A stretch of DNA of 64,000 nt from an uncultured Duodenibacillus sp. (GTDB taxonomy: Bacteria; Pseudomonadota; Gammaproteobacteria; Burkholderiales; Burkholderiaceae_F). Below the pieces are notes generated by a model. The model made no database searches, was not told the origin of the DNA, and saw only the letters and a program-made list of their open reading frames with translations. Positions within the stretch are counted from its first letter, which is position 1. Every line of letters starts with the position of its first letter. Shown piece by piece: positions 1 through 64,000 of the stretch. Position numbers and translations under genes: made by a program. The DNA lies in assembly GCA_944390745.1 (NCBI GenBank), contig CALXQK010000015.1:62001-126000 (forward strand), written 5' to 3'.

Positions 1-720
1 GACCTCCCGGGGGTCGCCGTCCATCATCATGCGGCCGTGATCGAGCCACACGGCGCGGTTGCACACGCGCTCGATGAGCGCGCGCGAGTGGCTCGCAATG
101 ACGAGAATCTTAGTCTGCTCGACAAGCTTCGTGAGCCGCTGCTCGGCCTTGCGCTGGAAGTTCTGGTCGCCCACGGCAAGCCACTCGTCCATCAGCAGCA
201 CCTCGGGCGCGGACTGCGTCGAGACGGTGAAGGCCACGCGCATCTGCATGCCGCTTGAGTAGGTCTTCATCGGCAGGTTGATGAAGTTTCCAAGCTCCGA
301 GTACTCGATGATCTTGGGCAGCTCCCGGTCGATCTCCTCGCGCGACATCCCGAGCAGCGTTCCGCGCAGGTAGATGTTCTCAATGCCCGTCGACTCGCCG
401 TCGGTCCCAAGGTTGATGTCCAGAAGCGAGCCGATACTGCCGTTCACCTCGGCGCGGCCCGAGGTGGGCGCATACACGCCCCCGAGCACCCGAAGCAGCG
501 TGCTCTTGCCCGAGCCGTTGCAGCCCAGAAGTCCCACGCGCTCGCCGTCGTCGACGCGCAGATTGATGTCGTCAAGAGCCCGCACCACCGGGGCGCTCGC
601 TGCGTCGGCCGCAATGCGCCCGCCCGTGGCGATGTTCATGAGCGACTTTTTAAAGGAGCGGTTTTGCGAGGCGAAGATCGGAAAATCCACTCGAACGTGA
701 GAAAAATCAATGTAGGCCAT
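1..720 (-). CDS. Polysaccharide ABC transporter ATP-binding protein (KpsT/Wzt-like), 3' end cut by window
   Basis: This gene runs off the left edge, so only its first 240 codons are present. It starts at the ATG at 718-720 with MAYIDFSHVRVDFPIF. Near residue 70 it has a Walker A motif (GCNGSGKST), then an ABC signature variant (YSSGMQMRVAF), Walker B (VLLMDEWLAVGD) and an H-loop (ASHS). The DEWLAVGD form of Walker B is typical of exporters of O-antigen, capsule and teichoic acid. It would energise export of an undecaprenyl- or lipid-linked polysaccharide across the inner membrane. The matching permease lies directly upstream on the same strand, 21 bases away. Whether a carbohydrate-binding C-terminal domain (as in Wzt) follows cannot be seen. 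Confidence 0.9.
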   Translation of the reverse strand, partial: MAYIDFSHVRVDFPIFASQNRSFKKSLMNIATGGRIAADAASAPVVRALDDINLRVDDGERVGLLGCNGSGKSTLLRVLGGVYAPTSGRAEVNGSIGSLLDINLGTDGESTGIENIYLRGTLLGMSREEIDRELPKIIEYSELGNFINLPMKTYSSGMQMRVAFTVSTQSAPEVLLMDEWLAVGDQNFQRKAEQRLTKLVEQTKILVIASHSRALIERVCNRAVWLDHGRMMMDGDPREV

Positions 721-741
721 GGGTTTGCGTCCTCCCGCGCA

Positions 742-1572
742 TCAGAGCCAGTAGGCCACGCGGCGGCGCGCGCGTCCGAGAAGCCACAGCGCAAAGAGCC
801 ACCCTGCGCAGGCCATGCCGATGGTCACTGTCCAGTTGAGCATCGTGGGCGTGGCGCCCAGAATCGGGTCGCGGATGACGGCAAGCATGTGGTAGATCGG
901 ATTGGGCTCAAGAATCATGCTCGCCGAGCGGGCGGGCAGCGCCGAGGGCATCCAGATGATGGGCGAGACGTAGAAGGCCACCTGCACGAGCGAGTTGATG
1001 ATCTGCGTGACGTCGCGAAAGCGCGTGCAGAACACCGCGCAGCACGCCGCCATCCAGAGCAGGTTGAGCGAAACCACGACAAACCCTGGAATCGCCCACA
1101 GCGCCGTGAGACCGATCCCCTTGCCCAGAATGAGGCAGACAAACGGGAAGATCAGCAGGTTGTGCCCGAGGATGATCGTGTTGCGCCAGTACATGCGCAG
1201 CACGTAGACGAAAAACGGAATGGGCATCTGCCGGATCATGCCCTCGACCGAGGTGAAGGCCGTGCACCCCTCGGTGACGACCGTGCTCATGAAGGTCCAC
1301 AGGATGAGGCCGATCGTGAGAAACGGCAGGTAGCTTTCCATCGGCGACTTGAGCACCGCGCCGAACACGATGCCGAGCGCGGCGATCATCACCGCCATGC
1401 TCACAGTGATCCAGAACGGTCCGAGCACCGAGCGGCGGTAGCGCTGCCTGATGTCCTGCCAGCCGAAGACCGTCACAAGGCGCAGCTGCCGAAACGTCGC
1501 GGCCAGATCACCAACCGCAGCAGCAATGTTGCCCGCAACCGTCGAGGGCTGCTGAGAATGTATGAAACCCAT
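742..1572 (-). CDS. Polysaccharide ABC transporter permease (KpsM/Wzm-like, ABC-2 type)
   Basis: This 276-residue protein has about six hydrophobic segments and the ABC-2 polysaccharide permease start: a cytoplasmic stretch WQDIRQRYRRSVLGPFW before the first membrane helix. That motif is shared by KpsM, Wzm and TagG. A second typical segment is SPIIWMPSALP near residue 205. It would form the membrane channel of the exporter with the ATPase encoded next to it. The ATG at 1572 is favoured because the family start lies just ahead of the RQRYRRS motif. The substrate cannot be told from sequence; O-antigen-type polysaccharide or capsule is likely from the context. Confidence 0.92.
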   Translation of the reverse strand: MGFIHSQQPSTVAGNIAAAVGDLAATFRQLRLVTVFGWQDIRQRYRRSVLGPFWITVSMAVMIAALGIVFGAVLKSPMESYLPFLTIGLILWTFMSTVVTEGCTAFTSVEGMIRQMPIPFFVYVLRMYWRNTIILGHNLLIFPFVCLILGKGIGLTALWAIPGFVVVSLNLLWMAACCAVFCTRFRDVTQIINSLVQVAFYVSPIIWMPSALPARSASMILEPNPIYHMLAVIRDPILGATPTMLNWTVTIGMACAGWLFALWLLGRARRRVAYWL

Positions 1573-1579
1573 GGGTCAA

Positions 1580-1640
1580 TCTTTGAAGAAAAAACAAAAA
1601 ACAAAACGTCCCCGGCCCCGGGCCGTGAAAAATTCGCCGC
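1580..1640 (-). promoter_or_regulatory. T-rich leader with GC hairpin ahead of the ABC permease
   Basis: Between the CreA-like gene and the permease the transcribed strand carries a short GC-rich palindrome (about 1617-1629) followed by three closely spaced T runs (about 1589-1611). This looks like an intrinsic terminator or attenuator inside the cluster, and would lower expression of the ABC exporter relative to upstream genes. The stem is short (about 5 pairs), so the call is tentative. Confidence 0.35.
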
Positions 1641-1681
1641 GCGCCCCTGCGCCGGACGCCGGCCTCGCCCGCAAAAGGGGC

Positions 1682-2200
1682 CTAGAACTGCGCGAAGCGC
1701 TCCTGTTGCGGGCCGCCCTGCGCCTGCGGCGCCGCGGGCTCGCGCCAGGCGGCCGTGCGCCACAGCGGCACGGTCGAGAGGCTGTGCTGGAAGCTGCCGG
1801 AAATCTCGCGCGTGGAGTAGGACACGTACATGAGCGTCTGATTTTCGGCGTCGAAGATCCGGCGAATTTTAAGCGTCTTCAAAAAAATGCTCTTTGACTT
1901 GGCAAAGACGACCTCGCCGTCGGCGCTCTTGTCAATGCGCGCAATCATCTCAGGCGTGATCTCCCCGGTCTGCTTGCAGCTCACGGCGCTCTCGGAGGGA
2001 TCGGTAAGCGACAGCGGCGACTCGATGCTTGCCACATGGCAGGTCACGCCCGGCACCAGGGGATCGACAAAGGCGTTGAGCTTGATGTCCTTGAAGGTGA
2101 AGATGCCGAGCGAGACGTCGGCCACGTCTTCGCCGCCGCACCCGGTGAGCGAGGCGGCAGCCGCGGCGCACGCGCCGCAAACCGCGAGAAGCTTTTTCAC
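1682..2200 (-). CDS. creA: CreA family lipoprotein-like protein
   Basis: This 172-residue protein starts with a lipoprotein signal peptide (lipobox LTGC at residues 18-21). The following region matches the CreA family: FTFKDIKLNAFVDPLVPGVTCHV, the SLTDPSESAVSCKQ stretch and KSIFLKTLKIRRIFD. CreA proteins are periplasmic or membrane-anchored and their role is unknown. The C-terminus, beyond about residue 145, is rich in Pro, Ala and Gln and looks unstructured. Its start overlaps the stop of the upstream epimerase by 4 bases, so the two are translationally coupled. A CreA gene inside a polysaccharide cluster is unusual. Confidence 0.85.
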   Translation of the reverse strand: MKKLLAVCGACAAAAASLTGCGGEDVADVSLGIFTFKDIKLNAFVDPLVPGVTCHVASIESPLSLTDPSESAVSCKQTGEITPEMIARIDKSADGEVVFAKSKSIFLKTLKIRRIFDAENQTLMYVSYSTREISGSFQHSLSTVPLWRTAAWREPAAPQAQGGPQQERFAQF

Positions 2201-3204
2201 GATGACAAATCCTTTTGCGCGCGCCCCGCGGCGCCGCTGCGCCCGGGGCCCTCGTCCTCAAACATTGCGGCAAGCCCCTGCTCAAGCGTCTGCGGGGGCT
2301 GCCAGCCCAGAATATTGCGGTTGTCGGCGATGTCGACGGCAAGCGACCCGTCGAGCACCTCAAGCACGCCCGAGCGCCCGATGAGCGCCAGGCCCAGACG
2401 CAGCAGCGCCGGCGGCACGGGCCAGTTTCTTGCCCGCACGCCGCAGGCCCGGGCGATGGCCTCAATGAGCTGCGCCGTGCTCACGGGCTGCGCGTCGGCC
2501 GCAAGCCAGGCGCGGCCGGCGGCCTTTTCGTGGCGCGCTGTCAAAATGAGCAGGTCGGCCAGGTTGGCCGCGCTCACAAACGAGCGCCGGTTGCGCCGCA
2601 GCGCCCCGAAGGGCAGCGGCCGTCCGCGCGCCACCCAGTCGACGAGCTGCGCGAACTTTGCCTTGACGCCCGCGCCGTACACAAGCGTCGGCCGCACGAT
2701 CACAAGCTCAAGCCCCTCGTCGCGGCAGTACTGCTCAAGCGCGCGCTCGGCCTGCGCCTTGGAGCGCGCGTAGGGCGACTGCGGCCGCATCGGCGAGGCG
2801 GCCGTGAGCGTGACCGCAGGCGGCGTCGCTCGCGCATGCACATGCACCGAGCTCACAAAGACAAAGCGCCGCACGTGCGCCGCACGGGCTGCGCGCGCGC
2901 ACCGCAGGGCCGCCTCCACGTTGGCCTCGCGGTAGGCTCTCTGCAGCTCGGCCTGCCCGAGCCGCTCTTCGGAGAGCTGGTGCACGCGCGCCGCGCAGTG
3001 CACCAGCGCCTGCACCCCCGAGAGCATCGAGGGCGCAAGCGAGCAGAAATTCTCCCCGGCGTCGATCACGGGCGCGCCCGAGACCTCGCCGGCCCTGCGG
3101 CCAAGGGCAACGAGCGGCAGCCCGCGCCTTTGAATCTCGCGGCAGAGATGCCGGCCGAGAAAGCCGCTTGCCCCCGTCACCGCCAGAGCGCCGGGCGCGC
3201 TCAT
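2197..3204 (-). CDS. NAD-dependent epimerase/dehydratase (extended SDR, nucleotide-sugar type)
   Basis: This 335-residue extended short-chain dehydrogenase has an N-terminal Rossmann motif (TGASGFLGRH, residues 10-19), the CAARVH segment, a catalytic Ser in FVSSVHVHA and a YARSK catalytic Tyr/Lys pair near residue 145. This fold interconverts UDP-sugars, most often by C4 epimerisation. It overlaps the following CreA-like gene and the preceding dehydratase gene by 4 bases each, so it belongs to one transcript. It resembles the WbpV/WbpK/Gne group of O-antigen epimerases, which often accompany WbpM and WbpL-like enzymes, but the exact sugar cannot be assigned. Confidence 0.85.
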   Translation of the reverse strand: MSAPGALAVTGASGFLGRHLCREIQRRGLPLVALGRRAGEVSGAPVIDAGENFCSLAPSMLSGVQALVHCAARVHQLSEERLGQAELQRAYREANVEAALRCARAARAAHVRRFVFVSSVHVHARATPPAVTLTAASPMRPQSPYARSKAQAERALEQYCRDEGLELVIVRPTLVYGAGVKAKFAQLVDWVARGRPLPFGALRRNRRSFVSAANLADLLILTARHEKAAGRAWLAADAQPVSTAQLIEAIARACGVRARNWPVPPALLRLGLALIGRSGVLEVLDGSLAVDIADNRNILGWQPPQTLEQGLAAMFEDEGPGRSGAAGRAQKDLSS

Positions 3205-5162
3205 GATGCGCCTCCTGCGCCGCTAGCCGCCCCCGCCTCCTTGCCGGCGCTCTTGCGCGCCTCAAAAAGCGTCACCCAGTCGCCCACGCCGTCCCTGGGG
3301 TTGAACTCAGGCACGGCCTCGGAGATGATGCGCATCACCCAGTCGCGGTCGCGCCGCGCAAGCGCTTCAACAAGTTCGCCCGTAAGCTCTTTGAGCCGCT
3401 GCATCGGCAACGACTTCTCCACCGCGCGAAAGATCCGCGGATGCTCGGTCTTTTCCGGATTTTCTCCGATGAGAAGCTCCTCATAGAGCTTCTCGCCCGG
3501 GCGCAGCCCCGTGATGGCGATCTCGATGTCCCCGCCGGGGTGCTCCTTGTCGCGAACCGTCAGGCCGCTCAGGGCAATCATGCGGCAGGCAAGATCGTAG
3601 ATCTTGACGGGCTTGCCCATGTCAAGCAGAAACACGTCTCCGCCGCGGCCGAGCGAGGCGGCCTGCAACACCAGCTGGCTCGCCTCGGGAATCGTCATGA
3701 AGTAGCGCGTGATGTCCGGGTGCGTGAGCGTCACGGGGCCCCCGGAGCGAATCTGCTCGCGAAACCGCGGCACGACCGAGCCGGAGCTGCCGAGCACGTT
3801 TCCGAAGCGCACCATGGTGAAGACGGTCCGGCCCGGATCCGTGTGCGCCATCGCCTGCAGCACGAGCTCAGCCATGCGCTTGGTGGCGCCCATCACGTTG
3901 GTGGGACGCACCGCCTTGTCCGTGGAGATGAGCACGAAGTCCTCGACGCCCGCCTCGCGCGCGGCGCGTGCGGCAATCATCGTGCCGAAGACGTTGTTCT
4001 CCACGCCCTCGAGGGGGTTGTGCTCGACCATGGGAACGTGCTTGTAGGCCGCGGCGTGGTACACCGTCTGCGGCTGCCAGGTCTTCATGATCTCCTGCAT
4101 GCGCGCCTGGTCGGTCACATCGGCCAGAAGCGGCACCACATCGACCTTCGTGCCCGGCGCCGTGTGCTCGAGCAGCTCATGGTAGATCTGATAGACGGCA
4201 AACTCCGAGCGCTCGGCAAGAAGAAGCCTGCGGGGCGAAAGCCGCACGATCTGCCGGCACAATTCGCTCCCGATCGAGCCGCCCGCGCCGGTGACCATCA
4301 CCGTCTTGCCCGCGACGGTCCTGCGCAGCAGCTCCGGCTTGGGAGCCACCGGATCCCGGCCGAGAAGCTCGTCGATATCGAGCTCCCGAAGCGTATTGAC
4401 GGCCACCTTGCCCGAGGCGATCTCGTCGTAGGACGGCACCGTGCGCACCTTGACCTTGTACTCCTGCAGGGTGTTGACGATCTCGCGGCGCCGGGTGCGC
4501 GCCGCCGAGGGAATGGCAAGCAGCACCGTCTGCGTTCCGAATGCGCGCAGCAGCGCCGGAATGCGGCGCGGGGGATAAATCTTGATGCCGCCCAGCAGAC
4601 ACCCCTGCAGGCGCTTGTCGTCGTCGACAAAGGCCGCCACGCGCATCGCACGGCTCGACTCGAGCGCATAGAGCAGCTGCCGCCCGGTGCTGCCCGCGCC
4701 GTAGACGATGACGCGCGGCAGCTTCGACTCGCGGATCTGCAGCTGGTACTCGCCGCTTAAGAAGAGCCGCACCAGGCCGCGCGAGAGCGCCACCAGCACG
4801 ATCAGCAGCGCCGGCTGAATCAGCCCCACCGTGCGCGGCACGCCCGAGACGCCGATCACGGTAAAGATCACCGCGTAGATGAGCGAATAAACCGCCATCG
4901 CCTGCATGATCGCCACTGCCGCGGCAAAGCCCTCGTAGCGAAACACCGCGCGGTAAAGCCCGCAGACGATGAAAATCGGCACGGCAAGCGCCACCGAGAC
5001 GAGCATCGCCGCGACCACCCCCGCGTGCAGCGCATGAAACACGCCCGTGCGCAGGTAAAAGGCAAGCCACACCGACACCAGGCACATGGCCACGTCGGCG
5101 GCGAGCGCAATCAGTCGCTTGGTGAAGCGGGGAAGCCGGAGTATGACTTCGGACAACGGCAT
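3201..5162 (-). CDS. Membrane-bound nucleotide-sugar 4,6-dehydratase (WbpM/FlaA1/PglF-like)
   Basis: This 653-residue protein has four N-terminal membrane helices (about residues 12-110). A CoA-binding-like Rossmann domain follows (YGAGSTGRQL near 152), then a catalytic SDR domain with TGAGGSIGSELCRQ near 292 and STDKAVRPTNVMGATKR near 410. The family replaces the usual SDR Tyr with Met, and NVMGATK shows the same substitution. WbpM-like enzymes remove water from UDP-GlcNAc to give the 4-keto-6-deoxy sugar, the first step to QuiNAc, FucNAc, bacillosamine and related sugars. Together with the next-door epimerase it probably supplies the first sugar for the initiating transferase encoded at 5328-5909. 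Confidence 0.92.
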   Translation of the reverse strand: MPLSEVILRLPRFTKRLIALAADVAMCLVSVWLAFYLRTGVFHALHAGVVAAMLVSVALAVPIFIVCGLYRAVFRYEGFAAAVAIMQAMAVYSLIYAVIFTVIGVSGVPRTVGLIQPALLIVLVALSRGLVRLFLSGEYQLQIRESKLPRVIVYGAGSTGRQLLYALESSRAMRVAAFVDDDKRLQGCLLGGIKIYPPRRIPALLRAFGTQTVLLAIPSAARTRRREIVNTLQEYKVKVRTVPSYDEIASGKVAVNTLRELDIDELLGRDPVAPKPELLRRTVAGKTVMVTGAGGSIGSELCRQIVRLSPRRLLLAERSEFAVYQIYHELLEHTAPGTKVDVVPLLADVTDQARMQEIMKTWQPQTVYHAAAYKHVPMVEHNPLEGVENNVFGTMIAARAAREAGVEDFVLISTDKAVRPTNVMGATKRMAELVLQAMAHTDPGRTVFTMVRFGNVLGSSGSVVPRFREQIRSGGPVTLTHPDITRYFMTIPEASQLVLQAASLGRGGDVFLLDMGKPVKIYDLACRMIALSGLTVRDKEHPGGDIEIAITGLRPGEKLYEELLIGENPEKTEHPRIFRAVEKSLPMQRLKELTGELVEALARRDRDWVMRIISEAVPEFNPRDGVGDWVTLFEARKSAGKEAGAASGAGGAS

Positions 5163-5327
5163 CTTGCTGCAGAAATGATCTTGCCCTCACGCGTCGGCCG
5201 CCGGATTCAAAGGCCGCGGCAGCGCGCAAGGGGGTTCAACGGAAACGAAGGAAGCCTGGAAAACGGGACCGGCCCAGGAACCGGAAAACAATCAAAACAG
5301 GGACGGGATGGTCGAATTTTAGCGGCC

Positions 5328-5909
5328 CTAGTGGTCCACATTGTCCTCGCGCACGACCTTGATGAAGGTCTTCCAGATGATCTGAAGGTCAAAGAAAAAC
5401 GACCGGCGCCGCAGATACTCGGCGTCAAACTGCACCTTCACCGGGATGGGAAGATCATCGCGGCCGTTGATCTGCGCCCAGCCCGTCAGTCCCGGCACCA
5501 GCGCATCGACGCCGGCCGCGGTGCGAAGCGCAATCAGATCGTCCTGGTTGAAGAGCGCGGGCCTTGGCCCCACAAAGCTCATGTCGCCCTTGAGGATGCT
5601 CAGCAGCTGCGGCAGCTCGTCAAGGCTCGTCTTGCGCAGAAAGCTGCCGATGGGCGTGAGCCACTGCGCCGGGTCCTTCAGAAGGTGCGTGGCCACCTCG
5701 GGCGTGTCGATGCGCATGCTGCGAAACTTCGGCATGCGAAAGATCGTGTTGCGCACGCCCACCCGGTCGGACCAGTAGAGAACCGGCCCGGGACTTGTGA
5801 TTTTGACGGCCAGGGCAATGATCAGCAGCGGCGCGGCCAGGATCACAAGCGCCGTCGTCCCGAGCGCAAGATCGAAAAGCCGCTTTCCCAGGGGCATTGC
5901 AGTACTCAT
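5328..5909 (-). CDS. Initiating sugar-1-phosphate transferase (WcaJ/PglC family)
   Basis: This 193-residue protein is a minimal bacterial sugar transferase: one N-terminal hydrophobic helix, then the family signature from GPVLYWSDRVG through FRMPKFRSMR, LRKTSLDELPQLLSILKGDMSFVGPRP and PGLTGWAQINGR. The length fits the short, single-helix PglC-like form. It moves a sugar phosphate from a UDP-sugar onto undecaprenyl phosphate and so starts a polysaccharide repeat unit. Its start overlaps the end of msbA by 4 bases. A stretch of 165 bases separates it from the dehydratase gene downstream. Confidence 0.93.
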   Translation of the reverse strand: MSTAMPLGKRLFDLALGTTALVILAAPLLIIALAVKITSPGPVLYWSDRVGVRNTIFRMPKFRSMRIDTPEVATHLLKDPAQWLTPIGSFLRKTSLDELPQLLSILKGDMSFVGPRPALFNQDDLIALRTAAGVDALVPGLTGWAQINGRDDLPIPVKVQFDAEYLRRRSFFFDLQIIWKTFIKVVREDNVDH

Positions 5910-7768
5910 GCGCGCACTCCGGCGTCTTCAGGCGCGCGTGAGGGTTCGGCGCCGCAGCCGCCCGCCTGCTCGCCGCCGCCATGCCTTGAGAACTGAATGG
6001 TGTAGAGGTGCGCGTAGAGGCCGCCGGCGGCCAGAAGCTCCTCATGCCGCCCCACCTCCTGAATGCGGCCGTCCTTCATCACCACAATCTTGTCGGCGCC
6101 GACGATGGTCGAGAGGCGGTGCGCCACCACAAAGGTCGTTCTGCCGCGCATGAGCTCCTCGAGCGACTTCTGGATGTACTTCTCGCTTTCGGCATCAAGG
6201 GCGCTCGTGGCCTCGTCAAGAAGCAGAATCGGGGCGTTCTTCAAGAGCGCCCGGGCAATCGAGATGCGCTGCTTTTGTCCGCCCGAAAGCGTGCTGCCGG
6301 CCTCGCCCACCGGCGTGTCAAGCCCCTGCGGGAGACTCTCGATGAAGGGCATCAGATAGGCGGCCCGCGCCGCGGCCCTGATTTCCTCGCGGCTGGCGTC
6401 AGGCCTGCCGTATGCGATGTTGGCGGCGATCGTGTCATCAAAGAGCACCACGTCCTGGCTTACCAGCGCAATCTGCGCGCGCAGGCTCTCAAGCGTCGCC
6501 TCGCTTTGCGCGACGTCGTCAAAGTAGATTTCGCCCGAGGTCGGCGTCCAGAAACGGGGGATGAGATTGATGATCGTCGTCTTGCCTGCGCCCGAGGCGC
6601 CCACCAGCGCCACCGTTTCTCCCGCCTTCACCGTGAGGGAGAAGTCGCGCACGGCGGGGTTCTCGCTGTTTTCATAGGTATGCGAGACGTGCTCAAAGCG
6701 CACCTCGCGCGTCACGCGCCCGAGCTGCTTGTCGCCGGGATCCTTTTCGGGCTCCTCGTCGAGCATCGAAAAAAGGCTTTCGGCCGCCGCCTGCATGCGT
6801 CCGGTGGCGCCGTTCAGGGCCGCCAGATGCCGGATGGGCGTCAGAAGCAGCAGCAGGGCCGACAGGAAGGTGATGAACTCGCCCAGGGTGAGCATGCCGT
6901 TTTGCGCCTGCCACAGGGCGATGATCACCACGATGCTCACGGCGCACATGCTCGTAAAGTGCGTCATCGGCGTTCCGGCGCCGGACACCTTCTGCATCTT
7001 GAGCGCAAGCTGCCGAATCTTCCCGTTGAGCTTCTCAAAGCGTTCGTTTTCAAAGTCGTAGCCGTTGTAGACCTTGATGATGCGCTGCGCCTCATAGCCC
7101 TGCTGCACGACGCTCACCAGTTCGCCGAGCGAGGATTGAAAGCCGCGGCTGTACTTTCGCATCTTCTTGCCCACCCAGCGGATGATGAGCGCCAGCACCG
7201 GCGCCACGACAAGCGAGATGAGCGACAGCTGCCAGTTGTAGTAGAGGAGAACCACCGAAAGCGCAACGATCTGCAGCGAGTCGCGCACAATGGTCGAGAG
7301 CATCTCGGCCGCAGTGCCGAGCGCAGTGCCCGCCTCGTTGATGAACTTGCTCACCACGGTGCCCGACTGACGGCGCTGATAGACCTCCGCAGGCCACCGG
7401 ATCATTCTTGAGAACATCCGGGTGCGCAGCTCGTAGAGCACGCTCTGCGAAACCTTCTGCAGGAAAAACGAGCTTGTAAAGGTTGACAGCCCGTGAATGA
7501 GCGCAATGACAAGAAGCGCTGTCGGGGCCCACCACATGGCCGTCGGGTCCTTCTCATAAAAACCCTGATCGGTGAGCTTTCCCACGAGCACGGCGATCAT
7601 CGAGGAGGTTGTGGCCGTCACGATCATGGCCATCATGGCCAGGCACAGCGTCCCCTTGTAGGGAAGCAGGTAGCCGAGAAGACGTCTGAGCGCCGGTCGA
7701 TCCTTCGGGTCAGTCCCGGCCGCCGCTGAAGCAGCATCGTGCTTCAACGGTTTGTTTTGTTCACTCAT
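5906..7768 (-). CDS. msbA: Lipid A export ATP-binding/permease protein MsbA
   Basis: This is a half-size ABC exporter of 620 residues: an N-terminal six-helix domain, then an ATPase domain with VALVGASGAGKTT, the signature LSGGQKQRISIARALL and ILLLDEATSALD. The size and the exporter-type ATPase fit MsbA, which flips lipid A-core across the inner membrane. I place the start at the ATG at 7768 (MSEQNKP); the frame stays open upstream to a TTG, which lacks a good ribosome site. Downstream it overlaps the sugar transferase gene, and it is divergent from the heptosyltransferase gene, so assembly and flipping of LPS are encoded side by side. Confidence 0.9.
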   Translation of the reverse strand: MSEQNKPLKHDAASAAAGTDPKDRPALRRLLGYLLPYKGTLCLAMMAMIVTATTSSMIAVLVGKLTDQGFYEKDPTAMWWAPTALLVIALIHGLSTFTSSFFLQKVSQSVLYELRTRMFSRMIRWPAEVYQRRQSGTVVSKFINEAGTALGTAAEMLSTIVRDSLQIVALSVVLLYYNWQLSLISLVVAPVLALIIRWVGKKMRKYSRGFQSSLGELVSVVQQGYEAQRIIKVYNGYDFENERFEKLNGKIRQLALKMQKVSGAGTPMTHFTSMCAVSIVVIIALWQAQNGMLTLGEFITFLSALLLLLTPIRHLAALNGATGRMQAAAESLFSMLDEEPEKDPGDKQLGRVTREVRFEHVSHTYENSENPAVRDFSLTVKAGETVALVGASGAGKTTIINLIPRFWTPTSGEIYFDDVAQSEATLESLRAQIALVSQDVVLFDDTIAANIAYGRPDASREEIRAAARAAYLMPFIESLPQGLDTPVGEAGSTLSGGQKQRISIARALLKNAPILLLDEATSALDAESEKYIQKSLEELMRGRTTFVVAHRLSTIVGADKIVVMKDGRIQEVGRHEELLAAGGLYAHLYTIQFSRHGGGEQAGGCGAEPSRAPEDAGVRA

Positions 7769-7845
7769 GAGGGAGAAAAAGAGGTTCTGAAAACACAAGG
7801 ATGACAGGCATTTTACAGGGGAACGGATGCCGCACAGGCGGCGGC

Positions 7846-7851
7846 TATAAT
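7846..7851 (+). promoter_or_regulatory. Consensus -10 box (TATAAT) for the heptosyltransferase operon
   Basis: A perfect TATAAT lies 57 bases ahead of the proposed ATG at 7909, in the divergent gap between msbA and the GT9 gene. No good -35 hexamer is seen at the usual spacing, so the promoter may depend on an activator. Confidence 0.55.
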
Positions 7852-7908
7852 GGCCGCACCCCTTTCTTTTCCACCCGTTTTTTGACGCACCATTCTTTAG
7901 AGACTGTC

Positions 7909-8844
7909 ATGCCTACCGTCCTGTGCCGTTTGCCCAATCATGTCGGAGACTGCTGCATGTGCCTGCCCGCTCTGCGGCTTCTGGAAGCAAGCGGCTTTAC
8001 GCCGGCTCTCGTGGGAAAGCGCTGGGCCGAGGATCTGATGGCCGGCATGGGCTGGCGCTTTGACCCGATCGAGGGCCATGTCACGGAGGACCTGAGCCGC
8101 ATCCGCTACCTTGCCAGCAACGCCCATGCCGAGAAGGGGCTGCTCTTTCCCAACTCCTTCGGCTCGGCGCTGCTCTTCAAGATCGGCAGGATCAAGACGG
8201 CGGGGCTGAAGACCGACGGACGAAGCTTTCTGCTCGACGTCAAGATTCCCGAGCCCGGCAAAATGCACGAGGTTGAGCGCTTCTTCTATACGGCGCACGC
8301 TGCGATTGAAGCCTGGGGCGGCACTCCCGCCTGGGACAAGGTGCCGCAAAAGCTCGGGCTGCTTCTCCTCAAGCGCCACGAGGCGGCCGCCAAGAACCTC
8401 ATTCTCAAGCACAGGATTCCTGAGAAGTTCGCCCTGCTCGCCCCCGTTGCACGCGGCAAGCACAACGGAAAGGAAAAGAACTGGACGCACTTCAACGATC
8501 TGGTCAAGCCCCTGCGCGAGCTCGGCGTCGAGCCCATCGTGTTCCCGAGCCAGCGCGAGGAGGAGCTTGCCCGTGCGGCCTGCCCCGACGCGACGATTCT
8601 TCCTCCCACGACGCTCGGCAACTTTGCCGCCATTGCAAAGCGCGCACAGATCGTCATTGCCAACGACTCGGGCGTGAGCCACATCGCCGCGGCCGTGGGA
8701 ACGCGCCAGATCACGCTTGTGGGCGTGACGGACCGCGATCGCACCTCGCCCTGGAACCCGCAAGCCGTGGTTCTCGGCAAGGAGGGACAATGGCCTGAGG
8801 TCGATGAGGTCATTGCCGCATTGAAGCGTATCTTGTCGAACTAA
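7909..8844 (+). CDS. waaF: Glycosyltransferase family 9, LPS heptosyltransferase (WaaF-like)
   Basis: This 311-residue GT-B enzyme begins MPTVLCRLPNHVGDCCMCLPALRLL, the GT9 start in which a conserved GD and the following residues bind the acceptor. It has LLFPNSFGSALLFK near residue 80 and, in the C-terminal half, ANDSGVSHIAAAVGTRQITLVG, the nucleotide-sugar site. GT9 enzymes transfer L-glycero-D-manno-heptose from ADP-heptose to the LPS inner core at the cytoplasmic membrane. The open frame extends further upstream, but MPTV matches the family start. It leads two GT2 genes on the same strand. WaaF fits better than WaaC or WaaQ by its start, but this is not certain. Confidence 0.8.
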   Translation: MPTVLCRLPNHVGDCCMCLPALRLLEASGFTPALVGKRWAEDLMAGMGWRFDPIEGHVTEDLSRIRYLASNAHAEKGLLFPNSFGSALLFKIGRIKTAGLKTDGRSFLLDVKIPEPGKMHEVERFFYTAHAAIEAWGGTPAWDKVPQKLGLLLLKRHEAAAKNLILKHRIPEKFALLAPVARGKHNGKEKNWTHFNDLVKPLRELGVEPIVFPSQREEELARAACPDATILPPTTLGNFAAIAKRAQIVIANDSGVSHIAAAVGTRQITLVGVTDRDRTSPWNPQAVVLGKEGQWPEVDEVIAALKRILSN

Positions 8845-8880
8845 CCTCGGCGCGTTGCGTCTGGTTTGGAGCATTCAAAC

Positions 8881-9675
8881 ATGCAAGAAAAGATCCCTCT
8901 CTGCGTCATCATTCCGACCAGAAATGAAGAGGTCAACATCTCGGACTGCATCGACAGCTGCTCCTTTGCCGAAGAAATCATCATCATCGACGATTTCAGC
9001 ACGGATCGAACGGTTGAGATCGCCAAGTCCAAGCCCCTGAACATTCAGATCGTACAGCGCGCCCTGAACGGCGACTTCGGAAGTCAATATACCTTCGGCC
9101 TGGAATTTGCATCTCAGCCATGGGTTCTGTTTATCGATGCCGATGAACGGGTCTCCGAAGACCTGAAAAAGTCCATTTGTCAGGCCATTGCCTTGCAGAC
9201 GCCGCATCGCTACTGGATCCAGCGCACAAATTTCTACAAGCACCACCCGATGCGCCATGGAGTCCTACGTCCCGATTGGGTCGCTCGACTAATGCCTCGC
9301 GACGGCGCCCTTGTCAAGGGACTCGTTCATCAGGAATTTCTATCTCCCCATTCAGACGCGAAACTTGCCGGGCATCTGTTCCACAACCCCTACAGATCAT
9401 GGGAACACTATTTTGGAAAGTTCACCAAGTACACTGATCTTTCCGCAGAGAAGTATTTCTCGTCCGGGAAGCGCTGCTCATTCGTTCGAGACATTGTCCT
9501 CCGTCCTCTGTGGGCATTCTTCAAAATCTATATCCTCAACAGGGGATTTCTGGATGGACGGTATGGCTGGATCTTCTCGGTCTATCACTACTTCTACACA
9601 ATGACCAAGTACGTAAAGCTTTACGACCTTCAGGAAAACGCAGAGAAATCCAAAGAGGCTCGAAAGCAACAGTAA
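8881..9675 (+). CDS. GT2 glycosyltransferase, LPS-core type (WaaE/KdtX-like)
   Basis: This 264-residue GT-A enzyme starts with CVIIPTRNEEVNI and carries IIDDFSTDRT and the catalytic DADE motif (FIDADERVS near residue 85). Further features are the LVHQEF segment near 150 and the EHYFGKFTKY stretch near 180. This set matches the WaaE/KdtX family, which adds beta-1,4-glucose to heptose I of the inner core. I prefer the ATG at 8881 over the TTG at 8866 because a GGAG lies at 8868-8871. It sits between the heptosyltransferase and a second GT2 gene, which ends the same transcript. Confidence 0.83.
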   Translation: MQEKIPLCVIIPTRNEEVNISDCIDSCSFAEEIIIIDDFSTDRTVEIAKSKPLNIQIVQRALNGDFGSQYTFGLEFASQPWVLFIDADERVSEDLKKSICQAIALQTPHRYWIQRTNFYKHHPMRHGVLRPDWVARLMPRDGALVKGLVHQEFLSPHSDAKLAGHLFHNPYRSWEHYFGKFTKYTDLSAEKYFSSGKRCSFVRDIVLRPLWAFFKIYILNRGFLDGRYGWIFSVYHYFYTMTKYVKLYDLQENAEKSKEARKQQ

Positions 9676-9679
9676 TCCT

Positions 9680-10513
9680 ATGACCTACAACGGCCTGATC
9701 TCCGTCGTTTGTTCCACATACAACCGGCCGGAGGCTCTCAAGCGAACCATAGAGAGCCTGCTGAAGCAGACGGATGAAAACTTTGAGCTTTTAATTGCAG
9801 ACGACGGTTCCGACGACAGAACCGAGACGATGGTCCGCATCTTTGCCTCGCAAAGCAAAAAAATTCGCATCCAACACGTCTGGCATGAGGATAAGGGTTT
9901 TCGCCTGGCCGCAATTAGAAATCTTGCGTGCAAATCAATCAGCGGAGACTATCTGCTATTCATCGACGGAGACTGCATCGCATCTCCGCATTGGATTGAA
10001 ATGCATCGAAGGCTGGCTGAACCCGGCTGGACCGTCAGCGGCCAGAGAATTCTTCTGTCCTCTGAGCTCACCAATCGTTATGTTCACGCTGATGCGCTCG
10101 ACATCGACTGGAGTTTTTCGGCATTCCTAAAGCTTTACCGTCAGAATCTAATCAATCGTCCCTGGCCGATTCTTCACCTTCCCCTGGGCGCTCTGAGAAA
10201 GTCACGGAAAAACAACTGGAAGATGATCAAGGGATGCAACTGGGGGATGTGGAGTCGAGACCTCAGCATCATCAACGGCTTTGATGAAGAGTTTCAGGGG
10301 TGGGGGCACGAGGACTCCGATGTCGCGGTGCGCCTATTAAACAGCGGAGTTCACTTCAAGAATGGGGCCTACACGGCGCCCGTGCTTCACCTCTGGCATC
10401 CAGAGGCGAGCCGGGACCGTTCTGGTGGAAACTGGGACAAGGTACTCTACAGACTTCGAAACAAAGTTACGCAGCCTGCCCAGGGAATGTCAAAGACATC
10501 TGGAGCCGTGTGA
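9680..10513 (+). CDS. GT2 glycosyltransferase with GT7-type C-terminal motif
   Basis: This 277-residue enzyme has an N-terminal GT-A fold (VVCSTYNRPEAL, ADDGSDDRTE, FIDGDCIASPHW) and a C-terminal segment, NGFDEEFQGWGHEDSDVAVRLL near 225, typical of the galactosyltransferase/GT7 C-terminal domain. It starts 5 bases after the previous gene stops, so it is cotranscribed. Such enzymes are common in LPS outer-core clusters of beta- and gammaproteobacteria; donor and acceptor are not known. Its 3' end overlaps the 3' end of the convergent ligase gene by 24 bases. Confidence 0.8.
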   Translation: MTYNGLISVVCSTYNRPEALKRTIESLLKQTDENFELLIADDGSDDRTETMVRIFASQSKKIRIQHVWHEDKGFRLAAIRNLACKSISGDYLLFIDGDCIASPHWIEMHRRLAEPGWTVSGQRILLSSELTNRYVHADALDIDWSFSAFLKLYRQNLINRPWPILHLPLGALRKSRKNNWKMIKGCNWGMWSRDLSIINGFDEEFQGWGHEDSDVAVRLLNSGVHFKNGAYTAPVLHLWHPEASRDRSGGNWDKVLYRLRNKVTQPAQGMSKTSGAV

Positions 10514-11770
10514 CGCCTCTTGGAAATCTTTGCAACACGGCAAATTGCGTAGCAGCAGGATCACAACAAACAGCAAGGCCGAGGCAGTTCCCTCCGAGAA
10601 ATCCCACATAAATGAATTAAACAGCGCACCGCAAAGGTATGAAGCCAGTGCCGCGAGAGCAACGCATCTCAGCCCGCCCTCTGCTTTCCAGCCGCTTCTG
10701 AAAACTTCGAAAAGAAAAAGGAGCCAAAGTGCAAACCCAACAAGACCAAACTGGCTGAGCCAGTTCATGTAATCCGAATGCGGGTTTCCCTCCTTGATGA
10801 AGTCCATGCACTTTTCCCTGGCCGCACCATCTGCGCCTGACGTCACCCGGTTGCAGAACTCTGTTCCCCACATGCCGAGTCCGATTCCAAGAACCGGATT
10901 GTTCTCGAAAACCTCAACCGATGTTTTCCAAGCCGACAGGCGGTATCCGATCGAGCTGTTCCAGTTTCCCTCCTCCACCTTTTCAATATCAACAATGGCA
11001 TCGTTGATTCGGTTTTGAACTCGCGTCGAATTTATCGCCATCACAACAGCGGCAACAAGAACAACGAGGCACAGCATCAATTTCTTCCCCCGTCCAATTG
11101 GAAGAAATAGAGCCAGCGTCCCAGCAGCGGCAATAATGCAGACGTAGCCCGTCCGGCCGTTCGTCATGAAAAAGGTGAGAACCACAGCCAGAACCGAAAC
11201 AACCCCGCCAAAAATCTTCATTCGTCTGTCTTTTGACCGGATAGCAAGTCCCACTCCGAGACAAACGAGAAGCGCCATGAAATAGCCCTGGGCAATATGG
11301 CTGCGAAGAAAAATTGCGCCCTGCCCTGGAGTCATATCAGGGAGTCCCGGGACCCTGAAATAGATCCCAATGCAAACCAACAATAGAACAGTCAGCGACG
11401 CAAAGGCGCTGAACAGCACTTTTCCCTGAAATTCCTTCAGGCGGTTGAGAATCATCCAGAAAAGAAGAACCAGCAGAATCTTTCTTAACTTTGAAATACT
11501 GTGCAAGATATATTCACCAGCTGCTTCGCTCCAAACCATGGAAAGCAGAGCAACCGCCAGAAACGCCAACAAAAATTGGGCAAAAGGTTCTCTGCAAAGA
11601 AGACGTAGATCTTCAGAAATTCGTCCGCCAAACAGCCAGCAGACGAGGCAAAGTCCGCACAAAATATTTGTCAGAGACGTGGAATAAGGAATACAGAAAG
11701 CTATTCCTACAATACTCCACGCAGCAGCCTTGTACGAAGCCTCCTGTGCGGAGATTCTGTTTAGAGTCAT
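10490..11770 (-). CDS. O-antigen ligase family protein (WaaL-like)
   Basis: This 426-residue protein has about ten hydrophobic segments and the Wzy/WaaL periplasmic-loop pattern near residues 270-300 (SIGYRLSAWKTSVEVFENNPVLGIGLGMWG, followed by a PHSDYM stretch). O-antigen ligases transfer the finished polysaccharide from undecaprenyl diphosphate to the lipid A-core in the periplasm. The frame is open up to a GTG at 11788, but the ATG at 11770 has a better ribosome site (AGAGG six bases ahead). It follows the LapC-like gene on the same strand. A Wzy polymerase cannot be excluded by sequence alone. Confidence 0.85.
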   Translation of the reverse strand: MTLNRISAQEASYKAAAWSIVGIAFCIPYSTSLTNILCGLCLVCWLFGGRISEDLRLLCREPFAQFLLAFLAVALLSMVWSEAAGEYILHSISKLRKILLVLLFWMILNRLKEFQGKVLFSAFASLTVLLLVCIGIYFRVPGLPDMTPGQGAIFLRSHIAQGYFMALLVCLGVGLAIRSKDRRMKIFGGVVSVLAVVLTFFMTNGRTGYVCIIAAAGTLALFLPIGRGKKLMLCLVVLVAAVVMAINSTRVQNRINDAIVDIEKVEEGNWNSSIGYRLSAWKTSVEVFENNPVLGIGLGMWGTEFCNRVTSGADGAAREKCMDFIKEGNPHSDYMNWLSQFGLVGFALWLLFLFEVFRSGWKAEGGLRCVALAALASYLCGALFNSFMWDFSEGTASALLFVVILLLRNLPCCKDFQEASHGSRCL

Positions 11771-11804
11771 CAGCAACCTCTTTTCCACAAACAGTTCCCC
11801 TATC

Positions 11805-13619
11805 TCATCGGAACCAACTCATCTGCTTGATAGCGTCAAGCAGAACTTGCGTTCTATCACTGCGTTCGGCAGGACCATAAGTTCGACTCACAAATCGAAG
11901 CGTGCCCACGCCAGAAATCACCGCAATACGATCTTTTTCCACGATGGCGTTGTTCTTATAGTCCCCAACCAAAAACCATTCCGCCCCATTCTTCTTCCAC
12001 AATGATTTCCCTACGGAGTAGTCTCGTTCCGAACTGCGGCAATTCAGCACATCCTGCATGATAGTTGTGGAAACATCATATGCAGTGACAACATGGGATT
12101 GAACCCCGGAAGATTTTCCAGGCCAGGAAACAACCAAAGGCACCTTGATCTGTGCGTCGGTGAAGTTTCCGTTGTGCCCCCAGTAGTTTCTTTTATTGTC
12201 GTTGAACTCTTCGCCATGGTCGCCCGTGATGATCACGATGCTGTTTTCAAGCAGATCATTTCGCTCGAGAATGCTCCAGATTCTGCCGACATTCTTGTCT
12301 GCCGAGAACACGGCGTTTTTATAGAGATTGAAATACTCAGTCGGATCTGTCGAAGGCGACAACTTGAGATTATTCACCGCTTCCCAGGAAGGCGTGAACC
12401 TCAAGGGAACACCTGGCTCAGGCTGGTATCCGTGAATGTTGTCAAGAAAGATAAATGAAAAGAAAGGAGTCTTCCTTCCCACAACCCACCGCTCAAAATC
12501 TCGGATCGAATCGAGGTCGCGCTCCCAGGCCGTCCCGCCATCTGAACTGAGCCTTTTATCCTTGACTGTATGAAAGGCCGTTTTATCAAACTCTGGTCGA
12601 GTGATTGCAGCAGAGGAAAAAATTCCCACATCGTAGTTTTTCTTCTGAAACCCCAGCATCATTGCCGGAGGAACATTCCCCCTCAGCGCAGAATGCCAAT
12701 AGGATGGCGGAAGCCCGTAGAAGAGACCGAAAATACCTGCCCTTGTGCTGTTTCCGCTCGAGTAGTAGTTTGAGAATGTGATGTTCTTTTGCGCAATCGA
12801 CCACGTGTTGGGCATGACCTCCTGTGAGAGCATGTCGGCGCGCAGAGAGTCAAGCACGATGAAAATCACGTTCTCTTTTGACGGAGCGTCAGAAAACACG
12901 AGGGGATTTCTGGGATAGCGAAGCGTCTCAATCTTCTCGCAAACAGCACGCACAGTTTGGTCTTCTGAAGACTCCCCGCCAGCGAGTCCAACCTTCCTCA
13001 AGAAGCTGTTCATTGTCAACGGAAAGGCCCAGGGGACGGACTCGGACATCCAAGTAATGCGCGCATCGCTTTTTGCTGAGGCAAATGCGTACCAGAAATT
13101 GGCCGACAAGTAACAGACTGTCAAAACCGTCACAGCAGGCCAGACTGCACGCCTTTCGGCAAGCTTTCCTGCCAGCCAGAGCAGGCCTGCGACAGCGGCG
13201 CAAATGCAAAGCACATAGGCGCCGATTTGAAGCCACATCTCCATTGAGAAGTGAATGACCTCGCTGCCGCCGTTGACAAAGAGGTCGATCATTGCGCAGT
13301 TCAGGTGGAAGCGATAGAGCTGGAACACATAAGTGTCCGTCACGATCAGCACCAGCAGCGCGGCATTGACTGCGCCGATCACCCACCATGAGATTTTTTT
13401 CGGCAGCAGACGACTGGCTCCATACGAAACCGAGAGGTTCAGCAAAAACGAAAACAAAAAGAGCTGCCCTGCGGCGTAAATGTAGAAAAAGAGCTGCTGA
13501 CTTCCTGTCAAGCTGGACTCCACGGAGAGGTACCGTGAAGAAACAGCCGTCAACACAAGAGCGACCAGCACGCTGACCCAGCAGCAAAACCTCAGGCTTT
13601 CTCTGCGCTGAAACTTCAT
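11805..13619 (-). CDS. LapC/YejM (PbgA)-like inner-membrane sulfatase-fold protein
   Basis: This 604-residue protein has about five N-terminal membrane helices (to about residue 175) and a periplasmic sulfatase-fold domain. The family hallmark SSGNSTRAGIFGLFYGLPPSYW lies at residues 287-308 and closely matches E. coli YejM. YejM/LapC controls LpxC stability and thus LPS synthesis through LapB. Here the metal-site residues look intact: D257 (VLDSLRAD), T292, D467-H468 (TGDHGEEF) and H482. E. coli YejM lacks the DH pair. It lies 12 bases after dnaE on the same strand and precedes the O-antigen ligase. It could be an active phosphatase, sulfatase or phosphoethanolamine transferase, or a regulator. 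Confidence 0.85.
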   Translation of the reverse strand: MKFQRRESLRFCCWVSVLVALVLTAVSSRYLSVESSLTGSQQLFFYIYAAGQLFLFSFLLNLSVSYGASRLLPKKISWWVIGAVNAALLVLIVTDTYVFQLYRFHLNCAMIDLFVNGGSEVIHFSMEMWLQIGAYVLCICAAVAGLLWLAGKLAERRAVWPAVTVLTVCYLSANFWYAFASAKSDARITWMSESVPWAFPLTMNSFLRKVGLAGGESSEDQTVRAVCEKIETLRYPRNPLVFSDAPSKENVIFIVLDSLRADMLSQEVMPNTWSIAQKNITFSNYYSSGNSTRAGIFGLFYGLPPSYWHSALRGNVPPAMMLGFQKKNYDVGIFSSAAITRPEFDKTAFHTVKDKRLSSDGGTAWERDLDSIRDFERWVVGRKTPFFSFIFLDNIHGYQPEPGVPLRFTPSWEAVNNLKLSPSTDPTEYFNLYKNAVFSADKNVGRIWSILERNDLLENSIVIITGDHGEEFNDNKRNYWGHNGNFTDAQIKVPLVVSWPGKSSGVQSHVVTAYDVSTTIMQDVLNCRSSERDYSVGKSLWKKNGAEWFLVGDYKNNAIVEKDRIAVISGVGTLRFVSRTYGPAERSDRTQVLLDAIKQMSWFR

Positions 13620-13631
13620 GATGAAAAAGAC

Positions 13632-16600
13632 CTACCCTCGATATCCGTACTCGTAGTGCGCCCTGGCAACGCCCGGCAGCGTTCTCAGGATGCTCACCAG
13701 GTGATCAGTGGGTTCGATGCGGTCGTTGAAGCTGATGATGCCTCTGGAGCCCTTGACGCTGACGACGGCCTCGCACTCAACGCCGTGCTCCGTCGTCGGG
13801 GCGGCGACAAAGAGCTTCTTGATTTCCTGCGCGTCGGCCTCTTCGGAAATTTCAAAGACAAGCCGAGCGCCGCGGCGCACGCGCTCCTGCTCCAGCGTCG
13901 AAATCTGGTTGGCGATCAGGCTCATGCGCCCTGATCGCTCGTCAAAGCGGCCCCGCCCCGTGATCACCAGAACCTCATCGGCGACAAGCAGGCTGCGGTA
14001 GCGATTAAAGGTCTCGCTGTAGGCAAGAACGTCAATCGTCTCCTGCCCGTCGCTCAGAACAATCACGGCAAAGCGGCCGCGCTTGCCCTGGATGATGCGG
14101 ATGTCCTGCACGATGCCGGCGATGGTCTGCAGGGTCTTGCCCATGGTCACCGAGCCGAAGGGCTGGGAGAAAGAGCGCACCTCGTTTCGGTAGGGCTCAA
14201 ACATGTCGCCCGTCAGGCAAAAGCCGTAGGCGAGCTTTTCCTCTGCAAACCGGCGACGGTCGTCCCACCGCTCGGCGGCAACCCAGCTCACGATGCGCTC
14301 TTCAACGCCGTTTTCATCGGCAAAGAGACTGGCCTGTCCGATGGAGGCCGCCACCGTGTGCGCTGCGCTGAGCGCCTGCTGGACATTTCCAAAGAGCTTG
14401 CCGCGGTCGGGATCGATCGAGTCGAACGCTCCGGCGCGGACCATCTGCTCGAGAATCTTTCGGTTGACCGCCGGCACGCGGGCCGCGAGATCAAAAATAT
14501 CCAGATAGGGTCCGTTCATGAGACGCTCGTCGAGGATTTCCTCCACGACGTTCTGCCCCACGCCCTTGATTGCGCCCAGTCCGAACCGCACCGTCTTTTC
14601 ATCGGGCACGGTGAAGAACCATTCGCTGATGTTGATGTCGGGCGGCAGAACCGTGACTCCCATGGCGCGCGCATCCTCGGCGAGCGCGCGCATCTTCTCG
14701 CCCGAGTCCATCGACAGGCAGAGGTTGCCTGCGGTGAAGCAGGCCGTGTAGTGCACCTTGAGGTACGCCGTCTGCCAGGCCACGTAGGAGTAGGCCGCGG
14801 CGTGCGACTTGTTGAAGCCGTAGCCTGCGAACTTCTCCATCAGGTTGAAGATTTCCGTGGCGGTTTCCTCGCTGACGTTGCGCTCGGCGGCGCCCTTGAC
14901 GAAAACCGCACGCTGCCGCTTCATCTCCTCGACGTTCTTCTTGCCCATGGCGCGGCGCAGCAGATCGGCGCCGCCCAGGGAGTAGCCGCCGATGGCCCGC
15001 GCCACGAGCATCACCTGCTCCTGATAGACCATGATGCCGTAGGTCTCGCGCAGAATCGGCTCCATTCGGGGATCGAGGTACTCAACCTTCTCGCGGCCGA
15101 ACTTGCGGTCAATGAAGTGCGGGATCTGATCCATCGGACCCGGACGGTAGAGCGCGTTCAGGGCCACCAGATCCTCGAGGCAGTCGGGCTTGGCCTTGCG
15201 CAGCTGATCGCGCATTCCGTCGGATTCAAACTGAAACACGGCGCCGGTGTTTCCGGTCTGGAAAAGTTCGAGCGTCGCCTTGTCGTCGACCGGAATGCGT
15301 GAAAGATCAAACTTCTTTCCCGGATTGAGACGGTCGATGTACTCAACAGCCTTGCTGAGAATCGTCAGCGTGGTAAGTCCAAGGAAGTCGAACTTTACGA
15401 GCCCGACGTTTTCCACGTCCTTCTTGTCGAACTGGCTCACCGTGTTCTCGGGCCGTCCGTCGGCGTTGTAAAGCGGGCAGAAGTCGGTGAGCTTTCCGGG
15501 CGCAATCAGCACGCCCCCGGCGTGCATGCCGAGATTGCGCGTGAGGCCCTCGAGGGCCTGCGCGTAGCGCATCAGCTCAGCGAAATCGGGCTTTTCAGAG
15601 CACGCCTTGAAGTCGGGCTCCATCTCGGCGGCTTTCTTGAGCGTGATGTCCATGCCGGGCTTCTGCGGAATGAGCTTTGCCAGCTCGTCGACCTTGCTGT
15701 AGCTCATGTTGAGCACGCGTCCGACGTCGCGCACCACGGCCTTGGCGCCCATGGCGCCGAAGGTGACGATCTGGCTCACCGCCTGCACGCCGTAGGTGCG
15801 CTTGACGTACTCAATCGTGCGGTCGCGGTTGTGCTGGCAGAAGTCGACGTCGAAGTCGGGCATCGAGACGCGTTCCGGATTGAGGAATCGCTCGAACAGC
15901 AGCCCGTAGTGCAGGGGATCAAGATCCGTGATGCCCAGCGCATACGCCACAAGCGAACCCGCGCCCGAGCCGCGCCCCGGCCCCACCGCCACGCCGTTTC
16001 TCTTGGACCAGTTGATGAAGTCCTGCACGATGAGGAAGTACCCGGGGAACTTCATCTCCGTGATGGTCTTGAGCTCATACTCAAGCCGCTCCACGTACTC
16101 CGGACGCTTGCGGTCGCGCTCCTCCTTGTCAGGGTAGAGAAACTCCAGGCGCCGCTCGAGACCCTCGTGCGAGAGCTGCACCATGTACTCGTCAAGACTC
16201 ATGCCCTCGGGCGTGGGAAAGACCGGCAGCTGAGGCTTTTGCAGCACGCCGTCGAGGCTGCAGCGCTGCGCGACGACGACCGTGTTTTCAATCGCCTGCG
16301 GGATGTCTGCAAAAAGCTCGCGCATCTCATCTTCGGTCTTGAGATACTGCTCGGGCGAGAATTCCTTGGGACGGTTCGGGTCGGCAAGCACATGGCCGCT
16401 TGCGATGCAGCAGCGCACCTCATGCGCCGTGAAATCCTCCTTCTTCAGGAACTGAATGGGGTGCGTGGCAACCACCGGGAGGTCGTGGTCGACGGCAAAG
16501 CATGCCATCCTGGAGACCACCGCCTCATCGTTCTTGCGGCCGGCGCGCTGCAGCTCGGCATAGAGCCGCCCGGGGAAGGCCGCCAGAAGCGTTCTGAGAA

Positions 16601-17066
16601 TCGACTCGGCCTCCTCGGTTCTGCCGGCCATGAGGTGGCGCTCGAGAATGCCCTGCGGGCCGCCCGTCAAGCACAGCAGCCCCCGGCAGCTCTCGGGCGT
16701 GAGCCAGTCGAGGCGCACCTCCCCGCGTCCAAGATACTGATTGAGCATCCAGCCGCGCGAGAGCAGCTCGCACAGCGACAGGTAGCCCTCGTGGTTCTGG
16801 CAGTAGACCGTCAGCCGATAGGGCTTGTCGCGCTCGCGGGCGCTGAGGTTCGTCACCCACAGATCACACCCGAGAACGGGCTTGATGCCGTCGGCAATGG
16901 CGTGCGAGTAGAACCGCAGTCCGCCGAAGATGTTCATCGAGTCCGTCAGACCAAGCGCCACGCCGCCCTGTTCGGCCACCGCCTCGAGAATTGGGTCAAG
17001 CCGCACGATCCCGTCGGTAATGGAATACTCGGAGTGAAAGCGAAGATGAACGAAGCGATCGGACAT
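13632..17066 (-). CDS. dnaE: DNA polymerase III alpha subunit
   Basis: The 1144-residue protein is the replicative polymerase alpha subunit of normal length. It starts with the PHP domain (MSDRFVHLRFHSEYSITDG) and has the catalytic PDFDVDFCQHNRDR motif near residue 400. A KSHAAAYSYVAWQTAYLKVHY segment is typical of the finger and little-finger region, and a C-terminal OB domain follows. The start is the ATG at 17066, 133 bases from ettA. The lapC-like gene begins 12 bases after the stop, so the two may share a message. No other replisome gene is near. Confidence 0.98.
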   Translation of the reverse strand: MSDRFVHLRFHSEYSITDGIVRLDPILEAVAEQGGVALGLTDSMNIFGGLRFYSHAIADGIKPVLGCDLWVTNLSARERDKPYRLTVYCQNHEGYLSLCELLSRGWMLNQYLGRGEVRLDWLTPESCRGLLCLTGGPQGILERHLMAGRTEEAESILRTLLAAFPGRLYAELQRAGRKNDEAVVSRMACFAVDHDLPVVATHPIQFLKKEDFTAHEVRCCIASGHVLADPNRPKEFSPEQYLKTEDEMRELFADIPQAIENTVVVAQRCSLDGVLQKPQLPVFPTPEGMSLDEYMVQLSHEGLERRLEFLYPDKEERDRKRPEYVERLEYELKTITEMKFPGYFLIVQDFINWSKRNGVAVGPGRGSGAGSLVAYALGITDLDPLHYGLLFERFLNPERVSMPDFDVDFCQHNRDRTIEYVKRTYGVQAVSQIVTFGAMGAKAVVRDVGRVLNMSYSKVDELAKLIPQKPGMDITLKKAAEMEPDFKACSEKPDFAELMRYAQALEGLTRNLGMHAGGVLIAPGKLTDFCPLYNADGRPENTVSQFDKKDVENVGLVKFDFLGLTTLTILSKAVEYIDRLNPGKKFDLSRIPVDDKATLELFQTGNTGAVFQFESDGMRDQLRKAKPDCLEDLVALNALYRPGPMDQIPHFIDRKFGREKVEYLDPRMEPILRETYGIMVYQEQVMLVARAIGGYSLGGADLLRRAMGKKNVEEMKRQRAVFVKGAAERNVSEETATEIFNLMEKFAGYGFNKSHAAAYSYVAWQTAYLKVHYTACFTAGNLCLSMDSGEKMRALAEDARAMGVTVLPPDINISEWFFTVPDEKTVRFGLGAIKGVGQNVVEEILDERLMNGPYLDIFDLAARVPAVNRKILEQMVRAGAFDSIDPDRGKLFGNVQQALSAAHTVAASIGQASLFADENGVEERIVSWVAAERWDDRRRFAEEKLAYGFCLTGDMFEPYRNEVRSFSQPFGSVTMGKTLQTIAGIVQDIRIIQGKRGRFAVIVLSDGQETIDVLAYSETFNRYRSLLVADEVLVITGRGRFDERSGRMSLIANQISTLEQERVRRGARLVFEISEEADAQEIKKLFVAAPTTEHGVECEAVVSVKGSRGIISFNDRIEPTDHLVSILRTLPGVARAHYEYGYRG

Positions 17067-17121
17067 GGGCGCGCCGGCTCAAAACGATGCAGCCTTGCAG
17101 AAGAAATGGTCTTTACAGGGC

Positions 17122-17159
17122 AAAGGGAATCCGCGCGGGCTGCGCCGCGGATTCCCTTT
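17122..17159 (-). terminator. Strong hairpin between ettA and dnaE
   Basis: A perfect 14-base-pair stem (17122-17135 with 17146-17159) with a 10-base loop lies in the gap between two genes on the same strand. T runs flank it on the plus-strand side. It probably ends ettA transcripts, though the T tract lies on the wrong side for a textbook terminator in that direction. Confidence 0.5.
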
Positions 17160-17199
17160 TTCCGAGCTCTTTTTTTCGAGCCCCAGCCCTGCCTCGGGT

Positions 17200-18864
<1,665 letters not shown>

Positions 18865-19126
18865 TGAAGGTTCCGTATGAAAGATTGGGGAAAGGGAAAG
18901 GGTGCGGAAAAGAAACCAGGAGCAGACGCCGCGTCTGCCCGCTTCGACAGGGTTCGGTCCTGGCCAGAGGCCGGGCGGCGCGGCGCCGGTCCGCATCGTC
19001 GCAAGCTGAGCCCAGAGGCCGGCGAACCTGGAAAACGCGCCTGTTTTCACTGCGTATTTGAAAGCCGCTAGTTTAGCAAACCGCCGCCGCAAAGCCGATT
19101 TTTCCACTGCGGCTTGCGGCACAAGA

Positions 19127-19183
19127 AAGGGCCGTCCGCCCCGCATCTTCACCATGAAAAGAGCGGGTCGGACGGCCCCCTGG
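19127..19183 (-). terminator. Hairpin downstream of the Asp/Arg repeat gene
   Basis: Complementary arms (GGGCCGTCCG at 19127-19136 with its partner near 19173-19182) flank a loop of roughly 30 bases in the gap between the repeat-protein gene and ettA. There is no clear T tract, so this is a weak terminator call. Confidence 0.35.
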
Positions 19184-19240
19184 CTGCATGCACGGCGCAC
19201 ACGCACTCAGTTCGTCAGCGGCCGCGGCTGCAGTCGAAAA

Positions 19241-19627
19241 TCAACGGCGATCGTCGCGGCGGTCATCACGGCGATCCTTGCGGTCATCACGGCGATCCTT
19301 GCGATCATCACGGCGATCCTTGCGATCGTCGCGGCGATCGTCACGACGGTCATTGCGCCCGCCGCGGCGGACCTCGTCCTGATGACGGCGCTGCATCTCG
19401 CGGCGCCACTCATCGCGCGAATAGCGCTTGTTGGACTTGCGGTCGTGGTCGTAGTAGTACTTCCCATCCCAGCGGGCGTCGTCGCGGTGGCGCTCAAAAT
19501 ACTCTCTCTCGGAGCGGTCCTTGATGCCCGAAAGAAGTTCCATAAATCCATTGTCGGCCGCAGAGGCGGCAAGCGGGGCCAGGGCGGCAAGGCCGGCAGC
19601 GGCAACCAGACGGCGTCTGGTCAGCAT
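19241..19627 (-). CDS. Secreted protein with Asp/Arg-rich heptad-like tail repeats
   Basis: The 128-residue protein is not assigned to a family. It has a signal peptide of about 23 residues with a twin-arginine-like start (TRRRLVAAAGL), then a short region with Tyr and charged residues (YFERHRDDARWDGKYYYDHD). The last 40 residues are almost only Asp, Arg and Lys in units of seven (DRKDRRD). The DNA under this tail repeats with a 21-base period, so copy number can change. The protein probably reaches the periplasm and binds polyanions or metal, but this is a guess. Confidence 0.7.
   Translation of the reverse strand: MLTRRRLVAAAGLAALAPLAASAADNGFMELLSGIKDRSEREYFERHRDDARWDGKYYYDHDRKSNKRYSRDEWRREMQRRHQDEVRRGGRNDRRDDRRDDRKDRRDDRKDRRDDRKDRRDDRRDDRR
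19254..19340 (-). repeat. 21-bp tandem repeat within the Asp/Arg tail
   Basis: The unit TCATCACGGCGATCCTTGCG plus one variable base is repeated three times in near-perfect form (about 19263-19325 on the plus strand). Degenerate copies lie on each side. Each unit encodes DRKDRRD in the minus-strand gene. Repeats of this kind vary by slippage. Confidence 0.85.
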
Positions 19628-19988
19628 GAGCGTTCTCCTTGAAAAAAAATGAATGCGAACAACGACTCAACCGTTTGTTTGGTCGTATCACCACCGCGCG
19701 TCAATTTTTCGCCGTGTTGTGTATCCGTGTATGACCAATTTCCATGCGCCCGGGCGGCGCTGCCGCAGACGGCGCGCGTGAACCGCGCGCTGACTTCATG
19801 TCCTCCGCACGCCGGAAATCGCCGGCGTTCACGTTACAATGCGCCGCATGAACCGCCGCACGGATGCGCCTGCCTTCAGGCGCGTCCCGCGGCCGGATCC
19901 CCTGCAACGGCCAATACTTTTGCGTATGTTCCCCGGCGCCCGCTTCCTCGGCCGAGCGCCTTCCTGAGTTTGTTTTCCACGCCCGCTC
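19628..19988. other. Intergenic region between the repeat-protein gene and mltD
   Basis: About 360 bases separate the divergent starts. On the plus strand a TACAAT at 19835-19840 could serve as a -10 box for mltD, but no clear -35 is seen. No RNA gene or convincing coding sequence was found. Confidence 0.4.
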
Positions 19989-21569
19989 ATGCAGCTGCTG
20001 CGCCGCGCCTTCTTTCTCTGCCTTGCCTGGCTCGCCCTTCTGGCGCCTGCCGCGGCCGCCCCCGTCACGGAGACCACGCCCGCGCGGGCGGCGGCGAGCA
20101 CAATCGCCGGCGACCCTGTGCCGCCGCCCGGGGCTGACGATGCCCAGGCCGCGCAGGCCGAGACGCGCGCGGCCGACGATCTTCCCGCCACCGAGGCCGA
20201 GGTTTCTCCGCCGGTGGACATCTGGGATCGCATCCGGCGCGGATTTGCCATGCCGCCCCTGGAAAACCGCCGCGTCGACGCGGCCCTGAGGCAGTACACG
20301 CGCAATCCGGCCAATACCGAGGCGGTGCTTGAGCGCGCCGGGCGCTATCTCTACCACATCGTCGAGGAGATCGAAAGACGGGGACTTCCCACCGAGCTTG
20401 CGCTGCTGCCCTTTGTTGAAAGCGCCTTCAAGCCTGAGGCGCTCTCGCACGCCAAGGCCGCAGGGCTGTGGCAGTTCATTCCGACGACGGGCAGCATCTT
20501 CTCGCTGCAGCAGAACTTCTGGAAGGACGAGCGCCGCGACGTGCTTGAAAGCACGCGCGCGGCCCTTGACTACCTCGGACAGCTTCACGACCAGTTCGGC
20601 GACTGGCAGCTCGCGCTGGCGGCCTACAACTGGGGCGAGGGCAGCGTTTCGCGCGCCATCCGCCGCAACAAGGCGCGCGGGCGGCCGACCAGCTACAGCA
20701 GTCTGCGCATGCCGCGCGAAACCGCCAACTACGTTCCTCGCCTGGAGGCCGTCAAGCGCATCGTGGCCGAGCCGGAAAAATACGGCATCACGCTTCCGGC
20801 CATTGAGAACGAACCGTACTTCGTGCGGATCACCAAGAGCCGCGACATCGACATGAAGACCGCAGCGGCCCTGGCCGAGCTCGACGAGGAGGAGTTTCGT
20901 CTGCTCAATCCCGGGTTCAACCTGCCCGTGATCGTCGCCAGCCACAACTCGAGCATTCTTCTGCCGCGCGAAAACGTCGAGATCTTCCTTGACAACCTCG
21001 CCAGCTGGATGGCCACCGGAAAACCCCTCTCGAGCTGGCTTCTCTACCACGTCAAGGACAAGGAGACCCTCGCCTCAATCGCCGAAAAGACCGGCATGAC
21101 CGAGGAGGAGCTGCGCCGCATCAACCGAATTCCCAAGGGGCGGCGCGTGCTTGCCGGATCCGTGCTTCTCGTCGACGCCAACGGGCGCATGGCTCCCGAA
21201 ATTGCGCTCGAGGAGATGAATGCGGGCGTCAAGCTTTCGGCGCCCGAAACGCGCCGCGTGGTCTACCGCGTGCGGCGCGGCGACACGATCTACGGCATTG
21301 CGCTAAAGTACGGCATTACACAGAGCTCCATTCGCAAGACCAACCGCCTGCGTTCCTCGCGGCTGCGCATCGGCCAGCGTCTGGTGCTCGTCATCCCGCC
21401 GCGCGCGCGACAGGCTGTCCCCACGGGCAAGAATGTGCATGTCGTGCGCCGCGGGGAGACGCTCTCGGCCATCGCGCGCCGCTACGCAACCACGGTTGCG
21501 AAGATCCGCGTCCTGAACAACCTGCGCTCGACGCGCATCTCCATTGGTCAACGGCTGAAAGTCCGGTAG
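19989..21569 (+). CDS. mltD: Membrane-bound lytic murein transglycosylase D
   Basis: This 526-residue protein begins with a hydrophobic signal segment. The SLT catalytic domain spans about residues 105-240, with ELALLPFVESAFKPEALSHAKAAGLWQFIPTTG; the catalytic Glu is in ESAF. Two LysM peptidoglycan-binding modules end the protein (VYRVRRGDTIYGIALKYGIT and VHVVRRGETLSAIARRYATT), preceded by a degenerate copy (YHVKDKETLASIAEKTGM). It cleaves glycan strands to 1,6-anhydro products during growth. I see no clear lipobox, so it may be secreted or held by its signal anchor. fabI follows 37 bases downstream. Confidence 0.93.
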   Translation: MQLLRRAFFLCLAWLALLAPAAAAPVTETTPARAAASTIAGDPVPPPGADDAQAAQAETRAADDLPATEAEVSPPVDIWDRIRRGFAMPPLENRRVDAALRQYTRNPANTEAVLERAGRYLYHIVEEIERRGLPTELALLPFVESAFKPEALSHAKAAGLWQFIPTTGSIFSLQQNFWKDERRDVLESTRAALDYLGQLHDQFGDWQLALAAYNWGEGSVSRAIRRNKARGRPTSYSSLRMPRETANYVPRLEAVKRIVAEPEKYGITLPAIENEPYFVRITKSRDIDMKTAAALAELDEEEFRLLNPGFNLPVIVASHNSSILLPRENVEIFLDNLASWMATGKPLSSWLLYHVKDKETLASIAEKTGMTEEELRRINRIPKGRRVLAGSVLLVDANGRMAPEIALEEMNAGVKLSAPETRRVVYRVRRGDTIYGIALKYGITQSSIRKTNRLRSSRLRIGQRLVLVIPPRARQAVPTGKNVHVVRRGETLSAIARRYATTVAKIRVLNNLRSTRISIGQRLKVR

Positions 21570-21606
21570 ACACACCACTCACAATAACAATAGGAAAGGC
21601 TTCATC

Positions 21607-22398
21607 ATGGGTTTCCTGCAAGGTAAAAAACTTCTCATCACCGGCGTTCTGTCGAACCGTTCGATCGCCTACGGCATTGCTCAGGCCTGCCACCGCGAGG
21701 GAGCTGAGCTCGCCTTCACCTACGTGGGCGAGCGCTTTCACGACCGCGTCTACGCTTTTGCTCAGGAGTTCGGCAGCGACATCTGCCTGGAGATGGACGT
21801 CTCGAGCGACGAGCAGATCGAAGCCGTGATGAATGCGCTGCGCGAGCGCTGGGGCTGTCTTGACGGCTTCGTACACTCGATCGGCTTTGCGCCGCGCCCC
21901 TGCATCTCGGGCGAGTTCCTCGACGGCCTCTCCCGGGAAGCCTTCAAGACCGCCATGGACATCTCGGCCTACTCCTATCCGGCGCTTGCCAAGGCCGCTC
22001 TTCCTCTGATGGAGGGCCGCAAGGGCTCCATGCTCGCCCTGACCTACATCGGCAGTGAGCGCACCGTTCCCAACTACAACACGATGGGCGTCTGCAAGGC
22101 CGCGCTTGAATCCGCCACGCGCTATCTCGCGGGCAACCTCGGCCCGAAGGGCATCCGCGTCAACGCCATCAGCTCGGGTCCCATCCGCACCCTTGCGGCC
22201 TCGGGCATCCAGGACTTCTCAAAGATTCTGAGCTACATGGACGCCAACGCCCCCCTGCGCCGCACGGTGACGATCGAGGAAGTCGGCAACACCGCCGCCT
22301 TCCTGCTCTCGGATCTGGCAAGCGGCATCACCGGCAACGTGGCCTACGTGGATGCGGGCTTTCACATCGTGGGCGTGAGCCCCGACGTGTCCGACTAA
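21607..22398 (+). CDS. fabI: Enoyl-[acyl-carrier-protein] reductase FabI (NADH)
   Basis: The 263-residue short-chain dehydrogenase has the FabI start (GFLQGKKLLITGVLSNRSIAYGIAQA). It has the catalytic Tyr-x6-Lys in NYNTMGVCKAALES near residue 155, with the second Tyr in LTYIGSE. It reduces enoyl-ACP in the last step of each fatty-acid elongation cycle. An AGGAAAGG-like ribosome site precedes the ATG. A large perfect hairpin follows the stop and separates it from the convergent fur gene. Confidence 0.97.
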   Translation: MGFLQGKKLLITGVLSNRSIAYGIAQACHREGAELAFTYVGERFHDRVYAFAQEFGSDICLEMDVSSDEQIEAVMNALRERWGCLDGFVHSIGFAPRPCISGEFLDGLSREAFKTAMDISAYSYPALAKAALPLMEGRKGSMLALTYIGSERTVPNYNTMGVCKAALESATRYLAGNLGPKGIRVNAISSGPIRTLAASGIQDFSKILSYMDANAPLRRTVTIEEVGNTAAFLLSDLASGITGNVAYVDAGFHIVGVSPDVSD

Positions 22399-22426
22399 GC
22401 CGCTTGACGTCGTCAGAATAAAACAA

Positions 22427-22466
22427 GGCTCAGGCCCCGGACGTTCATTCGTCCGGGGCCTGAGCT
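22427..22466. terminator. Perfect hairpin between convergent fabI and fur
   Basis: A stem of about 15-16 base pairs (CTCAGGCCCCGGACG and its complement) with a six-base loop lies between the two stops. A T-rich flank on the fur side (AAAACAA on the plus strand) makes it a good terminator for fur and a likely one for fabI. Confidence 0.75.
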
Positions 22467-22503
22467 GTTCAAGGGTGCGGTTCGAAAAAAAGACCGGGCG
22501 GGT

Positions 22504-23010
22504 TCAGCGCTGCTTGGCCTGCGCAAGCTTTCGGCGGCAGTCGGCGCAGATGCCGTACATCGACAGTGCGTGCCCCTCGAGCTCAAAGCCGAGTCTCTCG
22601 GCAATGCTCTTCTGGCGCTGCTCGATCTCCCGATCGACAAACTCCTCGACGCGTCCGCAGCGCGTGCAGACGATGTGGTCGTGATGCGCGCCGTCGTCGA
22701 TCTCATAGGTGGCGCGGTCGTTGCCGAAGTAATGGCGCACAATGAGTCCGGCCGCCTCAAACTGCGTGAGCACCCGGTAGACCGTCGCAAGCCCAATCTC
22801 TACATTTTCAGCCACGAGCTGCTTGTAGATGTCCTCGGCGCTCAGGTGGCGCTGCTGCTCGCCGCCCTGCGCCTTCTGAAAGATTTCCAGAATGCGCATG
22901 CGCGGCACCGTGGCCTTCAGTCCGGCGTTCTTGAGCTCCTGCTCGGGCACGTGCCCGGCGTTGGTCGCGACGGTGGTCTTGTCCACGAAAAATCTCCCGA
23001 TGTGCGCCAT
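22504..23010 (-). CDS. fur: Ferric uptake regulator Fur
   Basis: This 168-residue protein has the Fur order: winged-helix DNA-binding half (LKATVPRMRILEIFQ, LATVYRVLTQFEAAGLIVRH) and a metal-binding dimer half (HHDHIVCTRCGRVEEF and GICADCRRK, the two CxxC zinc pairs). It represses iron-uptake genes when loaded with Fe(II). E. coli Fur has 148 residues; the extra N-terminus here is about 20 residues if the ATG at 23010 is used. A GTG giving VPEQELKNAGLK is an alternative. It is divergent from bamE, with a possible Fur box between. Confidence 0.93.
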   Translation of the reverse strand: MAHIGRFFVDKTTVATNAGHVPEQELKNAGLKATVPRMRILEIFQKAQGGEQQRHLSAEDIYKQLVAENVEIGLATVYRVLTQFEAAGLIVRHYFGNDRATYEIDDGAHHDHIVCTRCGRVEEFVDREIEQRQKSIAERLGFELEGHALSMYGICADCRRKLAQAKQR

Positions 23011-23029
23011 GGCGGCGCTCTTTTCAAGC

Positions 23030-23048
23030 AATACCCATTATCATAACG
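23030..23048 (-). promoter_or_regulatory. Possible Fur box in the fur-bamE gap
   Basis: The minus strand reads CGTTATGATAATGGGTATT, which shares 12 of 19 bases with the classic 19-base Fur box, including the core ATGATAAT without mismatch. It lies about 20 bases ahead of the fur ATG, so autoregulation is plausible. Confidence 0.5.
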
Positions 23049-23114
23049 GGAACTCAACTCCCGCGGCTCGCCTCCTGTGGGCGAACTCGGCTCCGTCGCC
23101 ATAGCGTTTTTGCC

Positions 23115-23537
23115 ATGAACCTTCACTCTCTTGCGGTCTGCGCCGTGCTCGGCATCGCTGCCGCCGGCCTCTCGGGCTGCAACTTCAACAGCTACATCTA
23201 CCGCCCGGACGTTCACCAGGGCAACCTCATCACAGAAGAAATGCTCGGCCAGCTGCAGATCGGCATGACGAGCCAGCAGGTGCTCTTTCTGATGGGCGAG
23301 CCCCTGGTGCACAGCCAGTTTCACACCAACCGCTGGGACTACACCTACTACTCCAATCCCCGCTACGGCGCCGTGGAGAGCCGCCGGGTGACCCTCACCT
23401 TTGACGACGACGAAAAGCTCGTCTCGATCAAGAACGACCCGCTGCCGACGGAACAGCAGGCCGACGAGATCATCCTTGGCAAGGAAACCGACTTCAAGGC
23501 CGCGCCTCTGGTTCTGCCTGAAAAGGAGGAGGACTGA
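23115..23537 (+). CDS. bamE: Outer membrane assembly lipoprotein BamE (SmpA/OmlA)
   Basis: The 140-residue protein has a lipoprotein signal (lipobox LSGC, residues 19-22) and the BamE domain: [35 protein letters not shown] followed by WDYTYY. BamE belongs to the outer-membrane complex that inserts beta-barrel proteins. It is divergent from fur and ends 2 bases before dapB. The fur-bamE pair facing each other is a common proteobacterial arrangement. Confidence 0.95.
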
Positions 23538-23539
23538 TC

Positions 23540-24331
23540 ATGCGCGTGGCGATCTCCGGCGCCAGCGGGCGCATGGGAAAAATGCTCATCGAGGCCGTGC
23601 TCAAGGCTGACGACATGCAGCTCGGCGCGGCGCTCGTGCCTGCGGGCGACCCCCTCGAGGGATCGGATGCAGGCGCGTTCATGGGCCAGAAGTCCTGCGT
23701 CGTCGTCTCAAGCAGCCTTGCGGCCCTTGAGGGGTGCGAGGCGCTCATCGACTTCACGCGGCCGGCCGGAACCCTTGAATATCTCGCCTTCTGCCGCGAA
23801 CACGGCATCGGCATGGTGATCGGCACCACCGGGTTCGACGCTGCGGGAAAGGCGGCCATTTCCGAGGCCGCGCGCAGCATCCCGATCGTCTTTGCCCCCA
23901 ACATGAGCGTCGGCGTCAACGCCGCCTTCAAGCTCATCGAGGTGGCGGCGCGGCTGCTGGCCGACTACGACTGCGAGATCGTTGAAATGCACCACAGGCA
24001 CAAGGTCGACGCCCCCTCGGGCACGGCGCTTGAAATGGGCCGGCGCGTCGCCGCCGCCCGCGGTGAAAGGTTCGAGGATGTCGCCGTGCTCTCGCGCGAG
24101 GGCCACACCGGAGAGCGCCGGCCGGGATCCATCGGCTTTGCCGCGCTGCGCGGCGGAGATGTTGTGGGCGACCACACGGTGATCTTTGCAAGCACGGGCG
24201 AGCGCATCGAGATCAGCCACAAGTCCGGTTCCCGCGCTGGCTACGCGCAGGGCTCGCTTGCCGCGGTCCGTTTCATTTTGAAAAACAATCACGGCCTCTT
24301 CAGCATGTCCGATGTACTCGGACTGCGCTAA
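23540..24331 (+). CDS. dapB: 4-hydroxy-tetrahydrodipicolinate reductase
   Basis: This 263-residue enzyme has the N-terminal NAD(P) motif [12 protein letters not shown] (residues 5-16) and the signature [16 protein letters not shown] near residue 155, in which the His and Lys act in catalysis. It reduces HTPA to tetrahydrodipicolinate on the way to lysine and to diaminopimelate for peptidoglycan. It starts 2 bases after bamE, so it is translated from the same message. Confidence 0.97.
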
Positions 24332-24427
24332 CCTACCCCGTTCCGTTGCCGGCTGCGCCGCGGGCGCGGCCGGCAACGCAGGTTCGCAACTTTCTTTTTT
24401 TCCCTCTCGCTAGGAAGGATCAGCATC

Positions 24428-24628
24428 ATGAACGAACAACTCGACAAACTCGAAAGCTCCGTGGCGCGTCTCGTCGAAGCCTACAACGCGCTCAAGCAGG
24501 AAAATGAAAAGCTCAAGACCGAGCTCGCCGACAAGACGGCCGCCGTGGATCTGCTGCAGGAGGAGTCGCAGACCGTGCGCACCCGCATCGACGCGCTTGT
24601 GGCCTCGCTCAACCCCGAGAACGCCTGA
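24428..24628 (+). CDS. Small coiled-coil protein next to zapA (TIGR02449/ZapB-like)
   Basis: This 66-residue protein is almost one coiled coil (LDKLESSVARLVEAYNALKQ and onward, with heptad Leu/Val). A gene of this kind precedes zapA in many beta- and gammaproteobacteria. It resembles the TIGR02449 family and, in shape, ZapB. It may bridge ZapA or FtsZ filaments, but this has not been shown. An AAGGATCAG ribosome site sits 6 bases ahead. Confidence 0.8.
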   Translation: MNEQLDKLESSVARLVEAYNALKQENEKLKTELADKTAAVDLLQEESQTVRTRIDALVASLNPENA

Positions 24629-24707
24629 TTTTCCTTTTCGGCGCACTTGTTTATCCCCGGCCTGAGCTCTCGGGCCGAAACCTTGAATTCACCAGGAGTT
24701 CTCCAGC

Positions 24708-25001
24708 ATGCCTCGCCTTACGCTTTCCATCATGGGCCGCGACTACCCGTTTGACGTCTCCGATGAGGATGTCGAACCTCTGAAGGAGGCTGCCGAACTC
24801 ATCAACACCCGCGCCGCGCAGGTGCACACGGCCAACCGCGCGCTCACGAGCGAGCGCGTGGCGGTCATGGCCTCGCTTCAGATTGCCTTCGACTCGATCA
24901 CGGGCCGCCTGGGGCAGGTGCCGGTTGACGCCACCACGATCTCGCGCGTGGCCGCGCTGCGCATGAAGTGCGACGAGGCCCTCTCGCCCGCCCTGGACTG
25001 A
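24708..25001 (+). CDS. zapA: Cell division protein ZapA
   Basis: The 97-residue protein has the ZapA pattern: LTLSIMGRDYPFDVSDEDVEPLKEAAELINTR, then a helical region (ALTSERVAVMASLQIAFDSI). ZapA bundles FtsZ protofilaments at midcell. The small coiled-coil gene precedes it by 79 bases, and a stem-loop and the 6S RNA gene follow. Confidence 0.92.
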   Translation: MPRLTLSIMGRDYPFDVSDEDVEPLKEAAELINTRAAQVHTANRALTSERVAVMASLQIAFDSITGRLGQVPVDATTISRVAALRMKCDEALSPALD

Positions 25002-25056
25002 GCCCCGGCCGACAGGCGCGGCCTGCCGCGCAAAAAAAGACATGCATCAAACCGCT

Positions 25057-25082
25057 CCGGCTGCGCCTCAAAACGCAGCCGG
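25057..25082 (+). terminator. Stem-loop after zapA
   Basis: A 9-base-pair stem (CCGGCTGCG at 25057-25065 with CGCAGCCGG at 25074-25082) lies between zapA and the 6S RNA promoter. There is no T tract, so it may be weak or only an RNA end-protecting structure. Confidence 0.4.
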
Positions 25083-25087
25083 AACCG

Positions 25088-25093
25088 TATAAT
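25088..25093 (+). promoter_or_regulatory. -10 box of the 6S RNA promoter
   Basis: A perfect TATAAT lies 7 bases ahead of the predicted 5' end of the 6S RNA. The region at the -35 position is not close to consensus. Confidence 0.6.
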
Positions 25094-25100
25094 GACTGCA

Positions 25101-25274
25101 CCCTGTGATGTTTCATCCATGGCTCCAATGTTCCTAACCTATGCACTTCGTGCAAGGTCGCTCAGCCAGTGAGCCGATGGTGCATCGGGCACGCGTTTGC
25201 CCGATCCGGTTTCCGCTCCGGTCGCGACCACCCTGGACTTTCGGTCTAGGCAACGTAGCCAGAAACACACAGGG
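25101..25274 (+). ncRNA. ssrS: 6S RNA
   Basis: No protein fits the 386-base gap between zapA and the EVE protein gene, which is where 6S RNA lies in beta- and gammaproteobacteria. The transcript of about 174 bases folds as a long rod. The closing stem pairs CCCTGTG (25101-25107) with CACAGGG (25268-25274), then GTTTC (25110-25114) with GAAAC (25262-25266). The tip is a hairpin with ATCGGGCA and TGCCCGAT around a 6-base loop. This fits the family's open-complex mimic, which binds sigma-70 RNA polymerase in stationary phase. The assignment rests on position and fold. Confidence 0.78.
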
Positions 25275-25387
25275 ATTTTCTTTGCCCGCTCTCCGGCCCG
25301 GGTCATCAGCCTCTCGGCCTGCTGCCGACAGCCCTCCCGCGCCTGGATCACCCGCCATCGGCTTCTTTTTTCGGGAGTTCTCCTGTT
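25275..25387. other. Gap between 6S RNA and the EVE protein gene
   Basis: About 110 bases with no clear further element. Processing signals of the 6S RNA 3' end may lie here. Confidence 0.4.
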
Positions 25388-25852
25388 GTGAATTACTGGC
25401 TCATGAAGAGCGAACCGACGGAGTGCAGCTTTGAGGACGTTCTCTCACGCCCCGATCAGACCGTCGACTGGTTCGGCATCCGCAACTATCAGGCGCGCAA
25501 CTTCATGCGCGACCTCATGAAGCCCGGCGACGGCGTGCTCTTCTACCACTCCTCCTGCAAGAATCCCGGCATCGTGGGCATAGCCGAAATCGCCTCCGAG
25601 GCCTATCCCGACCGGCTGCAGTTTGATCCGGCAAGCGAGTACTACGATACGGCGAGCACCCCGCAAAAACCCCGCTGGCTTGCCGTCGACGTCAAGGCTC
25701 TGCGGGCCGTTCCGATCATCACGCTCGCCGAGCTCAGAAGCCATCCGCAGACGGCCGGCATGCGCGTTCTTGCGCGCGGCAACCGGCTGTCCATCACGCC
25801 GGTTGCGCAGGATGAATTTCGCTTCATCACTGAGGTTCTGGCTCCCGCCTGA
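25388..25852 (+). CDS. EVE domain-containing protein
   Basis: This 154-residue protein is a single EVE domain (PUA-like fold): MNYWLMKSEPTECSFEDV, WFGIRNYQARNFMRDLMKPGDGVLFYHSS and VGIAEIASEAYPD. EVE domains bind modified bases or RNA; the family's cell role is not settled. The start is a GTG at 25388. The gene follows 6S RNA, a conserved order. Thiamine genes come next on the same strand. Confidence 0.9.
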   Translation: MNYWLMKSEPTECSFEDVLSRPDQTVDWFGIRNYQARNFMRDLMKPGDGVLFYHSSCKNPGIVGIAEIASEAYPDRLQFDPASEYYDTASTPQKPRWLAVDVKALRAVPIITLAELRSHPQTAGMRVLARGNRLSITPVAQDEFRFITEVLAPA

Positions 25853-25920
25853 CGCCCCCTGACGGCGCGCATCCGCACCAACCTTCGTCTTTCCCCTCTG
25901 CAAGATTCAAACGACGCCCC

Positions 25921-26718
25921 ATGCCTCAATACGCCATCACCCCGCTTGATCCTGAAACCGCCGCCGCACATCTTTTCCACGTGCGCCAGGTCGCGCCCCT
26001 TGTGCACTGCATCACCAACGACGTGGTGCAGGAAATCACCGCCAACGTTCTGCTTGCGCTCGGCGCCTCGCCCGCCATGGTCATCGCCCCCGAGGAGGCA
26101 TCGCACTTTGCGGCCATCGCCTCGGCCGTCTCCATCAACGTGGGCACGCCGCGCCAGGATTCGCTCGTCTCGATGCATCTAGCGGCAAAGTCCGCGCGCG
26201 CCCACAACATTCCCTGGGTGCTCGACCCGGTGGCAGCCGGCGTTCTGCCCTGGCGCGACAAGCAGATCAACGGACTTCTGGCCCTCAAGCCCACCGCCAT
26301 CCGCGCAAACGCCTCTGAAATCCGTGCGCTTGCCGGAGTCGGCGCCGGCGGAAAGGGCGTCGACAGCACCGACTCGAGCGAATCGGCCGTCGACGCAGCC
26401 GTCATGCTCTCGCAGCGCACGGGCGCCGTCGTGTGCGTCACCGGCGCCGTCGACTACGTCACCGACGGCAGCAAGGTGCTCTCGGTCTCGGGCGGCTCGA
26501 AGAAAACCACCATGGTGGTGGGCACGGGCTGCTCGCTTTCGTCCATGGTCGCCGCCTACCTCGCACAGACCAAGCACCCGCTTGAGGCCGTCGCCTCGGC
26601 CTGCGCCCTGGCAAAGCTTGCCGCGCAGCAGGCCGCAGGCGTTGCAAGCGGCCCGGGAAGCTTCAAGGTGGCCTACATCGACGCCCTGCACCTCATCCAG
26701 GCCAAGGACTTCTACTGA
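25921..26718 (+). CDS. thiM: Hydroxyethylthiazole kinase
   Basis: The 265-residue protein has the ThiM pattern: VAPLVHCITNDVVQEITANVLLALGASPAM near residue 30, VLDPVAAGVLPWR, then the ATP and Mg region KKTTMVVGTGCSLSSMVAAYLA. The enzyme phosphorylates 4-methyl-5-(2-hydroxyethyl)thiazole for salvage into thiamine. Its stop overlaps the start of thiE (TGATG). No thiamine (TPP) riboswitch is seen in the 68 bases ahead of it. Confidence 0.95.
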   Translation: MPQYAITPLDPETAAAHLFHVRQVAPLVHCITNDVVQEITANVLLALGASPAMVIAPEEASHFAAIASAVSINVGTPRQDSLVSMHLAAKSARAHNIPWVLDPVAAGVLPWRDKQINGLLALKPTAIRANASEIRALAGVGAGGKGVDSTDSSESAVDAAVMLSQRTGAVVCVTGAVDYVTDGSKVLSVSGGSKKTTMVVGTGCSLSSMVAAYLAQTKHPLEAVASACALAKLAAQQAAGVASGPGSFKVAYIDALHLIQAKDFY

Positions 26719-27362
26719 TGCGCAACGTCAACCTGTCGCTGTACCTCGTGCTTGATCCCGACATGTGCGGCGGGGCGCAGGGCATGATCGACACCGCCCG
26801 CGCGGCCGCCCAAAACGGCGCCACGCTCGTGCAGCTGCGCGCCCCGCACTGGAAAAAGCGCGCCCTTGTGGAGTGCGGCCGGGCATTGAAGGCCGCGCTC
26901 GCCCCCCTCGGCGTGCCGCTCATCATCAACGATCACGCTGATGTGTGTCTGGCCTGCGACGCCGACGGCCTGCATGTGGGGCAGGAGGATCTCCCGGCGC
27001 CTGATGCGCGCCGCATCATCGGAGAGCACCGCATCCTGGGACTTTCCGTTTCCAACGCCCGTCAGCTTGCCGAGGTCGACCCCGCCCTGGTCGACCATCT
27101 CGGAATCGGCCCGATCTTTTCGACCGCCACCAAGACCGATGCCGCTGCGGAGCTCGGCATCGAGGGCTTTGCCGCCCTTGCCGCGCACAAGCCGTGTCCG
27201 GTCGTTGCCATCGGAAGCGTCAAGGCGCGCCTCGCGCAGCCGCTCATTGCCGCAGGCGCCGACGGCCTGGCCGTCGTCTCGGCCATCTGCGGCAGGCCCG
27301 ACCCGGGCGCAGCCGCCCGCGAGCTTGCCGAGGCCATTGAAGCGGCCCGGCGCGGCCTCTGA
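26718..27362 (+). CDS. thiE: Thiamine-phosphate synthase
   Basis: This 214-residue (beta/alpha)8 protein has MCGGAQGMIDTARAAAQNGATLVQLR, LIINDHADVCLACDADGLHVGQEDL and VDHLGIGPIFSTATK, the phosphate- and pyrimidine-binding loops of ThiE. It joins HMP pyrophosphate and thiazole phosphate to thiamine phosphate. It overlaps thiM by one base. Having thiM and thiE but no thiC or thiG nearby suggests a salvage unit. Confidence 0.95.
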   Translation: MRNVNLSLYLVLDPDMCGGAQGMIDTARAAAQNGATLVQLRAPHWKKRALVECGRALKAALAPLGVPLIINDHADVCLACDADGLHVGQEDLPAPDARRIIGEHRILGLSVSNARQLAEVDPALVDHLGIGPIFSTATKTDAAAELGIEGFAALAAHKPCPVVAIGSVKARLAQPLIAAGADGLAVVSAICGRPDPGAAARELAEAIEAARRGL

Positions 27363-27374
27363 TCTGAAGCCTCG

Positions 27375-27398
27375 GCAAAGCCGCTGCGGCGGCTTTGC
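27375..27398 (+). terminator. Hairpin after thiE
   Basis: A 10-base-pair stem (GCAAAGCCGC and complement) with a 4-base loop follows thiE by 12 bases. It has no T tract. It is probably the end of the thiM-thiE message. Confidence 0.45.
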
Positions 27399-27433
27399 GG
27401 CACCCTCCGGCCTTGCAGGGACGGACAAACCTC

Positions 27434-27439
27434 TAGAAT
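27434..27439 (+). promoter_or_regulatory. Possible -10 box for the DUF2868 gene
   Basis: TAGAAT lies 32 bases ahead of the ATG at 27471. A TTGCAG at 27413-27418 could be the -35 box but sits 15 bases away, which is short. Confidence 0.35.
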
Positions 27440-27470
27440 TGTCTTTCCAACGAAGGATGCGCAAACGATC

Positions 27471-29375
27471 ATGGGAAGAACAAAGAAACCGAGCATCTGC
27501 ATCACCCTGCAGCAGGCCAAGCTCATAGAGCTTGCCCGCGCCGTCGAGACCTCGGGCGACAAGTCCCTGAACTGGACCGAGTCCGACGCCGAGGCGGCAA
27601 GCCTGCGCGCGGCGCACGCCCTGGGCGAGGGAGCCGCAGCCGAGCGCATGCTCACCGAGCGCGCGCGGCTCGTGCTTGCCGCTGCCGCCGAGCGCGGCGC
27701 ATCCACCAGCGTGGGCACGCGCGCGCGGCTGCCGCTGATGCTCGCCCCGGTCCTCGTCATCGGAGCCTACGTGCTCGGGGCCCTGTGCGACCGCATCGCC
27801 AGTCCCGAACACCTTGTCAACCTGCTCTCTCCCCCATTCTGGACGGTCATCGCCTGGAACCTACTCATCTACTGCGTGCTCTTTTTGTGCGCCCTGGGCA
27901 TTCTCGGCAGCCGCCGCGACCGGTTCGGGCTGCCGCTGCGCTCATTTCTCACCGCCTTCGTCGAAAAGGCGGCTTTCTCGACGCTGAGCTTCAAAAAGGG
28001 CTTCAAGTCGAGCTTCTACGCCCGCTGGAGCGCGCTTGCCGCGCCGCTCGTACGGCTTCATGTGGCGCGCGTTCTGCACCTTTCGGCCGTCGCCTTTGCC
28101 CTGGGGCTGATCACAAGTCTGCTTGTGAGGGGCTTCGGCACCGCCTACTGGGCGGGATGGGAAAGCACGTGGCTTGCCGACAACCCCGAGGCGGTGAAGA
28201 CCTTCCTTGACTGCACCTACGGGCTGATCCCGAGCATCGGCGGACTGCCGGAAATGCCGGACCTTGCAGCGGTCGCGGCGCTGCGCGCCGACAACCTCCC
28301 CTATCTCAAGAGCGCGCCCTCGGCCGGTCCCTGGCTGGTGCGCATGATGCTCTTCATGGTGCTCGTCGTCGTGCTGCCGCGCCTGCTGCTGGCCGCAGTC
28401 GACTCCTGGCGCATCAGCCGCTTTCATCGGCGCGTGACGATTTCGCTTGACGACCCGTACTTCTCGGGCATCCTTGCGCAGTGCGCCGAGGATGCTGCGC
28501 TTGGACGGCTTTTCATCATCACCTCAAGCGTCGAGCGTCCCCTGCGCGTGCAAAGCCTTGAGCGCGTGCGCCGCGACTGGGGTCTTGAGAGCGACTCGCT
28601 TGCTGCCGTCATGGACTACGACGATCCGGAAAGCCCGGTCCCCGCCGTCGAACCCGACGCCCGCCGCACGGTGCTGCTCGTGTGGCTTGATGCCGCCCAG
28701 ACCCCCGAGGAGGACACGCACGCCCTGGCGCTTGCCAAGGTGCGCGCCGCCGCGGAGAGCACGCCCGGCGCCGTTGCCGCGGCGCTTGTCGATCTGTGCG
28801 AGTTTTCAGAGCACTTCAAGGGGCTGCCCGCGCGCATCAAGGAGCGCACGGAGCTCTGGACGCAGTTTGCCGCCCGGCACGGCTTCAAGAACTTTGTGCT
28901 CACGCCCTCGCCCGCCGAGCGGCTTGCCATGGTCAAGGCGCTGCGCGCCTGGGCGGCCGCGCAGGCGGTTCATCTTGAGTCCGGCGAAAGCAAGACGGCT
29001 GCGCTTGCTGCGGCGCGGGACTCCCTCGCCCCGGCGCCCCGGCCCCTGCCCGCGGCGCTTCCCCGTGAGAGCGCGCCGGCGCAGACGGCCGCTTCCGGCG
29101 CAGAGGACTGCACCCCGGACGCCGCCCCGAGGGCGAGCCGCAAGCGCCGCGCAGCGCTCACCTCGGCCTTGCGCTCGGTCCTTCCCCGCAGCGCGGCCCC
29201 GGCGCCCGCTGAGGGCACACAGAAGCCCGGGCCGACGGCCGGGAATACGATTGAAGAACAGACCGAACACACGGTCATGGAGCCGGCCGGGGAAAAGGCC
29301 GCTCCCGATACAAGTGCGGCAGCCGCGCCTTCAGCGCAGGACGCGCCCCTGGCCGCCAGCAAGGATTCCAAGTGA
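27471..29375 (+). CDS. DUF2868 domain-containing membrane protein
   Basis: This 634-residue protein has four membrane segments in the first 320 residues (around 82-102, 122-146, 198-222 and 285-306). A soluble region follows, with SLDDPYFSGILAQCAEDAALGRLFIITSSVERPLRVQSLERVRRDWG and LLVWLDAAQTPEEDTHALALAKVR, and then a long Ala/Pro-rich tail of low complexity. The family, DUF2868, is always found next to a DUF3482 GTPase in beta- and gammaproteobacteria, as here. The function is unknown; a membrane partner for a GTPase is the plain reading. Confidence 0.83.
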   Translation: MGRTKKPSICITLQQAKLIELARAVETSGDKSLNWTESDAEAASLRAAHALGEGAAAERMLTERARLVLAAAAERGASTSVGTRARLPLMLAPVLVIGAYVLGALCDRIASPEHLVNLLSPPFWTVIAWNLLIYCVLFLCALGILGSRRDRFGLPLRSFLTAFVEKAAFSTLSFKKGFKSSFYARWSALAAPLVRLHVARVLHLSAVAFALGLITSLLVRGFGTAYWAGWESTWLADNPEAVKTFLDCTYGLIPSIGGLPEMPDLAAVAALRADNLPYLKSAPSAGPWLVRMMLFMVLVVVLPRLLLAAVDSWRISRFHRRVTISLDDPYFSGILAQCAEDAALGRLFIITSSVERPLRVQSLERVRRDWGLESDSLAAVMDYDDPESPVPAVEPDARRTVLLVWLDAAQTPEEDTHALALAKVRAAAESTPGAVAAALVDLCEFSEHFKGLPARIKERTELWTQFAARHGFKNFVLTPSPAERLAMVKALRAWAAAQAVHLESGESKTAALAAARDSLAPAPRPLPAALPRESAPAQTAASGAEDCTPDAAPRASRKRRAALTSALRSVLPRSAAPAPAEGTQKPGPTAGNTIEEQTEHTVMEPAGEKAAPDTSAAAAPSAQDAPLAASKDSK

Positions 29376-30793
29376 TGTCGACTGATCCGCTTCGCATTCA
29401 TCTCAGTCTCGTAAGCCACACCAACATCGGCAAGACGACGCTTGCGCGCACGCTGCTGTCGCGCGACATCGGCGAGGTGGCCGACCGGGCCCACGTCACC
29501 GAAACGACCGACGACTACGTGCTTGCCCGCTCGCCGGAGGGAGCCGAGCTCATTCTCTGGGATACGCCCGGGTTTGGAAACTCCGTGGCGCTTGCCAAGC
29601 GTCTCGCCGGGCGCTCGAACCCCGTCGGATGGTTTCTCTCCGAGGTGTGGGACCGCATGGCCAACAAGACGCAGTGGCTCAACCAGCGCGCCCTCAAGCA
29701 CGTCAAGGATGTCTCGAGCGTCGTGCTCTACCTTGTCAACGCCGCGGAACTGCCCGAAACCGCTCCCTACGTGAAGGCCGAGATGCACATCCTTGAGTGG
29801 ATCGGCAAGCCGGTCATCGTGCTTTTGAACCAGATCGGCCAGCCCCGGCCGCCGTCTGCCGAACAGGGCGAGGTCGAGCGCTGGTCGCGGGCGATGAAGG
29901 AGTACCCGATCGTCTCGGGCGTGCTCTCGATGGACGCCTTCGCACGCTGCTGGGTGCAGGAATTCACGCTCTTTGACGCCATCGGCCGGGCCCTGCCCGA
30001 GGAGTTGGACTCCGCCTTTGAGTCCGTGCGCCAGACCTGGGCGCGGCAGCGCCGCGCGGCCTACGCCTCAAGCATCGAGGCGCTCGTCAACTACTTCAAC
30101 AAGCTTGCGGGCGAGCGCGAGGTCGCGCCCACTCCGCGCATGATCGATCAGATCAAGTTTCTCGGCAAGCGCCTGGGGCTTGTGAAGAACGAAAACATCC
30201 ACGATCCGGCCGAGGCCGCACAGACCGCCCTCTCGGCGCGCGCCACGGACGACTTCTGCGCGCTCACCGACCGGCTCATCGTCGCCAACGGACTCAAGGG
30301 CAAGGGCATTCGAAAGGAAATTCTGCAGCGCATGCAAAGCGACTGGAGCGTGACGACCCGCGTCGATCCCAGGCAGGCCGCCGTGGCGGGCGCCATCGGA
30401 ACGGGCGCCGCCGGCGGGCTGGCCACGGATCTTGCCGCGGGCGGCCTCACTCTGGGGCTGGGCACGCTGATCGGCACCGTGGTCGGCGCCATCGGAGGCG
30501 CGGGCATTGCCATGGCCTACAACCACAAGAAGGAGGCCACGGGCGTCGTGGTAAGCTGGTCGGACGCGGCCCTCAGAAACTTTTTCGTCGAGGCCGTGCT
30601 CCTGTACCTTGCGATCGCCCACTTCGGCCGCGGCCGCGGCAACTGGGTCGAGAGCGAATATCCGCCCTTCTGGCGCAGCACCGTCGACGAGGTGCTCGAG
30701 CCCATGAAGCTTGATTCGCGAAACCTTGCCGCGCACTTTGATGAGGTGGTGCGCGCCGTGCTTCTCAAGCTCTACCCCGAGGCGCGCTTCTAG
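29375..30793 (+). CDS. DUF3482 domain-containing GTPase
   Basis: This 472-residue protein starts with a P-loop GTPase domain: LSLVSHTNIGKTTLARTLLSRDIG (G1), VTETTDDY (G2 region), LWDTPGFGNS (G3) and VIVLLNQIG (G4-like; NQIG instead of NKxD). A helical DUF3482 region follows, with a glycine-rich hydrophobic stretch (GAIGTGAAGGLATDLAAGGLTLGLGTLIG near residue 345) that probably inserts in a membrane. Its start (TGATG) overlaps the DUF2868 stop. The pair looks like one functional unit of unknown role, perhaps in membrane stress or remodelling. A hairpin terminator follows. Confidence 0.85.
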   Translation: MSTDPLRIHLSLVSHTNIGKTTLARTLLSRDIGEVADRAHVTETTDDYVLARSPEGAELILWDTPGFGNSVALAKRLAGRSNPVGWFLSEVWDRMANKTQWLNQRALKHVKDVSSVVLYLVNAAELPETAPYVKAEMHILEWIGKPVIVLLNQIGQPRPPSAEQGEVERWSRAMKEYPIVSGVLSMDAFARCWVQEFTLFDAIGRALPEELDSAFESVRQTWARQRRAAYASSIEALVNYFNKLAGEREVAPTPRMIDQIKFLGKRLGLVKNENIHDPAEAAQTALSARATDDFCALTDRLIVANGLKGKGIRKEILQRMQSDWSVTTRVDPRQAAVAGAIGTGAAGGLATDLAAGGLTLGLGTLIGTVVGAIGGAGIAMAYNHKKEATGVVVSWSDAALRNFFVEAVLLYLAIAHFGRGRGNWVESEYPPFWRSTVDEVLEPMKLDSRNLAAHFDEVVRAVLLKLYPEARF

Positions 30794-30841
30794 AGTCCGT
30801 ACACTTCCCGGCGGCTTCTCCGACGCCCTCGTGCGCAAAGC

Positions 30842-30884
30842 AAAAGCCCCTTGTCCCGGAGCTGCCTCCGGGCAAGGGGCTTTT
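30842..30884. terminator. Bidirectional terminator between the GTPase gene and secF
   Basis: A long stem (GCCCCTTGTCCCGGA and GC-rich complement, six-base loop) with an A run before it and TTTT after it lies between two convergent genes. Confidence 0.85.
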
Positions 30885-30947
30885 GCCGTCCGGACCCCCG
30901 CCGCAGCCCGACGGGGCCGCGGCGCAAGTCTGCAGCGAACGCCGCTT

Positions 30948-31880
30948 CTAGGGAACCATTTCCTGGACGTCCTTCTTGACGGGCTTGACGAAGTCCTCGC
31001 GCTTGACGCCCAGATAAAGGGCGATGGCCGCGGCCACGAAGACCGAGGAGTAGACGCCGAGCAGAATGCCGATCGTCAGGGCAAGCGAGAAGTGGTGCAG
31101 AGCCGGACCGCCGAAGAAGAACATGGTGAGCGTCATCGCCAGGGTCGACGAGTGCGTGATCACCGTTCTTGAAATCGTAGCGGTAATGGCCGAGTTGATG
31201 ATCTCCACCGAGGAGGCGCGGCGCATCTTTCTGAAATGCTCGCGCACGCGGTCGAAAATAATCACCGACTCATTGACCGAGTAGCCGAGCACGGCCAGGA
31301 CCGCCGCAAGCACGGGCAGCGAGAACTCCCACTGCATCACGGCAAAGATCCCGATCACGATCACCACGTCGTGCAGGTTGGCGATGATGGCGGCCACGGC
31401 AAACTTCCATTCAAACCGAAACGCCAGATAGATCATGATGCCGAGCACCACGAGCAGCAGCGCCGTGGCGCCGTCCGTGGCCAGCTCCTCGCCGACCTGC
31501 GGACCCACGAACTCGTTGTTGAGCAGCTTCACGCCGGGTTCGGTCTGCTGCAGCACTCCCATGAGCTCCTGCGCCTGCTGGCCGGACGTCTCGCCCTCCT
31601 TCATCGGCAGGCGGATCATCACGTCGCGCGAGGTGCCGTAGTTCTGCACGGCGGCCTCAATGCCCATCTTGTCCTTGATCTGCTCGCGGATCTGCTCGGT
31701 CGGCGCCGACTGCGGATACTGCACCACCACCTGGGTGCCGCCCGTGAACTCGATCGAGAAGGCCAGTCCATGGAAGAAGATCCAGTAAACGGCCACGGCA
31801 AAGGACACAAACGAGATGAGATTCAGAATATGCGAGTAGCGCATAAACGGAATCGTCTTGTGAATGCGGAAAAATTCCAT
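30948..31880 (-). CDS. secF: Protein translocase subunit SecF
   Basis: The 310-residue protein has six membrane helices and the SecF patterns: FSIEFTGGTQVVVQYP near residue 38, VLGYSVNESVIIFDRVREHFR near residue 200 and ITATISRTVITHSSTLAMTL. SecF works with SecD and YajC to drive late steps of protein export with the proton gradient. It ends the secD-secF pair; 21 bases separate the two genes. Confidence 0.96.
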   Translation of the reverse strand: MEFFRIHKTIPFMRYSHILNLISFVSFAVAVYWIFFHGLAFSIEFTGGTQVVVQYPQSAPTEQIREQIKDKMGIEAAVQNYGTSRDVMIRLPMKEGETSGQQAQELMGVLQQTEPGVKLLNNEFVGPQVGEELATDGATALLLVVLGIMIYLAFRFEWKFAVAAIIANLHDVVIVIGIFAVMQWEFSLPVLAAVLAVLGYSVNESVIIFDRVREHFRKMRRASSVEIINSAITATISRTVITHSSTLAMTLTMFFFGGPALHHFSLALTIGILLGVYSSVFVAAAIALYLGVKREDFVKPVKKDVQEMVP

Positions 31881-31901
31881 TTTGTTCTGCCCCCCTGCGT
31901 C

Positions 31902-33788
31902 CTACTTCGCCTTCTCGGGATCAGGCCGCCAGACCTGACCGATATGCACGCGCGTGAGCTTCTTCCTGCGGCCGTAGATCAGATTGATCATGGCGCGGGA
32001 GACCACGACGGACGTAAAGATTGAGGTCGAGATGCCCAGACAGTGCACCACGGCAAAGCCGCGCACCGGACCCGAGCCGAAGATGAGCAGCGCCAGACCT
32101 GCAATGAGACTCGTGACGTTCGAGTCGAGAATCGTCGCAAAGGCCATGCCGTAGCCCTCGCTGATGGCCAGCTGCGGCGTTCGTCCGACGCGCAGCTCCT
32201 CGCGCACGCGCTCGTTGATGAGCACGTTCGAGTCAACGGCCATGCCCAGCGTGAGCGCAATGGCCGCGATGCCCGGCAGCGTGAGTGTGGCCTGCAGCAT
32301 CGACAGCAGCGCAATCAGGCACAGCACGTTGCAGATGAGGCTCAGCGCCGAGACGATGCCGAAGACCTGGTAGTAGAGGACCATGAAGATCGCCACGATC
32401 GAGAAGCCGTAGAGCGTGGACTTGAAGCCCGCGCTGATGTTGTCGGCGCCGAGCGACGGGCCGATCAGGCGTTCCTCGACGATTTCCATCGGGGCGGCGA
32501 GCGAACCGGCGCGCAGCAGCAGCGCCGTATCGGTGGCCTCGACGGTCGTCATGCGGCCGGAGATCTGCACGCGGCCGCCGGCGATTTCCTGACGAATCAC
32601 CGGAGCCGTGACCACCTCGCCCTTGCCCTTTTCAAAGAGGATGATGGCCATGCGCTTGCCGACGTTGTCGCGGGTGACGTCGCGGAAGATGCGCGCGCCG
32701 CGGTTGTCGAGCGTCAGGTTCACCGTCGGCTCCTGGGTCTGGGAGTCAAACCCGGGCTGGGCGTCGTTGAGGTTTTCACCCGTGAGCACCACGCGGCGCT
32801 TGACGAGGATGGGACGGCCCTCGCGGTCGAGATAGCGTTCGTCGCCGAAGGGGACGTTGCCCTGCTGCAGCTGCGCGAGCGCCTCGGGCGAGTCGTCGAC
32901 CATGCGCACCTCGAGCGTGGCGGTGCGGCCGAGAATGTCCTTGGCCTTGGCCGTGTCCTGCACGCCGGGAAGCTGCACGACGATGCGGTCGGCGCCCTGC
33001 TGCGCAATCACGGGCTCGGCCACGCCGAGCTCGTTGATGCGGTTGTGCAGGGTGGAGATGTTCTGCTTGAGCGAGTACTCCTGAACGTTCTTGATGGCGT
33101 TCTGCGAGAGCTCGGCGCGGATGATGTAGCTGCCGCCGGACTCCTGCTCGGTGAGCACCAGGTCGGGCTGCGTCGAGCGCAGAAGGTCGTTGGCGCGGTC
33201 GCGCTCCTGCGCATCGGAGAAGCGCACCTCCACGGCATTGCCCACGCGGCTGATGCCGGTGTGGCGAATGCGCTGGTCGCGCATCTGGGTGCGCAGGTCG
33301 GCGGCGGTCGCCTCGGCGCGCTTTTCAATGGCCGCGCGCATATCCACCTGCAGCAGGAAGTGCACGCCGCCGCGAAGGTCCAGACCAAGGTACATCGGCA
33401 GCGCATTGAGGCTCAGCAGCCACTGCGGCGTGTTGGGCACGAGGTTGGGCGCGACGATGTAGCTCGGGTTGGAACGGTCGGGGTTGAGCGCGTTCTCAAG
33501 CACCGTCTGCGCCTGCAGCTGCTGCTCGGCGGCCGTCGGATCAAAGCGCACGCGCACCGTGTTCTGCTGCGCGCCCTGCTCGAAGAAGACGCCGTTGGGC
33601 TTGAGGTTGGCCGCCTTGAGGGCCTCTTCAACCCGCGTCATCACCGCTTCATCGACCTTGACGGTAGCCTTGGCCGAGCTCACCTGCACGGCCGGGGATT
33701 CGCCGTAGAAGTTGGGAAGCGTGTAGACGACGGCGATGGCAAGCACCACCGCAATCAGCACGTACTTCCAAAGTGGATATCGGTTCAT
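31902..33788 (-). CDS. secD: Protein translocase subunit SecD
   Basis: This 628-residue protein starts MNRYPLWKYVLIAVVLAIAVVYTLPNFYGESPAVQV (ATG at 33788). It has a large periplasmic P1 region (DLRGGVHFLLQVDM near residue 118), a later periplasmic part (ILGRTATLEVRMV), and six helices including the TLGMAVDSNVLINERVREELR motif (the D-x-N/V region that carries protons). It follows the yajC gene, separated by 303 bases and a hairpin. secF follows on the same strand. Confidence 0.96.
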   Translation of the reverse strand: MNRYPLWKYVLIAVVLAIAVVYTLPNFYGESPAVQVSSAKATVKVDEAVMTRVEEALKAANLKPNGVFFEQGAQQNTVRVRFDPTAAEQQLQAQTVLENALNPDRSNPSYIVAPNLVPNTPQWLLSLNALPMYLGLDLRGGVHFLLQVDMRAAIEKRAEATAADLRTQMRDQRIRHTGISRVGNAVEVRFSDAQERDRANDLLRSTQPDLVLTEQESGGSYIIRAELSQNAIKNVQEYSLKQNISTLHNRINELGVAEPVIAQQGADRIVVQLPGVQDTAKAKDILGRTATLEVRMVDDSPEALAQLQQGNVPFGDERYLDREGRPILVKRRVVLTGENLNDAQPGFDSQTQEPTVNLTLDNRGARIFRDVTRDNVGKRMAIILFEKGKGEVVTAPVIRQEIAGGRVQISGRMTTVEATDTALLLRAGSLAAPMEIVEERLIGPSLGADNISAGFKSTLYGFSIVAIFMVLYYQVFGIVSALSLICNVLCLIALLSMLQATLTLPGIAAIALTLGMAVDSNVLINERVREELRVGRTPQLAISEGYGMAFATILDSNVTSLIAGLALLIFGSGPVRGFAVVHCLGISTSIFTSVVVSRAMINLIYGRRKKLTRVHIGQVWRPDPEKAK

Positions 33789-34091
33789 AGAAAAAACTCC
33801 GAAGACGAGACGGACGCTTCCGCGGGCGGCGTCCCTGCCGCCGCGCACGAAGCGGCGAGCCTTTCAAAACGGCGCATCCGTCCGGATTCAGAAATTGCGT
33901 CCAGAGGCGCATCCGCCTGATGGACCGGCGGGGCCTCCAGAGCCTTCAAACCCCGGGAGCGCCCCCCTCCGCAGGCACGTTCCCGGCCGCCTTCAACCGC
34001 CGGCGGCGGCAGTGCAAAAACCGGGAATGCAAAAACACGAAAAGGGCGCCACCCGGCAACTCAGGGTGCGCCCGTTTCGTGCGTCAAGTCA
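33789..34091. other. 303-base gap between secD and yajC
   Basis: No coding sequence is seen. The gap contains the hairpin terminator of yajC and, presumably, a separate promoter for secD that I cannot point to. Confidence 0.5.
34036..34081 (-). terminator. Terminator after yajC
   Basis: A GC stem (CACGAAA then GGGCGC and CACCC, paired with the complement at 34064-34081) with a 9-base loop lies 11 bases after the yajC stop. On the minus strand it is followed by TTTTTG. It uncouples yajC from secD. Confidence 0.75.
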
Positions 34092-34436
34092 TTAGACGGA
34101 CTTCAGCGTGCCGCGCGGCAGAACGGTCTGCACCGCACCGCGCTGCAGCGTCAGCGTCACGGGCTTGTCGTCGACGCGGCTGATCTCGATGACGATGTAC
34201 TGCTCGCTCACATCGGCGATGCGGCCGGCCATGCCGCCCACCGTCACCACTTCATCACCCTTGGTGAGGGCTTCGCACATCTTCTGATGTTCCTTCTGGC
34301 GCTTCTGCTGCGGCCGGATGAGGAAGAACCAGAACACGACAAAAATCAGCAGAATCGGAACGATCTGCACAAGGAAACCGGTCATGCCGCCGGCGGCGTC
34401 GGCCGTCTGGGCCCACGCGTCAGAGATAAAAAACAC
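34092..34436 (-). CDS. yajC: Preprotein translocase subunit YajC
   Basis: The 114-residue protein has the E. coli-like start (FFISDAWAQ), one membrane helix (about residues 20-42) and the signature RPQQKRQKEHQKMCEALTKGDEVVTVGGMAGRI. A GTG at 34436 with an AGGGG site 6 bases ahead is used; that site favours this start. YajC associates with SecDF. It is transcribed with its own terminator, unlike the usual tgt-yajC-secDF operon. Confidence 0.92.
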   Translation of the reverse strand: MFFISDAWAQTADAAGGMTGFLVQIVPILLIFVVFWFFLIRPQQKRQKEHQKMCEALTKGDEVVTVGGMAGRIADVSEQYIVIEISRVDDKPVTLTLQRGAVQTVLPRGTLKSV

Positions 34437-34613
34437 AACTAACCCCTTTGCTGATGAAAGTCTTTCTCCGGATCCGCCGACATTGAGGCAGTCTCCGAAT
34501 TCGTGTGATTATACGGAAAAGTCTCGTCCGGCTCGGGCCGCAGGCCCGGTGCGCGGACGGCGAAAATTGAAACAAAACGTCGGCCCTAGCGCCTGCCGCC
34601 GCAAACCTGACGT

Positions 34614-35684
34614 CTACGGAACGAGCGCAGGCCAGTCAAGCCCCGTGCGCTCATCTAGCCCGAAGACGATGTTCATGGCCTGCACGGCCTGGCCGGCGGC
34701 GCCCTTGACGAGGTTGTCCTCAACGGCAAGCACGACGATCAGATCGCCGCCGCCGGGCCGGTGCACCGCAAGCCGCAGGAAGTTGGAGCCGCGCACCGAG
34801 CGCGTCTCCGGGTGCGAGCCCGCGGGCATCACGTCCACGAAGTACTCCTTTTCAAAGCGCTTTTCGTAGAGCGCCTGCAGATCGAGCGGATTGGCGGCGT
34901 CCTTGAAGCGCACGTAGATCGTCGAGTGAATCCCGCGGATCGTGGGCAGCAGATGCGGCACGAACGTGAGATCCAGCTGCGGGCATCCGCTCAGAAGCCG
35001 CAGCTGCTGCACGATCTCGGGCTGGTGCCGGTGTCCCTTGAGCCCGTAGGCATGGAAGTTGTCGCTCATTTCAGCGGTGATGAGCGACACGTCGGCCTTC
35101 TTGCCCGAGCCGGAGATGCCCGACTTGCTGTCGGCAATGATCGTGCGCAGATCAAAGGTTCCGGGATGCGCCTTCTCGTACTCCATCAGCGGCAGCAGAC
35201 CCAGCTCGATGGAGGTCGGGTAGCAGCCCGCCATGCCGAGAATGCGCGCGGACTTCATGGCCTCGCGCATCGTCTCGGGCTGTCCGTAGACCGCCTCCCT
35301 CAGAAGATCCGGACAGGCGTGGTCCATCTTGTACCAGCGCTTGAACTGCTCCGTGTCCTTGAGCCGGAAGTCGGCCGCAAGGTCGATGATGCGCACGCCT
35401 GCGTCCGTGAGCTCGCGGGCCATGCTCATCGCCACGCCGTGGGGCGTGGCGAAGAACACCACGTCGCACTGCTTGAGCGCGTCGACCTCGGGAGCCGTAA
35501 AGACAAGCTCGTCGAGAAAGCCGCGCAGCGACGGAAACATCTGCGTCACCGCAGTTCCGGCGTCCTTGCGCGAGGTGATGACAGAAATTTCAGCCTGCGG
35601 ATGCCGCAGCAGAATGCGCAGCAGCTCCACGCCCGTATAGCCCGTGGCGCCGACGATGCCCACGGAGATCTTCCCTTGCTTCAT
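34614..35684 (-). CDS. argC: N-acetyl-gamma-glutamyl-phosphate reductase
   Basis: The 356-residue enzyme begins [25 protein letters not shown] (NADP motif at residues 9-16), then [14 protein letters not shown] and the catalytic Cys in [18 protein letters not shown] near residue 150. It reduces N-acetylglutamyl phosphate in arginine synthesis. I chose the ATG at 35684; the frame remains open for 53 codons upstream without coding character. It follows rpsI-rplM on the same strand, separated by a terminator. That rpsI-argC neighbourhood is common in betaproteobacteria. Confidence 0.95.
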
Positions 35685-35744
35685 ATTCTTGTGCGGCTCC
35701 CTGTTGATCTTGTTGTCGAACGCCCCATGCGCTGGACAAAACAA

Positions 35745-35783
35745 AATCGCCGCAACCCATCTGTTTCGTGAGCCGCGGCGATT
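35745..35783 (-). terminator. Terminator of the rplM-rpsI operon
   Basis: AATCGCCGC pairs with GCGGCGATT around a 20-base loop. On the minus strand it is followed by TTGTTTTG. It lies 69 bases after the rpsI stop. A second small hairpin (TCGACGGC-AAA-GCCGTCGA, about 35811-35829) lies closer to rpsI. Confidence 0.65.
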
Positions 35784-35851
35784 GAATTTTCGTCCCTGAC
35801 GCCGGACCCTCGACGGCAAAGCCGTCGACCGTCCAAGCGGCAAAGAGGCAA

Positions 35852-36244
35852 TTAGCGCTTGCTGAACTGCTTGGCGCGGCGAGCCTTGCGCAGACCCACC
35901 TTCTTGCGCTCCACCTCGCGGGCGTCGCGGGTCACGAGACCGGCAGCCGACAGAGCAGGCTTGAGACCGGCGTCGTAGTCGATCAGCGCGCGGGTGATGC
36001 CGTGGCGCACGGCGCCGGCCTGGCCGGACTCACCGCCGCCGCTCACGTTGACCATGATGTCGAACGTCTCGGTGTTCTCCGTGAGCTGCAGAGGCTGCAT
36101 GACGATCATGCGGCCGGTTTCACGCTTGAAGAAGTCGTTGAGTTCACGGCCGTTGATCACGATCTTGCCCGTGCCGCGCTTGATGAAGACGCGAGCCACA
36201 GAGCTCTTGCGGCGGCCGGTGCCGTAGTTGTAGTTACCGATCAT
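35852..36244 (-). CDS. rpsI: 30S ribosomal protein S9
   Basis: The 130-residue protein has the S9 pattern: [15 protein letters not shown] at the start, [21 protein letters not shown] in the middle and a basic tail ending in [18 protein letters not shown], in which the last residues reach the P-site tRNA. It is preceded by rplM (11 bases), the conserved ribosomal pair. Confidence 0.98.
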
Positions 36245-36255
36245 CTTTGTCCACC

Positions 36256-36684
36256 TTAAATGTCAAGAACCTTGGGCTGCTGGGCAGTGTGCGGATGTTC
36301 GGCGCCGGCGTAGATCTTGAGCTTCTTGATCATGGCGTAGCCGAGACGACCCTTCGGAAGCATTCCCTTGACGGCGATTTCCAGAGCGCGGCCGGGATGC
36401 TTGGCCTGCATTTCCTTGAAGGTGGTGGAGTACACGCCGCCCGGATAGCCGGTGTGGCGGTAGTAGGTCTTCTTGCCCGCCTTTTCAGCAGACATCACGA
36501 GCTTGTCAGCGTTGATCACGACGATGTAGTCGCCCGTATCGACATGCGGCGTGTATTCGGGCTTGTGCTTGCCGCGCAAGCGCAGTGCGATTTCGGCTGC
36601 AAGGCGGCCGAGCACCTTATTGCTGCCATCGACCACGTACCAGTCGCGCTGAACTTCCAGCGGCTTGGCCGAGAAGGTCTTCAT
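36256..36684 (-). CDS. rplM: 50S ribosomal protein L13
   Basis: The 142-residue protein has the L13 pattern ([63 protein letters not shown]). I chose the ATG at 36684 because E. coli L13 has the same 142 residues and the start has an AGGTGA ribosome site. It heads the rplM-rpsI operon. Confidence 0.98.
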
Positions 36685-37152
36685 TGTTCTCACCTAAATT
36701 GAATGCAACGCACCGGGATTCCGCCTCATCAGAGATGGCGCTCTGACTTCACGCAGGTTGGATCCGCATCTGACGGACCGGCAGCGTCAAGTAAAAAAAC
36801 GAGGCAGACGCCCCCGTCCGAAGTCCTTCATGACCTTCGGAAAAGAGCCCGCCCAATCATTTCTTGTTGATTTTCAAGCCGCTTCACGCTTGTCCGGTTC
36901 AGTGGAAAACGGGGAAACCGCAAGCACGGGAAAATCAGAGGCGCAATTTTATAGAAGACAGGGGAAATTTTCCAGTCCCCGCTCTCGCCATCCCCGATTG
37001 CGGCTGACCGCTCCGTTGCGGGCCGCCGTCCGTGCCACAATACCCGCTCAGGCAAGCTTTCGAACGCCCCAGCAGTAGAAGCGTCCGGCCTTCTGCAGGC
37101 GGCCGGAGCAAATTTTTCAAACGCACGAACAACAACACCAAAGGGAGGCCCA
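36685..37152. other. Gap between divergent rplM and icd
   Basis: About 470 bases hold the promoters of both genes. No coding sequence or RNA gene is supported. The middle part (36785-36960) is AT-richer than its surroundings and so is the likely promoter region. Confidence 0.5.
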
Positions 37153-38409
37153 GTGATGTTTGAACACATTCAGACGCCCGATTTCGGCAAGCCCATCAGC
37201 GTTTCCGAAACCGGCGCGCTCGTCGTGCCCGACACCCCCGTGATCACCTATATCGAGGGCGACGGCATTGGAGCCGATGTTTCGCCCGTTGCGATCCGCG
37301 TCGCGGACCGCGCGGTGCAGAAGGCCTACGGGGGGCGGCGGCGCATCGCATGGACCGAGATCTATGCCGGGGAGAAGGCGCGCCGCATCTACGGTCCCGA
37401 CACCTGGATCGCCGAGGAAACCTTCGAGGCGCTCAAGACCTTCAAGGTGGGGTTCAAGGGCCCGCTGACTACGCCCGTGGGCGGCGGCATCCGCAGTCTC
37501 AACGTGGCGCTTCGCCAGCGGCTCGACCTCTACGTGTGCCTGCGCCCCGTGCGCTGGTTTCCGGGCACCCCCTCGCCCGTGAAGCACCCCGAGAACGTCG
37601 ACATGGTGATCTTTCGGGAAAACACCGAGGACATCTACGCCGGCATCGAGTGGCCGGCGCAAAGCGCCGAGGCGCAGCGCGTCATCGCGTTTCTTGAGCG
37701 CGAGATGGGCGTGAGCAAGATCCGCTTCCCCGCGACTTCGGGCATCGGCATCAAGCCTGTCAGTCGAGAGGGCAGCGAACGGCTCATCCGCAAGGCCATC
37801 CGCTACGCAATCGACCACGACCGCGCCAGCGTCACGATGGTGCACAAGGGCAACATCATGAAGTTCACCGAGGGGGCCTTCCGCGACTGGGGCTACGCGC
37901 TCGCCCAGCGCGAGTTCGGCGCAAAGCCTCTGGGCGAGGGCCCCTGGTGCACGTTCAGGAACCCGCGCACGGGCCGCGACATTGTGGTGAAGGACTGCAT
38001 CTGCGACGCCTTCCTGCAGCAGATTCTCCTGGCGCCGAAGGACTACGACGTCATCGCCGCCCCCAACCTCAACGGCGACTACATCAGCGACGCGCTGGCC
38101 GCCCAGGTGGGCGGCATCGGCATCGCGCCCGGGGCCAACCTTTCCGATGAGATCGCCATCTTCGAGGCCACGCACGGAACGGCGCCCGCCATCGCCGGCA
38201 GAAACCTCGCCAACCCCTGCTCGGTCATTCTCTCAACGGAAATGATGCTCAGGCACATCGGCTGGGATGAAGCGGCCGATCTGGTGATCGCCGCCGTCGA
38301 GCAGCAGATCGCCTCGGGGCGCGTGACAAGCGACCTGGCAGCCCTCACACCCGGGGCCAGCACCCTGGGCTGCCGGGAGTTCGGCGACGAGCTGCTCGCG
38401 CGCATCTGA
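37153..38409 (+). CDS. icd: Isocitrate dehydrogenase, predicted NAD-preferring
   Basis: The 418-residue enzyme is of the E. coli type: the phosphorylation site and isocitrate loop RSLNVALRQ (Ser114), [11 protein letters not shown]-like [11 protein letters not shown] and the coenzyme loop [15 protein letters not shown]. It converts isocitrate to 2-oxoglutarate. With a +1 offset from E. coli numbering, the residues at the NADP-specificity positions are V202, I333, A345, I346, A352, S392 and A396 in place of Cys201, Cys332, Lys344, Tyr345, Val351, Tyr391 and Arg395. All seven therefore differ, and the Lys, Tyr, Tyr and Arg that hold the 2'-phosphate are gone. NAD use is the likely reading. It stands alone, followed by a terminator. 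Confidence 0.93.
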
Positions 38410-38444
38410 TCCGCGAACGCTGCGCCCCTTGAGGGCGCGAAAAA

Positions 38445-38492
38445 AGCCGCCGTCTGACGGAAGGTTCTCTTCCCGACGGCGGCTCTTTTTTG
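38445..38492. terminator. Bidirectional terminator between icd and the cold-shock gene
   Basis: AGCCGCCGTC (38445-38454) pairs with GACGGCGGCT (38475-38484), flanked by an A run before and T6 after. It lies between convergent genes. Confidence 0.85.
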
Positions 38493-38542
38493 CTGACGCC
38501 GGCAGCGCCTGGAACAGGTCCCGGGCGCTGCGGCGGCGAAAT

Positions 38543-38749
38543 CTACTTTTCAGGCTTGACGTGGGCGGCTTGCTTGCCTTTTGGGCCCGCAACCACTTCA
38601 AAACTCACCTTCTGACCTTCCTTGAGGGTCTTGAAGCCTTCGATTTCAATCGCGGTGAAATGCACAAACAGGTCTTCGCCGCCGTCATCGGGCGTGATGA
38701 AGCCGAATCCCTTGGCGTCGTTAAACCATTTGACAACACCCTGAGCCAT
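38543..38749 (-). CDS. Cold-shock protein (CspA family)
   Basis: This 68-residue protein is a single cold-shock domain with RNP1 (KGFGFITPD) and RNP2 (DLFVHFTAI). It binds single-stranded RNA and acts as a chaperone for messages. I chose the ATG at 38749 ([11 protein letters not shown]) because it matches the family start and length; the frame extends further. Convergent with icd. Confidence 0.95.
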
Positions 38750-39239
38750 TTTTTTCTCCCTTCGAAAATCCTTGTCCCGGCCCCCGAACCGGCAACCTCG
38801 CCGATTCAAACATCAAGAAGCCGGAGACTTCCGTGCAGCGTTCTAATTGGATAAGCGTCGGCCGCACGCGCATCAAGCTCTGCCTTCATCCCCAAGGAGT
38901 GCATAGCTCTCAGGTGGGAATTGGCTGATGCCTGCGCTAGATTACCCCCGCAGCATGAATTTTTCTCAAGCCGCCGTTGCTTTTCACGCATCAAACAGGG
39001 AAAACACTACCTTTCGAGGCTCCCCCTCCGGCGATTCCCCGCCCTTCCCTGCGTCCGCGGCTGCGCCTGCAGGGCTGCGCCGGCCCCGCCCTGGGCGAAT
39101 CCCCCAAAAGAATGAGTTTTCCAGTTCCCGGCGCCCGCATGTGTATACTCGAAAAGACGTGCCGGGCCCCTTCCGGCGCCGCCCTGCACGCCGGCGGTCA
39201 TCGCCCTGCGGCCGGCCTCGACTTCTTCATCACTTCATC
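38750..39239. other. Gap between the cold-shock gene and the DUF192 gene
   Basis: About 490 bases. The part next to the cold-shock gene is probably its long 5' leader. Close to the DUF192 gene a TATACT lies at 39144-39149, a plausible -10 box. I see no RNA gene here. Confidence 0.4.
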
Positions 39240-39689
39240 ATGCGCATCCGCCCGCTACTGATTCTGCTGCTTTCCGCCGCCAGCGCATCTGCGCACGCCG
39301 AAGGCACGACCACGATTTTTCTCGGCACGAACCGCGTGACGCTTGAGGTTGCCGAGACCGCCATCGAGCAGCGCACGGGTCTCATGCACCGCGCCAGCCT
39401 CGAGGAAAACCGCGGCATGCTTTTCGTGTTTTCCGAACCGCGCAGCGTGGCCATGTGGATGAAGAACACGCTCATTGACCTCGACGCCGCGTTTGTCGAC
39501 GCCTGCGGCCGGATTCTCAACATCGAGACCATGAAGAAGGGCACGCTCGACCTGCACCGCTCGCAGGGCCCGGCGCTCACCGTCATTGAAATGAACGCAG
39601 GATGGTTCAAGCGCCACGGCGTGCACTCGGACACATTCATTCCGCCGCTCAAGAGCCGCTCCTACTGCAGAGACCCACTGGCGCAGTAG
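39240..39689 (+). CDS. DUF192 domain-containing exported protein
   Basis: The 149-residue protein has a signal peptide (about 20 residues, cut after ASAHA) and a DUF192 domain (EVAETAIEQRTGLMHRASLEENRGMLFVFSEPRSVAMWMKNTLIDLDAAFV). The family is small, periplasmic and of unknown function. The ATG at 39240 gives a clean signal peptide. The gene ends just before two back-to-back terminators that separate it from sodB. Confidence 0.85.
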   Translation: MRIRPLLILLLSAASASAHAEGTTTIFLGTNRVTLEVAETAIEQRTGLMHRASLEENRGMLFVFSEPRSVAMWMKNTLIDLDAAFVDACGRILNIETMKKGTLDLHRSQGPALTVIEMNAGWFKRHGVHSDTFIPPLKSRSYCRDPLAQ

Positions 39690-39703
39690 CGCCCCCGGAA
39701 ACG

Positions 39704-39733
39704 GCAAAAAAAGGGCGGGCCCGAAGCCCGCCG
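39704..39733 (-). terminator. Terminator of sodB
   Basis: GGCGGGC pairs with GCCCGCC around a 5-base loop. On the minus strand this is followed by a run of seven T. It lies 65 bases after the sodB stop. Confidence 0.75.
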
Positions 39734-39736
39734 GCG

Positions 39737-39780
39737 CTCCCGCACGAAGAAAAGGCTTGCGTGCGGGGGCTTTTTTTTTC
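39737..39780 (+). terminator. Terminator of the DUF192 gene
   Basis: CCCGCACG pairs with CGTGCGGG and is followed by nine T on the plus strand. The two terminators, on opposite strands, lie side by side between convergent genes. Confidence 0.8.
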
Positions 39781-39798
39781 AGGACAAGTCAAAACCGA

Positions 39799-40440
39799 TC
39801 AGGCGCAGCAGCCGCAGCAGCCGCCCTCGGGCTTGCAGTTGCAGTCGCAGGGCTCTCCGGCAAAGCGGCGCTCGGCGAAGTCCCAGTTCACCAGCTTCTC
39901 GAAGAAGGCCTTCGCAAAGGCGGCGCGATCATTGCGGTAGTCGATGTAGTAGGCGTGCTCCCAGACGTCGATCGTGAGGATGGGCTTCATGTGCTCGGTC
40001 AGGGGCGTGCCGGCGTTGGAGGTCGAGTAGATCTCAAGCTCGCCGTCGAGACGCTTGACAAGCCAGGTCCAGCCCGAACCGAAGTTGCCCACGGCCGCGG
40101 CGATGAACTGGTCGCGGAAGCCCTCAAAGGAGCCCCACTTCTTTTCAATGGCTGCAAGGAGGTCGCCCTTGGGAGCGCCGCCGCCGTTGGGGGTGAGGCA
40201 CTGCCAGAAGAAGGCGTGGTTGTAGGCCTGGGCGGCGTTGTTGAAGATCGCGCCCTGGCTCGTCTTGATGATCTCTCTCAGGGACTCGGCCTCAAACTGC
40301 GTGCCCTTGATGAGGTTGTTGAGCGTGTTGATGTAATTCTGGTGATGCTTGCCATAGTGATACTGCATGGCTTCTTCACTAAGAACAGGAGCAAGCGCGT
40401 TTAACTCGTAGTTAAGCTTCGGTAAAACAAACTGGCTCAT
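39799..40440 (-). CDS. sodB: Superoxide dismutase [Fe] with a cysteine-rich tail
   Basis: The 213-residue enzyme has the Fe/Mn-SOD fold with metal ligands in HYGKHHQNY, HAFFWQC, and DVWEHAYYIDY. Fe-type markers are AYNHAFFW, GGGAPKGDL, and GSGWTWL. It turns superoxide into oxygen and hydrogen peroxide in the cytoplasm. The last 16 residues form a tail (CDCNCKPEGGCCGCCA) with seven Cys, absent from the family norm of about 193 residues. It may bind Zn, Fe or Ni. The gene stands alone. Confidence 0.95.
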   Translation of the reverse strand: MSQFVLPKLNYELNALAPVLSEEAMQYHYGKHHQNYINTLNNLIKGTQFEAESLREIIKTSQGAIFNNAAQAYNHAFFWQCLTPNGGGAPKGDLLAAIEKKWGSFEGFRDQFIAAAVGNFGSGWTWLVKRLDGELEIYSTSNAGTPLTEHMKPILTIDVWEHAYYIDYRNDRAAFAKAFFEKLVNWDFAERRFAGEPCDCNCKPEGGCCGCCA

Positions 40441-40646
40441 CGGTTTTCTCCTGAATCAAACGTGTTGACAGATATCCAAGGAAGCTCAAGCGCCCCTTGA
40501 AGGGGACGTCAGGACTCCTGCGTCTAATCATAAACTCTTCGCCTGATCTTCAGCTTTATTTTTGCGTCGAGCAAAGGGGGCGTGCCGCAGCCTCCGCCGC
40601 CCGGCCGCAGCCGCGGGCGCAGCCCGGCAAAAAAAGAAAAGACGTG

Positions 40647-42104
40647 CTAGGACTTGTGCGCGGACAAGGCGTCGCCGACGCGCGAAACGACGGCCTGCGC
40701 CTCGCCGCTTGAGAAGTGAAGCGCAAGCGGCTCGCCAACCGTCAGATTCGAGGCATTGCGCACGACGCGCCCCTGCGTCGTGGTCGCAATGCAGTAGCCG
40801 CGCGCGAGCACTCTGGCCATGTCAAGGGCCTGAAGCCGGGCCTGCAGGGCGTCCAGACGCGTGCGGTTCATCTCCAGCTGCCGCTGTGCGGCGCGCGCAA
40901 GCGCCGTCTGCGCCCGCTCAACATCGCCGCGGTGCGCGGCGATGTCCGGGCGGCGGGCTGCAAGCCGCGTCCGGTCAAGGACAAGCTGTCCGCGCAACAG
41001 CTCCAGCCGCCGGACGGCGGCAGCCTGCAGCTGATCCTGCAGGCCGTCGGCGCGCTGCGAGAGGCGGTCGAGATACTGCAGCAGAAACCGACGGAAGTCT
41101 CCCACCGCCGCCAGGCGCGCCCGCCTGTCCTGCAGAAACGTGCGGTATGCAAACCGCAGCCGGTCGGCTCTGGAAAGCCGCATGCGGGCAAGTCTCAGGG
41201 CGTTCTGCGTGTTTGAAGTCAGGCGCCTGCGCAGCATCAGCAGGCGCTCGGCCGCATGCACCCAGCCTTCAACTGCAGCCGCCGCAGCCGCCGTGGGCGT
41301 GGCGGCGCGCAGATCGCTCACAAAGTCTGCGATGGTGAAGTCCACCTCGTGGCCCACGCCGCAGACAACAGGCATCGGCATCGTGGGAATCATGCGCGCG
41401 ATGCGCTCGGAGTTGAAGCTCCACAAGTCGGCAATGGAGCCGCCGCCGCGCACCAGCAGCAGGACGTCAGCCTCGCGCCGGGCGGCCGCTGCCGCAAGTG
41501 CGCGCAGGATCTCTCCCTCGGCGGCCTCCCCCTGCACGCTTGCAGGGTAGAGGATGATGCGCACCCATGGGGCGCTGCGGCGAAGCGTACGAACCACGTC
41601 GCGCAGGGCCGCTGCCTCGGGGCTCGTGACCACGCCGATGGTCGCGGGATACGGCGGCAGCGCCCGCTTTCTGTCTGCGTCAAAAAGCCCCTCGGCCGCG
41701 AGCTTTTCCTTCAGGGCGAGAAACTGCGCAAACAGATCGCCCGCGCCCGCGGGCTTCATCGAGCGCGCCACGAAATTGAGCTGTCCGCGGGGTTCGTAGA
41801 TGTTGAGCGTTCCGCTCAGCTCCACCACGTCGCCCACCTTCGGACGAAATGTCAGGCGCTGCGCGTCCCTGCGAAAGATGACGCAGCTCAAGAGCGCATC
41901 CTCCCTGCGGTCGCGCAGGTCAAAGTAGATGTGTCCGGACGGATAGGGCTTGAACGAGCGCAGCTCGCCCTGCACCCGGATGTCGCCCCACAAACGCAAA
42001 AGCTCCGACTTGATGCCGCGCAGAATTTCTGCAACATCAAGCGGAGCCTGTCTGCTGACGGAAAGGGCAGGGTCTTCGGACCAGAACTCGTCGTGCAGGT
42101 GCAT
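40647..42104 (-). CDS. xseA: Exodeoxyribonuclease VII large subunit
   Basis: The 485-residue protein has the XseA pattern: an N-terminal OB domain (VQGELRSFKPYPSGHIYFDLRD), then the catalytic region (PATIGVVTSPEAAALRDVVRTLRRSAPWV and RGGGSIADLWSFN, with GHEVDFTIADFVSDLRAATPTAAA). A long coiled-coil region follows. It degrades single-stranded DNA with the small subunit XseB, which is not in this window. Two starts are possible: GTG at 42110 and ATG at 42104; I used the latter. Confidence 0.94.
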   Translation of the reverse strand: MHLHDEFWSEDPALSVSRQAPLDVAEILRGIKSELLRLWGDIRVQGELRSFKPYPSGHIYFDLRDRREDALLSCVIFRRDAQRLTFRPKVGDVVELSGTLNIYEPRGQLNFVARSMKPAGAGDLFAQFLALKEKLAAEGLFDADRKRALPPYPATIGVVTSPEAAALRDVVRTLRRSAPWVRIILYPASVQGEAAEGEILRALAAAAARREADVLLLVRGGGSIADLWSFNSERIARMIPTMPMPVVCGVGHEVDFTIADFVSDLRAATPTAAAAAAVEGWVHAAERLLMLRRRLTSNTQNALRLARMRLSRADRLRFAYRTFLQDRRARLAAVGDFRRFLLQYLDRLSQRADGLQDQLQAAAVRRLELLRGQLVLDRTRLAARRPDIAAHRGDVERAQTALARAAQRQLEMNRTRLDALQARLQALDMARVLARGYCIATTTQGRVVRNASNLTVGEPLALHFSSGEAQAVVSRVGDALSAHKS

Positions 42105-42167
42105 GTACACGTTCCCCCTCTCCTTTTCGGGCCGATGAAAATCAATGCGCCCGGGGCCGCTGCCGCA

Positions 42168-42428
42168 TCAACGGCGGCGGGGCGCCGAAGCCGCCGGGGA
42201 GGGACGTCCCTCAATGTGGCGGAACGTGATGCGTCCCTTCGTCAGGTCATACGGGGAGAGCTCAAGCGACACCTTGTCGCCGGCGAGAATGCGGATGTGA
42301 TGCTTGCGCATCTTGCCGTTGGTGTAGGCGATCAGCTCATGGCCATTGTCGAGCTTTACGCGATAGCGGGCGTCAGGGAGCACTTCAAGCACCTGACCGG
42401 ACATTTCAATAAGGTCTTCTTTTGCCAT
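42168..42428 (-). CDS. infA: Translation initiation factor IF-1 with a C-terminal extension
   Basis: The 86-residue protein is an S1/OB fold ([53 protein letters not shown]). E. coli IF-1 has 72 residues; here a basic, Pro/Ala/Arg-rich tail of about 15 residues follows. Such a tail is typical of the second infA in betaproteobacteria. It binds the 30S A site during initiation. It is divergent from hemG and is followed by xseA. Confidence 0.9.
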
Positions 42429-42763
42429 ACATCCTGTTTGCCTCCTGCCGCAGCCATGACGCTCGTGCGGCCGGCAGACAAAGCTTTGATCAATAAAAAG
42501 TCAGTGGGATTTCAATGAAAACCGCGCGGTCCGCGCGGTTTCGAAAGCCGCAATTGTAAACGTTGAGTCCTTGTTTTTGCTAGATCTTTCATCGAACTCC
42601 AGGCAAAAGAGTTGGTTTTAGTTCCCAGGACACGCGCCGAACCGCCAGGCCAGTCTTACCCACCAAACAGCTACAATCAATCTGCTGTCCGCAAAAACCC
42701 GCGCTGGGCAAGGCCTTGAGGCGCCCCTTTTCGGACGGCGACATACAGACTGGAGCACGCTTA
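42429..42763. other. Gap between divergent infA and hemG
   Basis: About 335 bases hold the promoters of both genes. A GC-rich palindrome (AAACCGCGCG-GTC-CGCGCGGTTT, 42519-42542) lies close to infA. Possible -10 boxes are TACAAT on the minus strand (42554-42559) and TACAAT on the plus strand (42672-42677). The gap has no coding sequence. Confidence 0.45.
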
Positions 42764-43318
42764 ATGAAACACGTTTTGATGGCTTACTACAGCCATGCCG
42801 GACACACCGCACGCATCGCCCGCACGATTCAGCAGGCGATTGTCGAGGAGGGCCACGTCTGCGACATGATGGAGATGATGGAGTGCGTGCGCGAGGGCGT
42901 CGACTGGTCGCGGTACAACATCGTCATCGTGGGCTCCCCCATCGTCTACGGCGTCTACAACAAGGTTGTCTGGGAATTCGTGGAAAAGTTCCGGGCCGAG
43001 CTCGATGCGCTGCCCAACAGCTTCTTCAACGTGACGGTCGTGGCGCGCACGCCGCTCAAGGCCACGCCCGAGGGCAACCGCTACCTGCAGGCCTTCATCA
43101 AGCGCTCGCCCTGGAAGCCGCGCGACCTGAAGTGCTTTGCGGGCAAGGTCGACTATCCGCACTGGACGTGGTACCAGCGCCTGATGATTCAGCTCATCAT
43201 GCGCATCACCGACGGACCGACCGACCCGAGCGTCATCGTCGACTACACTGACTATGAGGACGTCAAGGACTACGCAAGGCACTGCCTGCTGCTTGACAAG
43301 TTCCAGCGCCGCCGCTGA
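42764..43318 (+). CDS. hemG: Menaquinone-dependent protoporphyrinogen IX dehydrogenase
   Basis: The 184-residue flavodoxin-like protein matches HemG: an FMN loop in YYSHAGHTARIA, VIVGSPIVYGVYNKVVWEFVEKF, and the HemG insertion SFFNVTVVARTPLKATPEG with WYQRLMIQLIMRITDGPTD. It oxidises protoporphyrinogen IX with quinone at the inner membrane, the step before HemH. Flavodoxin proper lacks this insertion. The start is the ATG at 42764. A hemH gene is found at 57.3 kb. HemG is scarce outside gammaproteobacteria, so its presence here is notable. Confidence 0.88.
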   Translation: MKHVLMAYYSHAGHTARIARTIQQAIVEEGHVCDMMEMMECVREGVDWSRYNIVIVGSPIVYGVYNKVVWEFVEKFRAELDALPNSFFNVTVVARTPLKATPEGNRYLQAFIKRSPWKPRDLKCFAGKVDYPHWTWYQRLMIQLIMRITDGPTDPSVIVDYTDYEDVKDYARHCLLLDKFQRRR

Positions 43319-43428
43319 TTCCCCGGCCGCCGACCCGCGGGCGCGGGCGGCCCGTTCTGCTTTCGGAGCGCCGCCCGCCGGCGGCCCTCCTTCCCCGCCT
43401 CCTTCCGGCCGTTGTCTTGGTGAGAAAG

Positions 43429-45117
43429 ATGTTGAACAAGACCTTCCCCTGGATCGCACACTACCCCGAGGGCGTTCCCGCCGAAATCAATCCTGACGCC
43501 TTTGCGTCGATCCCCGCGCTTTTTGACGAGGTCGCCAAAACGCACGGCGGCAAGACCGCCTTCGTATGCATGGACCGCGCACTCACCTACGACGAGGTCA
43601 ACGCCCTCTCGAAGGACTTCGCCGGCTTTCTGCAGACGCTTCCCGACCTCAAGCCGGGCGACAGGGTCGCCCTGATGATGCCCAACATCCTGCAGTACAT
43701 CATCGCGCTTCTGGGCATCCTTCGCGCCGGCATGATCGCCGTCAACGTCAATCCCCTCTACACCTCGCATGAACTTGGACACCAGCTCGCCGACAGCGGC
43801 TCCAAGGCCATCGTCATCATCGAGAACTTTGCCAAGACCCTCGAGCAGACGCTGGGCGAGACGCCCATCGAGCACATCATCACCACCAAGGTGGGCGACA
43901 TGCTGCCGCTGCACAAGCGGCTTCTTGCTGACTTCTATGTTCGGTACGTCAAAAAGATGGTGCCCGAGTTCAATCTTCCTGGACACATCAACTTCCGCAA
44001 GGCGCTGGCATTGGGGCGCTCGAGAGGCTTTACGCCGGTGGAGCTCAGGAACACCGACGTGGCGCTTCTGCAGTACACGGGCGGCACGACGGGCATCGCC
44101 AAGGGCGCCATGCTTTCGCACCGCAACGTGCTTGCCAATGTTGAGCAGACCGGAACTTGGATCAGTCAAACTTTTGAAGTGGGCAAGGAGGTGGCCATGA
44201 CAGCGCTGCCGCTTTACCACATCTTCAGCTTCACGGCGACGCTGTGCTTTTCCAAAAATGCCGCCACGCAGGTCATGGTGCCCAACCCGCGCGACATCCC
44301 TGCCCTGGTTGAGCTCGTCAAGAAATGGGACTTCTCGGTCATCCCGGCCGTCAACACGCTTTTCAATGCGCTTTTGAACAACAAGGAGTTTCGCGCGCAC
44401 AAGTTCACGCGCCTGAAGATGACGGTCGGCGGCGGGGCCCAGGTTCAGAAGAGCGTGGCCGACCGCTGGTATGAGGTTACCGGCTGCCACATTCTCGAGG
44501 CCTACGGCCTGACGGAAACAAGTCCCGGCGTTTGCGGCAATCTTCCGGACGCGCCGTGGGACGGCTCGGTGGGCTATCCCCTGCCCTCAACGCAGGTTTC
44601 CATTCGCGGCGAACAATTCAAGGATCTGGGACTGTGCCCGGACGCCGAGCACATCGCCGAACACACCGGAGAGATCTGCGTCAAGGGCCCGCAGGTGATG
44701 CTGGGCTACTGGGAAAAGCCCGAGGAAACCGCCAACGTCTTTGTGGACGGCTGGCTCAGAACGGGCGACGTCGGCTTCATGGACAGCCGCGGCTGCGTGA
44801 CCATCACCGACCGCATGAAGGACCTCATCATCGTCAACGGCCTCAACGTCTATCCCAATGAAATTGAGAGCGTGATCGCCTCGATGCCCGGCGTGCTTGA
44901 GTGCGGCGTGGTCGGCGTCAAGAACCCGCGCGTGGGCGAATCAGTAAAGGCCGTCATCGTGAAGAAGGATCCGGCGCTCACCAGAGACGACGTTGTGAAG
45001 TACTGCAGGGCGCGCCTGACCGGCTACAAGTGCCCGAGAACGATTGTCTTTGTGAATGCCCTGCCCAAGACGGCCGTTGGAAAGATTCTGAGAAGAGAAC
45101 TGGTTGATATAACCTAA
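43429..45117 (+). CDS. fadD: Long-chain-fatty-acid-CoA ligase
   Basis: The 562-residue enzyme has the AMP-binding P-loop YTGGTTGIAKGAML near residue 215, the EAYGLTETSPG motif, GWLRTGDVGFMD and the C-terminal RMKDLIIVNGLNVYPNEIE, with the catalytic Lys near the end (GKILRREL). It activates fatty acids to acyl-CoA through an acyl-AMP, at the inner membrane. The N-terminal MLNKTFPWIAHYPEGVPAEINPD matches E. coli FadD. The ATG at 43429 is used; GTG at 43420 is the alternative. The high-GC chromosome backbone ends with this gene. Confidence 0.95.
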   Translation: MLNKTFPWIAHYPEGVPAEINPDAFASIPALFDEVAKTHGGKTAFVCMDRALTYDEVNALSKDFAGFLQTLPDLKPGDRVALMMPNILQYIIALLGILRAGMIAVNVNPLYTSHELGHQLADSGSKAIVIIENFAKTLEQTLGETPIEHIITTKVGDMLPLHKRLLADFYVRYVKKMVPEFNLPGHINFRKALALGRSRGFTPVELRNTDVALLQYTGGTTGIAKGAMLSHRNVLANVEQTGTWISQTFEVGKEVAMTALPLYHIFSFTATLCFSKNAATQVMVPNPRDIPALVELVKKWDFSVIPAVNTLFNALLNNKEFRAHKFTRLKMTVGGGAQVQKSVADRWYEVTGCHILEAYGLTETSPGVCGNLPDAPWDGSVGYPLPSTQVSIRGEQFKDLGLCPDAEHIAEHTGEICVKGPQVMLGYWEKPEETANVFVDGWLRTGDVGFMDSRGCVTITDRMKDLIIVNGLNVYPNEIESVIASMPGVLECGVVGVKNPRVGESVKAVIVKKDPALTRDDVVKYCRARLTGYKCPRTIVFVNALPKTAVGKILRRELVDIT

Positions 45118-45148
45118 TTGCACCAACCTATCTTGTCGGTTGCTTTTT
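45118..45148 (+). terminator. Possible terminator of fadD
   Basis: CAACC pairs with GGTTG around a 9-base loop and is followed by CTTTTTG. The stem is short, so confidence is moderate. Confidence 0.5.
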
Positions 45149-45158
45149 GAGACAATTA

Positions 45159-46209
45159 ATGAAAAACAATTCAGAAAACGCCTTCAAAGTAGCAATCATC
45201 CTCCCCGTCTACAATGTCGAGGATTATCTCGAAGAATGTCTCGATTCTATTTTAGACCAGAGCTACACATCATTTGAACTATTTGCCATAAACGACGAAT
45301 CAACCGCCAAATCTTTGGCAATACTAGACGAATATGCCCAGAACGACAAGCGAATACCCATCATCAGCACCGACAATGAAGGATTAGCCGTCGCCCGAAA
45401 TCACGGACTCGACGCCGCTAAATCCCTAAGCACGATTAAATACATTTCGTTCATTGACAGCGACGATAATGTTGCCCCTGATTATTTAACAACTCTCGTC
45501 TATTGAAAGCTACGAGGCAGACATCGCATCCTGCTGCTTCAACAAGTTCAATTGCAACGGAACAATCGCACACAACAGAGAGCTCAAAGAAAAAAGACTC
45601 CTTAGCGTCCTCGGCTTCATCAAACTCACATTTTCCCTGGGCGAATGGAGCTCTTGTAAAGGTGCAGGCGGAATGGTTTGGAAAAACCTGTATCGCCTCG
45701 ACACAATTAGAGGCTTGAGATTTGATCCTAGACGTGCATTGCTAGAGGATGAGCCTTTTGATGTTCTTGTCTCAGGAAGGGCAACAAAGATTATCTATAT
45801 ACCAAAAGAACTGTATTTTTACAGGAAAAGATCGGTCCCGACCTCTTTGTGCAAGCAAAAGGATTTTCTGGAGCGGCAGCTTCGAGGGCGCCTCCTTTGC
45901 TTGGACTACAGCAAGAACTTAAATCCAGACATTACCCTGATTGTCTCCGCACAGTATATTCAAACGTTGCTTACAATTCACAAAAATTCACCTGTCAAGA
46001 ACATCAATTTCAGTCGGTACCATAATTTAGTCAGAGAGGCCCACTCAAAAGGACTCCTAAACACAAAATACTATATTCTTTTCAGAATATTCGAAAAACA
46101 TCCAATAATAACAAGCATTTACAGGCAAATAAGGCTCCTGCTTAAAAAGCAGCGCACAGGCAGCAAACGCATCACGAAACCATTAAACCAGACATCACAA
46201 GACAAATAG
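45159..46209 (+). pseudogene. GT2 glycosyltransferase gene broken by a frameshift
   Basis: The first part encodes the start of a GT2 enzyme (VAIILPVYNVEDYLEECLDSILDQ, INDESTAKSLAILDEYAQNDKRI, FIDSDDNVAPDYL) and ends at a stop at 45504-45506. The remaining part continues in another frame: from 45502 on it reads IESYEADIASCCFNKF and goes on to MVWKNLYRLDTIRGLRFD and EPFDVLVSGRATKIIYIPKELYFYRKR. Together they make a typical GT2 enzyme of about 350 residues. A gain of one base or loss of two near 45501 explains the break. It may be a true pseudogene or a sequencing error. It lies in the AT-rich island and converges on the KpsS-like gene. Confidence 0.8.
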
Positions 46210-46344
46210 AATGCCACCAAAACCAACCAGTCAACACAGTGCCGACCAATGCACAAACCATTGCAAAAAAACTGATAGCACTCTTAAGCAGGAACCACGC
46301 AAATAAGCAAGTTTAATGTCTGCCTTATCTCAGAAATTAGGGGT

Positions 46345-47736
46345 TTAATGAATCTCTGCCCCCCTGCCAAGGCCGATTAACTTTGATTTCAATGCAGCAG
46401 CCATGCGTTTGGCGTTTTCTACTGCATCGAATCCGGGAACCCTATCTGCGAACCTAACCCCAGCAACGAATGTATAGCCGGTGCTCCGGAGACTGTAAGC
46501 ATCCTGGCAAATCTGCTGATGGTCAATGTTTTGACCCATTACCTCCTCGACGGTGATGCCTTCTCGATAGCTTGTTACCCCTGGAAAATTCCTGTACCAA
46601 GCATACCCAAAGACTAGAGCGGGCTTTCCGCCAGTGATGGCCTCCCACCCAACCGTCCCTGTAATCGTAGCAACGAACTGGCTCCTCTCAATCAGAGCAT
46701 AAGTATCAACATCACGCGAGACAAGAACTACATTCGGAATACTAGATAGTCTTCTGAAGAACCAGATAGACCGCATGTAATACGTCTGCTTAGGATTCTC
46801 CTTCACAACAATTTTCCAGCCAGCAGGGAGCATTCTACTCAGGTTTTCAATGGCCAGGCATTGATCGTAATATCTTCCCCCTAAAGTGTCCGTTGTCATT
46901 TCTGGTTGCAGATGAAGCGCAAAATAAACGTATTTCTGCAATCCTCTTTCATCGCTCGAAAAATACCTTCTTTCATTTTCACGATAAAGAGTCTTCTCTC
47001 GGTATCTTGTCAAGTACCGTACCAAAGCGAGAATCCAGTATTTTCCAAAATACTTACGATAAATTTCGTAGCGTCTCTTTTTTTGTTCCTTTTTTTCTCT
47101 GTGATAATCAGAATTGCTCCATATTTTGATCTTAGACAACAATCTCTGTGCCGTACTTTTCTTTATCATATACGGCAAGAATTTTTTGTATTCTTTTTTG
47201 ATTGAATAACTGCCACCTTCCGATCTATCAAACCCACCAATCTCATCCAGATTTTTATATATAAAGGTAATATCCGGCCAGAATGACGGCATTAAGAATA
47301 ATACCTCTATATTACAATATATCGCCGTTTTGTACAAAATATAGTCATAAGGACCGTGAGGAACATCAGAAAAAAGAACAACTTCCGTTTTCTTGCTCTC
47401 GAGAAAGTTTTTAAAATACGAGAAAAGCCTCACAATCACATGATCCAAATCCGCTGCCGGACTCAACTCTAAGATCTTCTCTCTAGCCAACTGCTGAGCA
47501 AAATCCCTCCAATTTGCTCTTAAAAAATCACTATCCTTTTCGTTAAGCTTCCGGCAGGCTGATTCATCTTCAGAAAACAATATCCTCCACCACCACTTTC
47601 CTGCAGGATGGTCAATTTTACTTTTAATATCCAATAACCACTCCTGGATGGAAAGCACATGATCGGCTTCCAATTGCAATATTGCATCTCTCTGAGATTC
47701 GTCGTCAAATCTAGATACGTAGGCTCTTTTCGTCAT
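46345..47736 (-). CDS. Capsule polysaccharide protein, KpsS/LpsZ-like (PF05159 type)
   Basis: This 463-residue protein has the core of the Capsule_synth family: YVYFALHLQPEMTTDTLGGRYYDQCLAIENLSRMLPAGWKIVVKENPKQ near residues 270-315, and later VATITGTVGWEAITGGKPALVFG. KpsS and KpsC-type proteins add Kdo to the lipid that carries the capsule chain, and other members of the family are glycosyltransferases. It lies 9 bases after neuB in the same operon. The donor may be the CMP-sugar made by the first two genes. The exact role is not known. Confidence 0.75.
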   Translation of the reverse strand: MTKRAYVSRFDDESQRDAILQLEADHVLSIQEWLLDIKSKIDHPAGKWWWRILFSEDESACRKLNEKDSDFLRANWRDFAQQLAREKILELSPAADLDHVIVRLFSYFKNFLESKKTEVVLFSDVPHGPYDYILYKTAIYCNIEVLFLMPSFWPDITFIYKNLDEIGGFDRSEGGSYSIKKEYKKFLPYMIKKSTAQRLLSKIKIWSNSDYHREKKEQKKRRYEIYRKYFGKYWILALVRYLTRYREKTLYRENERRYFSSDERGLQKYVYFALHLQPEMTTDTLGGRYYDQCLAIENLSRMLPAGWKIVVKENPKQTYYMRSIWFFRRLSSIPNVVLVSRDVDTYALIERSQFVATITGTVGWEAITGGKPALVFGYAWYRNFPGVTSYREGITVEEVMGQNIDHQQICQDAYSLRSTGYTFVAGVRFADRVPGFDAVENAKRMAAALKSKLIGLGRGAEIH

Positions 47737-47745
47737 GGTGACACA

Positions 47746-48789
47746 CTAGGAGAAAAAATCATCCCACTGAAGAATCGAATCTTCTTGCAGATCCTTATTG
47801 ACCCTCCTATTAATTATCAGCTCCCTGTACTTTGCTGGAATTCCGCTTCCAGGGCGTTTGGCAATCACATCAGACAAGCAAACCCGGTCACCTTTTTTCT
47901 TTGCCACTCTCAAAACAAGTGAACGTCTCGCCTGCACCCTGGACATTTCCTCACACGCAAACACCGTCTTTTCGTCACTTCCTGATATTTTTTGTATCAG
48001 CCTAAAATTCTCTACAGCCTTTTTAAAATCAGAAGGATCTCCTGCGTGATAGTGATCATTTCCCGGCAAAGATTTATCTAATGTAAAATGTTTCTCAATC
48101 ACCTCCGCTCCGTACAGATAGGCAGTGGACAATATCTGCATGTTTGAATCAGGCAGTGTGTGATCGCTATACCCAACCACAATTTCAGGATAAATCCTTT
48201 TCAAAGTCTTAATTACAGCTAGGTTTGCATCTTCCTGCTTTGTCGGATATGAAAGAACGCAATGCATCAACACAATCTGACTACAGCCTTCGCCACGTAA
48301 GGCACGAACAGCCTCATCCACCTCTGACAAATATGACGCTCCCACAGATAGGAAGACCGGCTTTCCCTTTTTTGCAATAAATCTTATAAAATCAAGATTG
48401 CTCAAATCTGACGAAGAAATCTTAAAATATTTGCACAAAGAATCTAGATAATCAGCAGAGTCATAATCAAATGGAGTACATAAAAAATCTACCCCTTGAT
48501 TTTCGCAGAACTCTGCAAGCTCCTCAAATTCCTGTCTACCAAACTTATCGAACTTGCAAAACAGTTCATACTGACTTTTCGTCGACTCCTTAGTTGTGTC
48601 CCAGTATGCGGGCGAATTTTTCGAGGCCAGCGTCCCCGCCTTGTATGCCTGAAACTTAACAGCATCAACCCCTGCTTCCTTTGCGCTAACGATATATTTC
48701 TTAGCAGCATCCAACGGGCTTATACGTTCAACCCTGGCCGTATCAAAGAAGTTAACACCAATTTCAGCAATCAGATAAGGACTTTTCAT
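47746..48789 (-). CDS. neuB: N-acetylneuraminate synthase family protein (NeuB/PseI/LegI-like)
   Basis: The 347-residue enzyme has the NeuB TIM-barrel pattern (MKSPYLIAEIGVN, AKEAGVDAVKFQAYKAGTLASKNSPAYWD, VDFLCTPFDYDSADYLDSL, VGYSDHTLPDSN, GAEVIEKHFTLDKSLPGNDHYHAGDP) and a C-terminal SAF domain (RPGSGIPAKYRELIINRRV). It joins phosphoenolpyruvate to a hexosamine to give a nine-carbon acid. Which one (sialic, legionaminic or pseudaminic) cannot be told. I used the ATG at 48789, with a GGAG six bases ahead. It is 14 bases after the synthetase gene. Confidence 0.85.
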   Translation of the reverse strand: MKSPYLIAEIGVNFFDTARVERISPLDAAKKYIVSAKEAGVDAVKFQAYKAGTLASKNSPAYWDTTKESTKSQYELFCKFDKFGRQEFEELAEFCENQGVDFLCTPFDYDSADYLDSLCKYFKISSSDLSNLDFIRFIAKKGKPVFLSVGASYLSEVDEAVRALRGEGCSQIVLMHCVLSYPTKQEDANLAVIKTLKRIYPEIVVGYSDHTLPDSNMQILSTAYLYGAEVIEKHFTLDKSLPGNDHYHAGDPSDFKKAVENFRLIQKISGSDEKTVFACEEMSRVQARRSLVLRVAKKKGDRVCLSDVIAKRPGSGIPAKYRELIINRRVNKDLQEDSILQWDDFFS

Positions 48790-48803
48790 ATTAAGCTCCA
48801 ATT

Positions 48804-50426
48804 TTATATTGACCTAATCAAGTGCATTACCCTGCCTCTTCCATTTCTAAGGTCATTTTCCAGCAAGCGTTTACTAATGGACTCGCGACCATCTCGACTT
48901 AGCCGAATATAGTCATCGAGGGCCTTTTTTACAACCTCTCGCGTTGGTCGATATCCCAAAAACTCAAAACCATTTTTGACGGAAACAAAACCGTGCATCA
49001 TCTCCCTTTCGTTTTGCGCCATAGAAATCGTTGGAATCCCCAAAAGAGCCAACTCAAACGCAGTCCTCCCTCTTGATGTGATTGCGATATCATTCATCAG
49101 CATCAGCGCTGGCATATTGGAAACATCGTAATAAACCTTGATATTACTCCTCTGTTTGAACCTTTCAATTATTTCTTGAGCATTTCTCTTTGCACGACCA
49201 AGAACAACAGTAAAGCTCAACGAGGAATACTCATCAGATGTCACTATGTCCAGCAATTGCTCGGTATAGCTTTGCGGATCACTTCCACCAAAGCAAATGA
49301 AAACACTCGAAACATTTTCCCTTACGGCAAGAGAATCGTAAAACAGAAACTGTTTTGGGGCTATATAATACTGCTCTCCGCAAAACATATTTCCCCTCAC
49401 CGACCCTGACCAGCCGCTTTCGTACAAAGCATTAACCACCAAATCGGCAAAGTCAGCCCCTTCTCCATCATCCTCAAAATTAACGATTGTTACGCCATCT
49501 CCCCCCAAGAGCTCCCTCAGTCGAGCCATATACACGCCACTAGTATCTAAAATATCGTTAATAAATATCGGGTACTTGTGTTTATATAAGTATTCAAAAA
49601 GGCCCCGCTCACCGTTCACTGGGACAAGATTGTGTTTCGTATCCCCGAAAGATGATAAACTGGTTTGATTTGAGTCAAACAATATGTCTGGTTTGCAATA
49701 AAACTCGTCAGCAAGTTCCAGCACACGATAAATATGCCCCAGCCCAAGATTGTTATTCCCATTCACATAAAAAGCAACAGTCTTGCTGGACAGTATCTCT
49801 TCCGCGAGCCTTAAGTCATTAAAACTATCGATATCTATCGATTCATTCTCCGATATTTCATATACGCCTATATTCCGGCCAAGACGCGATTTCGGAGAAA
49901 CCACCTCTCGTCTGGAAACAACAAAAGCTCCCGTCTCTTCGTAATATGGCGGAAGATATTGCCGGTTCAATCTCTCTTTATAAGCAGGAACAATCTTTCC
50001 GTCATCACCCTCAACCCAAGCCAAATGAGGATGATTTTTTACCGATATTACGCTATCAAAGCCACCTGCCAAGGCATACTCAATTGCCTTATCCAGTGTT
50101 TCAACTCTCAGGGTTGGAGATGTTGGCTGCATTGTGACTACAAGATCCCAAACACCGTTGCGTTGGGCATCATAAACAACAGCATCCAAAGTTACATCAT
50201 CTCCACATAACTCTGGAGATCGCTCATGTATGCGCGCACCACATTGAGAGGCAATATGCTTGCACATCTCAGAGTCAGTGGTGACCACCACATCTGTAAT
50301 ATACTTTGACTTTTTAGCATTAACTATCGAATACTGTATCAAGGGAATGCCATTTAAAAGTCGTATATTTTTATTTGGTATCCCTCTAGATCCAGACCTT
50401 GCCGGAATAACTGCCAATATTTTCAT
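48804..50426 (-). CDS. Fusion of CMP-nonulosonate synthetase (NeuA/PseF-like) and PseG-like domain
   Basis: This 540-residue protein has an N-terminal cytidylyltransferase (KILAVIPARSGSRGIPNKNI, MQPTSPTLRVETLDKAIEYAL, SIDIDSFNDLRLAE, residues 1-220). The C-terminal half has the GT-B-like pattern of PseG/SpsG (AFYVNGNNNLGLGHIYRVLELADEF near 230, SSVFICFGGSDPQSYTEQLLDI near 365, MPALMLMNDIAITSRGRTAFELALLGIPTISMAQN near 450). PseG removes UDP from the altrose precursor; the synthetase makes the CMP-sugar. Its product would feed the same pathway as NeuB, 14 bases downstream. I start at the ATG at 50426. The upstream promoter is not assigned. Confidence 0.82.
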   Translation of the reverse strand: MKILAVIPARSGSRGIPNKNIRLLNGIPLIQYSIVNAKKSKYITDVVVTTDSEMCKHIASQCGARIHERSPELCGDDVTLDAVVYDAQRNGVWDLVVTMQPTSPTLRVETLDKAIEYALAGGFDSVISVKNHPHLAWVEGDDGKIVPAYKERLNRQYLPPYYEETGAFVVSRREVVSPKSRLGRNIGVYEISENESIDIDSFNDLRLAEEILSSKTVAFYVNGNNNLGLGHIYRVLELADEFYCKPDILFDSNQTSLSSFGDTKHNLVPVNGERGLFEYLYKHKYPIFINDILDTSGVYMARLRELLGGDGVTIVNFEDDGEGADFADLVVNALYESGWSGSVRGNMFCGEQYYIAPKQFLFYDSLAVRENVSSVFICFGGSDPQSYTEQLLDIVTSDEYSSLSFTVVLGRAKRNAQEIIERFKQRSNIKVYYDVSNMPALMLMNDIAITSRGRTAFELALLGIPTISMAQNEREMMHGFVSVKNGFEFLGYRPTREVVKKALDDYIRLSRDGRESISKRLLENDLRNGRGRVMHLIRSI

Positions 50427-51169
50427 GCCGCAATAATAATCAAAACAAAATTCTACAAAAGAAAAAATCAACTACTAGAAAAGAACTTCACAACCAATCA
50501 TAATCCTCCCATCGCACAAACAACAATTACAGAACCCAGCATTTTGGCTGACAGGAAAATCTAATACTTGCCTTCGTTCCCTTGATTCATTTTTCCGCAC
50601 ATAACCATGAAAGCCTAATGCTAAACAACATGATGCCGCATCTAGAAATATCAATAGTCGGGATTGCCCTCACCTCAACCGCCTCTGGAGCAAATCATAT
50701 CCATCCTGAAAACTCTAGAAACTCGATCGTTTTTACGACTTCTGTCGCAAACCCATCAAAAAAAAAATCGGAAGTCATTTCCCCTTTCCAGATTACAAAG
50801 CATCACATTGCTTTCACAATACGACAGACCTCAGGATTCATATTGGATTTTATTTCAAATTGATCTGCCGTAAAAGTCAACTTTCCCCAACTATCCTCAC
50901 AACACTGCCCGAATCACCCGCTTCTACCCAAGCCACTTACCTTAATTTTCTTGATAATTGATTCATCATGGTCTCTCAGCAGACAATTCAACGCCACCGC
51001 ATCAATATTCACCGGGCTGTTGGCCCTTGTCAACAGTACTGCAATCTCAGCCAACTAGACTCGCCAACGCTGCGCCGTGGTGGCACAATACGTCCCCTTT
51101 GACGCGCAGCCCCGGCGGCACTTGAGGCTGCGGATTTCTCCAATCCTTCTTGAACACACAGGTTCAATC
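50427..51169. other. 743-base AT-rich gap at the end of the island
   Basis: The gap lies between divergent genes: the fusion gene on the minus strand and lrgA on the plus strand. I see no convincing coding sequence; a 93-codon frame at 50582-50863 has no family likeness. The AT-rich part ends near 51060. The operon promoter for the minus-strand sugar genes should lie in the first 300 bases. Confidence 0.5.
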
Positions 51170-51517
51170 ATGATCCTGACGATTGCTCTGCTCCTGCTGT
51201 TTCAGCTTGCCGGCATCGTTATCGCAGCCGTCACCGGCGCCCCTGTTCCCGGGTCGGTGATCGGCATGCTTCTCTTTCTGTTCTCCCTCATGACCGTGCA
51301 GGGGCTTCTGCAAAAGACGCTTCCCGTGGTCAACGTGCTGCTGGCGCACTTCGCCCTTCTCTTTGTGCCTGCGGGCGTGGGCATCATTGAGTACAAGGAC
51401 CTGATCCTTCGGGAATGGCTGCCGATCGGCGCCGCCATTCTGGGCTCCTCGATCCTTGCCATGGTCACGACGGTCCTCGTCACGAGGCTCGTGATGAAGC
51501 TGCGGCACATCGACTAG
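51170..51517 (+). CDS. lrgA: CidA/LrgA family holin-like protein
   Basis: This 115-residue protein has four membrane helices and the CidA/LrgA pattern (LLLFQLAGIVIAAVTGAPVPGSVIGMLLFL, LLAHFALLFVPAGVGIIEY). It works with the adjacent LrgB-like protein. The pair is linked to control of murein hydrolase activity and to transport of pyruvate or glycolate in other bacteria. The ATG at 51170 is used. lrgB starts 12 bases later. Confidence 0.9.
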   Translation: MILTIALLLLFQLAGIVIAAVTGAPVPGSVIGMLLFLFSLMTVQGLLQKTLPVVNVLLAHFALLFVPAGVGIIEYKDLILREWLPIGAAILGSSILAMVTTVLVTRLVMKLRHID

Positions 51518-51529
51518 GAGGCCATCGCC

Positions 51530-52273
51530 ATGTGGAACACCCTCATCGACCACCTTTGCGAGGCCAGAAGCCAGATCCTTTCCGAGCCGGCGCTCTGGCT
51601 GTGCCTGACGCTTCTTGTGTATGCGTTCGGCATGTGGATCTACAAAAAAAGCGGCTACAAGACGGTCTTTACGCCCCTTCTGGTCGCCATCGTCGTCCTT
51701 GCTGCAATTCTTCTCATCACGGGCACGCCGTACAAAACCTTCATGGAGGGCGGCCAGCACATCAACTTCCTGCTTGGACCGGCCACAGTGGCGCTTGCCG
51801 TGCCGCTTTATGAGCAGCGCCTGCGTCTTGCCAAACTGTGGCTGCCGCTTGCCTGCGGCCTGGCAGCGGGCGGAACGGTCGCCATCGCATCGGCCGTGCT
51901 CATTGCCGGCGCCCTCGGGGCCTCTCCTGAAACGATGATTTCGATTGCTCCCAAGAGCGTCACGGTGCCCATTGCCATGGGCGTGAGTCATACGCTGGGA
52001 GGCATTCCCGAGCTCACCGCCGCGCTCGTCGTGATCACCGGCGTGGTGGGGGCGCTCATGAGTCCCGCGCTTCTGATGCTTCTGCGCGAGAAAAATGATG
52101 CAGTGCGTGGCTTTGCCATCGGCCTCACCGCCCACGGCGTCGGTACGGCCACCGCCTTTCAGATGAACCGCGACACGGGCGCTTTCTCCGGACTTTCCAT
52201 GGGGCTTACGGGCCTTTTCACCGCCTTCATGGCCCCGGCGATCGTCCCCTGGCTCATTGAGCTCTTTCACTGA
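51530..52273 (+). CDS. lrgB: CidB/LrgB family autolysis modulator
   Basis: This 247-residue protein has about six hydrophobic segments and LrgB markers: FLLGPATVALAVPLYEQRLRL near residue 80, ISIAPKSVTVPIAMGVSHTLGG near 145 and GLTAHGVGTATAFQMN near 205. It is the partner of the LrgA-like protein upstream. It ends 38 bases before a bidirectional terminator. Confidence 0.92.
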   Translation: MWNTLIDHLCEARSQILSEPALWLCLTLLVYAFGMWIYKKSGYKTVFTPLLVAIVVLAAILLITGTPYKTFMEGGQHINFLLGPATVALAVPLYEQRLRLAKLWLPLACGLAAGGTVAIASAVLIAGALGASPETMISIAPKSVTVPIAMGVSHTLGGIPELTAALVVITGVVGALMSPALLMLLREKNDAVRGFAIGLTAHGVGTATAFQMNRDTGAFSGLSMGLTGLFTAFMAPAIVPWLIELFH

Positions 52274-52311
52274 CGAGGCTCTTTAACGGGCGGCGCCCCG
52301 CAAACGACAAA

Positions 52312-52348
52312 CCCGCCGAGGGGAGAGCGCCTCCCCCGGCGGGTTTTG
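52312..52348. terminator. Bidirectional terminator between lrgB and rubrerythrin
   Basis: CCCGCCG then GGGGAG pairs with CTCCCC and CGGCGGG (one bulged A), loop AGCGC, followed by TTTT. It lies between convergent genes. Confidence 0.85.
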
Positions 52349-52399
52349 ATTCAGAAACGATGCCGCAGACGCCCTTTCAGAGCGCCTGCAGACGCGTTT

Positions 52400-52939
52400 T
52401 TAATAGTTCTCGGCACGCACCTGCTGGAAGGACTGGGGATGCGCGCAGACCGGGCAGATCTCGGGCGCGGTCTTGCCGATGCACAGATGTCCGCATTCGC
52501 GGCACTGCCACATCACGACCTCGCTCTTGGCAAAGACCTGCTGCATCTGAACGTTCTTCAAGAGCTTCAGGAAGCGCTCCTCGTGAGCCTTTTCAATGGC
52601 GCCGACCGCGCGGAACTGCGCGGCGAGCTCGGCAAAGCCCTCCTCCTCGGCGGTCTTGGCAAAGCTCTCGTACATGTCGGTCCACTCGTAGTTCTCGCCC
52701 GAGGCGGCCGACTGAAGATTGTCAGCCGTATTGCCGATGCCGTTGAGGTGCTTGAACCAGATCTTGGCGTGCTGGCGCTCGTTGGAGGCGGTCTCTTCGA
52801 AGATCTCGGCGATCTGCTCAAAGCCCTCCTTGCGCGCAACGCCGGCAAAGTAGGAGTACTTGTTGCGGGCCTGGGATTCGCCGGCAAAGGCGGCCCAGAG
52901 ATTCTTTTCGGTTTGCGTACCGGCAAATTTCGTCGTCAT
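52400..52939 (-). CDS. Rubrerythrin
   Basis: The 179-residue protein has the rubrerythrin order: a ferritin-like diiron helical bundle with Glu and His ligands in GESQARNKY and [13 protein letters not shown] and the second pair in [11 protein letters not shown], then a rubredoxin-like C-terminus ([10 protein letters not shown] and CPVCAHP). It reduces hydrogen peroxide in anaerobes and microaerophiles, using electrons from rubredoxin or NADH. It follows dnaJ on the same strand by 118 bases and probably has its own promoter, with TATGAT at 53002-53007 on the minus strand as a possible -10 box. Confidence 0.95.
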
Positions 52940-53057
52940 CGGAGTTCTCCTGAGAAAAAGGGATGCGGGTTGGGGAAGTTGTTTTTTGTGCTCCAGACAG
53001 AATCATACCCGACGTCCGCAGACAGACGCCGGGCATGCATCGAGTCGCTGCTGACGC

Positions 53058-54215
53058 TCAGGAGAAGAACTTCTTCATCTTGTCGATGAAGCTTGTGCTC
53101 CTGGGCGAGTGCTTGTCGCCGCCCTCCTTGAGCGAGTCGTCGAAGTCCTTGAGCAGCTTCTTCTGCCTGGAGGTAAGGTTCACGGGCGTTTCGACGTAGA
53201 CGTGCACGTACAGATCGCCCCTTTGCTTGGTGTGCAGGTTGGGCACGCCCTTGGCGCGCAGGCGGAAGATCTTGCCCGTCTGGGTGCCCTCGGGAATCGT
53301 AATGCGCGCCTCGGTGTCCATCGTGGGCACCGCGACCTCGCCGCCCAGGGCCGCCGTTGCAAAGCTGATGGGGAGATCCGCATGCAGGTCGTCGCCGTCG
53401 CGCTGAAAGATGTCGTGCGGCTTGATGAGCACCTGCACGTACAGATCGCCGTTGGGCCCGCCGTTGAGTCCCGGCTCGCCGCGTCCGTGAATGCGGATGC
53501 GCTGGCCGTGGTTGATGCCCGCGGGAATGTTCACCTCGAGCGTCTTGGTCTGGCGCACGCGGCCCACGCCGTTGCAGTCCGTGCAGGGATCGCTGATCAC
53601 CTGCCCCGTGCCGTGGCAGTACGGGCAGGTTTGCTGCACCTGCAGAAATCCGCGGTTGATGTTGATCGTGCCCGCGCCGCCGCAGTGAGGGCAGGGCTTC
53701 TTCGACGTGCCGGGCTTGCACCCGGAGCCGTGGCAGGTCTCGCACGTCTCCCAGACCGGCACGCGGATGCTTGTCTGCGCGCCGTTGACGGCCTGCTCGA
53801 GCGTGATCTCAAGCGAGTAGCTCACGTCGTTGCCGCGGAAGGCCTGCGGGCCGCGATGGGCGCGCCGGGCGCCTCCAGCGGCTCCGCCGAAGATCTCCGA
53901 GAAGATGTCGCCGAAGTCCGCAAAGCCTCCCTGTCCGAAGCCGCCCTGGCCGAAGCCCCTGAAGCCGCCTGCGCCGGCCGCCGCGCTCGGATCGACGCCG
54001 GCCTTGCCGTAGCGGTCGTAGGCCGCACGCTTCTGCGGATCAGAGAGCACGGCATAGGCCTCGCCGACCTGCTTGAACTTTTCTTCAGCAGCCTTGTCGC
54101 CGTTGTTGCGGTCGGGGTGGTACTTCATGGCAAGGCGGCGATAGGCCTTCTTGATTTCCTCGTCCGAAGCGCCGCGCGAGACGCCGAGTACCTCGTAATA
54201 GTCCTGGTCAGCCAT
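53058..54215 (-). CDS. dnaJ: Chaperone protein DnaJ
   Basis: The 385-residue protein has the J-domain with HPD ([12 protein letters not shown] near residue 34), the Gly/Phe linker, the four CxxCxGxG zinc repeats ([33 protein letters not shown]) and C-terminal substrate-binding domains. It delivers substrates to DnaK and stimulates its ATPase. It lies downstream of dnaK by 205 bases on the same strand. Confidence 0.98.
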
Positions 54216-54420
54216 AGGTTTGAATGCTCACTTGTTGCAAACAGTTTGAAGGTCGAAAACACGTCTCTTGCGAGGCGGTCCTCGACCTTCCTGCGCCGCA
54301 GCCCGCAATCCCTCCCTCATCGGGAGGACTCGCGGGAAGGGCCGCCGCCTTCGAGCCTCCCGGGTGCGGACAACTTCCGCGCATGCGCGTCAGCCGCCCG
54401 CCCGGGAGCAGCCCCGGCGC

Positions 54421-56355
54421 TTAGTGCTTGACTTCCTTGTAGTCGGCGTCAACCACGTCGTCCTCGGGCCTGCTGCCGGCGCTCTGCTGAGCCTGCGCGC
54501 CCTGCTCGGGCTGCGCCTGCTGCTGGGCGGCGGCCGCCTTATTGAGCTTCTCGCCGATCTTCTGCGCGGCAGCCATCAGCGCCTCAACGCTGCGGTCAAT
54601 GGCCTCCTTGTTCTCGCCCTTGACCTGCGCCTCGACATCCTTGATGGCCGATTCGCAGGCGGCACGGTCGGCACCGTCGACCTTGTCGCCGAGATCCTTG
54701 AGCGTCTTCTGGACCTGGGCCACGGCGGCATCGGCCTGGTTGCGCGACTGCGCAAGCTCAAAGCGGCGGTGATCCTCGGCCTTGTTGGCCTCGGCCGCGG
54801 CCACCATGCTCTTGATCTCCTCCTCGGTCAGACCAGAGCTCGCCTTGATGGTGATCGTGTTCTCCTTGCCCGTGGCCTTGTCCTTGGCGCTCACGTGCAG
54901 GATGCCGTTGGCGTCGATGTCGAAGGTCACCTCAATCTGGGGCAGTCCGCGCGGAGACGGCGGAATTCCCTCGAGATTGAATTCGCCGAGCAGCTTGTTC
55001 GAGGCGGCCATCTCGTGTTCGCCCTGGTAGACCTTGATGGTCACCGCGGGCTGGTTGTCCTCGGCCGTCGAGAACACCTGCGAGTGCTTGGTCGGGATCG
55101 TCGTGTTGCGCTTGATCATGGCCGTCATCACGCCGCCCAGGGTTTCAATGCCCAGGGTGAGCGGGGTCACGTCGAGAAGCAGCACGTCGTGGCGTTCACC
55201 CGTGAGCACCTGACCCTGAATGGCCGCGCCAATGGCCACGGCCTCGTCGGGGTTGACGTCCTTGCGGGGCTCCTTGCCGAAGAACTCGCGCACCACTTCC
55301 TGCACGCGCGGCATGCGGCTCTGGCCGCCCACCAGGATGACGTCGGAGATGTCCGAAATCGACAGGTGCGCATCCTGAAGCGCCTTGCGGCAGGGCTCGA
55401 TCGTGCGCTGCACCAGATCCTCGACCATGCTCTCGAACTTGGCGCGCGTGATCGTGATGTTCATGTGCTTCGGACCGGTCTGGTCGGCCGAGATGTAGGG
55501 CAGGTTGATCTCGGTCTCCTGACGGCTCGAGAGCTCGATCTTGGCCTTTTCAGCGGCGTCCTTCAGGCGCTGCAGCGCAAGCACGTCCTTGCCGAGGTCA
55601 ATGCCGTTGTCCTTCTTGAACTCGGTGATGAGGTAGTCGACGAGGCGCTGGTCGAAGTCTTCGCCGCCGAGGAACGTGTCGCCGTTGGTGGCGAGCACCT
55701 CGAACTGCTTGTCGCCGTCGACGTTGGCGATGTCGATCACGGAAATATCAAACGTGCCGCCGCCCAGGTCATAGACGCAGATCTTGCGGTCCTCGGCGCC
55801 CATCTTGTCCAGACCGAAGGCAAGAGCCGCGGCCGTGGGTTCGTTGATGATGCGCTTGACCTCGAGACCGGCGATGCGGCCGGCGTCCTTCGTGGCCTGA
55901 CGCTGGCTGTCGTTGAAGTACGCGGGCACCGTAATGACGGCCTCGGTCACCGGCTCGCCCAGATAGTCCTCGGCGGTCTTCTTCATCTTGCGCAGCACCT
56001 CGGCCGAAACCTGCTGCGGAGCAAGCTTCTTGCCGTCGAGCACCTCGACCCAGGCGTCGCCGTTGTCGGCGCGCACGATCTTGTAGGGCGCGCGCGCAAT
56101 GTCCTTCTGCACCTCGGCGTCTTCATAGCGGCGGCCGATGAGGCGCTTGACGGCAAACAGCGTGTTCTTGGGATTGGTGACGGCCTGACGCTTGGCGGTT
56201 GCGCCGACCAGAATTTCACCGTTGTCCATGTAGGCAACGATGGAGGGCGTCGTGCGGGCGCCCTCGGAGTTTTCGATCACACGAACCTTGTCGCCTTCCA
56301 TGATGGCCACGGCCGAATTGGTGGTGCCAAGGTCAATGCCAATGATCTTTGCCAT
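54421..56355 (-). CDS. dnaK: Chaperone protein DnaK (Hsp70)
   Basis: The 644-residue protein has the Hsp70 order: nucleotide domain ([43 protein letters not shown]), linker and substrate domain ([14 protein letters not shown]), and a C-terminal lid with a Gln/Ala-rich tail ([15 protein letters not shown]). The order grpE-dnaK-dnaJ on the same strand is the classic heat-shock block. A good sigma-32-type promoter lies between grpE and this gene. Confidence 0.99.
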
Positions 56356-56511
56356 GTTGTCTGATCCTTTTTACTTTCTCTTGCCTGGCGCGCAGCTGCA
56401 AACCGAGCCGGCGCGCCAGCAGCCAATGAATGTCAATCAAGAAATTCCGTGCGGGGGCCCCGTGCTCCGCAACCCCTTGCTCAGCCCGGGGCGCCGCCGC
56501 TCATAACCCCT

Positions 56512-56539
56512 ATATGGGGACGCCCCTGAAAAATTCAAC
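56512..56539 (-). promoter_or_regulatory. Sigma-32 promoter of dnaK
   Basis: On the minus strand GTTGAAT at 56533-56539 lies 13 bases from CCCCATAT at 56512-56519. The RpoH consensus is CTTGAAA, 13-15 bases, CCCCATNT: the -10 matches fully and the -35 in 5 of 7 positions. Confidence 0.8.
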
Positions 56540-56620
56540 GGGGCCGCGCGCAAAAAAATTGCCCGGCGGCGCTTCTCTCGCTTCACCGGGCGGCGCATTC
56601 ACGGATTCATCGTCCTGCGG

Positions 56621-57244
56621 CTAGCCTTGCACGACGCTCACCATGGCCGGACGCAGCACGCGCTCGTGGATCTTCCAGCCGTGCTGAAAGACCTGCGCGA
56701 CGTCGCCTGCGCTTCTGCCCTCGGCAGCGGGCACCATCGCGATGGCCTGCTGGGTGTTGGGGTCGAACTTCTCGCCGTCAGGATTGATCGGCGTCATTCC
56801 GCTCACCTCGAGGGCGTGCAGGAACTGCCGGTGGGTGGCAAGAAGCCCGTCGCGCATCGGTCCCTCGACGTCGGCGCAGGCCTCAAGGGCCTTTTCAATG
56901 CTGTCGACGACGGGCAGGAGGTTCTGCGCAAACTTCTCGATGCTGAACTTCTGCGCCTTCTGCACATCGTCGGCGCAGCGGCGCCGCACGTTCTCCATCT
57001 CTGCCACGGCGCGCACGTAAAGGTCGAAGTTTTCCGCCGCCTTGGCCTGCGCGGCCGCAAGCTGCGCGGCAAGGTCCTGGGCCGGATCCGAGTCGCCGAG
57101 CTCGGGCGCCGGCGCCCCTTCGGCGGACTGCTGCGAATCAGCCGCCGCGGCTGCATCAGCAGCCTGCGCGGCCTTCTTGAGTTCTTCAGCAGGCGTGGTC
57201 GACTCGACCCCGTCCTGCCTGCTGGAATTGTTTGTTTCTGCCAT
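56621..57244 (-). CDS. grpE: Nucleotide exchange factor GrpE
   Basis: The 207-residue protein has an N-terminal low-complexity part, then a long helix (ENFDLYVRAVAEMENVRRRCADDVQKAQKFSIEKFAQNLLPVVDSIEKAL) and the beta domain (GEKFDPNTQQAIAMVPAAEGRSAGDVAQVFQHGWKIHERVLRPAMVSV). It releases ADP from DnaK. It has its own promoter, whose -35 box overlaps the stop of hemH. Confidence 0.96.
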   Translation of the reverse strand: MAETNNSSRQDGVESTTPAEELKKAAQAADAAAAADSQQSAEGAPAPELGDSDPAQDLAAQLAAAQAKAAENFDLYVRAVAEMENVRRRCADDVQKAQKFSIEKFAQNLLPVVDSIEKALEACADVEGPMRDGLLATHRQFLHALEVSGMTPINPDGEKFDPNTQQAIAMVPAAEGRSAGDVAQVFQHGWKIHERVLRPAMVSVVQG

Positions 57245-57286
57245 GACGCACTCCGGTCATTTCAAAAAAAGTCTGGTTGATCCCCC

Positions 57287-57315
57287 ATATGGGGGCAGGA
57301 GGGCGTCTTTTCAAG
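57287..57315 (-). promoter_or_regulatory. Sigma-32 promoter of grpE
   Basis: On the minus strand CTTGAAA (57309-57315) lies 14 bases from CCCCATAT (57287-57294). It matches the RpoH consensus without mismatch. The -35 box covers the hemH stop codon (57311-57313). Confidence 0.88.
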
Positions 57316-58405
57316 CCTTGCACCGAACCGGCAGACGGCCGGACGCGGCCTCGCGCACCAGTTCAGCGTAAAGCGCCACGGCGTCCTCGGACACGTTGAG
57401 CGCCTCAATGTAGTGAAACCGCGCCTCGCCGTCCCCCTGGCTGCGAGCCTCATCCAGATAGATCCCCCGCAGTTCGACGGCGATCTCCTCGAGCGTCTCC
57501 AGACAGTCCGATGAAAATCCCGGGCAGATGACGTCGAGCCGCCGCACGCCCTCGCGCGCCAGCGCCCGGGCCGCGTCAACGGCCGAGGGCTCGAGCCACT
57601 TTGCGCGCCCAAACTTGCTTTGAAACGCCACGCGGTACTGCGCGTCCGCAAGTCCAAGCGCCTGCGCAAGCAGCCGCGCCGTTTCATAGCACTGCTTTTC
57701 ATAGGGATCGCCGCGGTCGCTGCTTGCCTGCGGAATGCCGTGAAAGCTCATCAGCAGAACGTCGCCGTCCCCCAGCGGTCCGGTCCTTGACCAATGGCGC
57801 CGCACGCTGCGCGCGAGCGCCTCGATATAGCGCGGATGGTTGTAAAAGCTCTCGATGAGCAGGATTCCCTCCGGGGCCAGGGGCTTTTCAAGCGCCTGCA
57901 GCCCGCGCTCGAGCGCGTCAAAGACCGCCTCGGTCGTCTGCGTGGCGTACTGCGCAAACATCGGCAGCACCACAAGCCGGTCAGGGCGGCTGCGCGCCAT
58001 GCGCGCCAGAACCTCCGGCACGCGGTGCGTGCCGTAGCACATGGCCCAGTCGAGCTCATAGCCCTCGCCCAGAGCCTGCTGCATGCGCCGGGCGGTCTGC
58101 TCGGAGATGGCCATCAGCGGAGAGCCCTGTTCGGTCCAGACGCTTTTGTAGCGCGCTGCCGACTGCGCCGCGCGGCGCGGGATGATGATGCCTCGCAGCA
58201 GCGGCTGCCAGAACCAGGACGGAAGCTCCACCACGCGCCGGTCCCCGAGAAACTCCAGCAGATACTGCGCCACCGCCTCGCGCGTGGGCGCCGAAGGCGA
58301 ACCTGTGTTGACGATCAAAACGGCGGTTCTGCCGCCCGTGAAAGCGCTGTCCGGGGCTGCGGAAGAACTGCGGCCGGAGCCAGCGCGGGTGGCGAAATCT
58401 TGCAT
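57311..58405 (-). CDS. hemH: Ferrochelatase
   Basis: The 364-residue enzyme has GGRTAVLIVNTGSPSAPTREAV near residue 25, the catalytic His in MSFHGIPQ and the signature VICPGFSSDCLETLEEI, in which the Glu acts on the metal. It inserts Fe(II) into protoporphyrin IX. The frame stays open well upstream, but MQDFATRAGSG (ATG at 58405) fits the family start. It overlaps the grpE promoter at its 3' end. HemG and HemH, in the same window, cover the last two heme steps. Confidence 0.96.
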   Translation of the reverse strand: MQDFATRAGSGRSSSAAPDSAFTGGRTAVLIVNTGSPSAPTREAVAQYLLEFLGDRRVVELPSWFWQPLLRGIIIPRRAAQSAARYKSVWTEQGSPLMAISEQTARRMQQALGEGYELDWAMCYGTHRVPEVLARMARSRPDRLVVLPMFAQYATQTTEAVFDALERGLQALEKPLAPEGILLIESFYNHPRYIEALARSVRRHWSRTGPLGDGDVLLMSFHGIPQASSDRGDPYEKQCYETARLLAQALGLADAQYRVAFQSKFGRAKWLEPSAVDAARALAREGVRRLDVICPGFSSDCLETLEEIAVELRGIYLDEARSQGDGEARFHYIEALNVSEDAVALYAELVREAASGRLPVRCKA

Positions 58406-58575
58406 GAAGCGTGTCCTGGGGTTGTGGGGGCCCGGCCTGTCGAAAAAAGAATGCGGCCGTGTTTTTGTCAGGAAATGGCGGACGCCCGCCCTGAAGGGCC
58501 GGCGTCGAGCCTCATTTTGCCCTCCAAGCCTTAACCCGGTCTTGGGAGCGCCGGGCTGCCTGAGGGTCCGGACGC

Positions 58576-59169
58576 CTACCCGGCAGCCGGGATCCCCGTC
58601 TGCTGGCGCAGTCTGCGGCAGACAACCAGCAGCGCGCTCACAGCAAGGCTCACCCAGAACTTGCCGATGACCTGGCCGCCCACGTACTCGAGCGACCCGA
58701 AGGCAAGCGACAGAAAGATGCACGAGTCGACGACCGAGCCGGCAAGCCCCGACAGGAGCACGCCCATGATGCGGTGGCGGCGGCGAAGGGGCGTATAGAC
58801 GCAGAAGTCGGCAAACTCGGAAAAAAGAAAGGCCGCCACCGAGGCCGCCACCAGGCTCGGCTCCGAGAACACGCCCGAGAGCCCCGCGCCGATGACGATG
58901 GCGTAAAGCGCCCAGCGCCCGCCCAGATACTCGTGCACGGCGTCGCGCAGCACGAGCGCCAGCCCCGCCACGAGAACGGCCGAGGGCGACATGATGCCCG
59001 GCCACACGGGAATCAGGCACGGGCCGTGCGGGTCGCAGACCACGCCGACGTTCATCACCACCCAGTTGCTCAGGGGAATGGTGAGAATGAATCCAAGGAC
59101 CGCGAGCCAGCCGATCCATCCGTGCGCCGCCGCACGGGCGGCGCCTCCTTGCTCGACAATATGCGACAT
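58576..59169 (-). CDS. VUT family protein, possible queuosine-precursor transporter
   Basis: The 197-residue protein has about six membrane helices and the VUT/YhhQ pattern (LVAGLALVLRDAVHEYLGGRWAL near residue 65, SLVAASVAAFLFSEFADFCVYTPLRRR near 105, GLAGSVVDSCIFLSLAFGS). E. coli YhhQ takes up preQ0 and preQ1, the queuosine precursors. A tRNA-guanine transglycosylase gene lies at the right edge of the window, 4.6 kb away, so salvage is plausible. No preQ1 riboswitch was recognised upstream. Confidence 0.75.
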   Translation of the reverse strand: MSHIVEQGGAARAAAHGWIGWLAVLGFILTIPLSNWVVMNVGVVCDPHGPCLIPVWPGIMSPSAVLVAGLALVLRDAVHEYLGGRWALYAIVIGAGLSGVFSEPSLVAASVAAFLFSEFADFCVYTPLRRRHRIMGVLLSGLAGSVVDSCIFLSLAFGSLEYVGGQVIGKFWVSLAVSALLVVCRRLRQQTGIPAAG

Positions 59170-59798
59170 ATTGCTTTCCTTCCGGCCGCAGACGACGGAA
59201 CAATTCGAAGCGGCCTTGCTTGTGGTTGATGACGCCCCTTCCCTCCCTGCTGCGCAAACAGCTCCTGCAGTAAACGCCGCCAAGGGCCGCGCGCAGACAC
59301 GGGCGCTGCGGCTCGTCCAGGGGACGACGGGGATCAGGCACGATTGACCTTCGCCGGCAGAAAGGAGACGCCCGCAAAAATCAGGATCGGATTTTAGAAG
59401 ACTGCAGCAATCTTCGCGTGAACGGTCATTCTTCCAGAGGAGCCAGGGGCAAAGGCGCTGGCGGTCAATCCCGCCGAAGCAAGCCCCTTGGACACGCCTG
59501 AATAGCCGCCCGCGCTGCCAGACGGCTTTCCCCTTGTGACGCGGACGCGGCCTTCCTCAAGGGCCGCGGCTGCAGAGCACGGGACCGATGCTGCCGCAGC
59601 GGCCGCTGATCACGACGAAACCGCTGGTTTCGGCCATGGCCGGAATTCCCTCACAAGGCGCTTTCCCGCCAAGGGAACAGAAGGCAGGTCAAGCGGCGCC
59701 TGCTCCCGAAAAATTGTTCCTCAAGCCAGCCTTGACCCTGCAGCCGCTTCAGGGTCGAGAGTAGTGAAAGTGAAACAATGTTTTTTTACTGGAACAAT
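59170..59798. other. 629-base gap with no recognised gene
   Basis: The gap separates the VUT gene (minus strand) from the HDAC-like relic (plus strand). A short minus-strand open stretch ends with a TAA near 59393-59395 (last residues HAKIAAVF), but it does not resemble any family I know. A 7-base-pair hairpin (GACCCTG and CAGGGTC, 59734-59756) lies ahead of the HDAC-like start. The rest has nothing I can support. Confidence 0.4.
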
Positions 59799-60919
59799 AT
59801 GACCACCAAAAAAACCGGCCTTATGTACTCGAAGGCCTTTGCCCAATACCATGCGGGCGACGGCTATCTTGTTTATCCGGCGGACACAGTGCTGCTGATG
59901 GCTTCTGACGACTACTACGACAAGCCCGAACGGGTCACGCAAGCCTACGACATGCTTGAAAAAACCGGGCTTTTGAAACAGCTGCAGGCAATAGAGCCGC
60001 GCAGGGCAACAGACGCAGAGCTTCTGAGCGCACACAGCAAAGCCTACATCCGCAAGCTCGACGAATTAAGCCGCGGCAGCGGCGGCATCGTCGGCGATCT
60101 TGCCCAGGTGGGGCATGGCGCACTCGACGTCATCCGTGAAGCCGTCGGCGGCGACCTGAACGCCCTCGATGCCGTCATGCAGGGCAAGGTGCAGAACGCA
60201 TTCTGCCTGCAGCGTCCGCCCGGAGGCCATGCCGAACGCGACTGCGGCTTTGGCTTTTGCATTGTCAACAACTTCAACATCATTGTGAATCGCGCCCGGG
60301 AGGTCTACGGCCTGAAGCGAATCCTGATCGCAGACTTCGACAACCACTGCAAAAAAGGGCATCGAAGACGCCTGGTACGACACCAATGAAGTGCTTTACG
60401 CCGAGGTCCACCAGACGGGATCCCTGCAGGAAAGCTGCGGCGCAGACCGCAACGCCGATATGACGGGCGCCGGCCAGGGCCGGGGCTTCAGCATTCCAAT
60501 CCCGATGCCGGCCGGTGCGGGCGAGCACGCCTATGTGAAGGCATTCAAGGAAATCATCGAGCCCATCGCCGATCAGTACAAGCCCGAACTCGTGGTTCTT
60601 GTGGCGAGGCTTTGCCTCGCACACCTTTGATCCGCTGTGCCGCCAGCAAGTCACGGCCAACGGCTACGGTCAGCTGACCGATATTGTGCGCAGCATCGCC
60701 GAAAGGCATTGCGGCGGAAAGCTCCTTGCCGTTCTCGAAGGCGGCACGGGAAACTACATGGCCTACTGCATACTGCGCGTCCTTGAGTCGCTAAGCGGCG
60801 TCAAGGCCGACGTCAAGGACCCGGTCGATGGTCTGCTGGTGCGAAACTTCGTCACGTGCGGCCAGAAGGCAGCCATTGACAAGGTCAAGGCCATCCAGTC
60901 GGCTTCCTGGAAGCTGTGA
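59799..60919 (+). pseudogene. HDAC-like (AcuC/AphA superfamily) gene with two frameshifts
   Basis: Three overlapping frames encode one protein of about 370 residues. The first covers MYSKAFAQYHAGDGYLVYP to RILIADFDNHCKK; the second covers GIEDAWYDTNEVLYAEVHQ to KPELVVLV; the third covers GFASHTFDPLCRQQVTANGYGQLTDIV to the end. One base too many in the A6 run (60351-60356) explains the first shift, and an extra A at 60607 the second. The second site is at a perfect hairpin (GCGAGGC-TTT-GCCTCGC). The zinc-site motifs also differ from active deacetylases: PPGGHA for PPGHHA, and GFASH for GFDAH. The gene may be dead, or these may be sequencing errors in a divergent enzyme. Confidence 0.8.
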
Positions 60920-60960
60920 CCATTCGCTGCCGGCGTGAAGCTGCTGGCCTTGCGCAGCAA

Positions 60961-60994
60961 GCCCGGCCGAAGGATTGTCCTCCCGCGGCCGGGC
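60961..60994 (+). terminator. Hairpin after the HDAC-like relic
   Basis: GCCCGGCCG pairs with CGGCCGGGC around a 16-base loop. It has no long T tract. It lies 42 bases after the last codon of the relic, before the convergent hydrolase gene. Confidence 0.4.
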
Positions 60995-61114
60995 CTCTCA
61001 TGCAGTGAATCCAAGTGCGGGGGAATTCGCAGCCCGGCAATGCCTGGCAGCCGCAGGCGGGCCCGCAGCTTTCTGCGCTTGAAGGCAGGACTTCCGGCCG
61101 GAAAAAATCGCCGC

Positions 61115-62104
61115 TCAGGGCGCGATGCGCGGCTCAAAGCCTGCAAAAAACCGCAGGATGCGCTCGGGCAGCCACCCAAGGTCGCCCGGCGGATTGCCGC
61201 GCGGAAATCCAATGTGTCCGCCCTCCTCGGGCTGCTCGAGGTACACGCAGCTGCTCACATCCTTTTCCGTGGGCAGCGCCCAGACGGGCTGAAACGGATC
61301 GTTTCTGGCGTTGAGAAGCAGCAGCGGCACGCGCACGTTCTTGAGCACGGGCTTGGCCGAGCACTTCATCCAGTAGTCCATGGCGCTCTGAAAGCCGTGT
61401 ATGGGCGCGGTGTAGATCGCATCAAAGTCGTAGAGCGTGTGGCAGCGCCGCACCTTCTCGATGTCGATGAGGTCCGGATAGCGCCGCGCCTTCTCCATGA
61501 GCTTTTCCTTCAGGGTCGAGAGAAACATCTCGGCATAAAGCTTGTTGGCGCCGCGGCTGACGATCTCCGAACCGGCGACCAGATCAAGCGGGGCGCCCAC
61601 CGCAGCGGCTGCGGTGAGAAACCGAGCCTTCTCACCCCGGTCGCCCAGGTACTTCGCAAGAAAATTTCCCCCGAGACTGACGCCCGCGGCATAGATGGGG
61701 GCGTTGAGATAGCGCTGGTGCACAGTGGTGAGCATCCACTCGCAATCGTCGCTGTCGCCCGCAAAATAGGCGCGCGGCAATCGGTTGGGCAGTCCGCCGC
61801 AGCCGCGAAAGTGCGCCACGACGCCGCGCCAGCCGCGCTGCGCGCAGGCGTACATCAAGGCCTCGGCATAGTGGCTGTGCGAGTCGCCCTCCAGACCGTG
61901 AAAGTGCACGAGCACGGGCGCGGTGAGCGCCTCGGGCTCGGGCTCGGCCCAGTCAAAGAGCATGAAGTCGCCGTCGGGCGTATCGATCATCTCGCGGCGA
62001 TACGACACGGGCGGCCGCGGCGAGAGCCGCGCGGGCACCACCGTCTGCAGATGCGCCCCCGGCAGCCAGCGGGGCGCGACATAGTCCGAGGCAATGACAG
62101 GCAT
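61115..62104 (-). CDS. YheT-like alpha/beta hydrolase
   Basis: The 329-residue protein matches the AB_hydrolase/YheT family: a start with WLPGAHLQTVVPARLSPRP, LVHFHGLEGDSHSHYAEALMYACAQRGWRGVVAHFRGCGG, then the nucleophile elbow GVSLGGNFLAKYLG near residue 150 (Ser), the acid in LNARNDPFQP and the base in EEGGHIGFPRG. The substrate is unknown; relatives hydrolyse esters or lipids. The frame runs open upstream of the ATG at 62104, but MPVIASDYVAPRWLPGAHLQT is the family start. Confidence 0.88.
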   Translation of the reverse strand: MPVIASDYVAPRWLPGAHLQTVVPARLSPRPPVSYRREMIDTPDGDFMLFDWAEPEPEALTAPVLVHFHGLEGDSHSHYAEALMYACAQRGWRGVVAHFRGCGGLPNRLPRAYFAGDSDDCEWMLTTVHQRYLNAPIYAAGVSLGGNFLAKYLGDRGEKARFLTAAAAVGAPLDLVAGSEIVSRGANKLYAEMFLSTLKEKLMEKARRYPDLIDIEKVRRCHTLYDFDAIYTAPIHGFQSAMDYWMKCSAKPVLKNVRVPLLLLNARNDPFQPVWALPTEKDVSSCVYLEQPEEGGHIGFPRGNPPGDLGWLPERILRFFAGFEPRIAP

Positions 62105-62262
62105 GTGAGAAACTCTCGGCAAAAAAAAGGGCGGACTGGAACAAAACGCCGCGGGGACGACGCCCGCGCCCCTGCGGCGGCCGACAGGGATTGTATCGCC
62201 CGGACGAGGGCCGGCCTGCAGTGCGCCGGGCCGCAGGAGCGGGAAAATTTTCGCCCGCAGAC

Positions 62263-62291
62263 TTGCACTTGCCGGCCCGACGCTGTAGAGT
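62263..62291 (+). promoter_or_regulatory. Possible promoter of the aroG leader
   Basis: TTGCAC (62263-62268) and TAGAGT (62286-62291) lie 17 bases apart. Each matches sigma-70 consensus only in part. A start site near 62298 would leave 66 bases before the leader ATG. Confidence 0.45.
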
Positions 62292-62363
62292 GTATCGGCG
62301 TACGGGCGGCCAGGGCATGGTGCTCCGGTCCCCCGATGCAAACGAAAACCGATCCAGAGAGCC

Positions 62364-62444
62364 ATGCTGCAGCCTGCCGCGCGATTTTATTTCTTCTCCT
62401 TTTATTTCTGCTCCAGGGCGGAAGGGATGAACGCGCACGCTTGA
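62364..62444 (+). CDS. Phe/Tyr-rich leader peptide of aroG
   Basis: A 26-residue frame starts at an ATG at 62364 and ends with TGA at 62442-62444. Residues 8-16 read FYFFSFYFC: five Phe and two Tyr in nine codons. An AGAG ribosome site lies 5 bases ahead. It is too short for usual gene finding, but has the classic form of an attenuation leader, like the pheA leader in E. coli. It is followed by a terminator (62475-62509) and then aroG, whose product is the first enzyme of aromatic amino acid synthesis. Stalling at Phe or Tyr codons would favour an antiterminator. Confidence 0.8.
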   Translation: MLQPAARFYFFSFYFCSRAEGMNAHA

Positions 62445-62481
62445 AACAGCACCATCAGGCTCAGCCAGAGAACCAACCGCC
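62417..62481 (+). promoter_or_regulatory. Possible antiterminator pairing of the aroG leader
   Basis: GGCGG at 62417-62421, just after the aromatic codons, is complementary to CCGCC at 62477-62481, the left arm of the terminator. If a stalled ribosome keeps an upstream segment from pairing, these could pair and prevent the terminator. I did not fold the whole leader. Confidence 0.5.
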
Positions 62482-62509
62482 AGGACCAGACAAGCCCGGC
62501 GGTTTTTTT
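62475..62509 (+). terminator. Attenuator terminator ahead of aroG
   Basis: AACCGCC (62475-62481) pairs with GGCGGTT (62498-62504) around a 16-base loop and is followed by a run of T. It lies ahead of, not after, a gene on the same strand, which marks it as an attenuator rather than an end-of-gene terminator. Confidence 0.75.
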
Positions 62510-62606
62510 ATCACCATGAAAAATGCCCCGAGGCTCCAGGCTCCGGCGCAGGCGACAGACAAATCAACTCAGAGCATTGACAGACACAAAGGGAGACAAC
62601 GTCATC

Positions 62607-63668
62607 ATGCGTCACAATACCGACGACCTTCGCATCAAAGAAATCCGCGAGCTTACGCCCCCGGCGCATCTCATCCGCGAGTTCCCCTGCGAGGACGTGG
62701 CCTCGCAGACGGTGCACCGGGCCCGCGAGGCGGCCCACAACATCCTGCACGGTCTTGACGACCGGCTTCTGGTGATCGTGGGGCCCTGCTCGATTCACGA
62801 CCCCGAGGCCGCCCGCGAATATGCCTCGCGGCTTTCCGAAGTGCGCCGCAAGCTGCAGGGCGATCTGGAAATCATCATGCGCGTGTACTTCGAAAAGCCG
62901 CGCACGACCGTGGGCTGGAAGGGCCTCATCAACGATCCGGATATGGACGGCTCCTGCCGCATCAACCACGGACTGCGCGTGGCGCGCGAACTGATTCTGG
63001 ACATCGTCAACATGGAGCTGCCCACGGGAGTGGAGTATCTCGACACGATCTCCCCGCAGTACATCGCCGATCTGGTGAGCTGGGGCGCCATCGGCGCGCG
63101 CACCACCGAAAGCCAGGTGCACCGCCAGCTTGCCAGCGGCCTGTCGTGCCCGGTGGGCTTCAAGAACGGCACCGACGGAAACGTCAAGATCGCCTGCGAC
63201 GCCATCGCCGCGGCCGAGCACTCGCACTCGTTTCTGTCGGTCACCAAGGGCGGCATCTCGGCCATCGTCACCACCACGGGCAACGAGGACTGCCACATCA
63301 TTCTGCGCGGCGGCAAGACGCCCAACTACGACGCCCAAAGCGTCAACGCCGCCTGTGAGATCCTCAAGGCCAACAACCACCGCGAGATCGTCATGATCGA
63401 CGCCTCGCACTCGAACTCGCACAAGAAGTTCAAGGAGCAGATCCCGGTGGTTGAAAACATCTGCAAGCAGGTCGCCGGGGGCGATCAGCGCATCATCGGC
63501 GTCATGATCGAATCCAACCTCGTCGAGGGCAGCCAGAAGATCGACCTCGAAAAGGGGCTCGTCTACGGACAGTCCGTCACCGACGGATGCATCGGCTGGG
63601 AGGACACGGTGAAGCTGCTCGGCGAACTCGCCCGCGCCGTGCGCGACCGCCGCTCGCGCAACTCCTAG
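62607..63668 (+). CDS. aroG: 3-deoxy-7-phosphoheptulonate synthase (DAHP synthase, class I)
   Basis: The 353-residue enzyme is a class I DAHP synthase of the AroG type: DDLRIKEIRELTPPAHLI at the N-terminus, VIVGPCSIHDPEAAREYA, IIMRVYFEKPRTTVGWKGLINDPDMDG, GAIGARTTESQVHRQLASGLSCPVGFKNGTDG and the metal sites in CDAIAA and VMIDASHSN. It joins phosphoenolpyruvate and erythrose 4-phosphate. The N-terminal DDLRIKEI region and the segment around residue 180 are the feedback-binding region of the AroG family. I chose the ATG at 62607, just after a GGGAGA ribosome site. The gene lies behind the Phe/Tyr leader and attenuator. Confidence 0.97.
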   Translation: MRHNTDDLRIKEIRELTPPAHLIREFPCEDVASQTVHRAREAAHNILHGLDDRLLVIVGPCSIHDPEAAREYASRLSEVRRKLQGDLEIIMRVYFEKPRTTVGWKGLINDPDMDGSCRINHGLRVARELILDIVNMELPTGVEYLDTISPQYIADLVSWGAIGARTTESQVHRQLASGLSCPVGFKNGTDGNVKIACDAIAAAEHSHSFLSVTKGGISAIVTTTGNEDCHIILRGGKTPNYDAQSVNAACEILKANNHREIVMIDASHSNSHKKFKEQIPVVENICKQVAGGDQRIIGVMIESNLVEGSQKIDLEKGLVYGQSVTDGCIGWEDTVKLLGELARAVRDRRSRNS

Positions 63669-63683
63669 AAGCCTTCAGTGCTG

Positions 63684-63738
63684 CAAAAAAAGGCGCCGGC
63701 CCTCCCTGCGCGGGGAGGCCGGCCCCTTTTTTTTGCGT
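63684..63738. terminator. Bidirectional terminator between aroG and tgt
   Basis: A GC-rich stem (GGCGCCGGCC with GGCCGGCCCC, one mismatch, and an inner TCCC/GGGGA part) lies between two convergent genes, with a run of A before it and eight T after it. Confidence 0.85.
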
Positions 63739-63752
63739 CCTTCGCGCCGGGA

Positions 63753-64000
<248 letters not shown>

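Follow-up and report, generated by a model that had tools for sequence, protein, structure and literature searches.

The cell controls the synthesis of all aromatic amino acids at the first reaction of the shikimate pathway, and textbook accounts of E. coli have the DAHP synthase genes for that reaction repressed by the TyrR and TrpR proteins. RNA-based control of the aromatic pathway is also classic, with the E. coli pheA leader (pheL) being read by the ribosome, rich in Phe codons, and able to form alternative stems and an intrinsic terminator in front of an aromatic pathway gene. The aroG leader described here appears to share all of these features, but pheL controls pheA rather than a DAHP synthase and carries a signal of Phe only. 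In Corynebacterium glutamicum, the aroR leader of aroF places both Phe and Tyr codons before a DAHP synthase gene and acts through ribosome-mediated attenuation, according to two reports (PMC11802643, PMC4046766). The aroR leader differs in being actinobacterial, in having a Phe-Tyr-Phe triplet as opposed to 5 to 10 aromatic codons, and in reportedly answering to Phe and not to Tyr, and it may be regarded as a functional parallel to the leader in our window. The uORFC-13-1 motif before aroF in Acholeplasma is similar in joining a predicted uORF containing Phe to a terminator ahead of a DAHP synthase gene, but it is a prediction only, has at least one Phe codon, and is restricted to Acholeplasma and environmental sequences (PMC8632094). 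Attenuators have also been suggested before proteobacterial DAHP synthase genes, specifically in the DAHP synthase-tyrA operons of Vibrio and before aroF of Shewanella and E. coli; these cases differ in gene arrangement and in group, and Tyr-tRNA is named for aroF (PMC1173090, PMC2659441). These lineages possess TyrR regulons, and both TyrR and TrpR are reported absent outside the gammaproteobacteria (PMC5343134).

No description of an aroG attenuator in Burkholderiales was found in the open-access literature, which omits most subscription papers; the earlier note on this DNA had likewise remarked that such an element is little described in the lineage. Because attenuation itself is classic (trp, pheA) and an aromatic DAHP synthase leader is known from C. 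glutamicum, we regard the system as a known mechanism in a new combination of gene and lineage. What is new is an attenuator that is widespread and well conserved, has a mixed Phe/Tyr signal, and occurs in specialized versions in duplicated genes, with no new principle involved. An aroG attenuator of this kind would be how part of the betaproteobacteria can set the first shikimate step, as an RNA switch for which no regulator protein is needed.

Existing RNA families do not capture the element. At the gathering threshold, no Rfam family matched in the window and none matched in the aroG leaders of 12 related loci, where the only match was an SRP RNA away from the leader. A permissive scan of eight loci returned sub-threshold Phe_leader and Leu_leader matches together with chance hits. 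For Phe_leader (RF01859), the aroG leaders reached 35.2 bits (L065, the best of the eight) and 29.2 bits (L076) versus a gathering threshold of 55, and no match was listed for the window's own locus (L002), one of the eight.

The window, meaning the whole stretch of 64,000 nucleotides that was analyzed, covers positions 62001 to 126000 of contig CALXQK010000015.1 in a 2.2-Mb genome. The closest named relatives of its aroG belong to Duodenibacillus (93%, 82%, and 78% identity), within the Sutterellaceae of the Burkholderiales. A candidate promoter, a leader frame, GGCGG, CCGCC, and a second GGCGG with a U tract follow one another in that order in the 500 bases that separate a divergent alpha/beta-hydrolase gene from aroG (Table 1). 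Since that neighbor is divergent, the leader terminator cannot end its transcript, and an assignment as the terminator of the upstream gene was ruled out. The 26-residue frame claimed in the earlier note is present at 62364-62444 and ends in TGA, and its five Phe and two Tyr codons, described as lying within nine codons, are packed slightly more tightly, into eight. The claimed intrinsic terminator before aroG and the claimed pairing of a GGCGG just after the aromatic codons with CCGCC were also found, all coordinates given in that note proved correct, and the base beside this pairing core covaries in both alternative stems, as detailed below.

Table 1. Features of the aroG leader region of the window (window coordinates)
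Feature	Position	Strand	Description
Candidate promoter	62263..62291	+	TTGCAC, 17-nt spacer, TAGAGT; 8 of 12 consensus bases; putative, picked by eye
Leader peptide frame	62364..62444	+	26 codons + TGA; reads MLQPAARFYFFSFYFCSRAEGMNAHA
Control codons F Y F F S F Y F	62385..62408	+	Codons 8-15; five Phe and two Tyr in eight codons
Region 2, GGCGG	62417..62421	+	Antiterminator 5' arm; 8 nt past last control codon
Intrinsic terminator	62475..62509	+	Stem 62475-62484/62495-62504, read as AACCGCCAGG, loop of 10, CCCGGCGGTT; U tract of seven T at 62503-62509
Region 3, CCGCC	62477..62481	+	Common to antiterminator (with 62417-62421) and terminator (with 62498-62502)
Region 4, GGCGG	62498..62502	+	Terminator partner of region 3
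aroG, DAHP synthase type I	62607..63668	+	NCBIfam AroG 568.7 bits (cut-off 568); Pfam DAHP_synth_1
GC-rich hairpin, then T run	63695..63734	+	Directly 3' of aroG; read from sequence

If the candidate promoter is used, transcription would be expected to start near 62298; a consensus scan gave no sigma-70 promoter at the leader, with the candidate scoring below its threshold. By eye, no strong Shine-Dalgarno sequence precedes the leader ATG. In two other loci, from Duganella and Rugamonas (L043 and L054), TATAGT boxes were seen by eye only 6 and 27 nt 5' of the leader ATG, and because these boxes lie so near the start codon, the leader peptide there may come from a nearly leaderless transcript. 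The hairpin directly downstream of aroG is likely the terminator of a single-gene aroG transcript. Elsewhere in the window, a histone-deacetylase-like gene on the forward strand (59778-60916) is split over three successive frames, which match PF00850 profile positions 3-156, 182-236, and 237-282 when the pieces are scanned separately; the gene looks disrupted by frameshifts, unless the assembly contains an error at this point.

The aromatic cluster stands out both in the window and against simulated sequence. Among its 1,384 short frames, the leader frame alone has at least seven Phe or Tyr in nine codons, and 20 first-order Markov sequences of 64 kb each yielded zero frames of such density. 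The terminator alone folds at -13.9 kcal/mol (z -3.18), with none of 200 shuffles as stable, whereas the fold of the whole leader is ordinary compared to shuffles (z -1.37). A consensus terminator scan, whose loop limit was 8, listed no terminator at the leader.

To place the leader in a comparative context, we assembled 110 aroG loci: 80 from named organisms and 30, the window's own included, from its family, in which 46 of the 67 genomes searched gave a match. The family loci represent 30 of the 46 matching genomes, and one further genome (G020) was read later. A leader was counted when an ATG-started frame with at least five Phe, Tyr, or Trp in ten codons was followed by GGCG(G/C) and then by a CCG(C/T)C...G(G/A)CGG-T terminator, and the positions of region 2 and the terminator in the resulting leaders were located by this pattern. 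Conservation among relatives had been set beforehand as the test on which the earlier note could fail, and the whole arrangement of frame, antiterminator, and terminator is kept at 106 of the 110 loci. The four loci without it are L009 (only 37 nt upstream), L082, L101, and L109; in L082 the best frame lies 437 nt upstream with CCGCC absent nearby, and this locus was dropped by hand before the frame count. Named carriers include Duodenibacillus, Paraburkholderia, Caballeronia, Burkholderia, Cupriavidus, Ralstonia, Massilia, Duganella, Rugamonas, Undibacterium, and Oxalicibacterium. Some contigs are repeated in the set (L032-L034, L047, and L048 duplicate L003, L007, L008, L022, and L025), and because the 110 loci are not independent, we used 50 representatives (string-similarity ratio below 0.90) for the analyses of codons and structure.

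Across the 50 representatives, we counted 233 Phe, 103 Tyr, and 12 Trp codons in the stretch bounded by the first and last aromatic codons; every representative has both Phe and Tyr in this stretch, and 12 have Trp. Changes at aromatic codons, counted over 34 disjoint nearest pairs, comprise 30 synonymous, 8 aromatic-to-aromatic, and 12 between aromatic and non-aromatic codons, one of the latter being a single-base change. From the genetic code alone, with transition bias ignored, unselected single-base changes would give approximately seven non-aromatic or stop changes per synonymous one. The synonymous excess over this expectation shows selection on the amino acids read in the aromatic stretch. 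Just 3' of the control codons, the bases CTGGCGGATCG are kept in another frame by some Caballeronia, Paraburkholderia, and Burkholderia leaders (L037, L049, L058, and L074; compare, for example, L035 with L049), and since these frame-shifted leaders retain the same bases, selection there acts at the level of the RNA. Outside the control codons and pairing arms, the leader is poorly conserved, with a mean column identity of 46%.

Regions 2 and 4 compete for the same CCGCC, so that the antiterminator stem excludes the terminator. The GGCGG/CCGCC core pairs provide no covariation evidence, being invariant and located by pattern. The base beside the core can pair in the antiterminator in 29 of the 50 representatives (TA 19, CG 7, AT 3) and in the terminator in 40 (TA 30, CG 7, AT 3), and the outer terminator pair also covaries (A-U 46, G-C 4); none of 2,000 shuffles equaled any of these counts, which are not to be read as probabilities because related sequences share history. 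Other pairs covary weakly, with 7% and 10% of shuffles reaching the observed values for the antiterminator and 1% and 30% for the terminator. The consensus structure of the leader alignment contains the terminator stem only. A protector stem (1:2), which would sequester region 2 when no ribosome is present, exceeds its own shuffles in 35 of the 50 leaders, with a median of 0.86 versus a shuffled mean of 0.75, and is not clearly above what base composition gives.

We modeled switching by blocking a ribosome footprint codon by codon and calculating the antiterminator probability in RNA ending just before region 4. For the window leader, an A site anywhere within codons 3-13 gives a predicted probability of 1.00; the value drops to 0.62 at Tyr14, to 0.13 at Phe15, and to 0.00 over codons 16-25, for which a terminator probability of 0.99 is predicted in the full RNA. 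The terminator also reaches 0.99 without a ribosome. When the leader was folded with and without a ribosome, occupancy of codons 8-13 thus led in the model to the antiterminator and occupancy of codons 16-25 to the terminator, as the reading in the earlier note would have it. Over the 50 leaders, the median antiterminator probability is 0.07 without a ribosome and 0.99 when the ribosome stalls at the beginning or in the middle of the aromatic codons; it is 0.74 for a stall at the final one and 0.09 at the stop codon. The predicted behavior is not uniform at the two extremes. With the ribosome at the stop codon, the antiterminator reaches 0.94 in the window leader and exceeds 0.5 in 44% of the 50 leaders, and it exceeds 0.5 in 26% of them without any ribosome. 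For the full RNA at equilibrium with a stalled ribosome, the terminator is above 0.5 in 88 to 98% of leaders, and the antiterminator of the window leader reaches 0.56 to 0.94 on codons 8-11 and 0.20 to 0.25 on codons 12-13. Because the terminator usually wins at full-RNA equilibrium even under a stall, the modeled switch must be at least partly kinetic.

The leader is tightly linked to aroG. A covariance model built from the 50 leaders and run on 200 genomes of the order matched 61 of them at E 0.01 or better. The 45 strong hits (E 3e-7 or better) are without exception located 27 to 149 nt upstream of aroG on the same strand. Among the 74 model hits listed, 68 were compared with gene positions and 6 weak rows were left out; 46 of the 68 adjoin aroG (45 strong and 1 weak), spread over 14 family codes, and the 22 that do not are all weak. 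In some of the leaders found across the order, the cluster is free of Tyr codons (L126, L128, L132, and L144). AroG itself was matched in 139 of the 200 genomes, with 150 genes listed from 132 genomes, and 104 of these genes have no model hit. A scan of the upstream DNA of 60 of the 104 (one shortened by a contig end) found no such leader, the best being L195, which has a TTG-started frame with 5 aromatic residues in 10 and lacks the terminator. Presence in the order is therefore patchy. The leader extends further than the earlier note supposed, being kept among relatives and reaching much of the Burkholderiales, but not throughout; even in the window's own family, the aroG of one genus, that of the later-read G020, is not preceded by it (L161).

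Divergent DAHP synthase genes of the family, at 45 to 50% identity, carried the leader in 0 of 20 cases. These 20 were taken from 29 rows below 52% identity, some of them fragments, and this type is the sole match in three genomes (G024, G055, and G057). Upstream of one divergent gene (L276) lies a frame in which 5 of 10 residues are aromatic, but the 2-3-4 pattern is absent. Two genus codes of the family have few or no AroG matches at E 0.001, namely g2 (0 of 9 genomes) and g16 (2 of 12, both of the divergent type); these organisms may use a different enzyme or take up aromatic amino acids from outside.

In the window's genome, aroG is the only DAHP synthase found, with a single match to its protein and no type II enzyme found; a second match to the DAHP synthase Pfam model proved to be 3-deoxy-8-phosphooctulonate synthase. 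No other strong leader-model hit occurs in this genome, the next being at E 0.35 and covering the terminator part only. Models for TrpR and for the TyrR-type helix-turn-helix matched the E. coli control and found nothing in the window's genome.

The anatomy of the leader, its conservation, its two covarying stems, the selection seen at its aromatic codons, and its linkage to aroG all point in one direction, and we consider it very probable that aroG is controlled by a ribosome-mediated transcription attenuator of the trp/pheA type, with a leader that may be read for Phe, Tyr, or both. The classic attenuation layout proposed in the earlier note gains support from the conservation, the synonymous excess in the aromatic codons, the switching predicted in silico, and the lack of a TyrR or TrpR match. 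How transcription, stalling, and the cellular response would proceed we infer as follows. RNA polymerase would start 5' of 62364, and a ribosome would begin the leader peptide. When charged Phe- or Tyr-tRNA is scarce, the ribosome would stall on codons 8-13 and leave region 2 free to pair with region 3 before region 4 is made, so that no terminator forms and aroG is transcribed. When both tRNAs are plentiful, the ribosome would cover region 2, regions 3 and 4 would form the terminator, and transcription would stop near 62509. Without a ribosome, region 2 would be held by upstream sequence, and termination would again be expected.

Duplicated aroG genes allow leader codons to be compared with the enzyme. 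In one genus of the window's family (code g14), five genomes carry two aroG copies each and lack a divergent DAHP synthase. In both G043 and G046, MSFASDFYYYGYYLYRPRGGRVRRI (6 Tyr and 1 Phe in the best ten codons) precedes one copy and MSFSMIRSARFCFSFGFFRCQAERVVEGV (5 Phe, no Tyr) precedes the other. The corresponding pair of leaders in G044 and G045 consists of MLNHVYGAYYYYGFFRLPAERVLWCA (5 Tyr, 2 Phe) and, at the second copy, MNYRARFYFTFNFFPC... (5 Phe, 1 Tyr). The GGCGG-CCGCC-GGCGG arrangement lies 3' of all eight of these leaders (copy pairs, each with one Phe- and one Tyr-dominated leader: L012/L283, L016/L284, L013/L285, and L014/L286). Ser211 of the window's enzyme aligns with Ser of the Phe-sensitive E. 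coli enzyme (5cks) and with Gly of the Tyr-sensitive enzyme (6agm and 6agl), at a position that we take, from work on the yeast and Neisseria enzymes, to set inhibitor specificity. The residue at this position is Gly in the four copies with Tyr leaders and Ser in the four copies with Phe leaders (Ser in L012 and L016, for example). Across 96 distinct combinations of leader and residue, Gly occurs only with the two strongly Tyr-dominated leaders, those with 5 or 6 Tyr. Where Tyr leads only narrowly, as in L136 and L141 (3 Tyr and 2 Phe each), the residue is Ser. Divergent, leaderless enzymes have Gly in all eight cases read (from a sample of 10, with L301 and L304 left out). In G047, one copy combines a mixed leader with Ser, and the second has Gly and no leader in 416 nt upstream.

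A leader type that moves in step with the pocket residue is what would be expected if the codons are the sensor, although the independent events are few. The two copies of G043 and G046 are sisters in a tree (97/98), apart from the copies of G044 and G045, and the split of leader and pocket therefore seems to have happened twice; gene conversion could mimic such a double split. The duplicated copies offer a natural test of how regulation of the gene and inhibition of the enzyme become matched to one amino acid.

These comparisons also bear on other readings of the leader. It is possible, if rather doubtful, that the attenuator of the window effectively senses Phe only and that its Tyr codons are passengers, as reported for C. 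glutamicum aroR. The aroF operon of that organism is unaffected by Tyr availability, according to a review (PMC11802643). Phe codons outnumber Tyr codons by 233 to 103 in the representative leaders, Tyr-free clusters exist in the four leaders noted above and in one duplicated copy, and the window's enzyme carries the Ser of Phe-sensitive enzymes. Against this, at least one Tyr codon is kept in the stretch in all 50 representatives of the first set, and Tyr-dominated leaders are present in a related genus. We think it improbable that the terminator mainly serves to release a trans-acting short RNA or the leader peptide, with control of aroG secondary. Short 5' leader transcripts, 82 in number and arising from processing or attenuation, are reported from Burkholderia cenocepacia, where they are common (PMC5688073), but the poor conservation of the leader outside its control codons and arms and the linkage of all strong model hits to aroG argue against such a role.

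A terminator before a biosynthetic gene is also typical of riboswitches, and yet we see very little prospect of a metabolite riboswitch or a T-box here in place of an element read by the ribosome, given that no Rfam riboswitch or T-box matched at the gathering threshold in the window or the 12 related loci, that the consensus structure is the terminator stem only, and that the conserved element is a reading frame. That the frame rich in Phe and Tyr arose by chance in a pyrimidine-rich tract, with the hairpin an ordinary terminator, has next to no likelihood. Such tracts do read as Phe, and the whole-leader fold is ordinary, but this explanation is already contradicted by the comparative data, in which the frame is kept, the synonymous excess and the covariation are seen, and the upstream neighbor of the window's aroG lies on the other strand.

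The ribosome-read attenuator may also have traveled beyond the Burkholderiales. A sample of 185 genomes of the class gave six matches, which are the window's own genome, a second genome from its order, two with family code f63, one with f92, and L209, whose match looks spurious by eye. The two f63 genomes, from another order of the same class, have strong hits upstream of aroG, such as MNAARASFYFWYYFPKPLAEEGLRSP. In f63 as a whole, 18 of 79 genomes have a leader-model hit, and aroG was confirmed downstream in the four checked (L206, L207, L211, and L217). A tree of 93 DAHP synthases places the four f63 proteins within a supported group of nine (SH-aLRT 97), whose remaining five members are Burkholderiales proteins, three with a leader and two without. 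The tree was made by a rapid method; 28 of its 89 inner branches are open, and the branch leading to L210 is very long. Gene and attenuator were probably moved together into f63 by transfer, which is the simplest reading because the leader is so widespread in Burkholderiales. Leader presence on the same tree requires 13 changes versus 31 for shuffled labels, and an old presence with many losses is likely on this basis, although weak branches and sampling leave the count loose.

Taken together with the duplicated genes, these patterns suggest a broader proposition, to which we give about even chances: the control codons co-evolve with the feedback specificity of the enzyme, duplication having twice produced a Tyr/Gly and a Phe/Ser copy, with the mixed leader of single-copy genes being unspecialized and the gene and its attenuator being mobile between orders as a unit. 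The f92 match (L210) lies at a distant DAHP synthase of 38% identity, whose gene begins at 1735 and whose leader, around 1501-1602, reads ACFFYFSFF. Its terminator differs in sequence (CCCCCAG...CTGGGGG), and L210 may be an independent attenuator of the same kind.
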